From: Cristatella mucedo
Lineage: Eukaryota > Bryozoa > Phylactolaemata > Cristatellidae
Direction of reading: 5' to 3'
NCBI GenBank assembly: GCA_009760855.2
Contig: WPIO01000010.1
Span: forward strand, 5,559,501 to 5,623,500
Length of the DNA stretch: 64,000 nt
A model generated the notes under the pieces. The model was not told the DNA's origin and made no database searches. It saw only the letters and a program-made list of their open reading frames with translations. Positions 1 to 64,000 of this stretch are shown here, in pieces. Both the position numbers and the translations under genes were made by a program. Position 1 is the stretch's first letter, and each line of letters opens with the position of its first letter.

Positions 1-479
1 TTCTTCAATTTTAGGAAGTATGTGACCAAATTTTGCTTATGCCGCAGTATGACTTACGTTTGAATAAGGGTTTCGGTATTACAAATACTACATACGTGAC
101 GTACGCAATAATTTTACTTACGTTAATTATTTCGTATGGACCGCTGAATTAATTTTCAAATCACTCAACACTGTGCAGCCTTGACGCGTTGGTTATGGCC
201 AAAGCCTATTCAAAAGAAATAGGGTCTTGACAGTTGAGCTTAATGCGGGATCATAATTTAATTTTGCTAACGTAATCTGCTAGGAAAATTGGTCGTTAGC
301 TTAAAGCGAATATAATTTTGCAAGTAGCTGCCCGAAGGGCACAATATGCAGCGGTGTTTGCATCGTCGCTAAGTAAAGTAGTCTTACTAAAGAAAATTAA
401 TGCGACTTTCACTTCATTCACAGCTTTTCGTTCACTTTAAGAAGAGCGAAGCGTAATATCCAAATAAAAAATGGAGCAT
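1..479. other. No gene recognised
   Basis: I see no long ORF, signal-peptide exon, RNA gene or repeat that I recognise in this stretch. Confidence 0.4.
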
Positions 480-600
480 CGCCCATTATTTTTCACACCC
501 ATGGTGGTAGCCAAGGTGTAAGGGGCCTGCTCTTCACTACCCAGGTCATGGTTTCGAGTTATACACTAGTCGGTGTGTCGTTGATTATTGCAAGCGGCGG
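480..600 (+). repeat. tRNA-headed SINE-like copy
   Basis: A box-A-like TGGTAGCCAAGG and a degenerate box-B-like GGTTTCGAGTT sit about 35 nt apart, followed by the AAGCGGCGGTGA stretch found in other SINE copies of this window. It is degenerate and not a functional tRNA. Confidence 0.4.
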
Positions 601-604
601 TGAC

Positions 605-1080
605 AACAATGAATAATAGTAATAATAATACAATTAATAAAGCACCCTCAGAGAACTCAATATATCTTTCTAGGCGCTTTACATTTGCCGCAAATAAAAC
701 ATGACGGGATGGTGAGCGGTATCATGCTTGATACCACATGGTTAGGGGTGAAATGCACAGGGTCAGCATTCAAGAATGTTCAGTGCCAGCATGCACAGTG
801 TCAGCACGCATAAGCACTTAACCGAAGAATCACAAGGACCACTAAATACTGTTATAAATAGGTGAGTTTTCAATTTCTTTTCAAATATGGTCAATTCAAG
901 GGATGTCGTGACGCAAGTCGGGATTTAGTTCCAGGCTTTGGGAGCATACGAACTAAAATCACGGTCTCCAAAGGATTTGAGGTTTGTACAAGGCATAGGT
1001 AAAAAGTTAGTTTCCGAAAACGCTTGGTACGATCCTTAGCCTGGTGGGCGAGTAAATCTGACGAATGCTCGCCTGCCACT
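605..1080 (-). repeat. LINE-A 3' fragment
   Basis: On the minus strand this matches the 3' end of the LINE copy at 37,355-39,580. It ends in the same GAGAGATT..GTTCTCTGAGGGTGCTTTATT block and a (TTA)n tail, seen here as AATAATAATA at the left edge. It keeps the C-terminal ORF2 region in broken form (the antisense of GCTCCCAAAGCCTGGAA). It is 5'-truncated. Confidence 0.8.
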
Positions 1081-1249
1081 ATATTAAAGAGGTTTCAAAT
1101 CAGCCCTCGCTTTTTGAGTCTGATTGAAGTGGATGTGCATTCATGTAGTGTTTAATTCTACTCAAACCGATTTGCACGATAAAGCGATTGTTCAAAACCT
1201 TGAAATCTGATGCGCGAATTTGAACCATCGATTAGTAAAGTACTCAATG

Positions 1250-2830
1250 AAATTAAATTCAAGATTCTTGCTGCCGTTTTATGGTGGGTTGAGGTGGGTT
1301 TACCGTGGATTGTCGCGTCGCGGAATTAGACGGTTATGTGGGCCACAGCACGGAACTGCATGAGATTGCATTTCCGTGATGTTAAGAAATTTCGCGATTG
1401 CACTGCAAAACAAGCAGAGTGCAATGTGCAATTAAAATTTAAGCTTTTACGCGTTCGCTTTCTGCTAAATTTGTGGTGGATTGTGTAGGGCGGTGGTAAA
1501 TTGCATTACCTAGCTGCGCAATAGAGTTTGATTGGAATGCATTGTGTGAGAAGGCGCATACTAAATTTCATATACGCTCAAAGGATGCCTATTTCTTTGT
1601 GTCAAGCCAATAGAAACTGGAGTTTCGAGTAGCCTACTTCTGTTGGGTCTGTTTTTAAAAACAGTTCAGGCCATTGAGCAGCATGAACGCAGTCTACTGC
1701 AAAAGAACGTGCACGTGCGACGCGGGCAGTTTTTTGATGCAGCTTAAACAGAGTTTCCTGAGATACGCAATCAAGACTGGAGCTTCAGACGTCCGATATC
1801 TGATCGATCTGAGAGGCGGTTTGCACTATCGACAGAGGCGGCAGCCACCAATAGCCACCAACCAAAACATTAATTATATTGCAATGCGGTTTCTCTACAT
1901 CACGGAATTTAGACTTTGCACTTTAAAATAGCTTTCTGTGTTGTGCATTAAAAATTAGAACTTTGATCGTACGATGAAGGTTTACGTGGATTCGACGCGG
2001 ATTAGAGTGTATTGTGGCATTGAGCCGGAAAATTTCTGTCGTTTTAAATGCGAGCAAGAGAAGTCCGTAGATAATGTCCTGTCATTTTTTGAGTACCCTG
2101 CCCACGTAAGCTAGCGAAATTGTAAATCTAAATTGGAGCTTCGTGCCCCTGATGTCTGGCTGATTTCTGGTGGGTTAGAGTGGATTTGGATAATAGCCCT
2201 GGCCGCTGAAGTGCATTGCATGAGATCGCCCGTGCCCAAGGCGCGACATTTTATGAATACTTGTTAGAATAATGTAGTACACAATCACAATCGGAGCTTT
2301 TCTTGTAGTTTTTTGGTCGCTTTGCGATGGATTTTAGAGGATCGCAGTAATTGCCGGAACCATTGCTGTCGGTTTCATTTCATTGCATAAGAAAGCTGGT
2401 GCGCAATAGCATAGAACTCGGTGCTACACTCGAATGATAGTGCAGAGTAAAGTCACTAAAATTAATTTGAGCTTCACGCAGTAGATTTGGCGTGGATTAA
2501 ATCAGAACGCCATAGACTGTGGTGGCGATGCGTGCCGTTGCAGCCCACTTGCACGAGAACCCGTGCGCAACATGGTGAATTAGTTGGTGAGTTTATCCGA
2601 CTGAAAGTGTATTATAATTTACACCATAATTTTGGAGCTTCGTGCTGCTAGTTTCCATTCGACGGTTGCCTGATTACAGAGAACCGGGCGTCACATGGCA
2701 GTTAGCAATAGTCCACCAGCGAAACTCGTCTGTAGTTATTAGACCAAAATCTCAGGAGGTAAGCTAGTCAGGTATATGCGAGGCAGGAAAAATAGTATCC
2801 ACGCAACTTTTGAATCTGTCAATCGTGTCA
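1250..2830 (+). repeat. Degenerate satellite-like repeat array
   Basis: About seven diverged units of roughly 130-190 bp follow each other. Each has a GGAGCTTCGTGC-like block, a GTGGATTAGAGTGGATT-like block and a TGCATTGCATGAGA-like block. The part from about 2,030 to 2,830 has a closely similar inverted copy at 20,880-21,600. There is no convincing coding capacity. An ORF at 1,674-1,931 is not supported by any motif. Confidence 0.6.
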
Positions 2831-5221
2831 ATTTAATACCAGGGTCAATGACAGTCCTTTGGGGAAATTTCCACGTTAGACGCCTTTTTCAGAGCCCGGC
2901 GAGGCATTTTCCTTGAGCTTTACCCGATGTAAACCTTTCGGGAAATGTATTCATAGATTGTACCATTGCCACTTAACTTTCTACTATACGCTGGTTCCCA
3001 CCCCCTGTTAAAAATGTACTCATTATACTAGTGGCAGGTGGCACTACTTCGTTCGAGTGATGCGTGGAAATTTTGAAACAGCTTGGTTTAATGAGCTTAC
3101 ACTTTGTATTGACCAATACTTGAATGATTATACTTGATCCTTGTCGCCATAAATGCACCCCGCGTGTTTAAGCAATTGGCGAGAGCTTTCATCATAGGAG
3201 GCTCGAAAAATTATGAACTGGGAAGGCCTTGGTTTTACCAGTAAATTAATTAAAAGCGGTGGTTGTTCGACGATGAGCTTACTTTGTTTCGCAGAAGAGC
3301 TTTCGCGGATCGCTGCAGGCAGTTAAGAATTGCAGAATGGTTTACCGCTTAAACCAGTGAACTGTAATATTGATAGCATTACGCCGTTTGTGTGGCACCC
3401 TAAACAATCTAAAACTCCATCAGGGCGCTATACAACTCGACTCAAAAATAAATACCTAAGAATTATTGTTACGTATGGTATGATGTTGAGAAAATTGTGC
3501 ATAAAAACAAGTAATTACACTTGGGATAAAATGCTGAGTACACAGTAAGACGCTCATAGCCACCGCTTGCTAGGGCCTCGGGCTAGTAACAGGTACTGAA
3601 TCGCTCACATGTGGGCACTAAAAGCACACAGTAATAAATTTTATGAACCCCTCTGCATTTATTTTGATAAACCTGGCACTAAAAAAAGTATCTATTTAAT
3701 AAAACTGAAGATGCTGCGTTTTTATGCGTGATGCACTTTTGCGAGCTGAATCTCAAAGGGATGCAATAAATCTCTGCGTTATTCCAAGAAATGAACTTAA
3801 AATACTGATGAATGAAATAGTGCGCTCAAACAAGACCAGTCTGTTTCGGACGACTAGCAGCAGTTAAAATTGCCCTCGTCCCAAGTTACTAATTAGTCTG
3901 TTATTATGAACATGTCTAAAATTGAGGGTATAGCTTGAAAACAGCAATTCAGTTGGCTGGTCTGTATGCTCTGTTTGGCTAGCTAGAGTGTCTTGCCAAC
4001 TGTATGGGCCAGACGTAGTCCGCTAAAGACATAGCCGTCATTCGTGTGATCTGCCAGCATAGCCTTGGCGGAACGACCATGATCCATCGCAAGCAAGAAG
4101 ACTCCCCGAGAGCAGTCAATTCGCTGCTGGAAGTGTCTCTTTCAAATACGATAATATTGTTCCTTCATCTTTTTTGTCTATCTATTGTTCTCCTTCTTTC
4201 CTTCCTCCATTCCTTCTCACCATCTATTAGCTCCTTCTCTCTTCCATTTTATCTCTATTGAAATTACGAGCCAAGGTAGTTGCGAGCACGCGAGCCATAA
4301 GTCCAACGATTAGTTACTACAGCTCTTTTAGCTGGCTTTCTGCAGTCGCTTCAAGATTTACGAAACCTTCTCAATATACAGATGATTCTCATCAGTTTGC
4401 ATTCACTTTCACTAAAAGTCTAGTGGATGATCCTGGCCTGAGCAGAGCATGGGAGACAAAGATTTTTTGCTCAGACATATTAATCACTGCTGCTCTGCTC
4501 CTTCATATCTCGCTGGTCAGTAGCAGAGGTATAATTTCAAGTTCTCAGCAAAACAAAATAAGCTTTATACATATTTTATTTTCTCAGATAACTATCGGCG
4601 ACAGCTGACTGTTATCTGCGAAACTGGAACTGGGTAATTTGCTTGTACAGACCTGTACTTTGCTGCGCCTTTTATGTTATCTAAATAAAGCAAATGAATA
4701 AGAAAATATATTTACATCGCCAACTAAATTAATCTCAAGAGCCTGATCCTATTTCAAGTGTTACTTAAATATGATGGTGATTTTAATTTACATTAACTCT
4801 ATTCCAAGAATTTCTTAAACACAAGGAAGAATAAAAGTTGGACTGATTGACTGAGTAGTAAGTGCTTCAGTCCATCGTATTACCTAGACCTACATCAAAT
4901 CAGCTCTTCTTGCCGAAGTAATTTCTCACTCCCCTACTTGGTTTAGTTTAATAGAAAGTCATACCAACTCTAATTCGTACTTTGCGCTGCATTTCATTAA
5001 AGCTCTTTAGATCTATTTCCTAAATTGAAAATTTGGCACTTCCTCAACCACAAACATTCAACAAACGACATCTTGCAAATCTTATTTTTTCCGCATTGCA
5101 ATAGCTCCAGGCTTTAGGATTTCGAAAGTTGTTTCAACAGTCAATATCCTGCTTGGCTGTGGAGTGTTATTCTTCTTTTATTTAAGGTGAGCAACTCATG
5201 TAAAAGAATTCGCAAATCGGT
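2831..5221. other. No gene recognised
   Basis: This is about 2.4 kb of ordinary composition. Short ORFs here lack motifs. The one at 4,046-4,261 owes its hydrophobic end to a C/T-rich stretch. Confidence 0.4.
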
Positions 5222-5508
5222 GAGGGAACATGTAATGTAATGTAATGTAATGTAATGTAATGTATCCCCGTCAGTAACTTCACAAAGTCATAAAGACCAT
5301 GTGGGTGTTACGCAGGATAGTTTTGTATAGCGCACTCACAGCCTAAGCGGCTTTCGGTACGCATTCGGTAGCCAACAGACTTCGTCTCACGCAACAAAGA
5401 GAAAGTGGGAAGCATAGCAGAGTTAGGAGAGCAGTTGAGGTAGTGAGTAGCATAGAAGTAGCAGTTCAGGACCGCTGAAAAAGATGCGCCATAGTCGGCA
5501 GTTGGAGA
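5222..5508 (-). repeat. LINE-B 3' end with (TTACA)n tail
   Basis: A second non-LTR family. The element's 3' end points left and finishes in a pentamer tail, visible on the plus strand as TGTAATGTAATG at about 5,231-5,263. The sequence closely matches 50,396-50,690 and 8,820-9,110. The copy stops abruptly at about 5,508, where another repeat begins. Confidence 0.75.
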
Positions 5509-5960
5509 GTGATTCTGCAGCTTGCGAGCTGTGGGCGGAGACCCTACGAGGGCTCAGACTGCTTAAGTAGCCGCAAGCTCATGAGCGGTAGAAGGGCAGA
5601 CGATGACTTGGCGGCTGACTCGGCAGTCCGGTCTAAATCCATGCATCGGCGGCATCTGCAGGGACATCCATCTACCGCAAACTGCCGCCAGCTGTCGGGC
5701 GGGTTCGTAACGAACACAGTGCGAAAGAACCTTGCATACATGGAATATAAGGGCTGCAGAAGGAGTACAGGGGGAAGGGAGGGCTCGATCCCTCGACACC
5801 GGCAGCCGTCTAGAGAGTGTAGACTGGGCTTGGCCGTCATGGTTTGGAGAATCAAACGGTTGGTGTTGGAGCCAGCAGGCTTGTTGCTCGGTCTCCTTTC
5901 CCAGCCCGACGACACGTCGCGTGGAAGGTTGTCACATGGCCGAGAAAAAACCTACGCATA
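5509..5960 (+). repeat. Dispersed repeat next to (TC)n
   Basis: Shared with 49,860-50,085. Matching blocks include GAGCTCATGA/CCGGT-like sequence followed by GGGCAGACGATGACT, TAGACTGGGCTTGGC, GTTGGAGCCAGCAG and CCCAGCCCGACGA. Both copies lie beside long (TC)n tracts and near LINE-B copies. The overlapping ORFs on both strands are shadows of the repeat. Confidence 0.55.
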
Positions 5961-5975
5961 AATACTTCTTTCGTG

Positions 5976-5978
<3 letters not shown>

Positions 5979-6061
<83 letters not shown>
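5979..6061 (+). repeat. (TC)n microsatellite
   Basis: An uninterrupted CT dinucleotide run of about 80 bp. The Ser-Leu (or Arg-Glu) ORFs across it are artefacts of the repeat. Confidence 0.97.
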
Positions 6062-6063
<2 letters not shown>

Positions 6064-8805
6064 ATTCAGAGATTGGTGGCCAATCCTAGTGCATATTCTG
6101 CTCGTTGTACTGTTCCAGTTAACAGGTGCTGCTGCCAAGTGGCTACTGCTGCTGCTGTACGCTGAGACTCGTACTACCAGGTGCGCACAAGAGGGAGCTC
6201 TAGCCCATCTACCATCGCATTTTGTTTACGTTTTGGCTAGAAGCATGCCGACGCTCGTGTAACGAAGTGTCACTAATCCTGACGAAAAGCTTGCTTCTTT
6301 TTGGCTCTGCATTCGTTTCCGCTTGGCCAGGTGCTTGCCGTTTTCAGCCATTAAATCCTAGATCTTCTCCCAAGCCTTCTATAGATCGAGAAATTCAGCT
6401 CTTACCTGACTTTTGTGCCTTGAAGCTTTTGCAAAACTGAAAATTATCAAACCTACCTGGTTTAATTGTTCAGCTCGAGTTTGGGATGTTATTCGCTGCA
6501 CAATTTCAGATTTCGGTAACTCAATAGTAGTTCTTTAGAAAATATGTCATTTACAAAAATATTCTTAGGAAAAAAACACCGAACTTTATTAATAATTAAT
6601 TATTAAAATAATAGGTCTTCTGAGTAATGACCTACGAGAACTGAACCTCTGTCTAAGTGCTCTACAATGCAGCAAGAGAAGTAAGAACCAAGGCATGACG
6701 TTCACATTATCATGCTATGACAATCAAGAAAAGCCACGCAAGATAAACAATGTATCTTGCATAGGCCATTACGTTAAAACGTAAAAGAGCTCACTCAGAG
6801 CTGCCAGTTTAGGAGCCACAGTTTCTATAAACAAACGTGCTGAGTTATGTACAGGTGAACCTGGAAAGTGTCGAGGTAAAAGAAAGACAGGTTCATTAGA
6901 ATGTTAAGAAAGCTATGCGTACTAGATGCCCTGGTCTTTTGTCGTGGATAAATGGAATTACAGTTAAATAGAATTGATGTCACGAGCCTTTGGCTGCCAT
7001 ACTCGTGTTTAAGTGAGCTCCGATTTCGGCAGTGTTTCTCGGCTGAAATCGGAGCCCAGATTACGGGAATACGTCAGTGAGGGATGCCAGATAAATCGAT
7101 CTTGAATTTGATGTCTGAAAACTTGAGGATTACAATAGCCTTTTCAATAAATATTTAAGAAGTGTGATTTTCCTTTAGCTTCGGAAAGTTAATAGCCGCC
7201 CAAAAGCGCGTGTCGTCGACGTAGGCTTTACCTGAATTAAGCGAGTCAGATTTGGAGTAAAGCCTTGAGAGGTCGAGAGATATGGAGAGCTTCGTTTCAT
7301 TAACAAGAAATGAAAGCGGGGATTCTGTTGGGAAATTTAATCGACCAGAAGGAGGTTGTATATCTTGAAAATAAGTGTGCCTATGAACTGATCCTGGTGT
7401 GCCTCATATTTTCTGGGTTCCGAGAACGGCCGGCAGCGATTTATTTCTCAAATTTGACATCTCAGACTGAGGTTGTACCCAACCCATTTTACCACTGATT
7501 AGTGACAACTAAGAGTGTTAAGATCAGCTCTAGTAGAATATAGTCTTCATTTATGTCAAATGCTTCTGAGATATCTAAGAGAACTACAGAACAGGCTCTG
7601 TCATGATCAGAATATGTTCAGACGTTGTGATAAACGCGAAACACAGCATCTTCCTTAGAAGGGTTAGCCCTAATCCAAATTAAAACCTGCTAAAAATATT
7701 TGATAAAGTGGTGTAATCTGTCTGGTTTCTGGCCACCATTTGTTTGCGTATCTGCCTGATTCGATAGCTAACTCGTGAAGCTTGGCAGAAAGATATGCTT
7801 GGCATGGATTCGAAATATCCTTATGAGCGCAAAGCTTCAACAAACATGAATGGCCGTACCAGATCGTCTGGAAACCAATGGCTGAAAAAGCTAAGCCAGT
7901 GGCCTAATATGATAAATAAACAGAAGTGCGGTACAAGGCAATCGCATCACCATTCTCTCGTAAATTGTACATCTTTAGGTACAAAATTCTCCGAATATTC
8001 ACAAACATGTCCCAGCTGTATCAAGAGCGTCGTTCCTATCTTGAGTTGCCTTGAAGTCGAGATTTCTAAAATAGCAGCCCGCTAAGTCAGCTGTATAGCA
8101 CAAGAGGGGAACGCGAAAGAATTGCCAGAAAAAATTTCTGCAGTTTCACTTCTATAACGTCACCGTCAGTGATGTTTATAATGCCAGGTCACAGCGGCCT
8201 TTGCTAATTCCGATATGCGAGAGAAACTCATTTTCCTTCGGATTAGCTTTTAGAACTATGCATTCAGTGAAGCTCTTTGCAAATCCAAGACATAATCAGA
8301 AACAATGGCAGTGGCGGTGTGCTTGAGCAGCCAGATTAAGACTGCCGAGATGTTTGTGTGTGTGTGTGTTTTCTGAATTTCAGTGGCTAGATACCGATCA
8401 TGTTATGATCAATCATAGGCTGCATGAAACCAGTCTTTAATTTTGCAGGCGGGCTAAGTCGGGCTGAGTTGAGCCAGAGGGTTTCAACTTAGCTGGATTA
8501 GCATTAGAGGCCTCGAGTCGAAAAGTTAAGAGGCACTACTCCTGGGTCAATTAGAATCATCGTACGCCATGACTGATCCGAGTTGCCTGCCACCCTCCAT
8601 CACCTTTGAATAGAATTAATTCTCACGTCTATGTATGGGGACTTTTATTCTCTAGGTATTTTTTGCTTCATTGCTGTCGCATTCTAAAACTGTCACCACG
8701 CTTAGGCGTATTAGTGCTCCACCAGCATCTCGTCGCTAGCTTTGGTTCAAACTTGCTGTGAGATTGCCACTGTGCAAGCTGTCTAGGTCGTGTACGGCTA
8801 CGGCT
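6062..8805. other. No gene recognised
   Basis: Apart from a small inverted repeat at 7,017-7,055 and a short (TG)n at about 8,353-8,369, I recognise nothing. ORFs such as 7,795-8,085 have no motif support. Confidence 0.4.
7017..7055. repeat. 11-bp inverted repeat (hairpin)
   Basis: Perfect arms GCTCCGATTTC (7,017-7,027) and GAAATCGGAGC (7,045-7,055) surround a 17-nt loop. It could be a decayed transposon end or chance. No flanking duplication is obvious. Confidence 0.6.
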
Positions 8806-9235
8806 ACGCTTATACTGTAATGTAATGTAATGTATCTCCGTCTGCAACTCCACAAAATCATAAAGACTATGTGGGCGTTACGAAGGAGAGGTTTGTATAG
8901 CGCATTCACAGCCTAAGTGGATTTCGGTACGCATTCGGTAGCCAACAGACTTCGTCTCACGCAACAAAGAGAAAGTGGGACGGATAGCAGAGTCAGGAGA
9001 GCAGTTGAGGCAGTGATCAGCATAGAAGTAGCAGCCCAGGACCGCTGAAAAGGATGTGCCATAGTCAGCAGTAGGAGAGTAGTTGTCGTTGCGTAAGAGT
9101 TGTGGAAACGAGTTCCACAGTCTAGGACCTGTAGAGCTAAAGCTTCTGTCGCCAACTGTCTTTAAGCGGAGGTATGGGACAGCCAATTTATTGTCCACAC
9201 AGGACCTGAGGGTGCGAATGAAATAATTGGCAGGG
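8806..9235 (-). repeat. LINE-B 3' fragment
   Basis: Minus-strand copy of the second LINE family, with its TGTAATGTAATGTAATGTA tail at about 8,816-8,835. On the minus strand it reads the conserved C-terminal ORF2 stretch RLKTVGDRSFSSTGPRLWNS, broken downstream. Confidence 0.8.
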
Positions 9236-10184
9236 AAAATTTCACCTGAGGGTTCGAACAGGCTGAAACTGAACGCAAACGCTGGCTGCTTTGACTCTCC
9301 CTGCTAGCATATTGCTGCTATTAGTAGGTATCTGCACTACGAGTAAGGAGCCTAGTGCGACTTCTCTTTTCGGGCTCGACAAGGATTCCCATTTCTGTGG
9401 TAATCTACAATCCAGTGACAAGATTATGCGTATCCTGCAGCTCCCTGGCATGGAGGACTCCAAAATTCATATGCATCTATCCATCCAGTGAGTTTCATAC
9501 TTCTACGGCGTCCATTCTTTCCCTTCTTGGAGAGGGTTCTTATTCTGGGCAACGTAATGTCTACGTGGCTTCTTCTGCGACGATTCTAATGCCTGTGCAA
9601 TCTGAGTAAGTGCAATTCGGTGACCATCTTGCACATGAATCTTGACCAACGTGTGTGCGGCAACGACTTGCTTCAGTGGCTAAATCGTTGTCTCGTAAAA
9701 GCAAACGCATTGGACTTCTCGTTTCGATTTACAGGAAATTAACTTTTCGCACAATTTCGAAATGGCGCCGGCATTTATATGCTCCTAAGAGGTGTCGGAC
9801 ACTGGAAGTTGTCTATCATACCTCACTTACTACCGTCTTATTTAATCCCAAGGTAGACAAGACACGATTGCTGAGATAATGCAATAATAAACTCGACATA
9901 TTTCACTCGACATCTCACGTGCAGTGATTGAGAGAAGTTTGCTCCTTCTTGGGTTGTGTAATAGCATTGATATCAAAGATAGTTTTTGATATCTAATAAG
10001 ATCAAGCCGAAGCTAAGGGCATTTGTCTGTCTCCAGTCAAGCGAAGTCTTGACTGTCTGCAAAGTTAAGGATTCTGGAAGTGCAATGAAGCCCAGCTCTT
10101 TGCTACGAGGGCTGCTGGAAAAATATGACGACGAGATAGCTGCAACATATACTTTGGTCAAGGCTTGCCGAAATCTGCCTCAAT
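9236..10184. other. No gene recognised
   Basis: Several short overlapping ORFs on both strands, none with a motif. The leucine-rich ORF at 9,291 begins with TTG, not ATG, so I do not treat it as a signal peptide. Confidence 0.35.
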
Positions 10185-10385
10185 TATTGCAATAACAACT
10201 ATAACAAGAATGCACTTGATAAAGCACCCTCAGAGAACTCAATCTCTTCCTAGGTGCTTTACATTTGCTGCAAAGGGAAACGCGATTGAATCTTGAGTAC
10301 TAATAATAAATAATAATTCTTGATAAACAAAATGAACACTTGGGTTAGGGGTGACATGCACAGGGTTAGCATGCAATCTCTGCTA
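10185..10385 (-). repeat. LINE-A 3' end fragment
   Basis: The 3'-terminal about 200 bp of LINE-A on the minus strand: AAAGCACCCTCAGAGAACTC followed by the TTTACATTTGCTGCAAAG block and GGTTAGGGGTGACATGCACA. Confidence 0.75.
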
Positions 10386-11200
10386 GAGCCTAATAAAGAG
10401 AAAGATCCCAGCTTTGACACCGACCAACTACAGTTGGATGGGTTACGCTTTTATTATTCCAGGCCAATGACACAAGGAATACAAGGAGGAAGGTACTTGA
10501 AAATTGCCGCGTGCAAGATCAGCCAAATTATGACTGCTAATATTTTCCTTATTCACCTTTTTTGAATTGTAGCAGCTAGAAATTGGCCATCTCGTAATAC
10601 TTTTTAGGCAGTATAAAAGCCAAAATCCTTCATTAGGCTGGTCACTCGAGTTGAGCTGAAGTTGAGCTGACTAATAAAGTTCGCTTTCTAATTCGGCAAA
10701 TATTTACAGGAATTTGGAGTCGCTAAAAAATTGAACCTTTAAATACTGTAAATACTGTAGTACATGATCTTATAATGTAACCGGCCATGTTTCATGTCGT
10801 TGCGCTCGCGCGTTTTCTGGAAAATGGGCTGCAAAAAATGCTAGCGATTCACCACAATCCATCACAAATCCAGAAGAATTCAGATTCGGAAAGCTCTGAA
10901 ATGTATTGCCTATTTCAGAAAATAATAGTCAAAGGTAGCCATTATGTTTTGAGCATTTTCGCGCACTATCTTGCAATTAATTCCGGTTGATTGCGGAGGT
11001 ATTGGCTGTACCGCTGCAGTCAATTGCACTGGACTGCAGGAAAAAACGTACAGAGCGGAGCAGAAGTTTCTTGCTATACTTCAACGATAGCTTAGTGTAG
11101 CGATGCGGCGGCTAAGCTGAATCAGCCAGATTGCGACTGACACTAGTTTTTTTTCGAGGTTCCTGAATTGTAATGGCAAAGACCCAATACACGAAAATCT
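10386..11200. other. No gene; possible satellite-like unit at 10,786-11,040
   Basis: No gene seen. At 10,786-11,040 the minus strand has GGATTTGTGATGGATTGTGG and neighbouring sequence resembling units of the 1,250-2,830 repeat, so this may be another diverged copy. Confidence 0.35.
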
Positions 11201-11202
11201 AT

Positions 11203-11499
11203 CTACCTTAGAGGCCGCATAACATCCGAAGTCATGATATAGGCACTCAGTAGTGCTTCCGGAGTTGGCATTAGCATTTGAGCTGGTCTGAGCTCTAGGC
11301 CACTGAGCCATTCGTGTACGTCAGGGCCTCCGTTGAACGGCTGCAATCTTCCATTGCTGTCAAAAAAGACTTCTTTACGCAACGGATACAGATTTGCTTT
11401 GTTGAGGTACGAGCGCTCTTTGTGACTGCCGTGTCCACTACCGGCGCCATACCGGCGTGCAATAGTACTGCGCATACAAGTCGCTAGCCGTAAATACAA
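11203..11499 (-). other. 98-aa open frame, unrecognised
   Basis: An ATG-initiated minus-strand frame with unbiased composition (for example FDSNGRLQPFNGG and ELRPAQMLMPTPEAL). Its C-terminal end CGGCCTCTAAG is followed by GTAG, which could be a splice donor. I do not recognise the protein and see no partner exon. It could be an exon, a retroelement gag remnant or chance. Confidence 0.2.
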
Positions 11500-11629
11500 G
11501 ATTCGGAGATCGCCGGTAGTCGTCGCGCGTCGGCTGAGAGGCTAGCACACCGCTGCGAGCATGCTGCGCTTGCGGCTTATTTCAGTGCTGAAGTTACGCC
11601 GTCGCACATTACGTTTGAACCACTACAGT

Positions 11630-11800
11630 ATGCAATCGAAGTCGGAGCGTCGCGCTGCCGATTTCTGGTGGATTTGCGGTGTTTTGCAGTGGATTAGGAT
11701 GGACTTGTGGTGTGTTATGGTGGATTAGGATGGATTGCGGTTGATTGAGGTGGCGGTGCAGTCCATTCGCATGAGAATGCGTGATTACAGCAGCATGAAA
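11630..11800 (+). repeat. Satellite-like repeat unit
   Basis: A single unit related to the 1,250-2,830 array: GTCGGAGCGTCGCGCTGC, then GTGGATTTGCGGTG, several GGTGGATTAGGATGGATT blocks and CATGAGAATGCGTG. The overlapping minus-strand ORF is a shadow. Confidence 0.5.
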
Positions 11801-12044
11801 TCGTGTGGGTACAGCATAAGAACTGTAAAACAGCATTCCCGGGCCTCGAGCCGAGCGGAATATTTAAAGTGCCCGGATTAAGATTAAATTCTCTTAGGGA
11901 TCTCTACCAATGAATTATTCATGTACAATGCATATCATACAAACTCTATACTCACGCTGTCTTTTTCTGGCCAACCGTTACTAAATTAGATCGGTTTGCC
12001 GAGGATTTGGGTAACTCTTTGCACCCGCGGCGATTCACAGAGTA

Positions 12045-12310
12045 TAGTAGCCATAATAATACGTTTGATATAGCACCCTCAGATAGCTCAATCTCTCTTT
12101 GGACACTCTACATTTGCTGCAAGCAAAGCATGATCGATGGCTAGTGGTAGGATGTTCAACTACAACAAGAATACAATTGTGAGGCGTGACATACACGAGG
12201 TCAGCATGTAAGTATGGTTATTGGCAGCACACACAGTGTCAGCACGCATAATCACGTAAGGGACGAATCACGTGAACCCACTGAATGCTGTGATTGGAGC
12301 TTCACTTGTA
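12045..12310 (-). repeat. LINE-A 3' fragment
   Basis: Minus-strand remnant of the LINE-A 3' end (TAGCACCCTCAGATAGCTCA, ACATTTGCTGCAAGCAAAGC, CAGTGTCAGCACGCATAA), ending near TGAATGCTGTGATTGG. Confidence 0.7.
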
Positions 12311-12639
12311 TCGGTCACTCATCATCACCAACGATTGCATGGCTAAGACTACTGTGTTCCCTGCCTCCTTTCTGTGTCCGCGTATGGAAAGCACTACAAC
12401 CTAGCAACAGGATTTCGTACAGTAGGAATGTAACAACTTTTGGCTAAGTAATGCTTTTAAAAAATGCATTTCGCACTCACTGGCGGCTTACTCCATTCGG
12501 GCTGCAATGCGGAACCTTGAGAATGAAAGCTATATTCGATTTGAATCGCAATAGATAACTCATTCACTGTTTGTTACTAGCATAGATGTAGCTGAAAGTT
12601 GAGCTAGGCCTATCTGACGTAAGCGTCGCAGTTGCCACA

Positions 12640-13200
12640 CCAGACCACTTTTCACCCAGCTGCCATAGCTCCGAGTCAAGCAACGCATCGACTTCAGGGT
12701 TCTGTCATTCATTTTGAGCTCCACTCATTCTTTGGCTCCAGCCTATATTTCAGATCTACTCCCCCGCCAGGCTAAGCATCGTACCACCCGCCTTTCTGAA
12801 TCCAATCATTTAAATAAACCTCGTACGAATTTCAAATCTGTTGGATACCTTGCCTTCAGTTCGTATGCTCCCAAAGCTTGCATCTCACTTTCGACTTGCT
12901 TCACGACATCCCTTGGCTTGACGAAATTCAAAATGAAGCTGAAACGCATCAATTTATCAACGCATTTAGTGGGTCCGTGTTATTCGTCAGCCGTGTGGTT
13001 AGGCATGCTGACTTGCATGCTAACACTAAAGATTTTTGCATGCATACGCTATGCATGTCACCTCAAACTATGATATGCTTGTTGTCATTAAGCATTTTAC
13101 CAATAACCATTCGATCACGTTTCCTTTACAGAAAATTATTGAGCCTACAAAGAGATAAAGTTCTCTGAGGGTACTGTACATACTTATTATTATTATTATA
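12640..13200 (+). repeat. LINE-A 3' fragment
   Basis: Plus-strand copy reading the end of ORF2 (SLAPAYISDLLPRQAKHRTTR in broken frame), then the 3' UTR and a terminal TTATTATTATTA tail at about 13,180-13,200. It is diverged. Confidence 0.8.
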
Positions 13201-13671
13201 AGTCAAAGAAAGGTATCATCCGTCAGCCGATACGACGCATCCACTTCGACAGCAAATATATTGTACACCTCACTAAATATTGAGCATTATCTATAGCTGT
13301 CACTAAAAGCGGTTCTGACTCTGGGGATAGCATGAATTCGTCTTCGAATTGCATACTACGGAGTTGATAGTGAGGCTCGGGTGAAAATCTTGAGACGATG
13401 CATCTTGAAAAGTGCTGACGCAGCAGCATTTTCCGTGGAAATCTGTGAATAACACCATAATGCTACAGCTCGGTTTCATGGTCGTTGGGCTCCCTGTGTT
13501 ATTCGGGATGTTATTCGTTATGTTGTAAGTTATGTGCTATGATCGTTTCAATAGTCTGTAGCCATTACTCACTACAGGGCACACTAAGCTACTCCGATTA
13601 ACACTGGATACAGCGTCTGAAATCTCTTGAACATCGCGACAACGTTAAACAAGAAGCTGTTACTGCATGCC
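13201..13671. other. No gene recognised
   Basis: Intergenic sequence between a LINE-A copy and the 3' end of the minus-strand peptide gene. I see nothing else in it. Confidence 0.4.
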
Positions 13672-13677
13672 TTTATT
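13672..13677 (-). terminator. Polyadenylation signal of peptide gene 2
   Basis: AATAAA on the minus strand, 36 bp beyond the stop codon at 13,713-13,715. This distance is usual for an animal mRNA 3' end. Confidence 0.75.
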
Positions 13678-13712
13678 AAAATGTTGAAGTTTGGCTCATA
13701 ATGTAACATGGA

Positions 13713-14683
13713 TTACAGTCCTCCAAGTTGGCATGCTTGCTTTGCCAGCGGAATTCCGGAGGTCCTCAAAAAGTTAATGGCATCGGAGATGCTTCTCGCC
13801 AAAAAGTCTTCATAATCTAGAACAAAACAAAGATATTTCATAATGTTGTTGAGACTTTGACCAGATTACTCTTGTCTTTAGCAGCTACGGAAGAGTATCG
13901 CACACAGGATTACCAAGCTTTACCACAACATTTCTAAACAAAAATTGCATCTATTAATGCACCTATTACAGATACTTGGATTCAGGAGTGTGGCTGTGAG
14001 ACATAGAAGAAGATGTTCATGAGTATATATCAGATGAACGTGATTTATTTGAAATAAAAACCTTCCTAGCAAAGCACTTTGTAACTGCTTTCGTATTTTA
14101 TGTTCAGCGTTGGCACAAGGCCGTTCAATCTGCTTGTTCTTTCATTTAGTTTAATCCACAGCCGTGCCTAAAGCTGTCAGTAAAAGATAATCTGCTTATC
14201 AGATGCCAGAGTTATAAATAGCACTGGCAAAGTCTAGTATAGTTACAGATAATTAACTAATTTGGACAGTCTCATTTTCGCAGCATATCTCAGACCAGAG
14301 CAGTTCTAAAGGTATTACTCTTGCAGCTTACAAAAAATATTGAGCAGCAGTAAAAATAGTTCTTTGAATTATTTCCCAATGTGCACCAAACCACTAGTTT
14401 AATGTTGTTTTCTTTTCATTGTATTTCTTTAAGTTTAGGATTATTCCACTAAAAGTGGCCGGATAGGTTACTCCAATTAAAAACGTACGTACTTACCGTC
14501 GTCGGCGACGGCGATCTAAAAGTAACAAAATAAGATTTGAAGGCTTGACTCATTGGTAAGAGCTCTCTGCCCACGCAATGATGAATGAGCAAGCCTTCGA
14601 ACCGCTGGCTCGGGCAGCAGTGAAGGAGCACTTACCGCACACATCACGCTGAATACGATGCAGATTGCTACGAGAAACTTCAT
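13713..14683 (-). CDS. Secreted single-Cys peptide gene 2, three coding exons
   Basis: Coding exons are complement(14636..14683), complement(14497..14515) and complement(13713..13816), giving 56 aa. Exon 1 encodes a clear signal peptide, MKFLVAICIVFSVMCA, and ends in phase 0 at GCG/GTAAGT. Exon 2 is a 19-nt micro-exon between TTACTTTTAG and GTAAGTACG (reading IAVADD plus one base). Exon 3 follows TTGTTCTAG and ends in TAA. All phases agree. The mature part has an acidic start (ADDDYED), then a moderately amphipathic segment with LAKQACQLGGL at the C-terminus and one Cys. An acceptor at 14,714 (CGCTTTAG/GTC) joins the coding exon to an upstream non-coding exon. The gene at 19,764-20,315 has the same layout, with identical exon 2 and exon 3 lengths. 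The role is unknown. A secreted defence or signalling peptide is an inference. Confidence 0.8.
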
Positions 14684-15568
14684 TTTGCCAACCAACGATG
14701 TATATGCGATGACCTAAAGCGAAAATCAAACTAATAATAGTAAGAAGATTTAACATTTCGCACCCGCACACTAGCAGAGCAAATATCCATCTAGATGCTC
14801 CACACGTTGCTACAAAAGAATCAACAATAACGCATCCTCCACAGAGTAGCATTTAAGGCACATAAGAAGACACTTGGTACTACTAATTAATAGGACCCCT
14901 AGTAGTTAATGTGCACTGAATCCTGCAAAAGTAAGCACGCAAAGAACACAGGTAAAAAAAGATTAGTTCACTCGGGTGAAAGGTCCGACAAAGGAGCTGT
15001 ACACCTACTTCACTGGTTCAGTATTCACACACAAATAGAATAAAGCCGTGGAATATATGGTTCACACTGAGGAGACTCTCCTTGGCTGAGGGTAGGCTAA
15101 TATTGCAATCCGTTGCTAGAGTTTGGGCTTTTAGAAAGCAATATATAATGAAGTGGGTGACGTTTAGTAACTGCCAAAAGGTACACTGAACAGTACCTCA
15201 TACAGATCTAACATACGCGATACCTCGCAATGGATATGAGAGGAATTTCTCACTTAAGGCGGAATGAGATTTATTTTGACTATTGAACCCGAACTTTTGA
15301 GATCGGGGCAAGATCTTTTTCTGCGGATTTGATAGCTGAAAATTTGAGCACTGCAAAAATCAGTGTGCATGCTACGTAAGGCCTGCAACAGAAAGCTTAA
15401 TGCAATTTTGTTTCTAGGCAGCTGGACTAGCACCTAATGCTACGACGCTCGCGAGCACAAGAATGCCTCTGAAGCTGAAGGCAGAATAAAAGAGAGTGCT
15501 GCCGGACTGAGCTATCGCTATTTGGCGAAAAATCGGATAATCGCTTTTGAGCTGCCAGAGGCGCTTAC

Positions 15569-15629
15569 CTTCGTGCTGAGGATTTCTCTGCTGCTGAAGC
15601 CTTGACCGAGCAGAGCGAACCTTTTATAG
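15569..15629 (-). promoter_or_regulatory. TATA box and non-coding first exon of peptide gene 2
   Basis: On the minus strand GCTATAAAAGG (15,619-15,629) is followed about 30 bp later by a short stretch ending CAGCACGAAG/GTAAGC, with the donor at 15,563-15,568. This fits a TATA promoter, a start near 15,595 and a short 5'-UTR exon spliced to the acceptor at 14,714. Confidence 0.65.
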
Positions 15630-16184
15630 CAGCAGCTGATGAGCACGTGGCAAGCGAGTTGTATCGGCGAGCCAGCCTGATTAACGCACACCTGCCTGCT
15701 CACGGCTCGATCTGCAGTCCAAACAGCTGAAACTGTCTCACCATTCAGTGAAGGTCACTTGATAACTGCTGTTGTGAGCTACACATTTGGCAGCTCGCTG
15801 AGCGCCCTCGCAATCGCTGCCGAGTTCAGTTCTCGCTATCAGTAGTCGAGTCCAGTGCGCTGCTCGGCATGAGCTTTGGTGAGCCCTTTCAGGTGTTGAA
15901 TGTGCGCAAAGTGGCTTGAGCTAGAATGCAGCTCTGTTAGTATGTTCGGTGCAAGCTGTGGGCGGACCTGAACAAACAGAAAATAAATGGCATATACGCT
16001 AGAGGCACGTCGTTTGTTCCGTTCACCCGCACTGAACTGATCTTCCTTTGCACGTTACTTATATGGTATTCAGTTCATGCTACTAAACAGAGGTCCTACT
16101 AACTACTGGACTTGAGTGTCTTCGTGTACATATGTTCATGCTGGTCCAAGTATGACACTCGTATGCTGTTGCATGCACGTCTTA
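15630..16184. other. No gene recognised
   Basis: Presumed upstream region of the minus-strand peptide gene. I see no further exon or repeat. Confidence 0.35.
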
Positions 16185-16430
16185 GCATGAGACCCCATGG
16201 CCGTGATAGCCCAGATGGCAAGATGCTCACTCTTCTCCAGCAAGGTAGTAGGTTCGACTCCTGCAGCTGACGATCCTGTATTGCCAACTGCAAGCAGCGG
16301 TGATAGCCGTTATTGCTCTTCTACCGCTATAAAAAATCAGGCTGCAAAATCAGCTCATATGACACCTTGCATTTCACAAGCCCTTAGTTATTGCTACTCT
16401 TACAAATAGCTGTAAAGCGCCTTTAAACCA
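16185..16430 (+). repeat. tRNA-derived SINE
   Basis: Box A-like TGATAGCCCAGATGGCAAG and box B GGTTCGACTCC stand in tRNA spacing. Then comes TGCAAGCAGCGGTGATAGCC and the body sequence CTCTTCTACCGCTAT, which is shared with the minus-strand copies at 16,600 and 22,130. Confidence 0.7.
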
Positions 16431-16562
16431 AGGTCAATATGAATTTATTTGATGACCGGGGTTATGGAGTCAAGCCTCGTGGCATACATGAAGCGCCTGA
16501 ATGGAGATTAGACTCTCTTAGGGAGCTATACAAATAAGTTAGATTTAGATTTAGATTTTAGA
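16431..16562 (+). repeat. SINE tail with TTAGAT repeats
   Basis: Contains GAAGCGCCTGAATGGAGATTAG, the tail block also seen at 18,130 and 49,140, and ends in a short TTAGATTTAGATTTAGATTT run. Confidence 0.55.
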
Positions 16563-16599
16563 AAGCGGTTTGGTTTTCTCAGGGCAATAAAAAATACTG

Positions 16600-16790
16600 G
16601 CTGTTCTAACAAACAGCCTCTTTTGTATAGAGACAGAAGAGCCTTTACGGCTATCATCACCGCTTGCTGCGGCGATAAGGAATCACCTACCCCGCAGGAT
16701 TCGAACCCATGACATCGGGACCGAGGTCATGAAAAGCATCCGTCTTGCCTAGTGTGCCATCACGGCTCACCGCACTAGACTTTAGGACTT
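16600..16790 (-). repeat. tRNA-derived SINE
   Basis: The minus strand starts GAGCCGTGATGGCACACTAG (box A region), has box B GGGTTCGAATCC, then the GCAAGCGGTGATGATAGCC body. It is closely related to the copy at 22,130-22,320. Confidence 0.75.
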
Positions 16791-17129
16791 ATTATTACTA
16801 CCATAGCAGAGGTTAGCAAAGGTTTCGGACTACTAGGCCATCTCAGGAGGTTAAGAAGGCACACTAGGTAAGAAGAAACCGCGAACACTCCTGCGGGCCG
16901 GTGGAGTGGGCGTGGTCAGACGAACAAATAAACAAAAAGCCGCAACTGACTCACAGACACGCAAGGCAATTATAGGGGTAGATATTTATCACCACAACCT
17001 GGCCATGCACTTCTGTTCATGCAAGCACCTGATATAGGTTCTAAAAAAAAAACATGGGCAACAGTTTGAACTGCAACCAGCAGTAATGAAGGGGAACAAA
17101 ACTGCGACAATTCAATTACTGTCCATTTG

Positions 17130-17230
17130 ATCGTGCTTCTTTTACAGCAAATTTAAAGTGCCTAGACAGAGACTGAGTTCTTTTCAGGGTGCTATATCAA
17201 ATGTATTATTATTATAATTATAATCATTAA
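17130..17230 (+). repeat. LINE-A 3' terminus
   Basis: GCAAATTTAAAGTGCCTAGA and GAGTTC..GGGTGCTATA, followed by a TTATTATTATAATTATAA tail. Only the last about 100 bp of the element remain. Confidence 0.65.
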
Positions 17231-18054
17231 TTAGGCCGGATCAACCTATAAATAACTAGGGTGGCTTTAAGCCCGACTGGAGTTCTAGCTAGGGACTATC
17301 TGGGATAAAGGCCGATTTTGCCGACCTCTGCGTTAACACTTTCTGGCACAAATCCATCATGGCTAAGGGCTTCCACCACTAGCCATGCGAAAAGCAAATT
17401 CGCAGCTCATACTGCGAAACGCGCGAAGCAAAATCAAGCGCAATAACAGTTAGCTCTCAACTCAAAGCAAAAAGCAGCCGAGAGTCAGCTTGTGTCTCCA
17501 AAACTCGTTAGCTGGGATGCTCGTAAGTCAAAGTACCTCAATAGTGAAGGGGGAGAATACCTTGACAACTCAATTAGGCTATGGATCCATCAATAGATTA
17601 CTAGGGGGCCGCTAGGCCGGACTGGAGCTCCAGCTAGGCCGGATCTGACCTTAAGGCCGAAGTTTACCGATCTATGTACCATAGTATCGCTTGCTGCCGC
17701 CGACTCTTGCATAGTGCTGAGATTCGCTGCATGTAGAATCTTGAATCATAATCAGTTTTATTAATTAGCAATTTTTAAGTTCGTCAGTTTTAAATTTCAA
17801 TAATTTAATCATTTAACACGCGGCTCCTTAGGTGTTATTTTACAAGCCAAATATTTTTGTCACTTGCTCTCCTGGTGGATCAAGATAAGCTTTTTAAGCT
17901 CTCTTGACCAAAGACTCCATCCAATGGAACATGCACTTCTAACGCACCGAGCCCGCGACGGAAGCTTGGCAGGGTCCCAAAACGTTAAAAGGTGCGCACG
18001 CTTGCTATCATGTGCAAAGTACCCTCTACGCTCAAATAAATAAAAATAAACGCA
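17231..18054. other. No gene recognised
   Basis: Ordinary sequence with short internal similarities around AGGCCGGA..CTAGCTAGG. No coding or RNA gene signal. Confidence 0.35.
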
Positions 18055-18200
18055 GATCTGGTTTGGCCCAACGGTTAAGGTGCTCGTCCCAATTAAGGCC
18101 TGGCCGAGGTCGTGGGCTTGAGCCCCGTGGCAAATGTCAGGCGCCTGATTAGAGATTAAGTTATCTTAGGGCAAATGAATTAATTATATTATGATATCTG
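18055..18200 (+). repeat. tRNA-derived SINE
   Basis: Box A TGGCCCAACGGTTAAGG and box B-like GGGCTTGAGCCCC, then AGGCGCCTGATTAGAGATTA and a short A/T tail. Confidence 0.65.
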
Positions 18201-19540
18201 CAGCTCCATAAAGAACGCACGCAGGTAAAATCAAACCACGGAGCGATCTAGTGCCACACTTGACTGGTCGACGATTTGAACCAACGCACCGCCTACAGCA
18301 GCAGTGTCAAGTAATAAGTTTTTAAATTTTCTTCATCAACCTAGCCCAATATTTGGCATTATTATATATGCCTTGATAGAAGAGCTTGGGCTTAAGGTAA
18401 AGGAACTTTCTTATGCTCAGTATCATGTACCTCTGGAGCTGTCGGGAATTTTATTCAATAAATCACAATGTATTTCAAATGAATTTCTGTTTGACCTGAC
18501 CCTAATTTGACCCAATGCGACCATGAGGTATTTAGGCGAACGCAATATCAAAGTCCGGTCATTTCCATTACTTTTCACGGCCGGTCTCTGCACATTCTCG
18601 GTACATACATCTCGTACCCAAGCGTTTCAGTTCCAATCATAGGAATAGAGTAGCGATAAGAAATAACTCTTAAAAGAGTCGTTTAAAAAACTTGAAACAT
18701 TAAAAAGTGGTAAACGCGAACATTTTGAACTTTGCTTAGAAACCGCCATCAGGTGTGACCCTACCAAAGGAGCCGTTAAATTAAAAAGAAATCAGTTTAG
18801 CCAATGTTTTTTTGCTTCATTCCAGGACCACAGTTGACGCATCTTTTTAAAAAAATTAACTCGTCAGTTGAATAGAATTGCACACGATTTTGGCGACGTC
18901 CAAAAAAAAACGAGTGGGGCCCACTATCAGGAACCATCGACGTAGCTCTACAGAAGCTGGTTAAGTACTACATGTCATGACTGATGCAAGCCATAATACA
19001 AAAAATATACCTTCCGCCAGGATGATAATCTCTGACTGGACGGCTACGGCTATATCGAAAAAGCGAAATCTGGACACGTGGAATGCATCTTGGACGCATT
19101 ATGGCGCCTAGCCTAAAATATGTTTCGTCTTGTACAACAAACGCTGAGACCTCGCTCGATGCGGAGATCACCAGATAGCCTTGATCTAATGCTGACTGAA
19201 GCAATTCATCCGCCCATCGAGCCATTTAATAGTGGCGAGCCTAATAAGCGCGGGTGCTAGGCTTCGGATCGCTTAAGCCGCCCCGCTGCCCTTTCCGCAC
19301 AGCGTGCCGCTGAACAGCCGATCGGGGGCGGCAGGGTATGCAGCAGGCACTACGTCATCGCGATAGTCACGCGCCGCGGGGCTTGCGGCGGTCGGACGGG
19401 AGCTCAGCGTGAATTGCCTCTCGCTAGGCTCACCAACTTCATCCGATAAGTTGACCAAGTTATCTTTTGAGAAATTCACGTAGCGTCCGTCACCTGTGTT
19501 TGGACGAAGTGTTTGCTCGGCTGGATAAGGACCGGCGCGA
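18201..19540. other. No gene recognised; upstream region of peptide gene 1
   Basis: Short ORFs without motifs. The composition becomes GC-rich at about 19,250-19,480, before the promoter of the plus-strand peptide gene. Confidence 0.35.
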
Positions 19541-19610
19541 AGAGTATTTATGGAAAGAAATCTTTCGAGTGACCAGTTCTGGAAGTTTCAGCTGCTGTTA
19601 GTGGTACGTA
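19541..19610 (+). promoter_or_regulatory. Probable promoter and first exon of peptide gene 1
   Basis: A TATA-like TATTTATGG at 19,545 is followed 25-35 bp later by a short possible exon ending CTGCTGTTAGTG/GTACGT (donor at 19,604). An acceptor TTTGTTCTAG ends at 19,733, 30 nt before the ATG. This matches the layout of the paralogous gene. The TATA match is weaker here. Confidence 0.5.
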
Positions 19611-19763
19611 GCGGTCAGCGATGCTAAGTGGCTTCATCTAGCATTAGGAGACGTCGAGATCGGCTCGAAGCATTCGCCGCGTGGCGAATGCTGAAAAAAG
19701 CGCTCGCTTCGTCCATTTTGCTATTTGTTCTAGTATCTTACGTGGATAACCGTGCGACGTACA

Positions 19764-20315
19764 ATGAAGGCCTTCTTCGTCGTATTCGCCCTGCTCCTCT
19801 GCGTCGCCGTCGCTGTGAGTGTCTGCCTGCCTGCCGCTGATTCTCACTGTGCTTAGCGGCGGCGCACGCGCGAATTCGCGGCCGCTTTGCTGAACAAGAT
19901 TCGCCGCGAAAGCCTTCCAGTCGGCTAGCGCTTCTGATTCTGACTTCCTGGAATGTGTCTCAAAGCGACAGCAATTTACTTGCAGGTTGGATACGAGCAG
20001 GATGGTAAGGCCGCAGCGCGGGCAAGTGGAATCATTCTCCCAGCGCTTTAAGTCTTCGCTCAACCTTTCCTCTCAAGCGTGTCCAGCGGCTGCCACGTGC
20101 TTTGAAAGACCGCTCGCTTTCGCCGTACGATGTTTCTCAAGTGTCAGAAACCAAACCCGCTCTCGGTCCCCTGAAGCAGTCTAAAAATCTTCTGATCTCG
20201 CTACTTTGCAGACGAGGTCGCACCAAGGCTTACCGCTCAGGAAGTACTCAACTCTATCTTGAAGTACGGAAAGATTGTCGCCAAGGCTGCCTGCGCGGCC
20301 ATCAAGCTGCTGTAA
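19764..20315 (+). CDS. Secreted single-Cys cationic peptide gene 1, three coding exons
   Basis: Coding exons are 19764..19814, 19986..20004 and 20212..20315, giving 57 aa. Exon 1 encodes the signal peptide MKAFFVVFALLLCVAVA and stops in phase 0 at GCT/GTGAGT. Exon 2 is a 19-nt micro-exon (CTTGCAG/GTTGG..GATG/GTAAGG), leaving phase 1. Exon 3 follows TTTGCAG and ends in TAA. The phases agree throughout. After an acidic pro-like stretch (GYEQDDE) comes a basic, helix-compatible segment SILKYGKIVAKAACAAIKLL with one Cys. Its Lys residues are spaced so that several fall on one face. Exon 2 (19 nt) and exon 3 (104 nt) have the same length as in the minus-strand gene at 13,713-14,683, and both share AKxAC. 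Known single-Cys helical antimicrobial peptides have this general form, but I cannot assign a family. The long minus-strand ORF across it is a shadow. Confidence 0.8.
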
Positions 20316-20361
20316 CCATCGACGGGCCCAGGTGGACTGAATGACCCGAGATACATAAATC

Positions 20362-20367
20362 AATAAA
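20362..20367 (+). terminator. Polyadenylation signal of peptide gene 1
   Basis: AATAAA 47 bp after the stop codon of the plus-strand peptide gene. A CATAAAT lies just upstream. Confidence 0.7.
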
Positions 20368-20879
20368 TCAGCTGTCAGTCAAGAGTTTCAGCTGTGTTGC
20401 TTTCTAACATCCCGGTTCATTTTCGTACCCTGTTACGGCTTGGTACCGTACTGGACTTTGTATGGAGCTAACCGAATGCTTGCTGAATGAAGGTGAATGA
20501 ATGAGCGGCCACGTTCAATGCTGTCTGCTGCGTGCTCTGCTAGGATCAGGCTGCATTGTCTTCAGCACTAAAATCCAGCCCACTCGACATTTCATGAGCC
20601 GTAGAAAGCTAGCCTCGTCAGCTCGACTCGCAAAGCGTATCAGCGCAGCGTTTCATCACGCAGCTACAGCGTTAAACTGTAGCACTAGAAATGTACAGAC
20701 ATCAAGTCATCGGATGTCGTAAAGCAAGTCAGCTCCAGGCTTTGGGTGAATACGAACTTAAGGTACGGTCTCGACAGGATTTCATGTTGGTTCGACGGAC
20801 AGCCAAGCGACTTGAGTCGGAAGAAAGAAGGCCGGAACGACAGCCAGCTTGATTGGGTACTAGTTCCGAAGGCGAGGCC

Positions 20880-21600
20880 GGAGCATGAGAATGTTCGAAA
20901 GTGTGTGTGAACACTATTTCTTCCGCCGCTGCGAATATTTCTGGCTAGTTTACCTCCTGTGATTCTGGTCGGATAAATGAAGACGAGTTTCGCTGGTGGA
21001 CTATTGCAAATCTGCCAAGGGGCACGCGGTTCTCTGCAATCAGGCAATAATCTCATGGAAAGTAGCAGCGCGGAGCTCCAACCTATGGTGTAAATTATAG
21101 TACGCTTTCAGTCGGATAAACGCCCCAACTGATTCACCATCTTGCGTGTTCTCGTGCAAGTGGGCTGCCACGGAACTCATCACTACCGCAGTCTGCGACG
21201 TTCTGCTTTAATCCACGCCAAATCTACTGCGTGAAGCTCAAATTAATTTTTAGTGCATTCTATACTGCACTATCATTCGAGTGTACCACCAAATTAAATG
21301 CTATTGCGCACCAGCTTTCTCATGCGATGCAATGCAACCGACAGCAATATTTCCGGCAATTACTGCGATCCTCTAAAATCCATCGCAAAGCGACCAAAGA
21401 TCCTGCGCAAAAAGCTCCGACTGCGATTGCGTATTGAGCTATTATCCGAATCCACTCTAACCCGCCACAAATCAGCCAGACATCAGAGGCACGAAGCTCG
21501 AATTTAGATCTGTAGCTTCGCTACGTTACGTGCGCAGGGTACTCAAAAAAAATGACACGGCATTATCTACGGCTTCTCTTGCACGGCATTTCAAACGACA
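20880..21600 (-). repeat. Inverted copy of the satellite-like repeat
   Basis: The reverse complement runs in step with about 2,030-2,830: GGAAAATTTCTGTCGTTT, GAGCTTCGTGCC, GATGTCTGGCTGATTT, GGATTTTAGAGGATCGCAGT and AATAGTCCACCAGCGAAACT all recur in the same order and spacing. I estimate high identity by eye but have not computed it. Confidence 0.75.
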
Positions 21601-21895
21601 GAAATTTTCCGACCACATTTAAAAAAACTAAAAACTCACCTATTTATGACAGCATTTAATGGGTCCCTGTGATTCGTCCTTTAAGTGCCTATGTGTGCTG
21701 ACACTGTATGCTGCCACTAACCACACTTGCATGCTGACCCTGTGAATATCACCCCTCACCATGTGGTATCAAGCACGATACCACTCACCATCCTATCGTG
21801 TTTCCTTTGCAGCAAATGTAAAGCGCCTAAAGAGAGATTGAGTTCTCTAAGTGCGCTTTATTTGAGCGTATTATTATTATTATTATTATTCATGA
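21601..21895 (+). repeat. LINE-A 3' end
   Basis: CATTTAATGGGTCCCTGTGA, then TGACACTG..ATGCTG blocks, GAGATTGAGTTCTCTAAG and a TTATTATTATTATTATT tail ending at about 21,890. Confidence 0.8.
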
Positions 21896-21929
21896 TGGTC
21901 ACCACCACTTGCAGTAATCAGCAACGTAT

Positions 21930-22020
21930 CGACTACAGCATGACTCGAACCCGTGACCTGGGTCGTGAAGACCGAGTACCTTACCCCCCAGGCTACCAGC
22001 TAGGGTGCGAAAAATAAGGG
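21930..22020 (-). repeat. tRNA-derived SINE head
   Basis: Minus-strand TGGTAGCCTGGGGGGTAAGG (box A region) and GGGTTCGAGTCATG (box B region) in tRNA spacing. Related to the copy at 480-600. Confidence 0.6.
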
Positions 22021-22129
22021 GCGATGCTCCGTATTTTATTATTTTATTTGGTATTACTCTGCGCTCTGCTTAAAGTATACAAAAATAATTTTCTGACGTT
22101 GCGGACGTGCGTTCTCACGTATTACCCAA

Positions 22130-22320
22130 TTATGCAAAAGTACTAGCTGATTTAACAGTCTCTTCTGCATAGCGACAGAATAGCTTTTACGGCTATCACC
22201 ACCGCTTGCAGCGGCAATAAAGGATCGCCCACCACAGAATTTGAACGCAAGACCTCGGGGCCGAGGTCGTGAAAAGCAACCGCCTTACCTAGTGAGCCAT
22301 CACGGCTCAACTGTAATATC
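22130..22320 (-). repeat. tRNA-derived SINE
   Basis: Same family as 16,600-16,790: minus-strand GAGCCGTGATGGCTCACTAG, then a degenerate box B GCGTTCAAATTC and a TGCAAGCGGTGGTGATAGCC body. Confidence 0.75.
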
Positions 22321-22839
22321 TGACCATGGCTACACGCGGAGTTTGGACCAGTTTAAAGGAGAAACTCTGCGCCTCGCAGGGCCATAGGCCCGATCAACCA
22401 TCTGTGTTGGACAACCCATCCCTACCTGATGCCCATATGCTACGCAGTAGCAGAGGGGAAACCGATCAGAAGCTGACAGTAAAGGCAACCAGTAGACAGT
22501 CACTGATATACTCACGGGCTTGTAGCCGGCCACTAAGGAAAGGCCCAGCAGCATCTCGTGGAAAGCGAAGTTGTACTGCTGAAAATTCCACCATCGACCT
22601 GACTGCCTTAAGGCAAGACCGCTTCTAAGAACGCTGTTCCTTTTGCTGAGTACTCATCTTTCCGGACAGGTAACCCTGTAGGCTTCCGGTTGGACGGACC
22701 ATTCTCACGGGGCTTCAAGCTATTCCCAACACAGGACGCAGCAACACGTAGAGAGACAGCCTGGTGGGCCTTTTTGGATGGCGTGCGTCGTTCGGCGGTG
22801 AACGCTTACTGGCAATTTGGCCGAACGCGATCTACCAGT
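22321..22839. other. No gene recognised
   Basis: GC-balanced sequence left of the viral element. ORFs at 22,326-22,628 and 22,690-22,962 overlap on both strands and carry no motif. The second runs into the inverted repeat. Confidence 0.35.
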
Positions 22840-22980
22840 AGTAATATGTGGTTTTTCCTTATTGCAGCCTCACCCTCGAACATTGGCAACATTTTTTCAT
22901 TCGATCTCGCATTTGCTCGATCTCATTCCAAAATGTTGCCAATCAAGTGTGGTCTGCAATAAGGAAAACCACATATTACT
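22840..22980. repeat. 141-bp inverted repeat at the left edge of the viral element
   Basis: Outer arms AGTAATATGTGG..TTATTGCAG (22,840-22,867) and CTGCAATAAGG..CATATTACT (22,954-22,980) pair with one bulged base. Inner arms ATTGGCAACATTTT (22,882-22,895) and its complement (22,930-22,943) pair perfectly. The composition switches to AT-rich immediately to the right. It may be a small non-autonomous element or a rearranged terminus of the viral element. Confidence 0.8.
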
Positions 22981-23093
22981 GTATTTTTATAAGGTTTTAA
23001 AATTACTATATAATAGTAAAACATTTCTGCAATCTTAGACAACTATATACTATAGTAAAAATTATTTAATTGAATAAGTTTTCTATTTCCTTA

Positions 23094-23102
23094 ATATAGA
23101 TG
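23094..23102 (+). promoter_or_regulatory. TATAG motif at the PolB start
   Basis: AATATAGATG: the TATAG motif directly abuts the ATG at 23,100. It is one of a series of near-identical start-site motifs in the element. Confidence 0.55.
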
Positions 23103-26100
23103 TCTGAGAAAACTGAATTTTCACGGTGCGAGGGTGAATCATTTGATGAACACGCAAAAAGGTTAGTATCTTCTTATGAAATAAAGTTTGGCAGTAAACC
23201 TTCTCTTAATAAAAAATATGGTAAATAATTTTGTATGGTTAATTATCCAGTTTCTACACTTGAAATAAAAGAATTAATTGAAAAACTTTTTCCACATCAA
23301 AGAATAATTCCAAAAAAAAAATAAACAGTTTCTTTAAAGAATCAAAACGTCTTCGCAAGATTGAAACAACTGGATGGTTTCGTGGTATAAAGACTGTAAA
23401 TGGTAATTAATTTGATTATGAATATGAAGGGTTTGATTAAAAAGATGTAGATCTTGATATATTTAAAATAAAGTGCACTCCAGGTTTAATTGATATTATG
23501 ACTGATGTTTCAATGAGTGTTAATGTAAAAATGAGTCTTGTTATACAAGTTAAATTAGTAAATTCAAAGAATGATAATTTATTTGCTGTTCTTAATGGTA
23601 CCTCACCAGCTACATTCAATAGAGTTTCTCATTTCAAATCAATAATTGGAAAACATGTTTCTACAATTAATATTATTATTGAAAAGTGGAATGATGGAGG
23701 ATCTTCATGTAGGATTGCTTCCATTCTTAATACTTTTGCAAAATTTACTCGTTTTACTCCACAAATTGGAGGTTCATATGTTGCATTACCAGATAAGTTA
23801 AATAACAAAAGTTGTGTTATAAATATAAAGAATAATGAAGATAATAATTTTTGTGCATTGTGGTGTTTTTTGAGACCATTATATTCAAGAGATAATCATC
23901 CAAAATTAACTCATGATTTAAGACATGTTTTGAATGAAAATTACTCAGATATCTTGCATTTATTAAGAGCATTATTCATCTCAACAGATGAAGAAGATTC
24001 AATGAATCAGTTTATTGTTAAGGGAAGTGTTCCTATTAAAGTAGAAGATTTTCCAAAACTTGCTAAACTACCTAATGTTTCAATACATGTTTATGAATAC
24101 ACATATTCTCTATCTCCTTTGATTTTTAATACTGAAGAGAAATGATCATATAGATTTACTTCTTTATACTAATCAAGGAAAATCTCACTATGTATTGATA
24201 ACCAATTGTAATGCTTTATGTAGAACTGAAAAGATAATGGTAGAACGAGATTGTTTTGTGGAAGATGTTTATCAAGTATCTACGAACAAGAAAAATTAGA
24301 TAAGCATATTATTGATTGTAATTCAGAACATTGTGGAACATCAAGAATAAAAATGCCTTCATCTGATACTAGAAAAGATGGTACTGGAGATTTGGTTTTG
24401 TTTAGAGATTTTGAAAAATGATTTAATCACCATTAGTTGCATATACAGATTTTGAATGTTTACTTGGAACAATTAATAATCCAGAAGAAGCAATAAAAGG
24501 TCCAGTTAACCAACATAAACCTTGGTCTGGTGCATATGTAATTTTGAATCATGAGGGTAAAATTGTATCGAAATATACTCAAACATTTGGTCAAGATTGC
24601 ATTAGTAAATTCATTACTTCTTTAAAGAAAGATTGTAAAGATCAACTTAAAAAACTAAAAGACACACTTAAAAAATACAAAGTATTTGATAAATCTACTA
24701 TGACAGAAGAATAAAATAATAAATATGATAATGCAACTACATGTTGGATTTGTGGAAAATCTTTAATAAGACAATTAAAAGTATTAGATCATTGTGACTT
24801 AACTGGTAAATACAGAGGGGCAGCACAAAGATCTTGCAATTCAAAAATAAAAATGTGTATAAATTCTTTTAAACTTCCAGTTTATATTCATAATTTAAGA
24901 GAATATGATTCTCATTTAATTGCTAGTTCACTAAATTGGGATAATGATAAAAAACAAGTAATTGCTAAGAATAAAGAGGTTTTTAACTATAAATTTTGGT
25001 AATCTTAGTTTTAGAGATTCTTGTCAATTATTCCAAGATTCATTACCTAATCTTAGGAAAAATTTATCAAAGGCTGAGGATAAATTTGCTATAATAAGAT
25101 AGCATTTTACTGAGTTTGAATTCAAAAAATATGATGATAAAAAATAGCATTACTTGCAAGAAAAGGGGGTAATCCTTATGAGTACATGGATTATTTTACT
25201 ATATTTGAAGAAACATGTTTACCACCAATTAAAAATTTTTAATTCTAGCCTTTGTGGACATATTTCAAAAAAAGATCATGAACATGCGAATAAAGTATGG
25301 AAGGCATTTGAAATAAAAAAAACCTACAAGAATATCATGATTTATATTTAAAGATTGGTGTATTAGTATTGGCAGATGTTTTTGTGAGATTTCGTGATCT
25401 AATAACTAAGAATTATGAAATAGATCCTGCAAAGTTTTTAACAGCACCACAATTAACTTGGACGGCAGGTTTAAAGCAAAAATATGCTATTCATTATCTT
25501 AATCTTAAGAAATGTATTGAGTTGTGTTATGAGTTAACAAAAATACATAGAGTATTAGAGTTTGAACAATCTAATTGGTTAGAAGAAGATATTGATAATA
25601 ATACAGCTTTTGGAAATAAAGCAGCAAATGATTTCAAAAAGAATTTCTTTAAACTACTAAATTTTGCTTTATTTGGTAAAACAATGGAGAATATTAGGGA
25701 AAGAAAAAATATTGAATTTCTAAATAAAGAATTAAGTAAAGATTTAGTTAGAATGATTAAGATTGATAGAAGTCCCAGGTTTTTTATAGAAAGATATTAT
25801 CTAATAACATTGTATGTACAGAAAGTAATGAGAAATCAGTAGCACTTAATAAACCTATTTATTTTGGATTTTATTATCTTGATTCGTCAAAGATGTTGAT
25901 GCAAAAGATTCCATTATCTAACAATGAAAAAATATATGATTCAAAAATAAACTTATTGTATATTGATACTGATTCACTTGTTATGGAGATTTTTACAGAA
26001 GATGCTTATAAAGACTTTATTGAATATCCAGAAACACTAGATCTAAATACTTTTCCTGATGATACCTATTTCGGAAAGATGAGATAGCAAAAAGTATTAT

Positions 26101-26552
26101 AAGAAGTAATAACAAAGTAGTTGGTGAATTTAAAGATGAGATAACAGATAAAATTAAAACAGTAACACTAAATGAATAAATTTTCGCAAGACCAAAACTT
26201 ACAGCTTATACTATCTGCAATGATGAAGATATATTTGATGAAGACGGAAAACAAATAAAAAAACTAGGATTGTATGTGAAATGAATGAGAAATATGATAA
26301 GGAAGGAAAACGAATAGGTCAATCTAAAAAAGTAAAATGAGTACATAAAAGTGTTGTTGACAAGAAATTAAAACAGTGATTTCATATCATGTCTAGATAA
26401 AAAGGTAGATCAATTTTGTGAACAATCATTGATTAGAAGTGAGAAAAATATTATGTATACTATAAAACAAAACAAAGTCGCACTATCAGCATTAGAATCA
26501 AAACGTTGCTGGTTAGACTGTGGATGTTGTAGCTATGCACATGGTCATTACA
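23100..26552 (+). pseudogene. Protein-primed family B DNA polymerase (PolB), broken
   Basis: Remains of the replicative polymerase of Polintons/adintoviruses. In order I see CVINIKNNEDNNFCALWC in the N-terminal module (about 23,812), TDFECLL of the exonuclease region (about 24,445), CWICGK and LTGKYRGAAQRSCN (about 24,744-24,845), HNLREYDSHL (about 24,890), a LADVFVRFRDL stretch (about 25,370), FGKTMENIRERK (about 25,674) and the polymerase motif C LYIDTDSLVMEI (25,956-25,991). The tail has NKVALSALESKR and AHGHYK. The frame changes repeatedly, almost always in A or T runs (for example near 23,303, 24,252, 24,416, 24,979, 25,314 and 25,781). Stops lie in frame near 23,227, 23,408, 23,438 and 24,711. 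No intact polymerase is encoded. The start is set by the abutting TATAG motif. Confidence 0.9.
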
Positions 26553-26631
26553 AGATTGCTATAGCATTCAGTGATAGAATTTGGATTTGTGATACATCCT
26601 GGTCGCTGTGAAAGTTGTAATGTTGATATAG

Positions 26632-26784
26632 ATGCCAAAAAGGAAAAGTGAAAATACTAAATCACTACCAGTAAAAAATGTCAAATTCCCACATAAAGAG
26701 AAAATGGAACTAGATGAAAAATATATTCTTTCACAAATAGGAACAGAGTTATCAAAGTCAATGATGATGTTTAATATATATTAA
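26632..26784 (+). CDS. Small basic protein, 50 aa
   Basis: An intact ATG-to-TAA frame, starting MPKRKSENTKSL. It directly follows a TATAG motif (GATATAGATGCC), which is why I keep it despite its length. The PKRK start resembles a basic nuclear-localisation or DNA-binding stretch. The rest is Lys-rich, with an ILSQIGTELSKSM segment. Its first bases overlap the decayed end of PolB. I recognise no family. The role is unknown. Confidence 0.45.
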   Translation: MPKRKSENTKSLPVKNVKFPHKEKMELDEKYILSQIGTELSKSMMMFNIY

Positions 26785-26808
26785 TAAAATTGTTTTACTA
26801 TTATAGAG

Positions 26809-27087
26809 GTGGGTCCTAGAGAAGATTCAGTTGAAATTACTAGATTAGATAGTGAATCAGAGTATTCGGATGACTCATATAAAGATCCTGACTACATTCC
26901 TGAATCAGAATCAGACTTTTCTTATTGTAGTATTAGTGATTGTGAAGAAGAAAGAGATATAAGTCTTGAAGCACTTTTATTTGGAGAAGGAAGTCAAGTA
27001 TTTGTAGATGAAGAAGAAGGTGAAGTGTTTGTAGATGAAGAAGAAGAAATTTATTTTCAATTAAATAAAATTATCTTTTATATATAG
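26809..27087 (+). CDS. Acidic protein, 92 aa, ATG possibly lost
   Basis: Preceded by TTATAGAG, the element's start motif, but the first codon in frame is GTG at 26,809, so the original ATG may have mutated. The product is strongly acidic and Ser-rich (SESEYSDDSYKDPDYIPESE) with two similar short segments, VFVDEEEGE and VFVDEEEEI, and a hydrophobic end. Its TAG stop is part of the TATATAGAAAATG motif of the next gene, showing how tightly genes are packed. No family recognised. Confidence 0.5.
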   Translation: MGPREDSVEITRLDSESEYSDDSYKDPDYIPESESDFSYCSISDCEEERDISLEALLFGEGSQVFVDEEEGEVFVDEEEEIYFQLNKIIFYI

Positions 27088-27093
27088 AAAATG
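27081..27093 (+). promoter_or_regulatory. TATATAGAAAATG start motif
   Basis: TATATAG ends 3 nt before the ATG at 27,091. The best-preserved example of the motif that precedes most genes of the element. Confidence 0.6.
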
Positions 27094-27366
27094 GATGTCT
27101 GCAGAATTCTTAGTTGTGAACAATTCAGAGAAATGGCAATTAGGATTTGTCTACAAAAACTTAAAGGAGAAGATCAACGAATAATTAAGCATTCACTTGA
27201 TGAACTTATTCCAGATCTAGATAGTTCATTTATTACTGTTCCTATAGAGATTTGTGATACAGGTGATAGATTAATGGAATGTCGTAGTAAAATAAACGAA
27301 ATGCTTGATGAGGCAAATAAGAAATCTAAAACTCCAACAACTAAACCTTGTGTGCACATTCTTTAA
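27091..27366 (+). CDS. Small element protein, copy 1 of a tandem pair (91 aa)
   Basis: An intact frame after TATATAGAAAATG. It contains ILSCEQFREMAIRIC near the N-terminus and FITVPIEICDTGDRLMECR further on. The next gene (27,380) has the same order of features (ILSC, an R..A..C block, then an I-D/E-ICD-x-x-D block followed by E-rich residues), so the two look like tandem duplicates. The function is unknown. I know of no named Polinton family for it. The gene ends in TAA just before the motif of its neighbour. Confidence 0.6.
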   Translation: MDVCRILSCEQFREMAIRICLQKLKGEDQRIIKHSLDELIPDLDSSFITVPIEICDTGDRLMECRSKINEMLDEANKKSKTPTTKPCVHIL

Positions 27367-27370
27367 TTAT

Positions 27371-27382
27371 ATATAGTAAATG
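27371..27382 (+). promoter_or_regulatory. ATATAGTAAATG start motif
   Basis: TATATAG separated from the ATG at 27,380 by TAA. Same motif class as at 27,081. Confidence 0.55.
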
Positions 27383-27630
27383 GAAGTTCAATGGATTCTC
27401 AGTTGCAAAAAAAGCAAGAAAGTTAGCAGTAGAAACTTGTAATAGAAAATTCAAATGCTTTAGTTTAGATATATTAAAAAAATTATCTTTATAAATACAT
27501 TCCACGATTAGATGAATATAGTATTACTGGTCTTATAGATATCTGTGATGCAACTGATAAAATATATGAATATGAAGAAAGATTGGATAGTACAATTACA
27601 AATACTCAGCTCATTGCATTTAGTAATTAG
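27380..27630 (+). pseudogene. Small element protein, copy 2 of the tandem pair, broken
   Basis: Starts MEVQWILSCKK after an ATATAGTAAATG motif. The frame changes in an A7 run at about 27,408 and again in an A7 run at about 27,483. The last part reads YSITGLIDICDATDKIYEYE and stops at TAG 27,628-27,630. The matching ILSC and ICDxxD blocks mark it as a paralogue of the 27,091 gene. The role is unknown. Confidence 0.55.
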
Positions 27631-27681
27631 TTTATGTTTGTAGTTTTGAATCTGTATGCATGATATTTTTTATAATTATTA

Positions 27682-27692
27682 TATAGGAAATG
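27682..27692 (+). promoter_or_regulatory. TATAGGAAATG start motif
   Basis: ATATAGGAA directly before the ATG at 27,690. The same motif class. Confidence 0.55.
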
Positions 27693-28205
27693 CAAAGCGA
27701 AGTTACTGATCCTTCTCTTGCAACGAGTGCAACAGCACTAAAATCATACGTAGACAATCTAGTTAAATCAAGAATGACGTCTTACGATCAACAAACACTT
27801 GATTCAGATATTTCAGTTATGACTGATAATTCAGTTAAGAAATTGTATATTGATGAATGTGATATTGAAGCTCAAAGGATAATCACTGCAGGATTATCAG
27901 ATGTATCAGCAAGTCTAGAAACAACTGTTAGATCTAAAGTTGATGTTCTTCTAGATGATCCTACTGAAATTGCTGGTTACACAACATGGATTGCAACACA
28001 ACTTCCAACACTTTCAACGGTTATCTCGGGTGTTTCAGGAGTTAAACCTGATATCTCTGGAATTTTTAAAGCTGAATGTTATGCAGTTCTACCAGATTTG
28101 AAAGGTACGAGTGCAAAAAAAGGCAACAGCAGCAGCACTAGCAGTACAATCACAAACAAAAGGAGACTCACCAGATCCAAGCACTCTATAATTAATTTAA
28201 ATTAA
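27690..28205 (+). CDS. Element protein of unknown function, up to 171 aa
   Basis: The longest intact frame in the left half of the element, starting MQSEVTDPSLATSATALKSY. It is Ser/Thr/Asp-rich and predicted helical in the first half (TDNSVKKLYIDECDIEAQRI), with a Pro/Ser/Gly-rich middle (TVISGVSGVKPDISG). After an A7 run at about 28,115 the composition becomes basic and Ser-rich. The overlapping frame from that point stops nearer the next start motif, so the last about 30 residues may be out of frame. No domain recognised. Confidence 0.5.
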   Translation: MQSEVTDPSLATSATALKSYVDNLVKSRMTSYDQQTLDSDISVMTDNSVKKLYIDECDIEAQRIITAGLSDVSASLETTVRSKVDVLLDDPTEIAGYTTWIATQLPTLSTVISGVSGVKPDISGIFKAECYAVLPDLKGTSAKKGNSSSTSSTITNKRRLTRSKHSIINLN

Positions 28206-28221
28206 AACAAAAATACTACTT

Positions 28222-28233
28222 TTATAGAAAATG
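28222..28233 (+). promoter_or_regulatory. TATAGAAAATG start motif
   Basis: TTATAGAAA before the ATG at 28,231. The same motif class. Confidence 0.55.
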
Positions 28234-28482
28234 GTTTCTGTTAAGACAAGAGGTAAGGACTGTCTTGAAGAATTACAAGGTCAACAGTATTCAAACCTTA
28301 AAATCTGTCTATACCTAATGGGTAGAGTTTAAGACGTCAGATCGACTTTGTTAGATGCTGTAAAACTAGTACTAGAATGCAAAGCACTAAGAATCAATAA
28401 CTCTTAACCAGAGATTGCAAATATATTCAGTAAAATTAGAGATGGTTCAATATTTGAAGAGTTCCTAAATACCTTAAAATAG
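28231..28482 (+). pseudogene. Small element gene with two internal stops (84 codons)
   Basis: Begins at the ATG of TTTATAGAAAATG and reads MVSVKTRGKDCLEELQ. In-frame TAA codons lie at about 28,330 and 28,405, and the frame ends in TAG at 28,480. Between the stops the sequence still looks coding (LLDAVKLVLECKALRINNS). No family recognised. Confidence 0.45.
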
Positions 28483-28496
28483 AAAAAATAAATAGT

Positions 28497-28622
28497 ATGA
28501 AATCTGAAGCTTACTCTATAAAAATAGAACTAACTAAACAAATAAAGACAGAAATAGATGGTGGAAAAAGCTGTGATCTACCTAAAGAGTTGATTAAAGA
28601 GACTATGGATTGGGGGATTTAA
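28497..28622 (+). CDS. Very small ORF, 41 aa
   Basis: ATG-to-TAA frame beginning MKSEAYSIKIELTKQIK, preceded by AATAAATAGT rather than a full TATAG motif. It overlaps the 3' end of the opposing fibre-like gene. It could be a real small gene or a chance frame. Confidence 0.25.
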   Translation: MKSEAYSIKIELTKQIKTEIDGGKSCDLPKELIKETMDWGI

Positions 28623-29685
28623 GACTTGAGATTCTTCAATATATTGAGTAATATATGATTGTATACAATTTGTAACATCTATTGATGTTGAAGGAGAATA
28701 ATAAACTCCTTTACATAAGCCAATCTCAATTTTATCTGTAATTGTTGGTGCTGTTATATATTAATTATCACATAAAAAATACATAATAGTAAAATTGAAT
28801 GTAGTTTTCGAAGTATTATTTGCAATAGAAAAATTCGATAGAGAATTGTTCATTAATATCATATTATCAGCAACACCATAATATCTTAGTTTTAAATAAG
28901 CATCAAATTTTACATTATATGCAATCTTATTATTGAAATCTCTAACAATAATATCAGTATCTGTTGTTTTTTCAATATTAATAGTTACATCTGCTCTCAT
29001 AACTCTAAATGAAATTTTGCCTCCTCCTGGTGATCTAAAAGAATTATTATAATAAATTGATTTATAAACTTTATAATCAGATAATCAAGAAAATTAATAG
29101 CACCATCAGTTGCATTATTTATATCACCCACTTTTATAATTATCTGTGTATATATTAATTTTTTATGTTTATATCTGATAATTTAGATAAACTTAGTTTT
29201 CTATCACTAGAAGAAATTTTACTGTTATCACCAATATTATGTACAGTGTTTACAGTTAATTTTCCAAGATAACTAAGGGAACCAAGAGAAGTACTAGAAA
29301 AATAATGTTTATTTCCACATCTTAAGTATAAATTAGGTAATAATTTTAGATTTATTAAATCAGTTGGCTTATATTTAGAAAATTTGTTTCAAATCTTTCC
29401 ATTATTAACGAATTAACAATAAGGTTTCCAGTTATTGTTTTATTAGAAGCATGCACATCAAGTTTTGTATCAAGATATTTTTGTTGCAATATCTCTTCCA
29501 TTGATTGGATCCAATGCATTTACATACTTTTTTGAGTTTGCAGATAAATTAATAGTTATATGTTGATCTGAATCCTTTCAAACGTAATTGTTATCAGCAA
29601 ATGATTTATTAACTAATTCTAATAAATCGACAGTTTCTCCAACATTTGTCATTCTATTTGAAGCAAAATCTAATGTTCCTTCCAT
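28578..29685 (-). pseudogene. Phage-tail-fibre-like protein 1, broken
   Basis: Starts MEGTLDFASNRMTNVGE on the minus strand at 29,685. It contains YVNALDPINGRDIATK, a block very like the NP.D.ATK.YVD repeats of tailed-phage fibres and of the second fibre-like gene at 41,409-42,318. A Gly-rich SPGGGKISFRVMRADV stretch (about 29,000) begins a probable C-terminal domain ending near 28,580. An in-frame TGA follows NNYV, a TAA lies at 28,761, and the frame changes in an A5 run near 29,488. A trimeric virion fibre is the likely role, by inference from the repeats. Confidence 0.6.
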
Positions 29686-30120
29686 TTTTTATTCTTTTCT
29701 ATTAAGCATTGAAATATGTTGCTATATAAACTGTTACCCCTAATGTTTAATTAAATAAGTCTGATTTAGATACGAATAGAGAACTCTCTAATAGTTTCTT
29801 ATTTAAATCTAATGAATAGCTTCCAAACAGTTAAAGAGGAAATTCATTTGAATTTATCCCATTTGCTGGAAAAGGAATAAGAATTTTTGTTAAATTTCGA
29901 GATAATGAATATATTGCCGAAAGTAGAAATATACAATAAAGGAACAATCATTTCTCCTAACGTTTGACTAATTCATTTACCGTTATATTTTAAACTACCA
30001 AGTGTTGTTTGCAATGAACCATCAACCATACCAGTAAAATGTAAAACAGCAACATTTCCATCTGTCATTCCATTTAAATAGTCAAGATTACACCATCATT
30101 TGTAATCTTAGTCAGGACAG
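29686..30120 (-). pseudogene. Degenerate minus-strand coding remnant
   Basis: AT-rich, with broken minus-strand frames such as GMTDGNVAVLHFTGMVDGSL (about 30,010-30,070) and SQTLGEMIVPLLYI. Several stops interrupt it. It lies upstream of fibre-like gene 1 and may be a virion surface domain. No family recognised. Confidence 0.35.
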
Positions 30121-30135
30121 GTGTTTTGGAAGACA

Positions 30136-30891
30136 ATGTCAGATAAAAAAGAAGGGTTGACAAAAACAATAGCAAGTTTAGAAGTGGGATATTATATCAA
30201 TGAAATACTTATTGAAGCAGAAAAATCGAATAGTGATTGGTATCAAAATCATAGTAAGTTTTTATCTGATACTTTTGGTGAGGAAGTGTCGTGGAGTGCT
30301 GAACAACTTGATCCAATCGCTTGAAAGAACTTTCTTGAAATGAGAGGATGTATATTGCCTGCGATTCCAGCAATTACTGCTAGTATAGCTAGTGTAATCA
30401 GTACAGTTGGTCTTGCAGTAAGTATAACAGTTGCTGTTGCAAGTCTAATAAAGAAAATAATTGATACATCAATGTTTACTGCTAAGGCACCAAAGATGGA
30501 AACACATGAACAAAGAATGAGTACACTTAGTTTGCAGAGTGAAAGCTTAAATAATGCTATTATTGACTTGAGAAACATGATTGAACTACTTGATAAAGGA
30601 TTTGATATTGATTTAAGTGAAAAGGTTCAGAATTCAGAAGTAAAGAATAGATTGGACTATCTTAATCAAGGAAAAAACTTGTAGAAGAGTCTGGTGTGTC
30701 TTATAATGATAAACTGAAGAAAGAAATTAAGAAAATAGAAACTAGTACAGTTGGTGGTAAACAAAACGTGTGACTTTAAGGCTGAAAGTTCAATGTTACT
30801 TAGCAATTTATTTGTACAAGGTAAATCACAAGAAGAAATATATAATGATATGATTAAATTAAGAGATGAATTTAAGAAACGTAGCAACTAA
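30136..30891 (+). pseudogene. Protein with long hydrophobic segment, broken
   Basis: Begins MSDKKEGLTKTIASLEVG at 30,136. A TGA at 30,322 is followed by a long apolar segment (about 30,352-30,450, ILPAIPAITASIASVIS and onward), then charged helical sequence (QRMSTLSLQSESLNNAIIDL). The frame changes in an A6 run near 30,672 and an A4 run near 30,763. The end RDEFKKRSN stops at TAA 30,889-30,891, overlapping the stop of the opposing HNH-AP2 gene. The hydrophobic block suggests a membrane-active virion protein, which is only an inference. Confidence 0.5.
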
Positions 30892-31472
30892 TAGTCAGTA
30901 TATCTAATAATTTTACTATCACCAGGTAAAGTATAAGTAAAATTCAATCTTTCGAATTCAAGATGTAATTTGATTGCCATAAGATCTCTAGCTTCAGCCG
31001 CAGCGATAGCAGAATCATAGTAGCCGATATGTTTTGTATCTCCATCTACTGTAATAGCTGCTCTATATTTGTTTGCTCTTATATGAAAACTAACTCCTAT
31101 AAAATGAGAAGTATTATCACAACGTTTTTTCTTTCACTTGTTTGGTTTTGAGAAGCAGTTGCTTCACGTAAATTGTTAAAACTATAATTTTGTTTATTGT
31201 TATCAATGTGATCAATTTCTTGCAAAGGCATTTTACCAGTCACAATTAAAAATGATAATCTGTGAGAATAATATGCTTTTCTATCAATACAAATTTTTCT
31301 ATATCCGTTATTTACTATGGTTCCTACATTTTTTTCCAAGAGCTGCACCTTGTCTAGATGTTTTCCACGTAAACTTGCCGTTATAAGGATTACAGTCTAA
31401 CAACTCCATTACTTTTGTTCTCAAAACACTAACCTCAGCAATTTTAGTAGTTTCAACTTCATCCAATGACAT
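30888..31472 (-). pseudogene. HNH-AP2 endonuclease, broken
   Basis: Minus strand, ATG at 31,472 (MSLDEVETTKIAEVSV). The middle has an HNH_3-type core: YYSHRLSFLIVTGKMPLQEI followed by DHIDNNKQN and NLREATASQN (about 31,140-31,290). The C-terminal part is an AP2-type DNA-binding domain: RAAITVDGDTKHIGYYDSA and ARDLMAIKLH (about 30,925-31,060). HNH-AP2 proteins are common as free-standing homing endonucleases of phages and large viruses. The frame changes in an A7 run (about 31,331) and an A6 run (about 31,126), both minus-strand readings. It is a probable selfish gene carried by the element. Confidence 0.8.
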
Positions 31473-31509
31473 TATATAAAGTACTGTATATCTCTTTAAA
31501 AAAAATTAA

Positions 31510-32292
31510 ATGTATATAGAAATAAGCTATCGAGAAGTAAAACTTACTCTCTCAGAACATCAAGTAAAGCAAATACATAACTCTAAAGAATCTATCTCAA
31601 TCAGACTAAAGCATTCTGATTTAATAGATGATGTTCCTATTCTTGTTACAAAGACTCAACTAGCAAGAATAGAAAAAAGTAGAAGTAAAGAAATTGGATT
31701 ACAATGGAATCTTTTATTGAAACAACTTCAACAAAATAGAAGACGTGGTTCTGGAATAGTCGATTCTATAAACAAACTTACTGGTAATCGTGAGATGCAT
31801 ATGAAATTACCATCAGGAGTAAAATCTGAATTTGTTCAAAATGGAAATTGTAATAATACTAATAAATATAGTTATATTAGACCGGGTACAAAATGTACTC
31901 AAATGATGGAAGAAAATGATATCGGTGTCAATGATCTCGATAAGCGCACACTTATTTCTGACCATACTTACAATGAAACAAATTCTATGCCAGAACCTAG
32001 AAGAACAGAGATGCGAAATTTATCTGATCTGGTACTTGCAGAGAGTGCTGCTCGTATTGCTCTTGATCCTAGACAACCAAATTATGTTAGAGATGATGCT
32101 AAAACCGTTGCAGCTGTTATGGCTGTGAAAGCAAAATTAGGCCTTGGTATTGGTGGTATGTTAAATGATTCCTTTGCAACTGATTTCTTTATGGATCGTG
32201 AAGTATTAAATCCTGCAAGGTTGAAAAAGATAAAAAATTATTCTCGTGATATTGTTGATAGAATTATAAATATAACTAAAAAAAAGATCTAA
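31510..32292 (+). CDS. Intact 260-aa element protein
   Basis: A complete frame from the ATG at 31,510 to TAA, one of the few undamaged genes. The N-terminal third (TLSEHQVKQIHNSKESISIRL, then VPILVTKTQLARIEKSR) resembles the small basic Polinton proteins in which an LTxxQ motif recurs. It is basic and Arg-rich (NRRRGSG). The C-terminal third is Ala-rich and helical (AESAARIALDPRQPNYVRDD, KTVAAVMAVKAKLGLGIGG). Its last 18 bp overlap the end of the opposing gene. The role is unknown. A virion core or DNA-binding protein is plausible. Confidence 0.65.
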   Translation: MYIEISYREVKLTLSEHQVKQIHNSKESISIRLKHSDLIDDVPILVTKTQLARIEKSRSKEIGLQWNLLLKQLQQNRRRGSGIVDSINKLTGNREMHMKLPSGVKSEFVQNGNCNNTNKYSYIRPGTKCTQMMEENDIGVNDLDKRTLISDHTYNETNSMPEPRRTEMRNLSDLVLAESAARIALDPRQPNYVRDDAKTVAAVMAVKAKLGLGIGGMLNDSFATDFFMDREVLNPARLKKIKNYSRDIVDRIINITKKKI

Positions 32293-32834
32293 AAAGTTTA
32301 ACTAATCTAATTTTTATTTTGTTTATTGTTTTATCTATTTTTGTTTTTTGTTTTTTTATCTTATACTCAGTAGGATTGAATTCACCTCGTTTAAGAACAC
32401 TATAAACTTAAACTTGATCTAGTTTCAATCTAATATTAAGTCTTTCTTCAGAATTATAAGTTTCTTTAGTTACATAACTACCATCAAGAATTCCTGTAAC
32501 AGCAAAGTCATTACCAAGTTTTTGAATTTCATCAGCGATACTACTAAACTTTACTTGTTTGTTCTCTTGATCAAAGATTATACTTAGTTTAGTACCAAAT
32601 GCAAATCTTACTCCAATAGTCGAATGTAGCTTATATCCACTGTATTCAAGTTTCTTACTTGCTCTATTAGCAATAACTTATAGTGTAGGTCTCATATCTT
32701 CACTGATATAAATCCATGTAAGGTTTAGAATCTTCATAAATTTTCTCTTCAATATGCACACGCACTGGTTTTCCTTTTGGAATTACAACAGAAGCATTTT
32801 CAAGTACTACGAATATTTTATTATCCATTTCCAT
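32275..32834 (-). pseudogene. Minus-strand element gene of unknown function, broken
   Basis: Starts MEMDNKIFVVLENASVVIPK at 32,834. Later parts read LHSTIGVRFAFGTKLSIIFD and SSIADEIQKLGNDFAVTG, a probable beta-rich domain, and end in a Lys-rich tail. The frame changes in a short A run near 32,737. TAA codons fall in frame near 32,680 and 32,405. Its end overlaps the end of the opposing 260-aa gene. No family recognised. Confidence 0.45.
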
Positions 32835-32857
32835 ACAAGGATAGGAAGATGTTTAAA

Positions 32858-33256
32858 TTAAATTAATAATTCCATTGTCGATCTAAAATCTAATTTTTGC
32901 ATTTGTTTTAGAAAGATTAGACATCTTCCACAATCTGTTTGATCGTATTCTTGCAGCATAAATGTCTGAAAGCTTGGTGTAACACCAAAATAATTTATTA
33001 CTTCTGGCATTGGTGGAGCACCAAAAGAATCACAGTAAAAACATTTGTTTCCTTCTTTTTTTAATGCTTTCCAGTAATACATTGCAAGATCTGATTATCC
33101 TGTATTACAAATCAGACATTCATTCACTAGAGGTTTTGTTAGTTCATCTCTTGCAAAGACACCTCTGAAGTTTTTAAAATCTAATTCTTTTATATAATTA
33201 TTTATTTCTAGATCTGTTAAAGGTGATGATTTTATTTCTTTTTGTTTTTCGATAGT
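32858..33256 (-). pseudogene. Adenain-type cysteine protease (PRO), one stop
   Basis: On the minus strand the N-terminal region reads LTDLEINNYIKELDFKNFRG followed by VFARDEL, the usual start of the Polinton/adintovirus maturation protease. Further on come CDSFGAPPMPEVINYF (the DSFG motif) and DQTDCGRCLIFLKQM, where CG..C marks the catalytic Cys region. An in-frame TAA lies near 33,095, where the His-containing segment would be expected, so the catalytic His is not clearly visible. The enzyme processes capsid precursors. The upstream repeat-bearing region may belong to the same reading unit. Confidence 0.8.
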
Positions 33257-33257
33257 C

Positions 33258-33535
33258 TTTTAAGTACTGCAATTACTTGTTGTTTATCTTCTACACCTAA
33301 TCCATGTTTTCTACCATGAGCTAAAACTCCTTCACCTTCCATTCCTAGTCCGTGTTTTCTGCCATGTGCTAGTACACCTATGTCATGTTTTTTCCCTGTG
33401 CTAGTACACCTAGTCCATGTTTTCTTCCATGTGCTAAAACTCCTTCACCTTCCATTCCTAGTCCGTGTTTTCTACCATGTGCTAAAACACCTTCACCAAC
33501 ACTTCTTAGTTTAACAAACTGATTTCTCTTCTTTT
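33258..33535 (-). pseudogene. Basic tandem-repeat region upstream of the protease
   Basis: On the minus strand the peptide VLAHGRKHGLG recurs four times, partly with the spacer MEGEG, plus one degenerate copy (VLAQG). At DNA level this is a repeat of about 33-48 bp on the plus strand (CCATGTTTTCT..CCATGTGCTA). The frame changes in an A6 run near 33,396. The region lies between a CxxC protein and the protease and could be an N-terminal extension of either. Basic repeats suggest DNA binding, by inference. Confidence 0.6.
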
Positions 33536-33657
33536 TTAAATAGTGCAAATAACTATTAACATCCCTCTCAATAATTTAGATGAATCTACTTCAACATATT
33601 CCTCATGAATTGTATCAGTTGGTTGTTTACATTTAACACAATAAATTTCTATATCTA
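33536..33657 (-). pseudogene. Small CxxC (zinc-binding) protein
   Basis: Minus-strand frame IEIYCVKCKQPTDTIHEEYV with one CxxC pair and a second Cys in VICT near the end. Small proteins starting with YCVKCK are found in adintoviruses and Polintons. No ATG remains: ATA stands directly after a TATAGAT motif at about 33,657. The frame is lost in a T3A6 stretch at its end. The gene diverges from the ATPase across a shared AT-rich start region. Confidence 0.6.
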
Positions 33658-33674
33658 TAATATTATAGAAAATG
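33655..33674. promoter_or_regulatory. Shared divergent start region (CxxC protein / ATPase)
   Basis: CTATAATATTATAGAAAATG: on the plus strand TTATAGAAAATG starts the ATPase at 33,672. On the minus strand TTATAGATATAG faces the CxxC protein. Both starts fall within about 20 bp. Confidence 0.55.
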
Positions 33675-34278
33675 TCTTTGAGAGTTAGAGCATTCAATTT
33701 GGACAAGATGTAGATACTGGACATAAAGAACCACTTCCTAAAGTACCTATTAGTACCCATTATTAGTACCCATTAGTACTTGGACCAAATGGAACAGGTA
33801 AATCACAATTAGTAATGAATTGGATATTTTATGGAATGTTAAATTCTGATACTTTCACAATCATTGCTTCAAGTTTAGATCAAAAGTTATATCGTGGACT
33901 TATGTCAATAGCTAAAGAAAACCCTGCTTATTTTTGGGTTAACGGAATTTATTCTATTCCTGAAGTTGATTCATATAAAAATGGTAAGAATGTTGTTGTA
34001 CTAGATGATTCGATGACAGAAGATCAAACTAAGATTTTGGATTTTTTAATAGAGGTAGACACAATGGATTGAACATATTCAACCTAGCACAAGGATTTAC
34101 TAATATTCCCAGAAGAGAAATAAGAAACAATATAAACATGATAATAATCTTTAAACAAAATGATACTGATATAGAATATATTCGTGATTCGTATCTCCGT
34201 GATAGAGACAAGAAAAAGTTTAAAGAATGGGTTAACTCTTGTACTAGAAATAGGTTGGGGTATTGTGTTATTGATTAA
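33672..34278 (+). pseudogene. FtsK/A32-type packaging ATPase, broken
   Basis: Genome-packaging ATPase of Polintons/adintoviruses. Walker A is LGPNGTGKSQ (GxxGxGKS at 33,782-33,805), the Walker B-like strand VVVLDD lies at about 33,991-34,008, and NLAQGFTNIPRR and IIIFKQNDTDIEYIRDSY follow. The ATG at 33,672 follows TTATAGAAA. Just before Walker A, a 13-bp unit ATTAGTACCCATT is tandemly duplicated and brings a TAG in frame. The frame changes again in a T6 run at 34,038-34,044. The frame ends at TAA 34,276, with coding-looking sequence beyond it. Confidence 0.85.
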
Positions 34279-34359
34279 ACTAAGACAGAAACAGAAGGAA
34301 GGTTTTGGTCTGTATATAGTACAGGTAAACAATTATTAACTATTTTTAATTCTATATGG

Positions 34360-34642
34360 GAAAATTATCAATGGAAAGTTGTACGCAAGTAAGAATAAAC
34401 CTTGTAGAGAAAGTTTTCAAGAAGTACTAGATTTAGAGAATAAACTTGCTAATTTAGAAAATTTACCTGTTGCTAGTATACTTTATAATAGTCAAGAAAT
34501 ACAAAGAATTGAGGCAGAAATGCTAGCAAGAGATAGAGTAGAGCATGAGTTGAACTAACGTGCTTTAGAGAAATCAACTGATAATTCAGGTAATTTTGTT
34601 ATTGATAAACTAAGAAAAGTTAGACCTACAGTTTCAATTTAA
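34360..34642 (+). pseudogene. Helical protein remnant between ATPase and VVP-repeat gene
   Basis: Coding-looking sequence (SFQEVLDLENKLANLENLPV, SQEIQRIEAEMLARDRVE) with an in-frame TAA at about 34,558. It ends in TAA at 34,640-34,642, immediately followed by the ATG of the next gene. It is predicted helical or coiled. The start is unclear. No family recognised. Confidence 0.4.
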
Positions 34643-35370
34643 ATGGAACGATGGGAACAAATGAAAAAAGTATTAGATGAAAAAGAGCTTGTAGATAATT
34701 CTAATGTAGTAAAAAAGAAATTTGCTGCTATTGCAGAAGGAAAGTATAAAAAAGCTACTAATATTGCAAATCAATCAAAGACACATGCAGCTAATCCAGA
34801 ATTCAGAAAAAGTTCTATTGATGAATTTCAGAAAGCAGTTGCAACTCATCTAAATGTTAATCCTTCAACTGGTATGAGATCTAAGAAAAAAGCTAAAATA
34901 CAAGAAATAGTAAGTGATTCAACAAAAAGAAAAACACCTAGTAGAAGTGATACTACTGTTGTTCCTGTTGTTCCTGTTGTTCCTGTTGTTCCTGTTGTTC
35001 CTGTTGTTCCTGTTGTTCCTGTTGTTCCTGTTGTTCCTGTTGTTCCTGTTGTTCCTGTTGTTCCTGTTGTTCCTGTTGTTCCTGTTGTTCCTGTTGTTCC
35101 TGTTGTTCCTGTTGTTTCTGTTGTTCCTGTTGTTCCTGTTATTCCTGTTGCTCCTGTTGTTCCTGTTTCAGAAACAAGTATTCTAAAAGATAAAAAACAA
35201 TATTTACTTGATATTTTTAAATTTTTCATGAACCAAATACTATTGAATATCATAATAAATCTAGTGATTCTATTTCTGATATAGTGATTACTATTACTGA
35301 TCAGAATCTAAAATTATTAGATTTTAGTTCAAAACAAATTATTGTTGTTATAGAAATTCTTCAAGTTTAA
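34643..35370 (+). pseudogene. Val-Val-Pro repeat protein
   Basis: Starts MERWEQMKKVLDEKEL directly after the previous TAA (TAAATG). The N-terminal about 100 residues are basic and helical (AAIAEGKYKKATNIANQSK). Then comes a run of about 22 Val-Val-Pro units, and a C-terminal part in two frames: to 35,284 in the original frame, or to TAA at 35,368-35,370 after a T5 run near 35,222. The second looks more like coding sequence and ends just before the next start motif. The repeat could be a rigid extended linker or stalk. No family recognised. Confidence 0.6.
34957..35166 (+). repeat. (GTTGTTCCT)n minisatellite within a gene
   Basis: A 9-bp unit repeated about 22 times, encoding Val-Val-Pro, with a few substitutions near the right end (GTTGTTTCT, GTTATTCCT, GTTGCTCCT). 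Because the unit is 9 bp, copy-number change keeps the frame. ORFs in the other frames and strand are shadows. Confidence 0.95.
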
Positions 35371-35376
35371 TATAGG

Positions 35377-36276
35377 AAAGTTTCAATAAGATTAAGTGGA
35401 ACAGCTAGTACAGAATCAAAAACATTAGTACTACCAATTATGCTTGGGTCTGATTCAGGCTATAATAAAATTGGTTTATGTAGACTAGAGTTTACTTATA
35501 CTAATAAAGTTGTATCAAATATTGTTGCTGGAGTTAATGATAGATTTTGGTTTCAATGGAATTTAACTGATCTTTCAAAAACATACTGTACTATTCCTCC
35601 TGGTTATTATGATTCTGGTAAAACTGTTTCAGCTCTAAATAAGGCATTATCAGAGCCTCAAATAAAAACAAGTATTGCTCAAAATGGCGCTGTATCAATA
35701 GTAACAACTAGTGCTTTTTATGATACAACAAAAAGAAATAGTACTGGTATTATATTTAGTGTTGATACAGAAAATAAAATATGAATGCAAGTAGTTTGAG
35801 ATTATGTTGTTTTACTTGGAAGTGCTGCTGGAGTTGTAAATTCAATTGGAGATACAGATTTTAATTGAAATCAAAAAGGAACAATTAATGATAAAGACGT
35901 TGAAAGAACTCCTTATGAAGCAAGAGCAAAGGCAATGTATTTTACTGGTATGTATAAAGCATGGAATAAAATGCTATTACCAGATAATACAGGAATTTTA
36001 TGGATAAGGGTTGATTGTGATTTAGCTGATCCTTTTAAGAATTATATAGAAAGAAAAAAAGGACTCTTAGAACAATCTTCATCTTTATATATTATCGATA
36101 TTGATGATATTAGTCCTGGTGAAAAGTTTGATCTTCATATTAGTAATACATTATTCTTACCAACTCGAGAGAATATAGATTCAATAAGTAATTTTAAAAT
36201 AGCATTAAGTGATCAAAATGGAAATCCTTTAAATATTATTACTGATGTACTTGCAACAATAGAAATTTCAAAGTAA
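35377..36276 (+). pseudogene. Probable minor capsid (penton-like) protein
   Basis: The position between the ATPase block and the major capsid gene, the length of about 300 codons and the beta-rich look fit the minor (single jelly-roll) capsid protein of Polintons. I assign it mostly by context. Visible stretches are SDSGYNKIGLCRLEFTY, NDRFWFQWNLTDLSKTY and VERTPYEARAKAMYFTGMY. The gene follows a TATAG motif (AATATAGGAAAG), but no ATG stands there, so the start seems lost. Only TGA stops occur in frame (35,782, 35,797 and about 35,866), with no frame change. It ends in TAA just before the next TATAG motif. Confidence 0.6.
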
Positions 36277-36287
36277 TATAGAGCATG
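36276..36287 (+). promoter_or_regulatory. ATATAGAGCATG start motif
   Basis: AATATAGAGC precedes the ATG at 36,285, overlapping the end of the minor-capsid frame. Confidence 0.5.
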
Positions 36288-36844
36288 GGTAGTTATGCAA
36301 GAGTTGGACATGGAAATATACATGGTGGTAAATATTAAGGATCTGGATTGTTAAATAAAGTAATTGGTGGTGTTGGAACAGTAGCACCTGTTGTAACAGG
36401 ATTAACCAGTCTTAGTCTGAATATTGCTAACAAAGGTATTGGAATGCATCAAGCAAGAAAACTGATTGAACTATAAACAAAGAAAGAAATCAGGAATATG
36501 CTAACAAACGCAGAGATATGGATGATAAACTTGAAGAAGAGAAAAGAAGGAAAGAACTTGAATATGAACTTGAGGAAAAAAGGAAGGAGAAGATTATGAT
36601 AAGATGAAAGATGAAAGAGATGGATCTTGAAACTAAACGTGCTATGTTAGATAAACTTAAGCCAAAATCTAAAAAAAGCCGTAAATCAAAGATTGAAGAA
36701 GAACCAGAAGTAGAAGGCTATTCTGAAACTCTTAAGGATAATGATCCAATAGCATATAAAGAAATAGAGAAAGTGATTAGCACTACAGCTGTTGCTCCTT
36801 ATGTTAGACCTGATGGTTATGGTGGTAGTATGAAGAAAAAATAG
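36285..36844 (+). pseudogene. Gly-rich/coiled-coil virion protein candidate, broken
   Basis: Starts MGSYARVGHGNIHGGKY. After an in-frame TAA it has a hydrophobic Gly-rich stretch (GLLNKVIGGVGTVAPVV), then a highly charged coiled-coil (KLEEEKRRKELEYELEEK) and a basic/acidic C-terminal part (KPKSKKSRKSKIEEEPEVEG) ending PDGYGGSMKKK. Stops: TAA about 36,337, TAA about 36,473, TGA 36,605, plus frame changes near 36,490. It lies between the two capsid genes. A minor virion or scaffold protein is plausible, by position only. Confidence 0.5.
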
Positions 36845-36872
36845 GAGCTGGATTATATATCCAAAGTAAAAA

Positions 36873-39800
36873 ATGATTTTTAGTTTTTTATATAGAGATA
36901 AAATAGCAAGTGCACCTATAGATAGAATACCTGAATTAGGAGATCCTGATTTTCCTGATTATAAACTGAGAGACTATCAATACAGAGAATTCTACCTATC
37001 AAATGGAAATGAGACAGATAACATTGCAAGCAAACAAGTAACATTCATTTTTCCTGGTAAACAACAAACATGTTATGTTCTATCAGATGCATATCTTTTA
37101 CTTGAGGGTCAACTTGGAACACCAGATGCTAATAATGTTAATACTCTTGTTGAACTCAAAAAAAGTCTTGCTGTTGGACTTGTTAATAACGCAGGTGCTT
37201 GGTTGTTTAGTAATATGAGAATTAGGCTTGGTACTGAAGTGATTGAAAGTCTACCACAAAAAGAAGCAGTTGGAACTGTTTCAAAACTTATGGGTCTTCT
37301 ATGTTATCCAAATGACTACAATAGGACTGAAGGCCTAGCAACAGGTTGGAAAAACGGCCTATGGTTTACCACAGACATTAAACTAGCCAGGTCTACTAAA
37401 CGAAAGCTTGAAAAAGCATACAAAAGATCCGGACTAACTGTCCATCGACAGGCATATGAAGACTACTGTAGGTCGTACCAATCAATCCTAGCAAAGGCCA
37501 AGTCTAGCTTCAATAGAAACACTGTTGAATCACAGATGCACAATCCAAAAATGCTGATGTCGACAATAAACCATCTCCTCAACCGTTCCCAGATTAGCTC
37601 CTTACCTGGTGATCCTTGTGATGATCTAGCCGATCGCTTCTCTTGATTCTTTGTGCAGAAGATAGACAGGATCAGGGAATCCATCCCTGCGATGACAACC
37701 TCCCCACTAGAATGCTGTTCCTTGGTTCCTGGCTGCACCTCAATGTCTGCATTTAAGCAGGTCACTAGTGATCTAGTCCTAAAGTTCGTATCACAATCAA
37801 AGAAGACAATAAGTCCTCTGGACCCTATTCCCACTATCCTGCTCCTACGTTGCATTGATCTGCTGCTGCCATTCATAACTAACATCATTAATATGTCATT
37901 AGCCTCAAGTCATGTCCCAGCACCTTTCAAAAAAGCTGTAGTCAGGTCTCTTCTCAAGAAAGCAACACTAAACCAAGAGAACTTAAGCAACTATCGCTCA
38001 ATCTCCCTTCTACCATTCCTATCAAAGACACTGGAACAGGTCGTGGCAGACCAGCTGAACTTATATATCAAAACCTCACACCTTGCTAGTAAGTTCCAGT
38101 CTGGCTTTAGAGCTAATTACTCCACAGAGTCAGCATTGCTTAGCGTATACAACGACCTACTTAGTAATGCAGACATGGGTAGAGTGTCTCTGCTTGTTTT
38201 GCTCGATCTTTCGGCAGCTTTTGACACCATCGATCACAAAGTTCTTCTAGAGCGCCTCTCATCTCGCCTGGGCATCACTGGCACTGCTCTGCAGTGGTTC
38301 AGGTCCTATCTCAGTGGGAGACTCCAGAGTATTGACGTGAATGGACAAAGATCATCGGAAGTCTGATCCTCTGAAATATGGAGTACCTCAGGGCTCCGTG
38401 CTAGGTCCGGTTCTTTTCACGGTTTATACTCTCCCTCTTGCTAATGTGATTGCCAAGCACAATCTAGGCTTTCACTTCTACGCGGATGACACTCAGTTGT
38501 ACCTTTGCTTTGATCCCTCCCAGCCTTCGAGCACCTCAAACTCTCTCAACTAACTTGCTGCATGCATTGATGACATCCGCACTTGGATGGGAGTAAATTT
38601 TCTTAAACTAAACGATGACAAAACTAACTTACTAGTTATGGGCAAACCCAGTGTGATTCAGAGATTGGAAAGGCTGTCTCTCAAAATTGGCTCTGCCAGC
38701 ATATCTCCTGTCGAATCAGCTCGAAATCTAGGTGTCATATTCCAAAGCGACCTCTCGTTAGACGACCATATCAGCTCCACAGTCAAATCTGCCTATTTTC
38801 AGCTTTATAACATTTCTAAAATTAGGGCTTGTTTAGATAAGGATACCACGTCTAAGTTGGTCCATGCATTAGTGACATCTCGTCTCGACTTCTGAAACTC
38901 ACTGCTTACTGGCCAACCGGCATGTGCGATCAGGCGATTGCAGCTGGTGCAAAACTCTGCAGCTAGACTTGTCTGTCGTGAGCATCGCAGTTGCCACATT
39001 ACTCTACTTCTTGCCGACCTGCACTGGCTACCAGTCAAGCAACGGATTGACTTCAAGGTTTTTTCGCTCACTTTTAGGTCCCTTCATTCTATGGCTCCAG
39101 CCTATCTGTCAGATATACTACCCCATCAGGCCAAGCATCGTACCACCCGCTTTTCGGAATCCACCAGTCTACAAATACCTCGTACAAACCTTAAATCCTT
39201 TGGAGACCGTGCATTTAGTTCGTATGCTCCCAAAGCCTGGAACTCCATCCCGACCTGCGTCAGAACATCCCCTGACCTGACCACATTTAAAAGGAACTTA
39301 AAAACATACTTATTTAGGACAGCATTTAGTGGGTCCCTCTGATTCGTCCTTGATGATGTGCTTATGCGTGCTGACACTGTGCATGCTGCCACTAACATTT
39401 GCATGCTGACCCTGTGCATGTCACCCGTAACCATGTTATTCATTTTGTTTGTTTTTCAAGCATGATTTTACTTACCATTCAATTGCATTTCCCTTTGCAG
39501 CAAATGTAAAGCGCCTAGAGAGAGATTAAGTTCTCTGAGGGCGCTTTATTAAGTACATCACTGTTATTATTATTATTAATAAAAAAGATGAAGCAAATTC
39601 AATAGATGATATTATTGTAATTAATTCTTATACTAGTCTTAATGCTTCTGCAGTAAATATTACTGGTGGAAATACTTGTTCTAATTTTGGTTTTATGTAT
39701 AGAAGAGCTAGTATAAACAATCTTGTTGAAACTAATCCTGGAACATTTAGTATTGCTCTTCCACTATCAAGACTCTCTGGTTTGTGCGCTGATATGAATA

Positions 39801-40661
39801 AAATTCTTTATAATATTCCTTTTTCTCTTGAAATGACCAGAGTTGGTGGAAATGATTATGAAGCTATTGTGACTGGAGCAACTGGTCTTGTTGGTGATAC
39901 TGCACATACTATTTCAACGAGAGGATCAACTGTTGGAGGCAATCCTAATATAGCTAATGGTGATGGTGTATACACAAACTTCAAAATTGCAATGTCAAAA
40001 ATGAGACTCATTGTTCCATGTATAGTTCTTAAAGAGAGTGTTCAAAGAGCACGTGCTGATATCTCGCGAAATATCAAAGAAAATAAGACTTAATTACAGA
40101 GTTAGACGATAGAAAAATATTACTATAAGTAGTCTTAATCAAGGACTTAAATTCACTAAAACTCTATCAGTTCAAAATACAGTTAATAAAGTTAGATGGT
40201 TGATTGTTGCTGCACAAAATTACAAAAAATATGGATTCTATTATCAAAGTCCTTGTACTTACAATCATTGTGATATTAAAAGTGTTAGTGTTCTTGCTAA
40301 AGGATCTAAACAATATCCTAGTGTGCTAAGATCTTGTGACCCTAAAAAAAAAGGAAAATGTGCTCAATCATACAGGGATTTCACAACCTTCAGAAAACAA
40401 TACCTTGGACCTAATGAAGTTACTAAACCTGTTGGAATTAATTATCCTGAATGGCTAAGTCTTTATCCTATCCATGTTATTGATTTGCAATACAATGATG
40501 AACCTCTTAGAGTATCATCTAGACTTGATGTAACTATTGAATTCAATTCTACTATTCCATCTTATAACACACAAATAATTATTCACTATTTGACTATTTT
40601 TGAGAATACTGCTGAGCTAACATCTAATGGTAATGGAACTATCTTTACTTGTAGTAAATGA
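36873..40661 (+). pseudogene. Major capsid protein (double jelly-roll), split by a LINE
   Basis: The 5' part is 36,873-37,354, and the 3' part resumes at about 39,580 and ends in TGA at 40,659-40,661. The start MIFSFLYRDKIASAPIDRIP, then SKQVTFIFPGKQQTCYVLSD and LLLEGQLGTPDANN, match the N-terminal jelly roll of Polinton/adintovirus hexon-like capsid proteins. The 3' part has FSIALPLSRLSGLCADMNK, MRLIVPCIVLKESVQRARAD and WLSLYPIHVIDLQYNDEPL. The LINE-A insertion lies inside an A-rich codon run after LATGW. Further damage: a frame change in an A4 run near 40,081 and a TAG near 40,107. No TATAG motif precedes the ATG. Instead TTATATATCC lies 20 bp upstream. Confidence 0.9.
37355..39580 (+). mobile_element. 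LINE-A (L2/CR1-like) insertion in the capsid gene
   Basis: A 5'-truncated non-LTR retrotransposon that starts after its endonuclease domain. It carries most of ORF2, with reverse transcriptase motifs [33 protein letters not shown] and [12 protein letters not shown] (YADD at about 38,480), then a C-terminal region, a 3' UTR and a (TTA)n tail at about 39,563-39,580. ORF2 has a few breaks: TGA 37,645, a small frame change near 38,355, TAA 38,551 and TGA 38,894. Short A runs on both sides (37,350-37,354 and 39,581-39,586) are consistent with a target duplication. It is better preserved than the surrounding viral genes, so it inserted later. Confidence 0.92.
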
Positions 40662-40701
40662 ATGTTTGTGTATGATGGAAAAGATTTTTAATAAAATTAT
40701 A

Positions 40702-41405
40702 ATGACTAAATATAATGCAAAAAAACAAATTGTATTCAAGGGTCTGATGAATGGAATAGAGCTATGAGTTTGAATATTGGTGGATCAGAAGTTTATTCTG
40801 TTCTAGGTAACGATATGGTTTTTGGAGCACAAATTGATTGTGATATTGAATTAATTTCAAATAGAAAACTAAAGAAATATATTGCTAATTCACAGACAGT
40901 GAGATTTCCTCAAATGTTATTTGGTAAAGTGTTTGAAAATATCGCTGCTAAATACTTAGAAATGAAACTAGATAGAAAGATTGAGAATGCTAATGAGTGT
41001 TTTGTTAGCGATGGAGTTTACCGTTATTCACCCGATGTAATTATTGACGAAGATACACAATGGACTAGAAGTATAGTTGAGGAATTTGTTCCAAAACAGT
41101 ATCATGCTCAATTTTTTTTACTTGGTCTTTATGTTCTAAAGTTGAGTGGATGTTTCTATAGTGAATTTGAAATATTTGTTGAGGGTTTGAATTGTCAAGA
41201 AGAACCTAAAAATTATATAGCAGCAGGAAGTGTTAGAATTCCTACAAATTATGTTTTTGATATGCCAGTTCGTGAACGACTATTTATGTTTTTACTTAAA
41301 GATAAAAAGTATTATGATTTTGAATTTGATATAATAAGTGATTATGGTCGTTTTTACAATAAAAATAGTTTTGGTTTTGATATGAAATATATTTATAAAA
41401 AGTAG
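40702..41405 (+). pseudogene. YqaJ-like (lambda-exonuclease type) recombinase nuclease
   Basis: The N-terminus has QGSDEWNRAMSLNIGGSEVY, the entry motif of YqaJ/alkaline-exonuclease nucleases. Then come FGKVFENIAAKYLEMKL (the G..E..A helix), YRYSPDVI (PD of the PD-(D/E)xK core) and IVEEFVPKQYHAQFFLLGLY (the acidic strand and Q motif). The usual E-x-K is not exact: EEFVPK places the Lys further away. The frame from 40,764 to TAG at 41,403 is open. The first 20 codons are separated by an A7 run near 40,719. Such exonucleases serve recombination in baculoviruses and phages and are not part of the standard Polinton set. Confidence 0.65.
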
Positions 41406-41408
41406 AGA

Positions 41409-42318
41409 TACAAATTGTAGAAGAAAAATATTTTGGTAGATTTAGTAGAATTGTTCCAGTAGTTAAAGAAATATTAGTATTAAAAGTTAATGGAATTATT
41501 TTATCAGATCTAAATGCAAATGGTAATAGAATTCATCATATCATATCAGATCCTATTAATGATAGTGATGCTGTAACAAAATCTTATGCTGATACTAGTT
41601 TTGTAGTTAATTCTGGAACATCACTTAATCTTGCTGGTAAAACAATTAGTAATCTCGGATCAGGAGTAAATCCTAACGATGGAGTTAATGTTAGTCAAAT
41701 AAATAATTATGTTAAAAAAACAGGTGATGCAATGTTAGGAGACTTAAATATGAATAGTTAGGCTATAACATCTACTAATTGGAATTCAGGTAATGCTAAT
41801 CCAACAGTGGTAAATGATGATTATTGTGTGACCTATGGAGCAATTGAGAGGGATGTATTATTGAAAGCATTCCCTTCAACAACAAATATAAATATGGGGG
41901 TAATTCAATAACAAATGTTGCTGATCTTGTTAATCCTAGTGATGTTGCAACAAAGAATTATGTAGATAAAACATTTAAAAAAATAACAGAAGAAATAGCG
42001 ATCTCGATGAATCCTAATTCTAATAATTCAATTCTAAATCTATCAGAACCTTATTCATGGACAAATAAAACATCTCCACCAATAATGATATTAAATGTTA
42101 TGGTTGTTGGAGCATCTAACTGTGTATTTCTAAAACCTAATACTGATACAACTGTTGTATCTGGTGATGTAAGAGCTGTAAATACTTCTCCGACTGGTGT
42201 TGATTTAAAGTATTATGCATACTTTACTAGATTACCAACAGAATATTACTTCATTGACAATCTTGGAAATTTAAAGGAAATCTTCTCGATCAGTTATGTA
42301 GCCTCCCGAAAAGTATAA
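41409..42318 (+). pseudogene. Phage-tail-fibre-like protein 2, broken
   Basis: Contains repeated fibre motifs: GNRIHHIISDPINDSDAVTK with SYAD (about 41,530), then NYVKKTGDAMLGDLNMNS (about 41,707), and after a break NVADLVNPSDVATKNYVDKT (about 41,918). These resemble the shaft repeats of tailed-phage fibres. The C-terminal about 100 residues from 42,007 are an open frame (MNPNSNNSILNLSEPYS and onward) ending in TAA, a candidate head domain. Breaks: TAG at about 41,758 and a frame change in a G5 run near 41,895. The N-terminal boundary with the nuclease gene is unclear. No ATG is obvious. Confidence 0.65.
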
Positions 42319-42344
42319 ATAAACTATTAAAACTATTAACTATT

Positions 42345-42729
42345 TTAATTTTGTAGCTTTACATTTACCGTCAACAAGAGGGAATAGTTTGAAATGTAAC
42401 AGATGGCTTCATGATCTAAACAATGATGTAAGCAATAGGTAGAGCAACAACCTTGTTTTAAGTGTTTCTTGACTAAAGAATATAATTTAGCTAGTCTCTC
42501 TTTTTTAAATGAATTAGTATCTATATAATATCATGAACAGATTATACTTGTATCATTACGTAAAAGACTAGAATCAAAATCTGTTTTTTATATCTAAATC
42601 ACACTTATCACATCGTATTTCATATTTTTGTTTTGGTCTCTTTGCTTTTACTTTAATATAAGGATGACCTGATTCAAGGTATTCACTTTCACTAAATTTA
42701 TTTAAACATATATCACAAATTATTTCCAT
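42345..42729 (-). pseudogene. Zinc-finger-like protein, minus strand
   Basis: Starts MEIICDICLNKFSESEYLES at 42,729. It has CDIC and CDKC (two CxxC pairs about 35 residues apart) and a basic linker VKAKRPKQKYEIR. The frame is open for 51 codons to TGA at 42,574. Further minus-strand coding-looking sequence with Cys/His (HLKQGCCSTYCLHHC) continues in other frames to about 42,345. It diverges from the integrase gene over a 10-bp gap. It could be a regulatory or DNA-binding protein. Confidence 0.55.
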
Positions 42730-42742
42730 TCTCTATAGAATG
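42727..42742. promoter_or_regulatory. Bidirectional start motif CATTCTCTATAGAATG
   Basis: Sixteen bases hold two start codons facing apart: minus ATG at 42,729 and plus ATG at 42,740, with only TCTCTATAGA between. Each strand reads a TATAG-type motif directly before its own ATG (CTATAGAATG on plus, CTATAGAGAATG on minus). Confidence 0.65.
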
Positions 42743-43608
42743 TCATTATTAACTCTAAATGAAAGAAAAAACGAAGGTAAATTCAATCCTGACTCAGATA
42801 TAAGTCAAGTATTCAAACCAAGACCTAAGTATATTCTACGAGGTTTCTTTAATATTGTTCAACCTAATGAAAATCATCAAGCAGACATTTTAAATATGCC
42901 TAATGATTCTGGATATAAATATGCTTTGAGTGTTATTAATGTTCCTAGTAGATATAAATATTCATGACCACTTAAAACAAAGTCTTCCAAAGAAGTAACA
43001 TGAGCAATCATAGATATTTATAGTAAAGGACCTTTGAAATGGCAAAAGGAAATGACAGTAGATCTAGGATCAGAGTTTAATTGAGAGTTTGCTAAAGAGA
43101 TGAAAAGACATGAAACATGTGTTATATAAGGTACTAGTAAAAAGAGTGTTGCAATAGTTGAATGAATGAATGGAACAGTTGCAGAGAGAGCATGTAATGC
43201 ACAGTATGAAACAGAAATAGAAAGTATCAATAAAGAAGAATATACAAGAAATAGAGAGTGGATTTATAATTTACCAGAGATTATTAATTATCTAAATGAT
43301 ATTATTACAAAAGCCACTGGTGAAAAACCTGTTGAAGCAATAAAAAAGAAATAGTAAAACTAAAGAAACCAAAATATCATAGAAAAGTAGGAGAACAAGA
43401 AAAGTTATTAGAACTTGGAACAACTGTTAGATATTTATTAGAACCAGGTGAAGGAGAAGATAAAAAAAGAAAAAGAGCTACAGACCCGATATGAAGTTTA
43501 ACTAAACATACTATTGATAGAATAATGGTATTGCAAGAAAAACCGTCGCGTTTTTGGGTAAATGATGTGAAAAAAAATTTTGCTAGAGAGAAGTTGCAAG
43601 TTATTTAG
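42740..43608 (+). pseudogene. Retroviral-type DDE integrase, broken
   Basis: Polinton-type integrase at the right end of the element. The first 76 codons read KPRPKYILRGFFNIVQPNEN and YKYALSVINVPSRYKYS (entry to the catalytic core). PLKTKSSKEVT, MTVDLGSEF (core Asp, 43,061), SVAIVE..MNGTVAERA (helix with the catalytic Glu) and EKPVEAIKKK follow. The C-terminal part has RYLLEPGEGEDKKRKRATDP, a small SH3/chromo-like tail. Stops: five TGA (about 42,964, 43,000, 43,081, 43,162 and 43,492) and TAA (about 43,126), plus a frame change after 43,350. It ends in TAG at 43,606. The element's AT-rich composition stops here. Confidence 0.85.
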
Positions 43609-44990
43609 ATTCGCTTGTTGATGCGTATTTGTAATTAGTTAAACGGGAAATTCAAAATCGTCTGAAGGATCGTTCAAGATGCGATTACAAGAGTTGCATC
43701 CAATATTAACCATGTCTCCAGCGCTTGTGCTAATTAATTATCTCGAAGTCATTTAGTATGCATGAAAAACTACTGCGTTTGTTCGCTCGAGTCTTCCCAA
43801 AAGTGGCTTGCAGTAATAATGTGTACGTGGTCAATTAGCCGGCCGCTTGGAAAAAAAAGTGAGCTTACCGCTACTTGAAGCATCACGTGCTCCGCTACCG
43901 TCTTGACTGTCCGCAGCTCCCCGAGTGAATCTGCTATCTTCTCTTAGAAATGTGGTAGAAGAGATTCGCTATCCTTCCAGAAAATATCAATGTTAGCTCA
44001 TATTGCTACTCCAACCATTCAATCGAGCTATCTTTTCTCCTGCAAGATATCAGAAAGTCTGAAGCTCCGAGCCAAATGTCTGTGTCTAACGAATGGGTTT
44101 TTGACACACGAAAAAGCGATTCGCATCACTTCCTGGAAAGCCGAAAGGAGCGCGAGAGTGCTCGCTGGGGGCACTAAGCGCTCGCCGGGGCACTCAGTGC
44201 GACGGGTTTTTGTAAACGTGTCTGCAAAATTTCCTATTTAGCAACTCTGAATATACGATGTCACTTTAAAAAAGAATTGTAGCCCCTCTGGAAACCGACG
44301 CCGGGTGCCGAGTGTGCGTACGCGGTCTCCTGGTGCCCTTATCAACATCCCAGTATGAATTGCTAAATCGTGGTACCCGTAGGTCGACACTGTTATGCAG
44401 CCAACGAAGGTGGTTTAAGGCGTCACGTTTGCTTGCAAATGGCTTAATCAGAAGGCCCAATAACAACTGGCTTTAGCCCCCCAAATATCGACTTAAAACA
44501 AGAGCTGTGAAGAGGTGTCCCACGAAATGCCTCTTTCAAATCCTTCCGGGCCTGATGCGAATATTTACCTATGCTCCAGCGGTTATGCTGGATAAAAGTG
44601 TGAACCACTTTTCGATGCATGGTATTGCCATTAGCGACTAAACTACGATTCACGATTGGAGTAAAGCGACGCAATAATGTGAATTGAATGCAGACATCTG
44701 GTTTGTAAAATTGTATACGTGCACATTCGCAATAACTATATTTTTTACTATTGCGAACTACTCACACGGTACGTGCATTTACCAGGTTTGTACTGGCGGC
44801 GCTCAAGAGTGAAGCGGCACTGATGGATCAACGTGGACCTGCAAGTAACTTAATTTGTTCCTGATATCATGATCGCTTTTCCCAGGGCAAATTCCAAGAT
44901 GGAATGCTTAAGGGTGGCAAGCTTGTGCAGAGCGATTTGCTAGGCAAGTAAATAGTCGTAAATACCAGATCATTTGCTGACGATCGCAAC
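43609..44990. other. No gene recognised
   Basis: Host-like composition resumes right after the integrase stop. I find no terminal inverted repeat matching the left edge. Short overlapping ORFs at 43,990-44,674 have no motif. Confidence 0.4.
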
Positions 44991-47745
44991 ACAAAATCAC
45001 GGATGCATAATTCAAAAATGCTGATGTCCACGATCAACCATTTCTTCAACCACTTCCGGGTTAGCTACTTACCTAGCGATCCTTGTGATGATCTACCTGA
45101 TCGCTTCTCTAGATTCTTTGTCAACAAGATGGACAAGATCAGCTAGACCTTCCCTGTGATGGCAGCATCCCCCCTGGAATCCTGGCCTTCAATTTCATGC
45201 AGTACCTCAATGTCTACATTCAATGAGGCCACTATTGACCTCGTCCTGATGTTTATATCTCAATTAAAAGAGACAACTAATCATCTATACCCTATTTCTA
45301 TTCCTGCTTCTACGATAGGTAGATCTGCTACTGCCACGCATTACTAACATTACAAATATGCTATTAGCCTCAGGTTATGTCCCAGCACCCTTTAAAAAGG
45401 CTGTATTCAGGTCACTACTCAAGAGAGCACCACTAGACCAAGAGAAGTTAAGCAACTTCCGTCCAGTCTCCCTTCTACCTTTCCAATCGAAGACAGTGTA
45501 ACGAGTCGTGGCAGACCAAGCTTAACTCTTAAATTGAAACTTCAAACATTGCTAGTAAGTTCCAGTCCAGTTTTAGAGCTACTCACTCCATAGATTCGGC
45601 ATTGCTTCGGGTCTGTATTGACCTGCTTAGAAACGCAGACGGGTAGAGTATCTCTGCTCGTTTTGCTCGATCTTTCGGCAACTTTTGATACTGTCAATCA
45701 CCAAGTCCTCGGCGAGCGCATCTCATCTCGCCTGGGTATCACTGGCACTGCACTGCAACGGTTCACGTCCGATCTCAGTGGAAGACTCAAGAGCATTAAT
45801 GTGAATGGACAGCAATCCTCCGAGGAACCTCTGGAGTATGAGGTACCACAGGGCTCTATGAATGTTCCCATGTTCATTTTATGGCTTATACTCTCCCTCT
45901 AGCCGATGTGATTGCCGGGCACAATCTAGGCTTTCACTTCTACGCAGATGACATTTAGTTTTACCTTTGCTTTGATTCCTTCCAGTCCTCCAGAACGTCG
46001 AATTCTCTCGACTCCTTTGCTGCACGTATTGATGATATCTCCATATGGATGGCAGCAAACTTTCCCAAACTGAATGAGTATAAAACCAACTTACTAGTTA
46101 AGGGCAAACCAAGTGTTATGCAGAAATTGTAAATGTTAAGCCTCACAATCGGCTCTTCCAGCATATCTTTTGTTGAATCTGCACAAAATCTAGGCGTCCT
46201 GTTCCAATGTGACCTTTCATTAGACGACCACACCAGCTCCACAATCAAGCCTGCCTAATTTCAGCTACATAACATTGCTAAAAATTGAGCTTATTTGGAT
46301 AAGGATACCGCATCTAATTTGGCCCATTTGTGATGTAACTGAGTTCCAGGAGTCAGAGGCTATTTCCCGCTAAACCCGCCATACTCCGGCCACGCTGCCG
46401 CTCGCCATGCCGCCGAGCTGGGGTAAGACGAGCGGCCGTCAGGGTAAACCTCTTTGTAATAACGCATGCGCCAACAACAACAGGGGAACTAAGGAAGTCT
46501 ACAGAGAGGGTCCAATACATAGTACACTATGGGGGCGCAAGACGACGCAGCAAGCGCGAACAAACGTGTTAGTTGGAGTCAGTCGGCTTCTACAGTCCTG
46601 TCGTTGTACCGACTCCGAATCCAACAGTACGAGCGTACGCCATCCAAAACCCGGCTGGCTGAGTAATTGCTTGGCTAGTCTGAGTCGACAACTACCACAG
46701 TCGTAAGCTTCCACCGAAAGACGCCAACACACGGGGGGGGGGTCACGAACACGCTACACGGGGAACGCGGAATATACAAGTCAACAACGAGCGAGCTATC
46801 CAGCTCCGCTCGGGCCTTGGGTACTCGTTCCCTTGCGTGCGTGGCAGCATCGCCGGAGCACGCCTGCACGAATCCAGGTGCATAACTCGGCGAGACCGGG
46901 AGCATCCAACACCACGATTTACTTGGCCAACTTCTCCTACCCAAGAGCCCCGGGGACCTTACGTCATCACACACATCCGGCCATGTCGTAGGTCCGACCC
47001 CTGCCTAGCCGGTGACCCTTATTACAGCTGTCCGGTCCCAGCCAACCGAACCTAGCCTGAGTACGGTGATATACTGTCTTGACTTCTGTAACTCACTGCT
47101 TGCTGGTCTACCGGCCTTCGCACTCAAGTGCTTACCGTTTGTTCGAAACTCTGCAGCTAGGTGTGTCTGTCGTAAGCGTCTCAGTTGCCCATTACACCAC
47201 TTCGCCGACCTGCATTAGTTCCCAGTCAAGCAACGCATAGACTTTAAGATTGTTTCACTCATTTTTAGGTCCCTTCATACTTTGGCTCCAGCCTACTTGT
47301 CAGATCTACCCCCAACCAGGCTAAGCATCGTACCACCCGCTTTTCGGAATCCAACTATTTACCTATACCTCGTACAACCTCAAATCCTTTGGAGACCGTT
47401 CATTTAGTTCGTATGCTCCCAAAGGCTGGAACTTACTCACGACTTGCGTCACGACATCCCCTGACTTGACCACATTTAAAAAGAAACTAAAAACGCATCT
47501 ATGTATCCCAACATTTAGTGGGTCGTGTGATTCCTCCTTTATGTGCTTATGCGTGCTGACACTGTGCATGCCGCCACTAACCACACGTGCATGTTGACCC
47601 ATGTGCATGTCACCTCTAACCATGTTGTTATCCTTGCTGTTATTGAGCTTGCTACCACTAACCATCTGATCGTGCTTTCTTTGCAACAAATGTAAAGTGC
47701 CTAGAATGCGATTGAGTTCTCTGAGGGTGCCATTATAAATATATT
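44990..47745 (+). mobile_element. LINE-A copy, decayed, split by another insertion
   Basis: Runs parallel to the copy at 37,355-39,580 from AATGCTGATGTCCACGATCA (about 45,016) through RT-region remnants (LLVLLDLSATFDTVNHQVLG at about 45,655) to the 3' UTR and a TATTATTATTAGTATTA tail at about 47,740. Many stops and frame changes mark it as old. It is interrupted at 46,334-47,065 by a foreign GC-rich segment. Confidence 0.85.
46330..47070. mobile_element. Insertion with 5-bp target duplication, possible solo LTR
   Basis: The LINE sequence breaks after GTGAT (46,330-46,334) and resumes after a second GTGAT (47,066-47,070). The inserted about 731 bp is GC-richer, begins (T)GTAACTGAGTTCC and ends near GAGTACG. 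A 5-bp duplication and a TG start suit an LTR-type solo LTR, but the canonical CA end is not seen. The ORFs inside (46,407-46,706, 46,675-46,974) have no recognisable domain. Confidence 0.6.
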
Positions 47746-48244
47746 ATTATTAGTATTAACTATTAACTATTAGTATTAACTAAGCTAATTTTCTTTCCGG
47801 CCAGCGAGGCGAACCCCTTTGTTCGCACGCAGCAAAAGCGCGACCTTGAGTAATAAGACTTACCTTATATTTGCTCTCAGCCTCAGTCTGGGCAGGCATA
47901 ACTGATTGGTGATTTATGGTTACTGCTACCACGGTATTGACACCCTCTTTCTCCTGATTTTTTACACCAATTGACTTCTGGTGCGGCAGACGTATCGCTC
48001 TGCAATAGTTGCCAGGGATGTCGTGGGCCACCGAATTTCTACGCTCTGCACTGCCGGGCCGAGGCATGTTCATGTCGCCAAAGCAGCCAGTCTTGATATT
48101 TGCTCTGCCGGTGTGCGAGGCGTCGGCAAATCTCAAAATGCTTCCCACGGGGGCCTGTTGGCTGCAGTTTTTCGGTGGGCATGCAGGTGGCTCGTTGGCC
48201 GCAATCTCGAGTCGTACGTTTTCCATTCCTCATCTCTCTTAATA
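47746..48244 (-). other. 148-aa open frame of uncertain status
   Basis: A minus-strand ATG frame at 48,226-47,780 has mixed composition (RLPHQKSIGVKNQEKEGVNT, TINHQSVMPAQTEAESKYK) followed by AAG/GTAAGTC, a good splice donor at about 47,869. It might be an exon whose partners I cannot find, or chance. No domain recognised. Confidence 0.2.
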
Positions 48245-48253
48245 TATTTCTCC

Positions 48254-48322
<69 letters not shown>

Positions 48323-48323
48323 C

Positions 48324-48360
<37 letters not shown>

Positions 48361-48480
48361 TCTCTCCGTCTCCTCTCTCTTTCTCTTACTCTCTCTCTCC
48401 CTCTCCCTCTTTCTCTCTCTGTCTTCCTCTCTCCGTCTCTCTCCATCTCTCACTCTATTCTCCCCTCTCTATTCAACACT
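48245..48480 (+). repeat. Imperfect (TC)n tract
   Basis: About 235 bp of CT dinucleotides with CCTC, TTTC and CCGT interruptions. All ORFs across it are repeat artefacts. Confidence 0.95.
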
Positions 48481-48995
48481 TATTTAGTGGCTGGAGCGTT
48501 CGACTTAAATCTTCTCTTGTGTCGCGTGGCGGCTAAACTGGGATTGGATATCTGCAGTGTCCCCTCATGCTAGTGACCAGTCTTTCCACAACGCAAAACG
48601 CTGGGACCTGGCGGCCAGCGAGCTTCAGTGGCAACCCGGGGTCTCCTTCTCCGCTTACCCCAATCTCGACTATGTAAGCGCCCCGACACCGAGTGCTACG
48701 GTCGGCAGGTAGCGCTGGCTATCTCCACGACTAGTCGACCGTACAGCATTCCAATCCAGGCGTTCTGAGTGGGCAAGATAACGTTCAGGGCCCACACAAA
48801 CCGCCACGGCACACAGAATTTGCCAGACAATATTTAACCTCCAATTCCGATAGCTGATCGCGACGTTCCCGGGACACTTGCAAAAGAGCAGTTGCTGTAG
48901 GTCCGAGCCGACGGTTCCGTCACTCCTTCGTCCATCCATTGTCGTTCTTTTCGTCTTATACCGAAATTGCGTCCTAGCTCCACCAGCTCTTCTCC
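48481..48995. other. No gene recognised
   Basis: GC-balanced sequence with short ORFs on both strands and no motifs. Confidence 0.35.
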
Positions 48996-49195
48996 GTCCC
49001 GACTCGACATGGCAAACGATAGCCGTTAAGGCTCTTCTAACGCGCTGGCTCGGCCCAGTGGCTAACTCGCTCGCCGTTAACAATCGAGGTCAAGCTGAAT
49101 GTATTCGATGATCGAAGGTGTGTGTTGGGGACCGTAGCATATGTGAAGCGCCTGAATAGAGATTGCGTTCTCTGAAGACATTGCACCAATGAATT
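48996..49195 (+). repeat. SINE-like copy
   Basis: GATAGCCGTTAAGGCTCTTC, a box A-like GGCCCAGTGGCTAACTCGC and a box B-like stretch, then the shared tail GAAGCGCCTGAATAGAGATT and ACCAATGAATTATA. Confidence 0.55.
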
Positions 49196-49612
<417 letters not shown>

Positions 49613-49859
49613 CTCTACTGGCGCTCGGGAGCTGCTTCCACGACGGCTTCTACATCCGCATGTACCCTCGCACGTTTGCGTTGCCTGCGTATGATACAAT
49701 ACAGCCGTCGTCACCAGTACAGCAACTCGCTTGTGGGGGCAACCTTCATCTTCGTCGCGCTGCCATCGCGAGCCCGAGCCCCTACATCTCCATTCTACGC
49801 GGTCGGCAGCTTTATGCGCTCCCGCTACACCTCGGCCGATGACTGTGAGGGAACACGCA

Positions 49860-50085
49860 CGCTTGCAGCCTGCGAGCACTGGGCGGATACCTCACGATGG
49901 CTCTCTGCCAGACTGCCTACGCAGCCGCGAGCTCATGACCGGTGGATGGGCAGACGATGACTCGGTAGACTGGGCTTGGCTGGCGATGCATGAAATAAAG
50001 GTCTAGGTGTTGGAGCCAGCAGACTTGTTGCTCGGTCGCGCTACCCAGCCCGACGAAAGGTCGTGCGGAGGGCTGTCACAATGAC
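49860..50085 (+). repeat. Dispersed repeat (second copy)
   Basis: Shares several blocks in the same order with 5,509-5,960 (GGGCAGACGATGACT, AGACTGGGCTTGGC, GTTGGAGCCAGCAGACTTGT, CCCAGCCCGACGA). As there, a (TC)n tract and LINE-B are close by. Confidence 0.55.
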
Positions 50086-50395
50086 CCTCGGCAGTTAGCT
50101 GCCGGCGTTCCAATGTAGCCGTGACTGACAAGCGGAGAGCACAGAAGAAAGACAAACCGAGTCGTAATGAGTGGAAAACTTCACCGCCACACCTGCACTT
50201 CCGGGCACTTTTTGCCGACACTACGAATTCCTGCAATCCTGGAAGCGCGAGCAGGTAGTCGGACGCCAATTTGGCGAACGCTGCTGGTTCTTGATAACAC
50301 TTCGGGCGCTTGTATGGTCGTATCGCTACAAAATTTATGAAAATAGCCGACTGGCAGGCACGCAGCGCCGGCCCGTTTAACTTACCTTTTGTAAA
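50086..50395. other. No gene recognised
   Basis: Short stretch between the dispersed repeat and LINE-B. Nothing recognised. Confidence 0.35.
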
Positions 50396-51252
50396 GTCAA
50401 AAATGTATCTCCGTCAGTAACTCCACAAAGTCATAAAGACCATGTGGGTGTTACGCAGGAGAGTTTTGTATAGCGCACTCACAGCCTAAGCGGCTTTCGG
50501 TACGCATTCGGTAGCCAACAGACTTCGTCTCACGCAACAAAGAGAAAGTGGGAAGCATAGCAGAGTTAGGAGAGCAGTTGAGGTAGTGAGTAGCATAGAA
50601 GCAGCAGTTCAGGACCGCTGAAAAAGATGCGCCATAGTCGGCAGTTGGAGAGTAGATGTCGTTGCGTAAGAATTGTGGAAGCGAGTTCCACAGTCTAGGA
50701 CCTGCAGAGCTAAAGCTTCTGTCGCCAACTGTCTTTAAGCGGAGGAATGGGACAGCCAATTTATTGTCCACACAGGACCTGAGGGCGCGAACAGGCTGAA
50801 ACTGATGTAGCAGTTCAGCTAGGTACGAAGGAGCCAAGCCGTGGCGGGCCTTGTGGGTCAGCGTAAGAACTTTGCTCTGTATCCTTTGCTCGGCAACCAT
50901 CGGCAACCACCGGCAACCATCCTAGCTCTTTCAGCAAAGGTGACACGTGCTCAAACCGCTGAGACTTGAAGACCAGCCTTGCAGCCATATTCATAGTCCG
51001 CTGTAGTGGCATAATAGCTTTCTTTGGTAGCCCAGCCAAAAGGGAATTACAATAATCAAGCCGAGACAGAACTAAAGAGCTAGTTAAATTTTTTACAAGC
51101 CACTGTGGGAGACAGCTTCTAATCTTGGATAGGGATCGGATGTGATGGCTAGCTGTAGAGGCAGTCTTCTGAATGAAGCTTTTGAAATTGAGGCTGCTGT
51201 CGAACACGACACCTAGATTACGAGCACGTGGTGAAGGTCGCACTAGCATCAC
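50396..51252 (-). mobile_element. LINE-B, 3' half of ORF2
   Basis: The longest copy of the second LINE family, on the minus strand. It reads ARNLGVVFDSSLNFKSFIQK, SRLDYCNSLLAGLPKKAI, RLVFKSQRFEHVSPLLKELG and, after a short in-frame disturbance near 50,900, RLKTVGDRSFSSAGPRLWNS. This C-terminal region after the RT domain is typical of CR1/L2-type ORF2. It is 5'-truncated. Its 3' end is at about 50,400, where the pentamer tail is nearly absent. Confidence 0.85.
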
Positions 51253-52125
51253 CTATTAGATGCTACAGGTAGGTGCTCGCGCAGATGCGCAGCGTTGACG
51301 GGAAAACAACGCGGTTGATCACCGCAGACACGACTTAGGGGCTGGTCACTAACCTGCACTTGTAAGATCACTGGGTACGGCCGGTATTCAACGAGGGGGC
51401 GGGAAAAATTAGTTTTACCGGATGTTTCGGCAACCTAAGCGAGTCATTGCAGCCGCTCAGCTAGCGTTACTTCCTGAGAGCTCGGTTTGCGGGTCCGGCT
51501 GCCGGCGAAGTCGGCGCGTTCGCACGGTTCGCGCTTCCGAGTGCCGAATCGCGCCTTGCGCAGTTTTCCTCTGCGTCAAACCGAGCTCGGGCGCCTGGCT
51601 CGTTTCATCTCCTAGCAGGCGCGCGCCGGCGTCAACGTTACGGCCACGCTCGAGCGCTGACTGCGACAGCACTGTCTCTGCAGTGTGCGTCCGAGCGCTC
51701 GAGTCGCAGGGTACGTTTCGGACGCTGCGCATGTCACTGGCTAGGCCAGTCGTTCGCGCCTGCCTGCTGCTACTGAAACATGCTACTGAAACGGTGCTCT
51801 GAACATCCGGCCGCAGCCGATGACGGGACGACCAGCTACGGCCTCTCGTTCCTGGCAGAGGGGGGTCGTCGCCGTGTGCTATTACCTGCTTTCACTACGG
51901 CGCCGTACTGCTTGCTTTACGGCGGCACGCGATCCTGGGATTGAGCTTGCTTCTTCGCCTTCTTATGGGTATGGCTTTCGTGTGCTGCATTCCGCAAAAT
52001 TCACTCGGTGCAGTTTTTGGCCATTTAAAAGTTTTTGCCGTCTTGCACGTGCCTAATTCAGCGAGGATTGGTGGTCCGTGGTAGCCGACTCTATTAGGCT
52101 GCCGATCTGACCCAGGTGAGAGAAG
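51253..52125. other. GC- and CpG-rich region without recognised gene
   Basis: CG dinucleotides are frequent from about 51,400 to 51,750 (for example CGAGCGCTCGAGTCG). ORFs open on both strands because of base composition. It could be a CpG-rich regulatory region about 1.7 kb upstream of the palmitoyltransferase start. I see no exon. Confidence 0.35.
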
Positions 52126-52625
52126 CATTCCGTAATGCCGAAATTAGGCTGGGTACTTGGTAACTATGGGCAAACCGTGTGTCACTTGACACCTGAAAGC
52201 CTAAACCTCAAAATGGTATGCCCTGTTCTAAAATTGGCCTTTCGCTAGACGAGCACCCACCAGCTCCGGAGTTAATTCCTGTATGTGAAATCGAAAATAT
52301 TTGGGCTACTTAGGAAAGGTTACCACAGCCAAAATTGGTCCTCGCTTTTGTGTTTCTATAACTCACTGTTTCAGAACTTCCTGCTTTCGCAATACCAGGA
52401 TCGTAGTTGGTGCAGGACTCTGCATCTAGGCTTGCCGGTCTTGACCATTGCAACTGTTTCATTACACCGCTTCTCTCCAGCTTTCAGTGGCTTCCATCAA
52501 GCACTGTACTGACTTCAAAATCCAGCCACTCACTTGTAGATTCCTGGAATCCCCTACGAGACGACATTTAAAGGGAATCTGAAGACCCACCTGTTGTCCA
52601 TAGCATTTTCAAACAATAAATAAAT
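52126..52625 (+). repeat. Old LINE-A fragment
   Basis: Strongly diverged plus-strand copy: GGGCAAACCGTGTGTCA, CGCTAGACGAGCACC, GTTTCTATAACTCACTG, GGTGCAGGACTCTGCATCTA and CATTTAAAGGGAATCTGAAG follow in the order of the ORF2 C-terminal region. Confidence 0.65.
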
Positions 52626-52654
52626 AATTCATTTTATAGCATTTTAGGCGAACT

Positions 52655-52790
52655 TAATCTCTATCCAGTAGCTTCACATTTGCCGAAAGGCTCCAGCCCA
52701 CGACCTCGGTCGTCAAAGAGAGCACCTTGACCCTGAGCCAAACCATCGTTGCTGTTGCCTCCACAGCTGCTGCTGAAGTGCCGCGAAAAG
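52655..52790 (-). repeat. tRNA-derived SINE
   Basis: The minus strand has TGGCTCAGGGTCAAGGTGCT (box A region) and CGAGGTCGTGGGCTGGAGCC (box B region), with the shared tail GAAGCTACTGGATAGAGATT on the far side. Confidence 0.6.
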
Positions 52791-53243
52791 AGAATGCTCA
52801 TTTTATAAGCATACTCTCTTGTTATTTTAGTTATCATAGACTGTAGCTGGTAATGTGGCGACTAGCAGGGGGTCGTTGTACATATGCATTTTTTCATTTC
52901 TTATAATTTAATTGTCACCTATTGCATGGTGCTAATAAGGTCAGCCCCACTTAGTACTGATGAGGCACGAATCTGTCTCTTACACTTGGCGTCGTGAGTC
53001 ACAGACTTGTTCTTAAAACAAGCAGTCAGCTGTGGTACATCATGCTTTACCCATATCTTTAGAATAATATTATTAGCAAGTCCTGTCTTTGAAGCGGCTT
53101 TCCTATCGTAAAGTCAACCATCTCACACAGCAGTCCTGTGTTTGATCACGGGTAGCATAGCAAGCTTCCTAATTTAAACTCTGGGTGGTGGACTGGTATT
53201 TGGGCCGATGAAAAACTACCAACGAGCATGCACTTACTCACCA
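52791..53243. other. Upstream region of the palmitoyltransferase gene
   Basis: No repeat or exon recognised here. Confidence 0.35.
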
Positions 53244-53273
53244 TGACGTCACTCATGCTGTCGCATGACGTCA
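53244..53273 (+). promoter_or_regulatory. Two CRE sites in a tandem repeat
   Basis: Full palindromic TGACGTCA at 53,244-53,251 and again at 53,266-53,273, each within the duplicated unit CATGACGTCACTCATGCTGT. They lie 151-180 bp upstream of the ATG of the ZDHHC21-like gene and are the consensus for CREB/ATF factors. Confidence 0.65.
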
Positions 53274-53423
53274 CTCATGCTGTCATGGTTAGTTGCAACC
53301 AAGATCAAATCAAGTATCAAGCTTCGTCTTCTCTATGAACTTAAAACTGCATTGAAAGCAGAATTTAGTACGGTTCAAACGTATGCCTACTGTTCGCTTT
53401 TTGCCGTTGACTAGGTTCACGCC

Positions 53424-56400
53424 ATGCTTGCACCACGTGTAGTATGCGACACTCAGGGAATGATACAAGTCAGCTTCGTTGCTTTTTATTGGCTGTATGG
53501 CACGTTGATCCCGATGAACGTCATCATCCTTCCGCACTATTACCTAGGACATTTCCCAGTATATCAAGTCATACGTGAGTCTGCCGCAAGCGATGCTGTA
53601 GCGCCTGTGCTCACTAGAGGCACCATGCTCTTTGCCTATTTGTCTGGTCCTGCCAACTTAGCCTAGGCGTGTGGTGCTCTCACTTTTCGACCCAGGTCTT
53701 GGGATCGAGTCCTTCTGCATGCATTTTGTATTACCCACTGCCAGCTGGAATGGTAGATGCTAGCACTTGTCGGCTGCCATGTAAGTGATGCTGTTGAATA
53801 AACCAATCTTCACTTTTACCGGCTGCCGGACGACTCGAATGCCAAGGATGTGCAGCCTATTTGCCCTTGCCCCATCCACCTTGCTGCTGTCCTGGAATGG
53901 CCGCCGGTTTGTACTACCATGCCGCCCTGCTGCCCGGATGTTGGCATACTATTGTTATATTAGTATGCCAACATAATATAATAATAAAAATATAATTTAT
54001 AAAAAATAAATAATAAAAAATAAAAATAATAAAAATAATAATAATAAAAATAAAATTCGCTTGCATAGCACCGTAAGAGAACGTAGTATGTATCCAGGCG
54101 CTTTACTTGTGCTGCAGGGCGGTGAGTTGAGTCACCCCCCCTGACGTTGGTCGTTTAAAGGCAAGCACCTTGTCCTGGGCCAAACCTGGGATGCACACAG
54201 TGCAACCTGCTTCTCAGGAAGCTCTTGGCACTTGGCGCTGGCTTTGTTGTTGCTTCTCTGCTGAAGCAGGTGAAGAACGCTGCTCGTTTCTTCGACAGTC
54301 TACGCCTTCCTGTCGTTGATGACCATCTCGAGTTTGCTCAGAGCCACGTTCACAAACCCCGGAGAGGTGCCCTTGCTGAGCACAGCGTTAGGTGAGGAGC
54401 TGGCTTGCTCGCTGCATCAGACACGGCGAAGCTCGTGGTGGCAGCGTCGCTGGCGCCGCCACTGTCTCCGCTGCATGTGACTCGTTGATGCTCAGCTCTT
54501 TGCTCGCGTGTCACCCCTAGTGCCACCCGACTGGTCGTACTGCGAGAAGTGCGCCCGACCGAGGCCTTCCCGAGCACATCACTGCAGCCGCTGCAGGCAG
54601 TGCGTGGTGCGCATGGATCACCACTGTCCGTGGTACGTGGCTGCGTCAGTGGAGCGCCTGAGGCGGGCGTGTGCACTCGGCGCTCGCCTGCGCCCGGATG
54701 TTCATGCTCCGGCAGCGTCCCTTCTGGCTGCTCTCGCAGCTACGTGCCGTTGTCGCTGCTGCTTCGAGGCACAGCAGCAGCAACACAAGCTTGATGCTTG
54801 CCACTCACGGTCTTGCACGGTCTTGCCGGTGCACTCTTTTTTCAGGATCAACAATTGCGTCGGCGATGCGAATCACTTTGCGTTCATACAGCTGCTTATA
54901 TACTCGCTCTGCCTGAGCATAAGCGCTCTGGTGCTATGCTGTCTCAAGCTGTACTTCCTGCCGCCATGCCCACCCATCATGTGCTCACTGGTGAGTGCTG
55001 TTTGCTTGCCTTGCGTGCCGGCATTGGGCTGGCAGCCTAGACCCTGGCCCTGGCAGCGCTGAGCCTGGCACAACTGTTCCAACTGCCGACTTCTGCTCCT
55101 ATAGTAAAAATAAGAAATCTTAAGGGCACCTTACTTTTAACTGCCTTGTTTGTATGGGGCTTGAAGAGCCTTGGTAGCTTTCAACCCACTTGCAGTGGGC
55201 AATGTAAATTGCCTGATGCCGGGCTCGAGCTGAAGACTTTTTTTGTTTAATGCCATAACTTAGCCACTCACCGCTCTGAGATCCAGCGACTGAGCCTTAC
55301 CTTGTTAGCTTACCTCGTTAGATCCACTTTGTTAACTATCTGATCGTGTTTCGAAAATCTTCAAATGTCTGTTCGACATCTCGACTGACAGTGTCAACTG
55401 CTGGCCAGGATCTTCTGCTAGACCGTAGCTCACCACTAGGGGATGGCCTCACGTCATTCGATGGAACTCGGGAGAATCTCACTTCCACCTGTATTTAGCC
55501 TGTTTTTATTTTATCGTAGCAAACAAAATAAGTCGAAAACATGTTCAGCTCCACTTGTTCTGTCACTCAGACAGAAATGGATTGCCTAAGGTGTCTTGTA
55601 AGTAATGTACTGTTTTGTTAACTATCGATTGGTCTGACCTGTTTGATTCCAGTTATCGCCGAAAGAATTGAGCCTGCATTCCTTAAAGCAGTCTCACTGC
55701 AACGGTGTTGCTTGTATCCCGACTGAAATTTTCTGGACAAATTATCCTTGTCAATGTACTTCATAAGCTGCTTGGCGACAATCTGTCGAGAGTATTGGTT
55801 TAAAAAAATGACTGAGACTAGACAGTAGTTTACTATTAGCTCAGGATTTCATCTTGGCTTTCTAGGTGCTGGTCAAACGATGGTCTATTTGAATACCTTT
55901 AGAGAAACCCCTTCATCATTTGAAGCATTCAAAATCTGAGTTGTGGCTGGGCAAAGTTCCTCCAACAATGAAGAAAAAAGAAGAGATGTTGGGGTGTTCT
56001 TAGGTGAAGAGTTTTTTACTGGCTTCAATTATGGCTCTTACTTCATTTACAGAAGCCTTGGCAACTTTCCGAAGAGACTTCGAAGTTTGTGAATCAGCTC
56101 TTGCATTGAGCAGAGGTGGCACGAAAAATTTTGAATTTTTTAAACGAAGAATCTAAAAGCATATCAGCCACATGGTCATTACCTGGGTATGAGACGGCCC
56201 ACCCCTGTGAAACAAATAATTCACTCTCTTGTAAATTTGTGTAGAGACTGAGGGAAACGACTGCAGTTTGGGAGTGAAATAGAAGCCCTGGTATTTCTAA
56301 GCTTCATGGTGTAGACACAGATGTAGCCTTTGAACTCGCTAGATTGATTTCTGACCTAGACATCTTAAAAAACGGCATTCATGTCAGCACTTTACGTTTT

Positions 56401-58502
56401 TGAATTTTTTTAGTAAATAGAAAGGTGCCTCTTCGGAACCGTACAAGGGAAGTGTTTAAGGAGCTTGCTGTCGAGAGCTTTCAGTAGTTTCAAGTGTACA
56501 ATAAAAGTATCAGGGCTGTCGGTACGGTTGGATGCAGATCAAAAAGGCCTGCATCACAAATAGATTTTACAAGTTTCTCAGTATCAGTGCTTTGTAAATC
56601 GCATTGCTGGACAAATTCCGTGATGTGCTAATGCCAAGGAACAGGAGCAGTAAACGAGATGGAACAATGGTCCGAGATTCAAGCAGGCTCATACCGAGGT
56701 CAGTAGCTCATACATGCTTAGTGATCACGAGAGGCAAAATATGGCCAAAATATGGTAAATGTTTCGGATCAAGGTGAAGGTCTTTATGCCTTTATGAAAT
56801 GAAAGCACCTGACCTTTGCTAAGGTTATCAACGTGGGTGTTAATATCTCTAGCAATCTGCAGTGGCTTGTCACAGAGTAATGTTTTGGTGAGAAACTGCA
56901 AAGTCTCTTGAGATAAAGTTTGGCTGCCGAAGGTGGTCGGTTGATCACAATCGCGAGAAAGCACAATCTTCGATAGTTATCTGATAGTGACTGATTCAAG
57001 CGATGATTCCTAGGAAAAGCTGTAGGTGATCTAGCCAAGCGATTCCCAAACAGGGACAACAATTCAGCCGTCAGCAAATGTAAAGTACCTAGTAAGAGAT
57101 TGAGCTCTGTGAGTGTACTATATCAAATGTGTTATTATTATTACCGTGGCAGCCTACTGGTGCTTGCTAATGGTGTGGTTTGTGACCCTGCTTGCCCAAC
57201 CAATGCTGCTGTGCATGAATGGGCCTTTGTCTTATGAGCTGCCCTTCCAACTTACTGTTGCCGTTGCCGGTTACATACCACGAACTATATCACATCATCG
57301 TCTAAGGTCGTGCAGAGAGATGAAGCCGAAGGGGCTAGCCGAGACGATGCATAGTAAATTGGAACTTTAATCTTGGGCACTGCAGCTGCCTATGACTTAC
57401 ATTTGATTGTTTTGGTCACTAAATGCACCTAGTAATAGTCTAGCAGCATGCCGTACGGTCCCGGCCATCAAGGAGCTGGTGAGCTGTAGGCGAAAATCTA
57501 GAACAGGCTCCCAGCTTGCTAGTCTCGAAGACGTTCCAACTGTCTTGGGTCACCTAAGTGGCACTTGAAGGCAGTAAAGCCCAGTGTAAAAAGCAATATA
57601 AATATTAACTGCTGTAGCTCCATGTTTAGGGCCTTAGTCCGGTGGATCAAAGGGTGCGCATTGATATCCTATGGAGGCAACGTTTTTTGGTGCTCGTAAT
57701 AACACCCCCAGCCTATAGTCATCGCTATATTTGAAATTAACAGCTGTAGTCCCAAGCCGACGTTGTACGATCGGGTTCGACTTACAGCACAGCCGACTTC
57801 AGCTGATGGCACATCCACCAACATGTTTTCACTACCTATTCAGTGTGTGGGTGTGTGCAGGGATTCTGAAGACAGTAAGAGGAATTCTAGTGGACCATTC
57901 TTTCTTGTGACTCTGGCAGCAGGCAACCAGTCAAAGGTCATGCACACTACTTGGTGGCTTACAGAGCCAGGGCCTTTGTCGGCGCTAGATGTGGCCATCG
58001 CTGTGTGCCATGATACAGGGATGCCAGTGAAATCGGAGCCACATCTTAGCACTGCGACCGTAGCTGCTGTTCGGAGGTAGTAGGTTCGGCAGAAGTACTT
58101 GCTTGACTTTGTAGGGCAGCACTTCTAAAGCAGCCTGTGGGCACCGTGGTTCTGGTCGCTTTTGGAATAGTTATGAATATTACAATAGAACCTAGAAAGT
58201 CCACTCAGTTCTCACTTCCGGATCAAGTCTACTTAATCCCCATTTCTGGCTATCTTGTGCATCTGCTTGAGTGGCAGTCGCTGGGTACTTCCTGTTTCAT
58301 AAGGTCTGCCAATTCTACAGGTTTTTTATGTTCTGCTCTGGTTCCGGCTGCCGCTCCTCGTGCTAGCATCTACTGCGTCTTTTAGGACAGCTTCTACGTG
58401 AGGCATGAAAGAGGGCTCATCTATGCACAGACTGTCATGGCTGTACTCATGTCTCTTTTCATGCTCAGCCTGTCCACATCTCAAAATTTCTTGGTTGCGT
58501 TG
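53424..58502 (+). CDS. ZDHHC21-like DHHC palmitoyltransferase, five exons (3' end not found)
   Basis: Exons: 53424..53574, 54299..54391, 54521..54632, 54846..54990 and 58386..58502. All donors are GTGAGT-like or GTACGT and all acceptors are AG, with consistent phases (1, 1, 2, 0, 0), giving 206 codons so far. Exon 1 has the first membrane segment ([20 protein letters not shown]). Exon 2 has [19 protein letters not shown], the second segment and the DPG-like motif. Exon 3 carries the Cys-rich domain, [19 protein letters not shown] and [11 protein letters not shown], with the catalytic DHHC. Exon 4 reads [20 protein letters not shown]. Exon 5 is FYVRHERGL plus a membrane helix. The enzyme S-acylates proteins in Golgi or plasma membranes. 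Order and spacing fit animal ZDHHC21. About 60 C-terminal residues are missing from what I can see. Exon 5 is less certain than exons 1-4. Confidence 0.85.
53938..53974. repeat. Perfect 14-bp hairpin in intron 1
   Basis: ATGTTGGCATACTA (53,938-53,951) and TAGTATGCCAACAT (53,961-53,974) are exact complements around a 9-nt loop, at the edge of an A/T-rich tail. Confidence 0.9.
53975..54250 (-). repeat. SINE with (TTTA/TTA)n tail in intron 1
   Basis: The minus-strand tRNA-like head TTGGCCCAGGACAAGGTGCT and the shared tail block lead into about 80 bp of A/T-only simple sequence (AATAATAAAAATAAAAT on plus) at 53,975-54,055, the SINE 3' end. Confidence 0.6.
54991..58385 (+). other. Intron 4 of the palmitoyltransferase gene
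   Basis: About 3.4 kb between exons 4 and 5. It holds a LINE-A 3' terminus at 57,060-57,150 (plus strand). The open frames at 57,113-57,370 ([19 protein letters not shown]) and 57,763-58,080 are not assigned. Either could include an additional or foreign exon, but splice phases do not require one. Confidence 0.5.
57060..57150 (+). repeat. LINE-A 3' terminus
   Basis: CAGCAAATGTAAAGTACCTA, GAGATTGAGCTCTGTGAGTG and a TTATTATTATTA tail. Confidence 0.65.
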
Positions 58503-59589
58503 GTGAGTACAGAAGCAGCAATCCATGCTCAATGAGTGCTAGGTCCTCACTCGATGTCGCCTGAATAGTGCTGCTGCTTGCTGGTGAGCGGCAAGAAGTT
58601 GCATCATGTGCCATCCTGCCGTTAAGGTGTGCCGTTGAGCTGTGACCTTGTGGTACAGATGTCCTCGTGGCTCAGGCTTTCGTGCTGGGCAACTTTGACT
58701 TTGCTTTTGTGTTTTTGCCGTTGACGTTCTTTGCTGTGTACGATTCTCACTACCAGTAGCTCGTGGCGCATCTGCTGCTCCTTGGTCTTTGTGCTGCCCC
58801 TCCGCTGTTCAGCAGAGAGCACTGTCTGCTGGTTCCGGCTTTCTATGGCCTGCTTGCAGCCAATTGTCTTCCCGGGCAGCCTGATCGGCTCATAAATCTT
58901 CTGGAGCCTATCTTGGCTCGAAAAGGCTTGGTGTTAATGAGCTTGAGCTCAAGGGAACTTGATCGGCAAGGCATCTGCTAACACTGTTGCCGAAGCATGT
59001 TGATGGCTCTTCTGTTGCCGATGACGGTCCGTCTTTTTGCATTGCTGATCACTTGGTCGGCTCTCTTAGGAGCTCTCACTGTTGCTCTCTTAAGTACCAT
59101 CGTAATGACAGCACTCTGGTGGCTGCTCGAGTTGTAAGTTCTATGAAGTCTGCCTCTCTATTCAATGTCGATCATATTTTTGCAGGACCTCACCACAATA
59201 GAGACTATGAACACGTCGTGGATGGATGCACTGAGGTAGGCATAAAATTGCTTGGCAGCTAAGCCAGTGGCATACACTTGGGTGCAGTTTGATACGTCGA
59301 ACTTGTCAAACGAGCAGTGATGCCTATTTACCGATCTACGCTTGCTCCATCATGTTTAAAGTGAATGTAGGACGCTAAGGAAACTAGTGGGTACAAAGTT
59401 ACGGTCGGCTTTTCCCACGTCGTAGTTACCATGTGCCCCTGTTAACCCGCCATTGCAGTCTCCATCTTGTGCTAGTAAATAGTACATGTCCAGTTCACTC
59501 TGCTTGAGCCTCTTTCAGCTTTTTTGATCTCTGCGAAATGTTTGCTCAACCCTTCACCCCTATGCCTGATTATCGATCACGATTGTTGA
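58503..59589 (+). other. Downstream of last recognised exon
   Basis: No terminal exon of the palmitoyltransferase recognised. A frame at 58,999-59,133 encodes two apolar segments (PMTVRLFALLITWSALLGAL and TVALLSTIVMTALWWLLEL, to TAA). It could be an exon of a membrane protein or chance. Confidence 0.3.
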
Positions 59590-59820
59590 ATGAACGCATC
59601 AGTTTTCGTTAGAGAGCTCACCTTAAAAATACTGATAATAATAATCTCTTTCTCTGCAATTTACATTTGCAGCAACGGAAGCAAGATCGAATAGCTAGTG
59701 GTAGTATGCTCAATAACAACAAGCATTAAATGGTTAGAAGCGACATGCACAGGGTCAGCATGCAAATATGGTTAGTGGTAGCATGCACTGTGTCAGCACT
59801 CATAAGTAATGATAATAATA
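59590..59820 (-). repeat. LINE-A 3' fragment
   Basis: Minus-strand 3' UTR remnant: ATAATAATAATC at the left edge, TTTACATTTGCAGCAACG, GTCAGCATGCAAATATGGTT and CACTGTGTCAGCACTCATAA, directly followed by another copy. Confidence 0.65.
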
Positions 59821-60620
59821 ATAATAATGCACTTGATAAAGCACCCTCAGAGAACTTAATCTCTCTCTAGGCGCTTTACATTTGCTGCAAAGTGAAGTGC
59901 AATTGAATGGTAAGTAAAATCATGCTTGAAAAACAAACAAGATGAATAATATGGTTAGGGGTGACATGCACAGGGTCAGCATGCAAATGTGGTTAGTGGC
60001 AGCATGCACAGTGTCATCACACATAAGCACATCATCAAGGACGAATCACAGGGACCCACTAAATGCTGTCCTAAATAGGTGTGTTTTTAAGTTCCTTTTA
60101 AATGTGGTCAGGTCAGGGGATGTTCTGACGCAGGTCGGGAGGGAGTTCCAGGCTTTGGGAGCATACGAACTAAATGCACAGTCTCCAAAGGATTTAAGGT
60201 TTGTACGAGGTATTTCTAGACAGGTGGATTCCGAAAAGCGGGTGGTACGATGCTTGGCCTGATGGGGGAGTATATCTGAGAGATAGGCTGGAGCCATTGA
60301 ATGAAGTGTCCTAAAAGTGAGTGACAAAACCTTGAAGTCAATCCGTTGCTTGACTGGTAGCCAGTGCAGGTCGGCGAGAAGTGGAGTAATGTGGCAACTG
60401 CGACGCTCACGACAGACAAGCCTAGCTGCAGAGTTTTGCACCAGCTGCAATCGCCTGATCGCACATGCTGGTAGGCCAATAAGCAGTGAGTTGCAGAAGT
60501 CGAGACGGGGTGTCACGAATGCATGGACCAACTTGGACGTGGTATCCTTATCTAAACAAGCCCGAATTTTAGCAATGTTATGAAGCTGAAAATAGGCGGA
60601 TTTGACTGTGGATGTAGTAC
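59821..60620 (-). mobile_element. LINE-A 3' part, well preserved
   Basis: The minus strand reads the C-terminal 199 codons of ORF2 without a break (from about 60,645 to TGA at 60,046): RACLDKDTTSKLVHAFVTPR, CNSLLIGLPACAIRRLQLVQ, SYAPKAWNSLPTCVRTSPDL, then the 3' UTR and a TTATTATTATTATTATCATT tail at about 59,810-59,830. It is the least damaged C-terminal region of this family in the window. Confidence 0.85.
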
Positions 60621-63300
60621 ACAAAGTACACAAAGGACGAATCATGCGGACCCACTAAATGCTGTGATGAATAGTCAAATAGGGGGATATCGTGACGCCA
60701 ATCGGAAGTAAGTTCCAGGCTTTGGGAGCATGCGAACTGAAAACACAGTCTCCAAAGGATTTAAGGTTCGTACGAGGTGTAGCTAAACGATTAATTCAGA
60801 AAACCTGGTGGCACGATGCTTAGCCTGGTGGGGGAGTAGTTCTGATAGGTAGGCTAGAGGCAAAGAATAAAGGGACCTAAAAGTGAGTGGCAAAATCATG
60901 AAGTCGATGCGTTGCTTGAGGTCGGCAAAAAGTGATGTAATCTGGCAAGTGCTCGCTTCTGACAGACAACTCTAGCTGCCGAGTTTCGCACCAGCTGTAA
61001 GCGCCTGATTGCACAAGCTGATAGTCCAGCAAGCAGTGAGTTACTGAAATCGATATGGGATGTCGTAAATTCACGGACCAATTTAGGTGTAGTATCCCTG
61101 TCTAAACAAGCCTGAATTTTAGCAATGTTATGTAGCTGAAAGTAAGCCGACTTGACTATGAAGTTGACTCGTGAAAGGTCACTTTGGAACCTGAAACCTG
61201 GATTTCTTGCAGATTCAACAGAAGATATACGGGAAGAGCCGATTTTGGGTGTTAACCTTTCCAATATCTTAATCAAATTTGGTTTTCCGTGACTATTAAG
61301 TTAGTTTAATCATCATTCAGTTTAATAACGTTTGCTGCCATCCATGCGTGGATATCATCAATACATGCAACGAGGAAGTTGAGAGGATTATACGTGCTTA
61401 AAGGCTGGGGGTGATCAAAGCAAAGGTACAACTGAGTTTCATCTGCATGGAAATGAAAGCCCAGGTTGTGCCAAGCAATCACATCGGCAAGAGGAAGAGT
61501 ATAAATCGTGAAAAGAACCGGAGCAAGCACAGACCCCTGAGGTACCTCATAAGAGGTTCCTTGGATGATCTTTTTGCATTCACATCAATTCTCTGGAGTC
61601 TGACACTGAGATACGACCTGAACCATTGCAGTGCAGTGCCAGTGATGCCCAGGCGAGATGAGGGGCGCTTAAGAAGGACTTGCTGATTGATAGTATTAAA
61701 ATTAAAAAGAAAAAAACGATCGAGCAAAATAAGCAGAGGCTCGACCTAAGTCTGCATTCGTAAGTGGGTCGTTGTACACCCGAAGCAATGCTGACTCTGT
61801 GGAGTGATTAGCTCCAAAGCCAGACTGGAACTTACTAGCAAGGTTTGAAGTTTCAATATATGAGTTTAGCTGGTCTGCCACGACTCGTTCCAGTGTCTTT
61901 GATAGGAATGGTAGAAGGGAGACTGGGCGGTAGTTGCTCAAGCTCTCTTGGTCTAATGTCACTTTCTTGAGTATAGCCCTGACTAAAGCTTTTTTGAAAG
62001 GTGCTGGGACATGACCTGAGGCTAATGACATATTAATTATGTTAGTTATGCATGGCAGCAGCAGATCAATGCAACGTAGGAGCAGGACAGCGGGAATAGG
62101 GTCCAGAGGACTTGTCTTCTTTGGTTGGGGTATGAGCGTCAGGACGAGGTCACTAGTGACCTGCTTGAATGTAGACATTGAGGTGCTGCAGGGAATCGAG
62201 GGACAGAATTCTAGGGGGATGCTGCCATCACAGGGATGGACTCCCTGATCTTGTCCATCTTCTGGACAAAAAGCTAGAGAAGCGATCAGCTAGATTATCA
62301 CAAGGCTCATTAGGTAATGAGCTAAACTGTTAGAGGTCAAGGAGAAAGTTTATCGTAAGAATCAGAATTTTTGGATTGTGCATCTGTGAATCACCATTAT
62401 TTTTATAGAAGCTAGACTTGGCCTTTGCTAGGATCGATTTGTATCATCTGCAGTAGTCCTCGTATGCCTGCTGATGAACAGTCAGTCCGGATCTTGTGTA
62501 TGCTTTTACAAGCTCGTGCTTAGTAGACTTAGCTAGGTTAATGTCTGCGGTAAACCATAGGCCATCTGTGTGAGGGTGTACAGTGCCGCTTAGTCAGATG
62601 TGCTAACTTGTCTAGCATATCAGCTAGTGTGGTGTTTTAGCAGTCTACCAATGATGACAGGTCGGAAGGAGGACTGAGCAGCAGAGGTGAAGCAGATATT
62701 CTCGCACGGACAGCATTGGTGTCAAAGGTCTCAATTCACAGGTGATTTTAGATGATGAGGGCACACATTGTAGACTGGGTGAGATCTGCATGTAGTCAGA
62801 TAAGCAGACTTTGGTAAACAAAAATATGTGATGATAGCATGCAGTTGCATGAGAAAAGTTGGTCGAGTGTATGCTTGATATGAGTAGGGCCATGTACATG
62901 AGCCGTAAGAGACTATTAGTCAGTCAGTGCACACAATTTGGTGCTGAATACGTCAGATGAGTTATCAAACTGAATGTTGACGTCACCCATAACGAGAAAA
63001 GGTCGATGTCTGCACACAGAATCAAAATGATATCCATGAACTCTGAGATAAAGGTGGACGTGGTACGTGGGGGGCAGCAAGAGACTACTGCCACCATTGG
63101 TAACTGGTTGTCGGGTGAACTCAAAACAATAGATTCGAAAGACTGCTTTGAGGGGACTGCAAGCGGCTTGAAATTGAAGGATGAGCGTGTATTGACGACG
63201 ACTCCGCCTCCAGTTTTGATTGATCTAGGGGTGTGAAAGAAGGAATAGCTTGTCGGGACCAGAAAAGCTAGTAGGGCTTGGTGCCAGGTGGCGAGAATGT
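60621..63300 (-). mobile_element. LINE-A, long copy with endonuclease and RT
   Basis: Minus strand. The 5' part (63,240-62,900) reads PRSIKTGGGVVVNTRSSFNF and VLSSPDNQLPMVAVVSCCPP, the apurinic-type endonuclease domain. Further on LDPIPAVLLLRCIDLLLPCI, VSLLPFLSKTLERVVADQLN (about 61,900-62,100) and the RT core with LGITGTALQWFRSYLS and FHFHADETQLYLC follow. The RT motif C is FHADE rather than the YADD of the capsid-gene copy, so it is inactive. Several stops and frame changes occur. It abuts the copy at 59,821-60,620. Confidence 0.85.
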
Positions 63301-64000
63301 GCCTTATATCATCGGATATGTTTGGTTTAGTATATCAAATCAGCCGTTTCTCACAGACGCAACTATTTTAGCACAATTCTTGCTTGACTAACCCTGGAAT
63401 GCCTCTGGGCTCGGTGTGTCCACCAGACTTGATCTACTAGGCTCGATTATACCTTGACTTGCTTGTGCAATAGGTTGTGTATGTATGTAAGGTAGGTTGA
63501 CCGTGCCTTAGGCCTTCCTTTCCATCTGACGGTGAAAGTAGTTGCCAATATTGTGGTCAAGAAGAGATCTACTGTTCATGGCACTGAATAGCTGGCAACT
63601 AGCTTGCCTTTGACTGCTTTTTGCTCAGCATATGACGACGGTATGCAGAATCCCTAGTTTTGTCATGTGAAACAGGCAGTGGGGTCCCCCCATCAGAGAT
63701 AATACCTTGCTTTCCTGCAAGTGTCTGTGCCCCTAGGCTCACTGATGTTTTTGCTGTTATACTGCTCTCCTCCCCCTAGATCGTGTAGTTTACGTGTGTC
63801 ACAGTTGCACCAGTTGGTAGGCTATGACTCGGTGCTGACTTAGCAGAAGTATTATCCCAAAAGTATCTGAGAATCAAAAAGGATCATGCTTTTATTTTTG
63901 CATTCGATTGTACCCGACTGCACATGTCTGGCTCGACAGGGGGATGTTACTTGCCCTCACTGCCATACAATCCTTCTTATTTGCTCAGCCCTTATTGTTC
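63301..64000. other. No gene recognised
   Basis: May include the 5' region of the minus-strand LINE-A copy. I see no ORF1-like protein or other feature. Confidence 0.35.

Follow-up and report, generated by a model that had tools for sequence, protein, structure and literature searches.

Clustered genes for small secreted single-cysteine peptides with a shared 19-nt micro-exon in Cristatella mucedo, a possible helical defence family

The window analysed here, a 64,000-nt stretch of the Cristatella mucedo genome, contains two small genes, A and B. Gene A, on the minus strand, encodes a precursor of 56 aa, and gene B, on the plus strand, one of 57 aa. Their exons, read directly, follow a common plan: the signal-peptide exon ends in phase 0, the micro-exon after it measures 19 nt and the last coding exon 104 nt, and AATAAA follows (Table 1). 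A first-pass annotation had proposed this architecture for both genes, and the exons, the AATAAA elements and the peptide lengths all agree with it. The sequence upstream of each gene fits a short 5′-UTR exon, in which a TATA-like box precedes a splice donor; the simple patterns that caught these in A and B did not find a box and donor upstream of the related genes C, D and E described below. Within 460 nt spanning the promoters of A and B, two patterns for a kappaB-like site gave no match, a result that counts against the defence reading proposed below. GATA and E-box sequences occur upstream of both genes, as raw pattern matches that may be chance.

Table 1. Positions of gene features and of the duplicated segment in the window
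Feature	Position	Strand	Remark
Gene A TATA-like box, TATAAAAGG	15620..15628	-	Sequence
Gene A 5′-UTR exon	15569..15600	-	3′ end from strong donor (top 0.13% of window GT sites); 5′ end inferred from TATA box
Gene A exon 2: 30-nt leader and 48-nt signal-peptide CDS, ATG at 14683, phase 0 end	14636..14713	-	
Gene A micro-exon, 19 nt	14497..14515	-	
Gene A last-exon CDS (104 nt including stop), coding for the acidic end, the Arg and segment SISDAINFLRTSGIPLAKQACQLGGL	13713..13816	-	
Gene A AATAAA	13672..13677	-	
Gene B TATA-like box, TATTTAT	19545..19551	+	
Gene B 5′-UTR exon (weak)	19575..19603	+	End from moderate donor (top 2.8% of GT sites); start inferred
Gene B exon 2: 30-nt leader and 51-nt signal-peptide CDS, ATG at 19764, phase 0 end	19734..19814	+	Acceptor only in top 9.6% of AG sites
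Gene B micro-exon, 19 nt	19986..20004	+	
Gene B last-exon CDS (104 nt including stop), coding for the acidic end, the Arg and segment LTAQEVLNSILKYGKIVAKAACAAIKLL	20212..20315	+	Helix predicted
Gene B AATAAA	20362..20367	+	
Part of downstream copy of ~22.5-kb segment	1..20329	.	Copy at C11:5557275-5579829; other copy at C11:5531836-5554234

The window was scanned for a signal-peptide exon followed by a 9–45-nt exon and a last exon with AATAAA, at thresholds lowered to let gene B in. The scan returned six chains from three ATGs; the two genes scored 18.9 and 14.5, and the other four chains reuse their exon pieces. Dinucleotide shuffles (n = 100) gave a mean of 0.02 chains, with one shuffle chain scoring 14.8, above gene B and below gene A. 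At looser thresholds the window gave 24 chains, three of them with the 19/104 exon pair (the two genes and a by-product of gene B), and the pair appeared in none of 222 chains from 60 shuffles. At the sequence level, A and B resemble each other weakly in their mature parts, with 1–2% of 5000 shuffles scoring as well. Their coding DNA alone scored 28 against a maximum of 25 in 500 shuffles, and DNA similarity over the whole loci was at chance (score 24; shuffles mean 23, maximum 30). A candidate third copy in the window, at 63895-63984 on the minus strand, scored 46 against the last exon of gene A. When the A and B queries were shuffled 60 times each, one shuffle of each query scored as well; no convincing splice site was seen, and we rejected the candidate as chance. 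The weak similarity of A and B by themselves, the single shuffle in 100 that outscored gene B and the unremarkable acceptor of its exon 2 would all be compatible with chance open frames beside splice-like sites. Given the absence of the 19/104 pair from the shuffles, the recurrence of the plan in eight copies and the purifying selection reported below, that explanation is refuted in practice, and we assign it almost no probability.

We searched the genome, 572 Mb in all, for further copies. Eight genes lie within 88 kb of one contig and encode five distinct peptides, A–E. The first-pass annotation had held that an absence of homologues elsewhere would count against the family; six further copies were found. 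The best model of all eight genes has a 19-nt micro-exon, with sizes of 8–39 nt permitted, and the signal exon measures 48, 51 or 57 nt and the last exon 104 nt (95 nt in C). Leader lengths vary (A, 30; B, 30; E, 28; D, 34; C, 76 nt), and we reject the 30 nt common to A and B as a mark of the family. The shared exon plan, together with the six further copies on the same contig, settles the homology of A and B. In every copy, the last exon would be read out of frame if the 19 nt were omitted, and inclusion of the micro-exon is thus needed to make the peptide.

Three of the genes lie in a recently duplicated segment of about 22 kb that falls partly within the window. The two copies of this segment show 14 mismatches in about 22.35 kb and part 14 nt after the stop codon of gene B, continuing into 3′ UTRs that differ, both carrying AATAAA, and then into different sequence. 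So few mismatches would fit an assembly error, but the differing 3′ UTRs and onward sequence favour a real duplication.

Pairwise substitution rates were estimated for B–D (dN 0.14, dS 0.95; Fisher p 2e-7), B–E (dN 0.20, dS 0.74; p 6e-4) and D–E (dN 0.23, dS 0.79; p 5e-4), where the Fisher tests compare synonymous with non-synonymous changes on rounded counts, and for A–C (dN 0.33, dS 1.84, the latter near saturation). With dN/dS at about 0.15–0.29, these four pairs have been under purifying selection. The proposal that A and B stem from an old duplication and were kept as working genes is supported, and now extends to eight genes and five peptides.

Each of the five peptides begins with a signal peptide and continues with an acidic stretch, which ends in Arg, and a 26–28-residue segment with one Cys, placed sixth or seventh from the end. 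A five-way alignment leaves M1, K2, A17, D24, R29, G43, A47, A50, C51 and L57 invariant, and the AKxAC motif noticed earlier in A and B, along with their acidic stretch, recurs in all five as A[KR]xAC. With the cut chosen by us, the acidic stretch carries a net charge of -3 to -4 and the following segment +1 to +3 (B, +3; D and E, +2; A and C, +1). The 56-aa product of gene A, described in the first-pass annotation as cationic, is net -3 after its likely signal cleavage site and +1 after the Arg. The cationic peptide is instead the 57-aa, plus-strand B, at net 0 and +3 after the same two points. The hydrophobic moment exceeds that of shuffles in B (p 0.001), D (p 0.002) and E (p 0.0004), and does not clearly do so in A, where 0.05–0.06 of shuffles were as high, or in C (0.12). 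For the last exon of B, a helix prediction, as the first-pass annotation had recommended, was run in AlphaFold2 with no alignment and gave one helix over residues 8–32 of 33, beginning three residues past the Arg (mean pLDDT 81.8, pTM 0.38). This single-sequence prediction for B weakly suggests that its segment is helical.

Neither A nor B, the two peptides scanned against NCBIfam, matched a family there, and neither matched Pfam; with all five peptides, Pfam returned three families, each hit by a single peptide (E 0.05, 0.35 and 1.6). In the PDB, B had one match at E 4.1 and its 28-residue segment none. A had five whole-sequence matches (E 9e-9 to 0.02), with no single stretch passing; from their names and our reading of them, we take these to be designed helical proteins, matched through summing over repeats. 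Protein database searches, which covered A and B, gave no candidate for B alone and three for the A+B alignment, none at E ≤10; they demand several shared 5-residue words and can miss distant relatives of a 57-residue peptide. Pfam, NCBIfam, the PDB and these protein databases yielded no homologue with a known function, which also speaks against the defence reading. Four fragments of the peptides occur in none of the papers searched, and among the papers listed on micro-exons and 19-bp exons none concerns such a gene by title or abstract opening. The first-pass annotation did not recognise the family, and the databases searched here hold no convincing relative; we read A–E as an orphan family, so far seen only in this genome.

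Schistosome MEGs carry a series of micro-exons, usually of lengths in multiples of three. A–E differ from them in having one phase-shifting exon whose 19 nt are not a multiple of three. MEGs too are small secreted proteins, and among them the MEG-26 family is reported to encode a helix predicted to be amphipathic (PMC5825161). In method, there is a parallel with the aphid bicycle genes, a different gene family in which homology was recognised by gene structure after sequence similarity had faded (PMC9168663). Here, likewise, the exon plan lets diverged short secreted peptides be grouped into one family although little sequence similarity is left, and the family can then be checked, in the same genome, through further copies and selection tests.

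A and B belong to a small clustered family of secreted peptides, and our leaning, a modest one, is that this family is of a helical, defence type, possibly acting as Cys-linked dimers. After removal of the signal peptide, an acidic pro-stretch, encoded by the micro-exon together with the first part of the last exon, would hold the peptide inactive. A cut behind the conserved Arg (AR/PR) would then free a 26–28-residue helix, net +1 to +3, which may act on microbial or other target membranes, and the single Cys could join two chains. Known marine antimicrobial peptides pair cationic segments with short anionic propeptides, and among the helical ones some are linked through one disulphide (PMC10608444). 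Should they prove antimicrobial, A–E would form an additional family, marked by one conserved Cys and an obligatory 19-nt exon.

Halocidin and dicynthaurin, disulphide-linked helical peptides of the tunicate Halocynthia aurantium, likewise have a short segment with one Cys per chain. All five peptides here have one Cys after the Arg; the helix is a prediction for B only. Two of the five, A and B, were compared with them as peptide sequences, and an LN/LxxxG-type pattern is common to both sides. Over 17 ungapped residues, 1 in 3000 shuffles matched halocidin as well as B did (0.3% with hydrophobic class kept), and for dicynthaurin the figures were 1.5% and 2.2%. A was at or barely past chance (halocidin, 7% and 10%; dicynthaurin, 4.5% and 12%). 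The position of the Cys in the helix differs, and amphipathic helices resemble one another through convergence. Sea urchin centrocins share a signal peptide, a pro-sequence and a cationic chain with Cys, and their product is joined by one disulphide (PMC4805251). In centrocins, heavy and light chains share one longer precursor with 30- and 24-residue pro-regions, unlike the one chain per 56–57-aa precursor seen here.

The same layout would serve venom, mucus or other exocrine cytolytic peptides directed at prey, predators or competitors and serving no immune role, a reading we consider rather unlikely. Linear cytolytic peptides of spider venom have an acidic pro-stretch ending in Arg followed by a helical cationic peptide, and usually lack Cys. 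A–E resemble them in signal peptide, pro-stretch, Arg and proposed helix and differ in the Cys. Clustered duplication suits venom and immune use alike, but the four tested pairs, all with dN/dS well below 1, show no hint of diversifying selection.

The defence reading fits A and C least well, since a weakly cationic segment that is not clearly amphipathic is a poor suit for a membrane-killing peptide. Their C-terminal block, GIPLAKQACxLGGL, is the same at 13 of 14 residues, with dN 0.09 against 0.44 for the rest. Such a block, nearly unchanged while the rest diverged, and the weak charge would suit peptide signals, such as pheromones or neuropeptides, that act on a receptor through this block, a reading we think doubtful. 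B, D and E end differently, in a cationic C-terminus (AAIKxL), and the marks of neuropeptide precursors are missing from the family. No dibasic site is shared (none occurs in A, B or C; D has KR just before its last residue and E has KK inside the helix), and no peptide of the five ends in the Gly that would donate an amide.

The products of A and B might also pair as a disulphide heterodimer made from head-to-head genes. In both duplicated units the two genes lie next to each other and point apart, which counts as one arrangement; each mature part has one Cys, and their charges differ. About 4 kb separates their 5′ ends, however, and D and E are single minus-strand genes with no such divergent neighbour among the copies found. 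We judge this pairing improbable. Equally speculative is a broader proposal, that A–E represent an animal family not seen before, in which divergent neighbours make weakly charged GIPLAKQACxLGGL chains (A/C) and cationic A[KR]AACAAIKxL chains (B/D/E) that become joined through Cys, with the obligatory 19-nt exon a possible on/off point for production. With the two sub-types lying side by side, the choice between homodimer and heterodimer is directly testable.

Genes A and B, which encode small secreted peptides of 56 and 57 aa with a single Cys, share one architecture: a signal-peptide exon ending in phase 0, a 19-nt exon and a 104-nt last coding exon that includes the stop, with AATAAA lying 35 nt (A) and 46 nt (B) 3′ of the stop. 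The first-pass annotation had described this structure very well, and all of its elements were re-read in both genes; its charge assignment was wrong, as the cationic peptide is the 57-residue product of B and not that of A, and the antimicrobial role that it proposed is a possible one. Scored against a table of typical animal sites, 11 of the 12 splice sites fall within the top 4% of the window's GT or AG sites, the weakest-ranked being the exon-2 acceptor of B, in the top 10% of AG sites. Third-codon-position GC is 0.60 in A and 0.72 in B, in a region of ~43–48% GC.

A gene-type scan of the window, with thresholds lowered to let B in, returned six chains with three start codons: A, B and four using exon pieces of A or B. 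Under these settings, 100 shuffles gave a mean of 0.02 chains, the top one scoring 14.8, between B (14.5) and A (18.9). Because the thresholds had been lowered to admit B, a looser scan gives the fairer figure: it yielded 24 chains in the window, three with the 19-nt/104-nt exon pair (the two genes and a by-product of B), and the pair occurred in none of 222 chains from 60 shuffles. The mature parts of A and B alone show marginal sequence similarity.

The window spans positions 5559501–5623500 of contig C11 in a 572-Mb assembly. Match counts in this assembly are lower bounds, and all matches to the A and B queries lie at 5.49–5.58 Mb of C11. With B (E up to 0.001), we found at least four last exons: B twice and two further members, D and E. 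With A (E up to 10), there were at least six matches, comprising four last exons (A twice and another member, C, twice) and two signal exons. Reading the window plus 140 kb upstream (203.5 kb, 5 kb of it N) recovered eight last exons, with scores far above those of shuffled queries; a ninth was not found in the readable part. Gene models were built around A[KR]xAC as the last-exon anchor, an approach blind to copies without the motif, and the middle exon was left free from 8 to 39 nt. One model was chosen per gene, setting aside models with lower scores, alternative acceptors of the nested kind and a start-codon tie in C; in all eight genes the best model has a middle exon of 19 nt. Loss of this exon, whose length is not divisible by three, would put the last exon out of frame in each of the copies. 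The signal exon measures 48 nt in A, 57 nt in C and 51 nt in B, D and E, and the last exon 104 nt, C alone having 95 nt. A–E are a genuine gene family, unprecedented in the searches run here; its functional kind is familiar, and the biology proposed for it is plausible.

Features of the window and of contig C11
Feature	Location	Strand	Remarks
Gene A	window 15.6–13.7 kb	minus	read directly from sequence
Gene B	window 19.5–20.4 kb	plus	read directly from sequence
Last exon of B, two copies	C11	plus	203.5-kb reading
Last exon of A, two copies	C11	minus	203.5-kb reading
Last exon of C, two copies	C11	plus	203.5-kb reading
Last exon of D, one copy	C11	minus	203.5-kb reading
Last exon of E, one copy	C11	minus	203.5-kb reading
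Stop-free frame	C11:5505473–5508367	minus	965 codons, between D and E
Tandem-repeat-like block	C11:5555426–5555903		spacer between two duplicated units
tRNA-like SINE copies	window 16200–16800, 18050–18200		by reading, between A and B
Inverted pair	window 16290–16336/16621–16667		in SINE-like stretch between A and B
AT-rich virus-like element	window 23000–44000		with open frames
Nine-base repeat	window 34956–35167		23.6 units in open frame of virus-like element; codes Pro-Val-Val repeat
LINE reverse-transcriptase stretch	window 37647–38363		GC-richer, inside virus-like element
DHHC palmitoyltransferase exons	window 54481–55059	plus	Pfam E 5.9e-15

A ~22.5-kb segment with C (plus), A (minus) and B (plus) is present twice, ~25.4 kb apart, with 14 mismatches over ~22.35 kb aligned, plus gaps; coding differences between the copies number 0 bases in A, 1 in B and 0 in C. 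The copies diverge 14 nt past the stop of B, after which the 3′ UTRs differ, with AATAAA in each. The duplication, a recent one, looks like an unequal exchange inside the cluster, and gives positions 1–20329 of the window a near twin just upstream; the coding part of C ends 281 bases before the window start.

By the Nei–Gojobori method, applied to four pairs out of the ten that the five distinct peptides form, dN and dS were 0.14 and 0.95 for B–D, 0.20 and 0.74 for B–E, and 0.23 and 0.79 for D–E (Fisher p on rounded counts 2e-7, 6e-4 and 5e-4, respectively), and 0.33 and 1.84 for A–C, where dS is saturated outside the conserved block. The family copies are working genes, or were so until recently. 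In the A/C type GIPLAKQACxLGGL is nearly invariant (13 of 14 residues), and the B/D/E type shares the C-terminal end A[KR]AACAAIKxL.

In each precursor the signal peptide is followed by a short acidic stretch whose last residue is a conserved Arg (net −3 to −4, boundaries as cut here), and then by a 26–28-residue segment with a net charge of +1 to +3; the only Cys of this segment lies at the sixth or seventh position counted back from the end. For the last exon of B, AlphaFold2 on the single sequence predicted a single helix that begins three residues past the Arg and runs nearly to the end (mean pLDDT 81.8). Amphipathicity is strong in B, D and E and not clear in A and C. On the simplest reading, the precursor would be secreted and then cut after the Arg, freeing a helical peptide that would act at membranes, possibly as a dimer joined through Cys.

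No convincing relatives were found in Pfam (A–E) or in NCBIfam, PDB and a protein database search (A and B). Gene A matched PDB proteins, taken to be designed helical repeats, with E down to 9e-9; since no single stretch passed, we read the match as summed repeats and rejected kinship. Nearest in kind to A–E are single-disulphide helical AMPs such as halocidin, dicynthaurin and the centrocins (PMC10608444, PMC4805251). The likeness of B to halocidin beats shuffles, 0.3% being as good with hydrophobic class kept; A does no better than shuffles, with 10% of class-kept shuffles as good. Because B resembles halocidin but A does not, we do not claim homology. Schistosome micro-exon genes, which follow an exon-length rule of their own, differ from the A–E genes in that rule and in exon number.

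The contents of the window identify it as animal DNA: exons of the DHHC-type gene, the LINE reverse transcriptase and the AT-rich virus-like element. A search for long terminal inverted repeats over 21.5–45.5 kb was negative. The virus-like element by reading resembles the Maverick/Polinton type; its open frames match a type-B organellar/viral DNA polymerase below threshold and a YqaJ-type recombinase at a borderline level.
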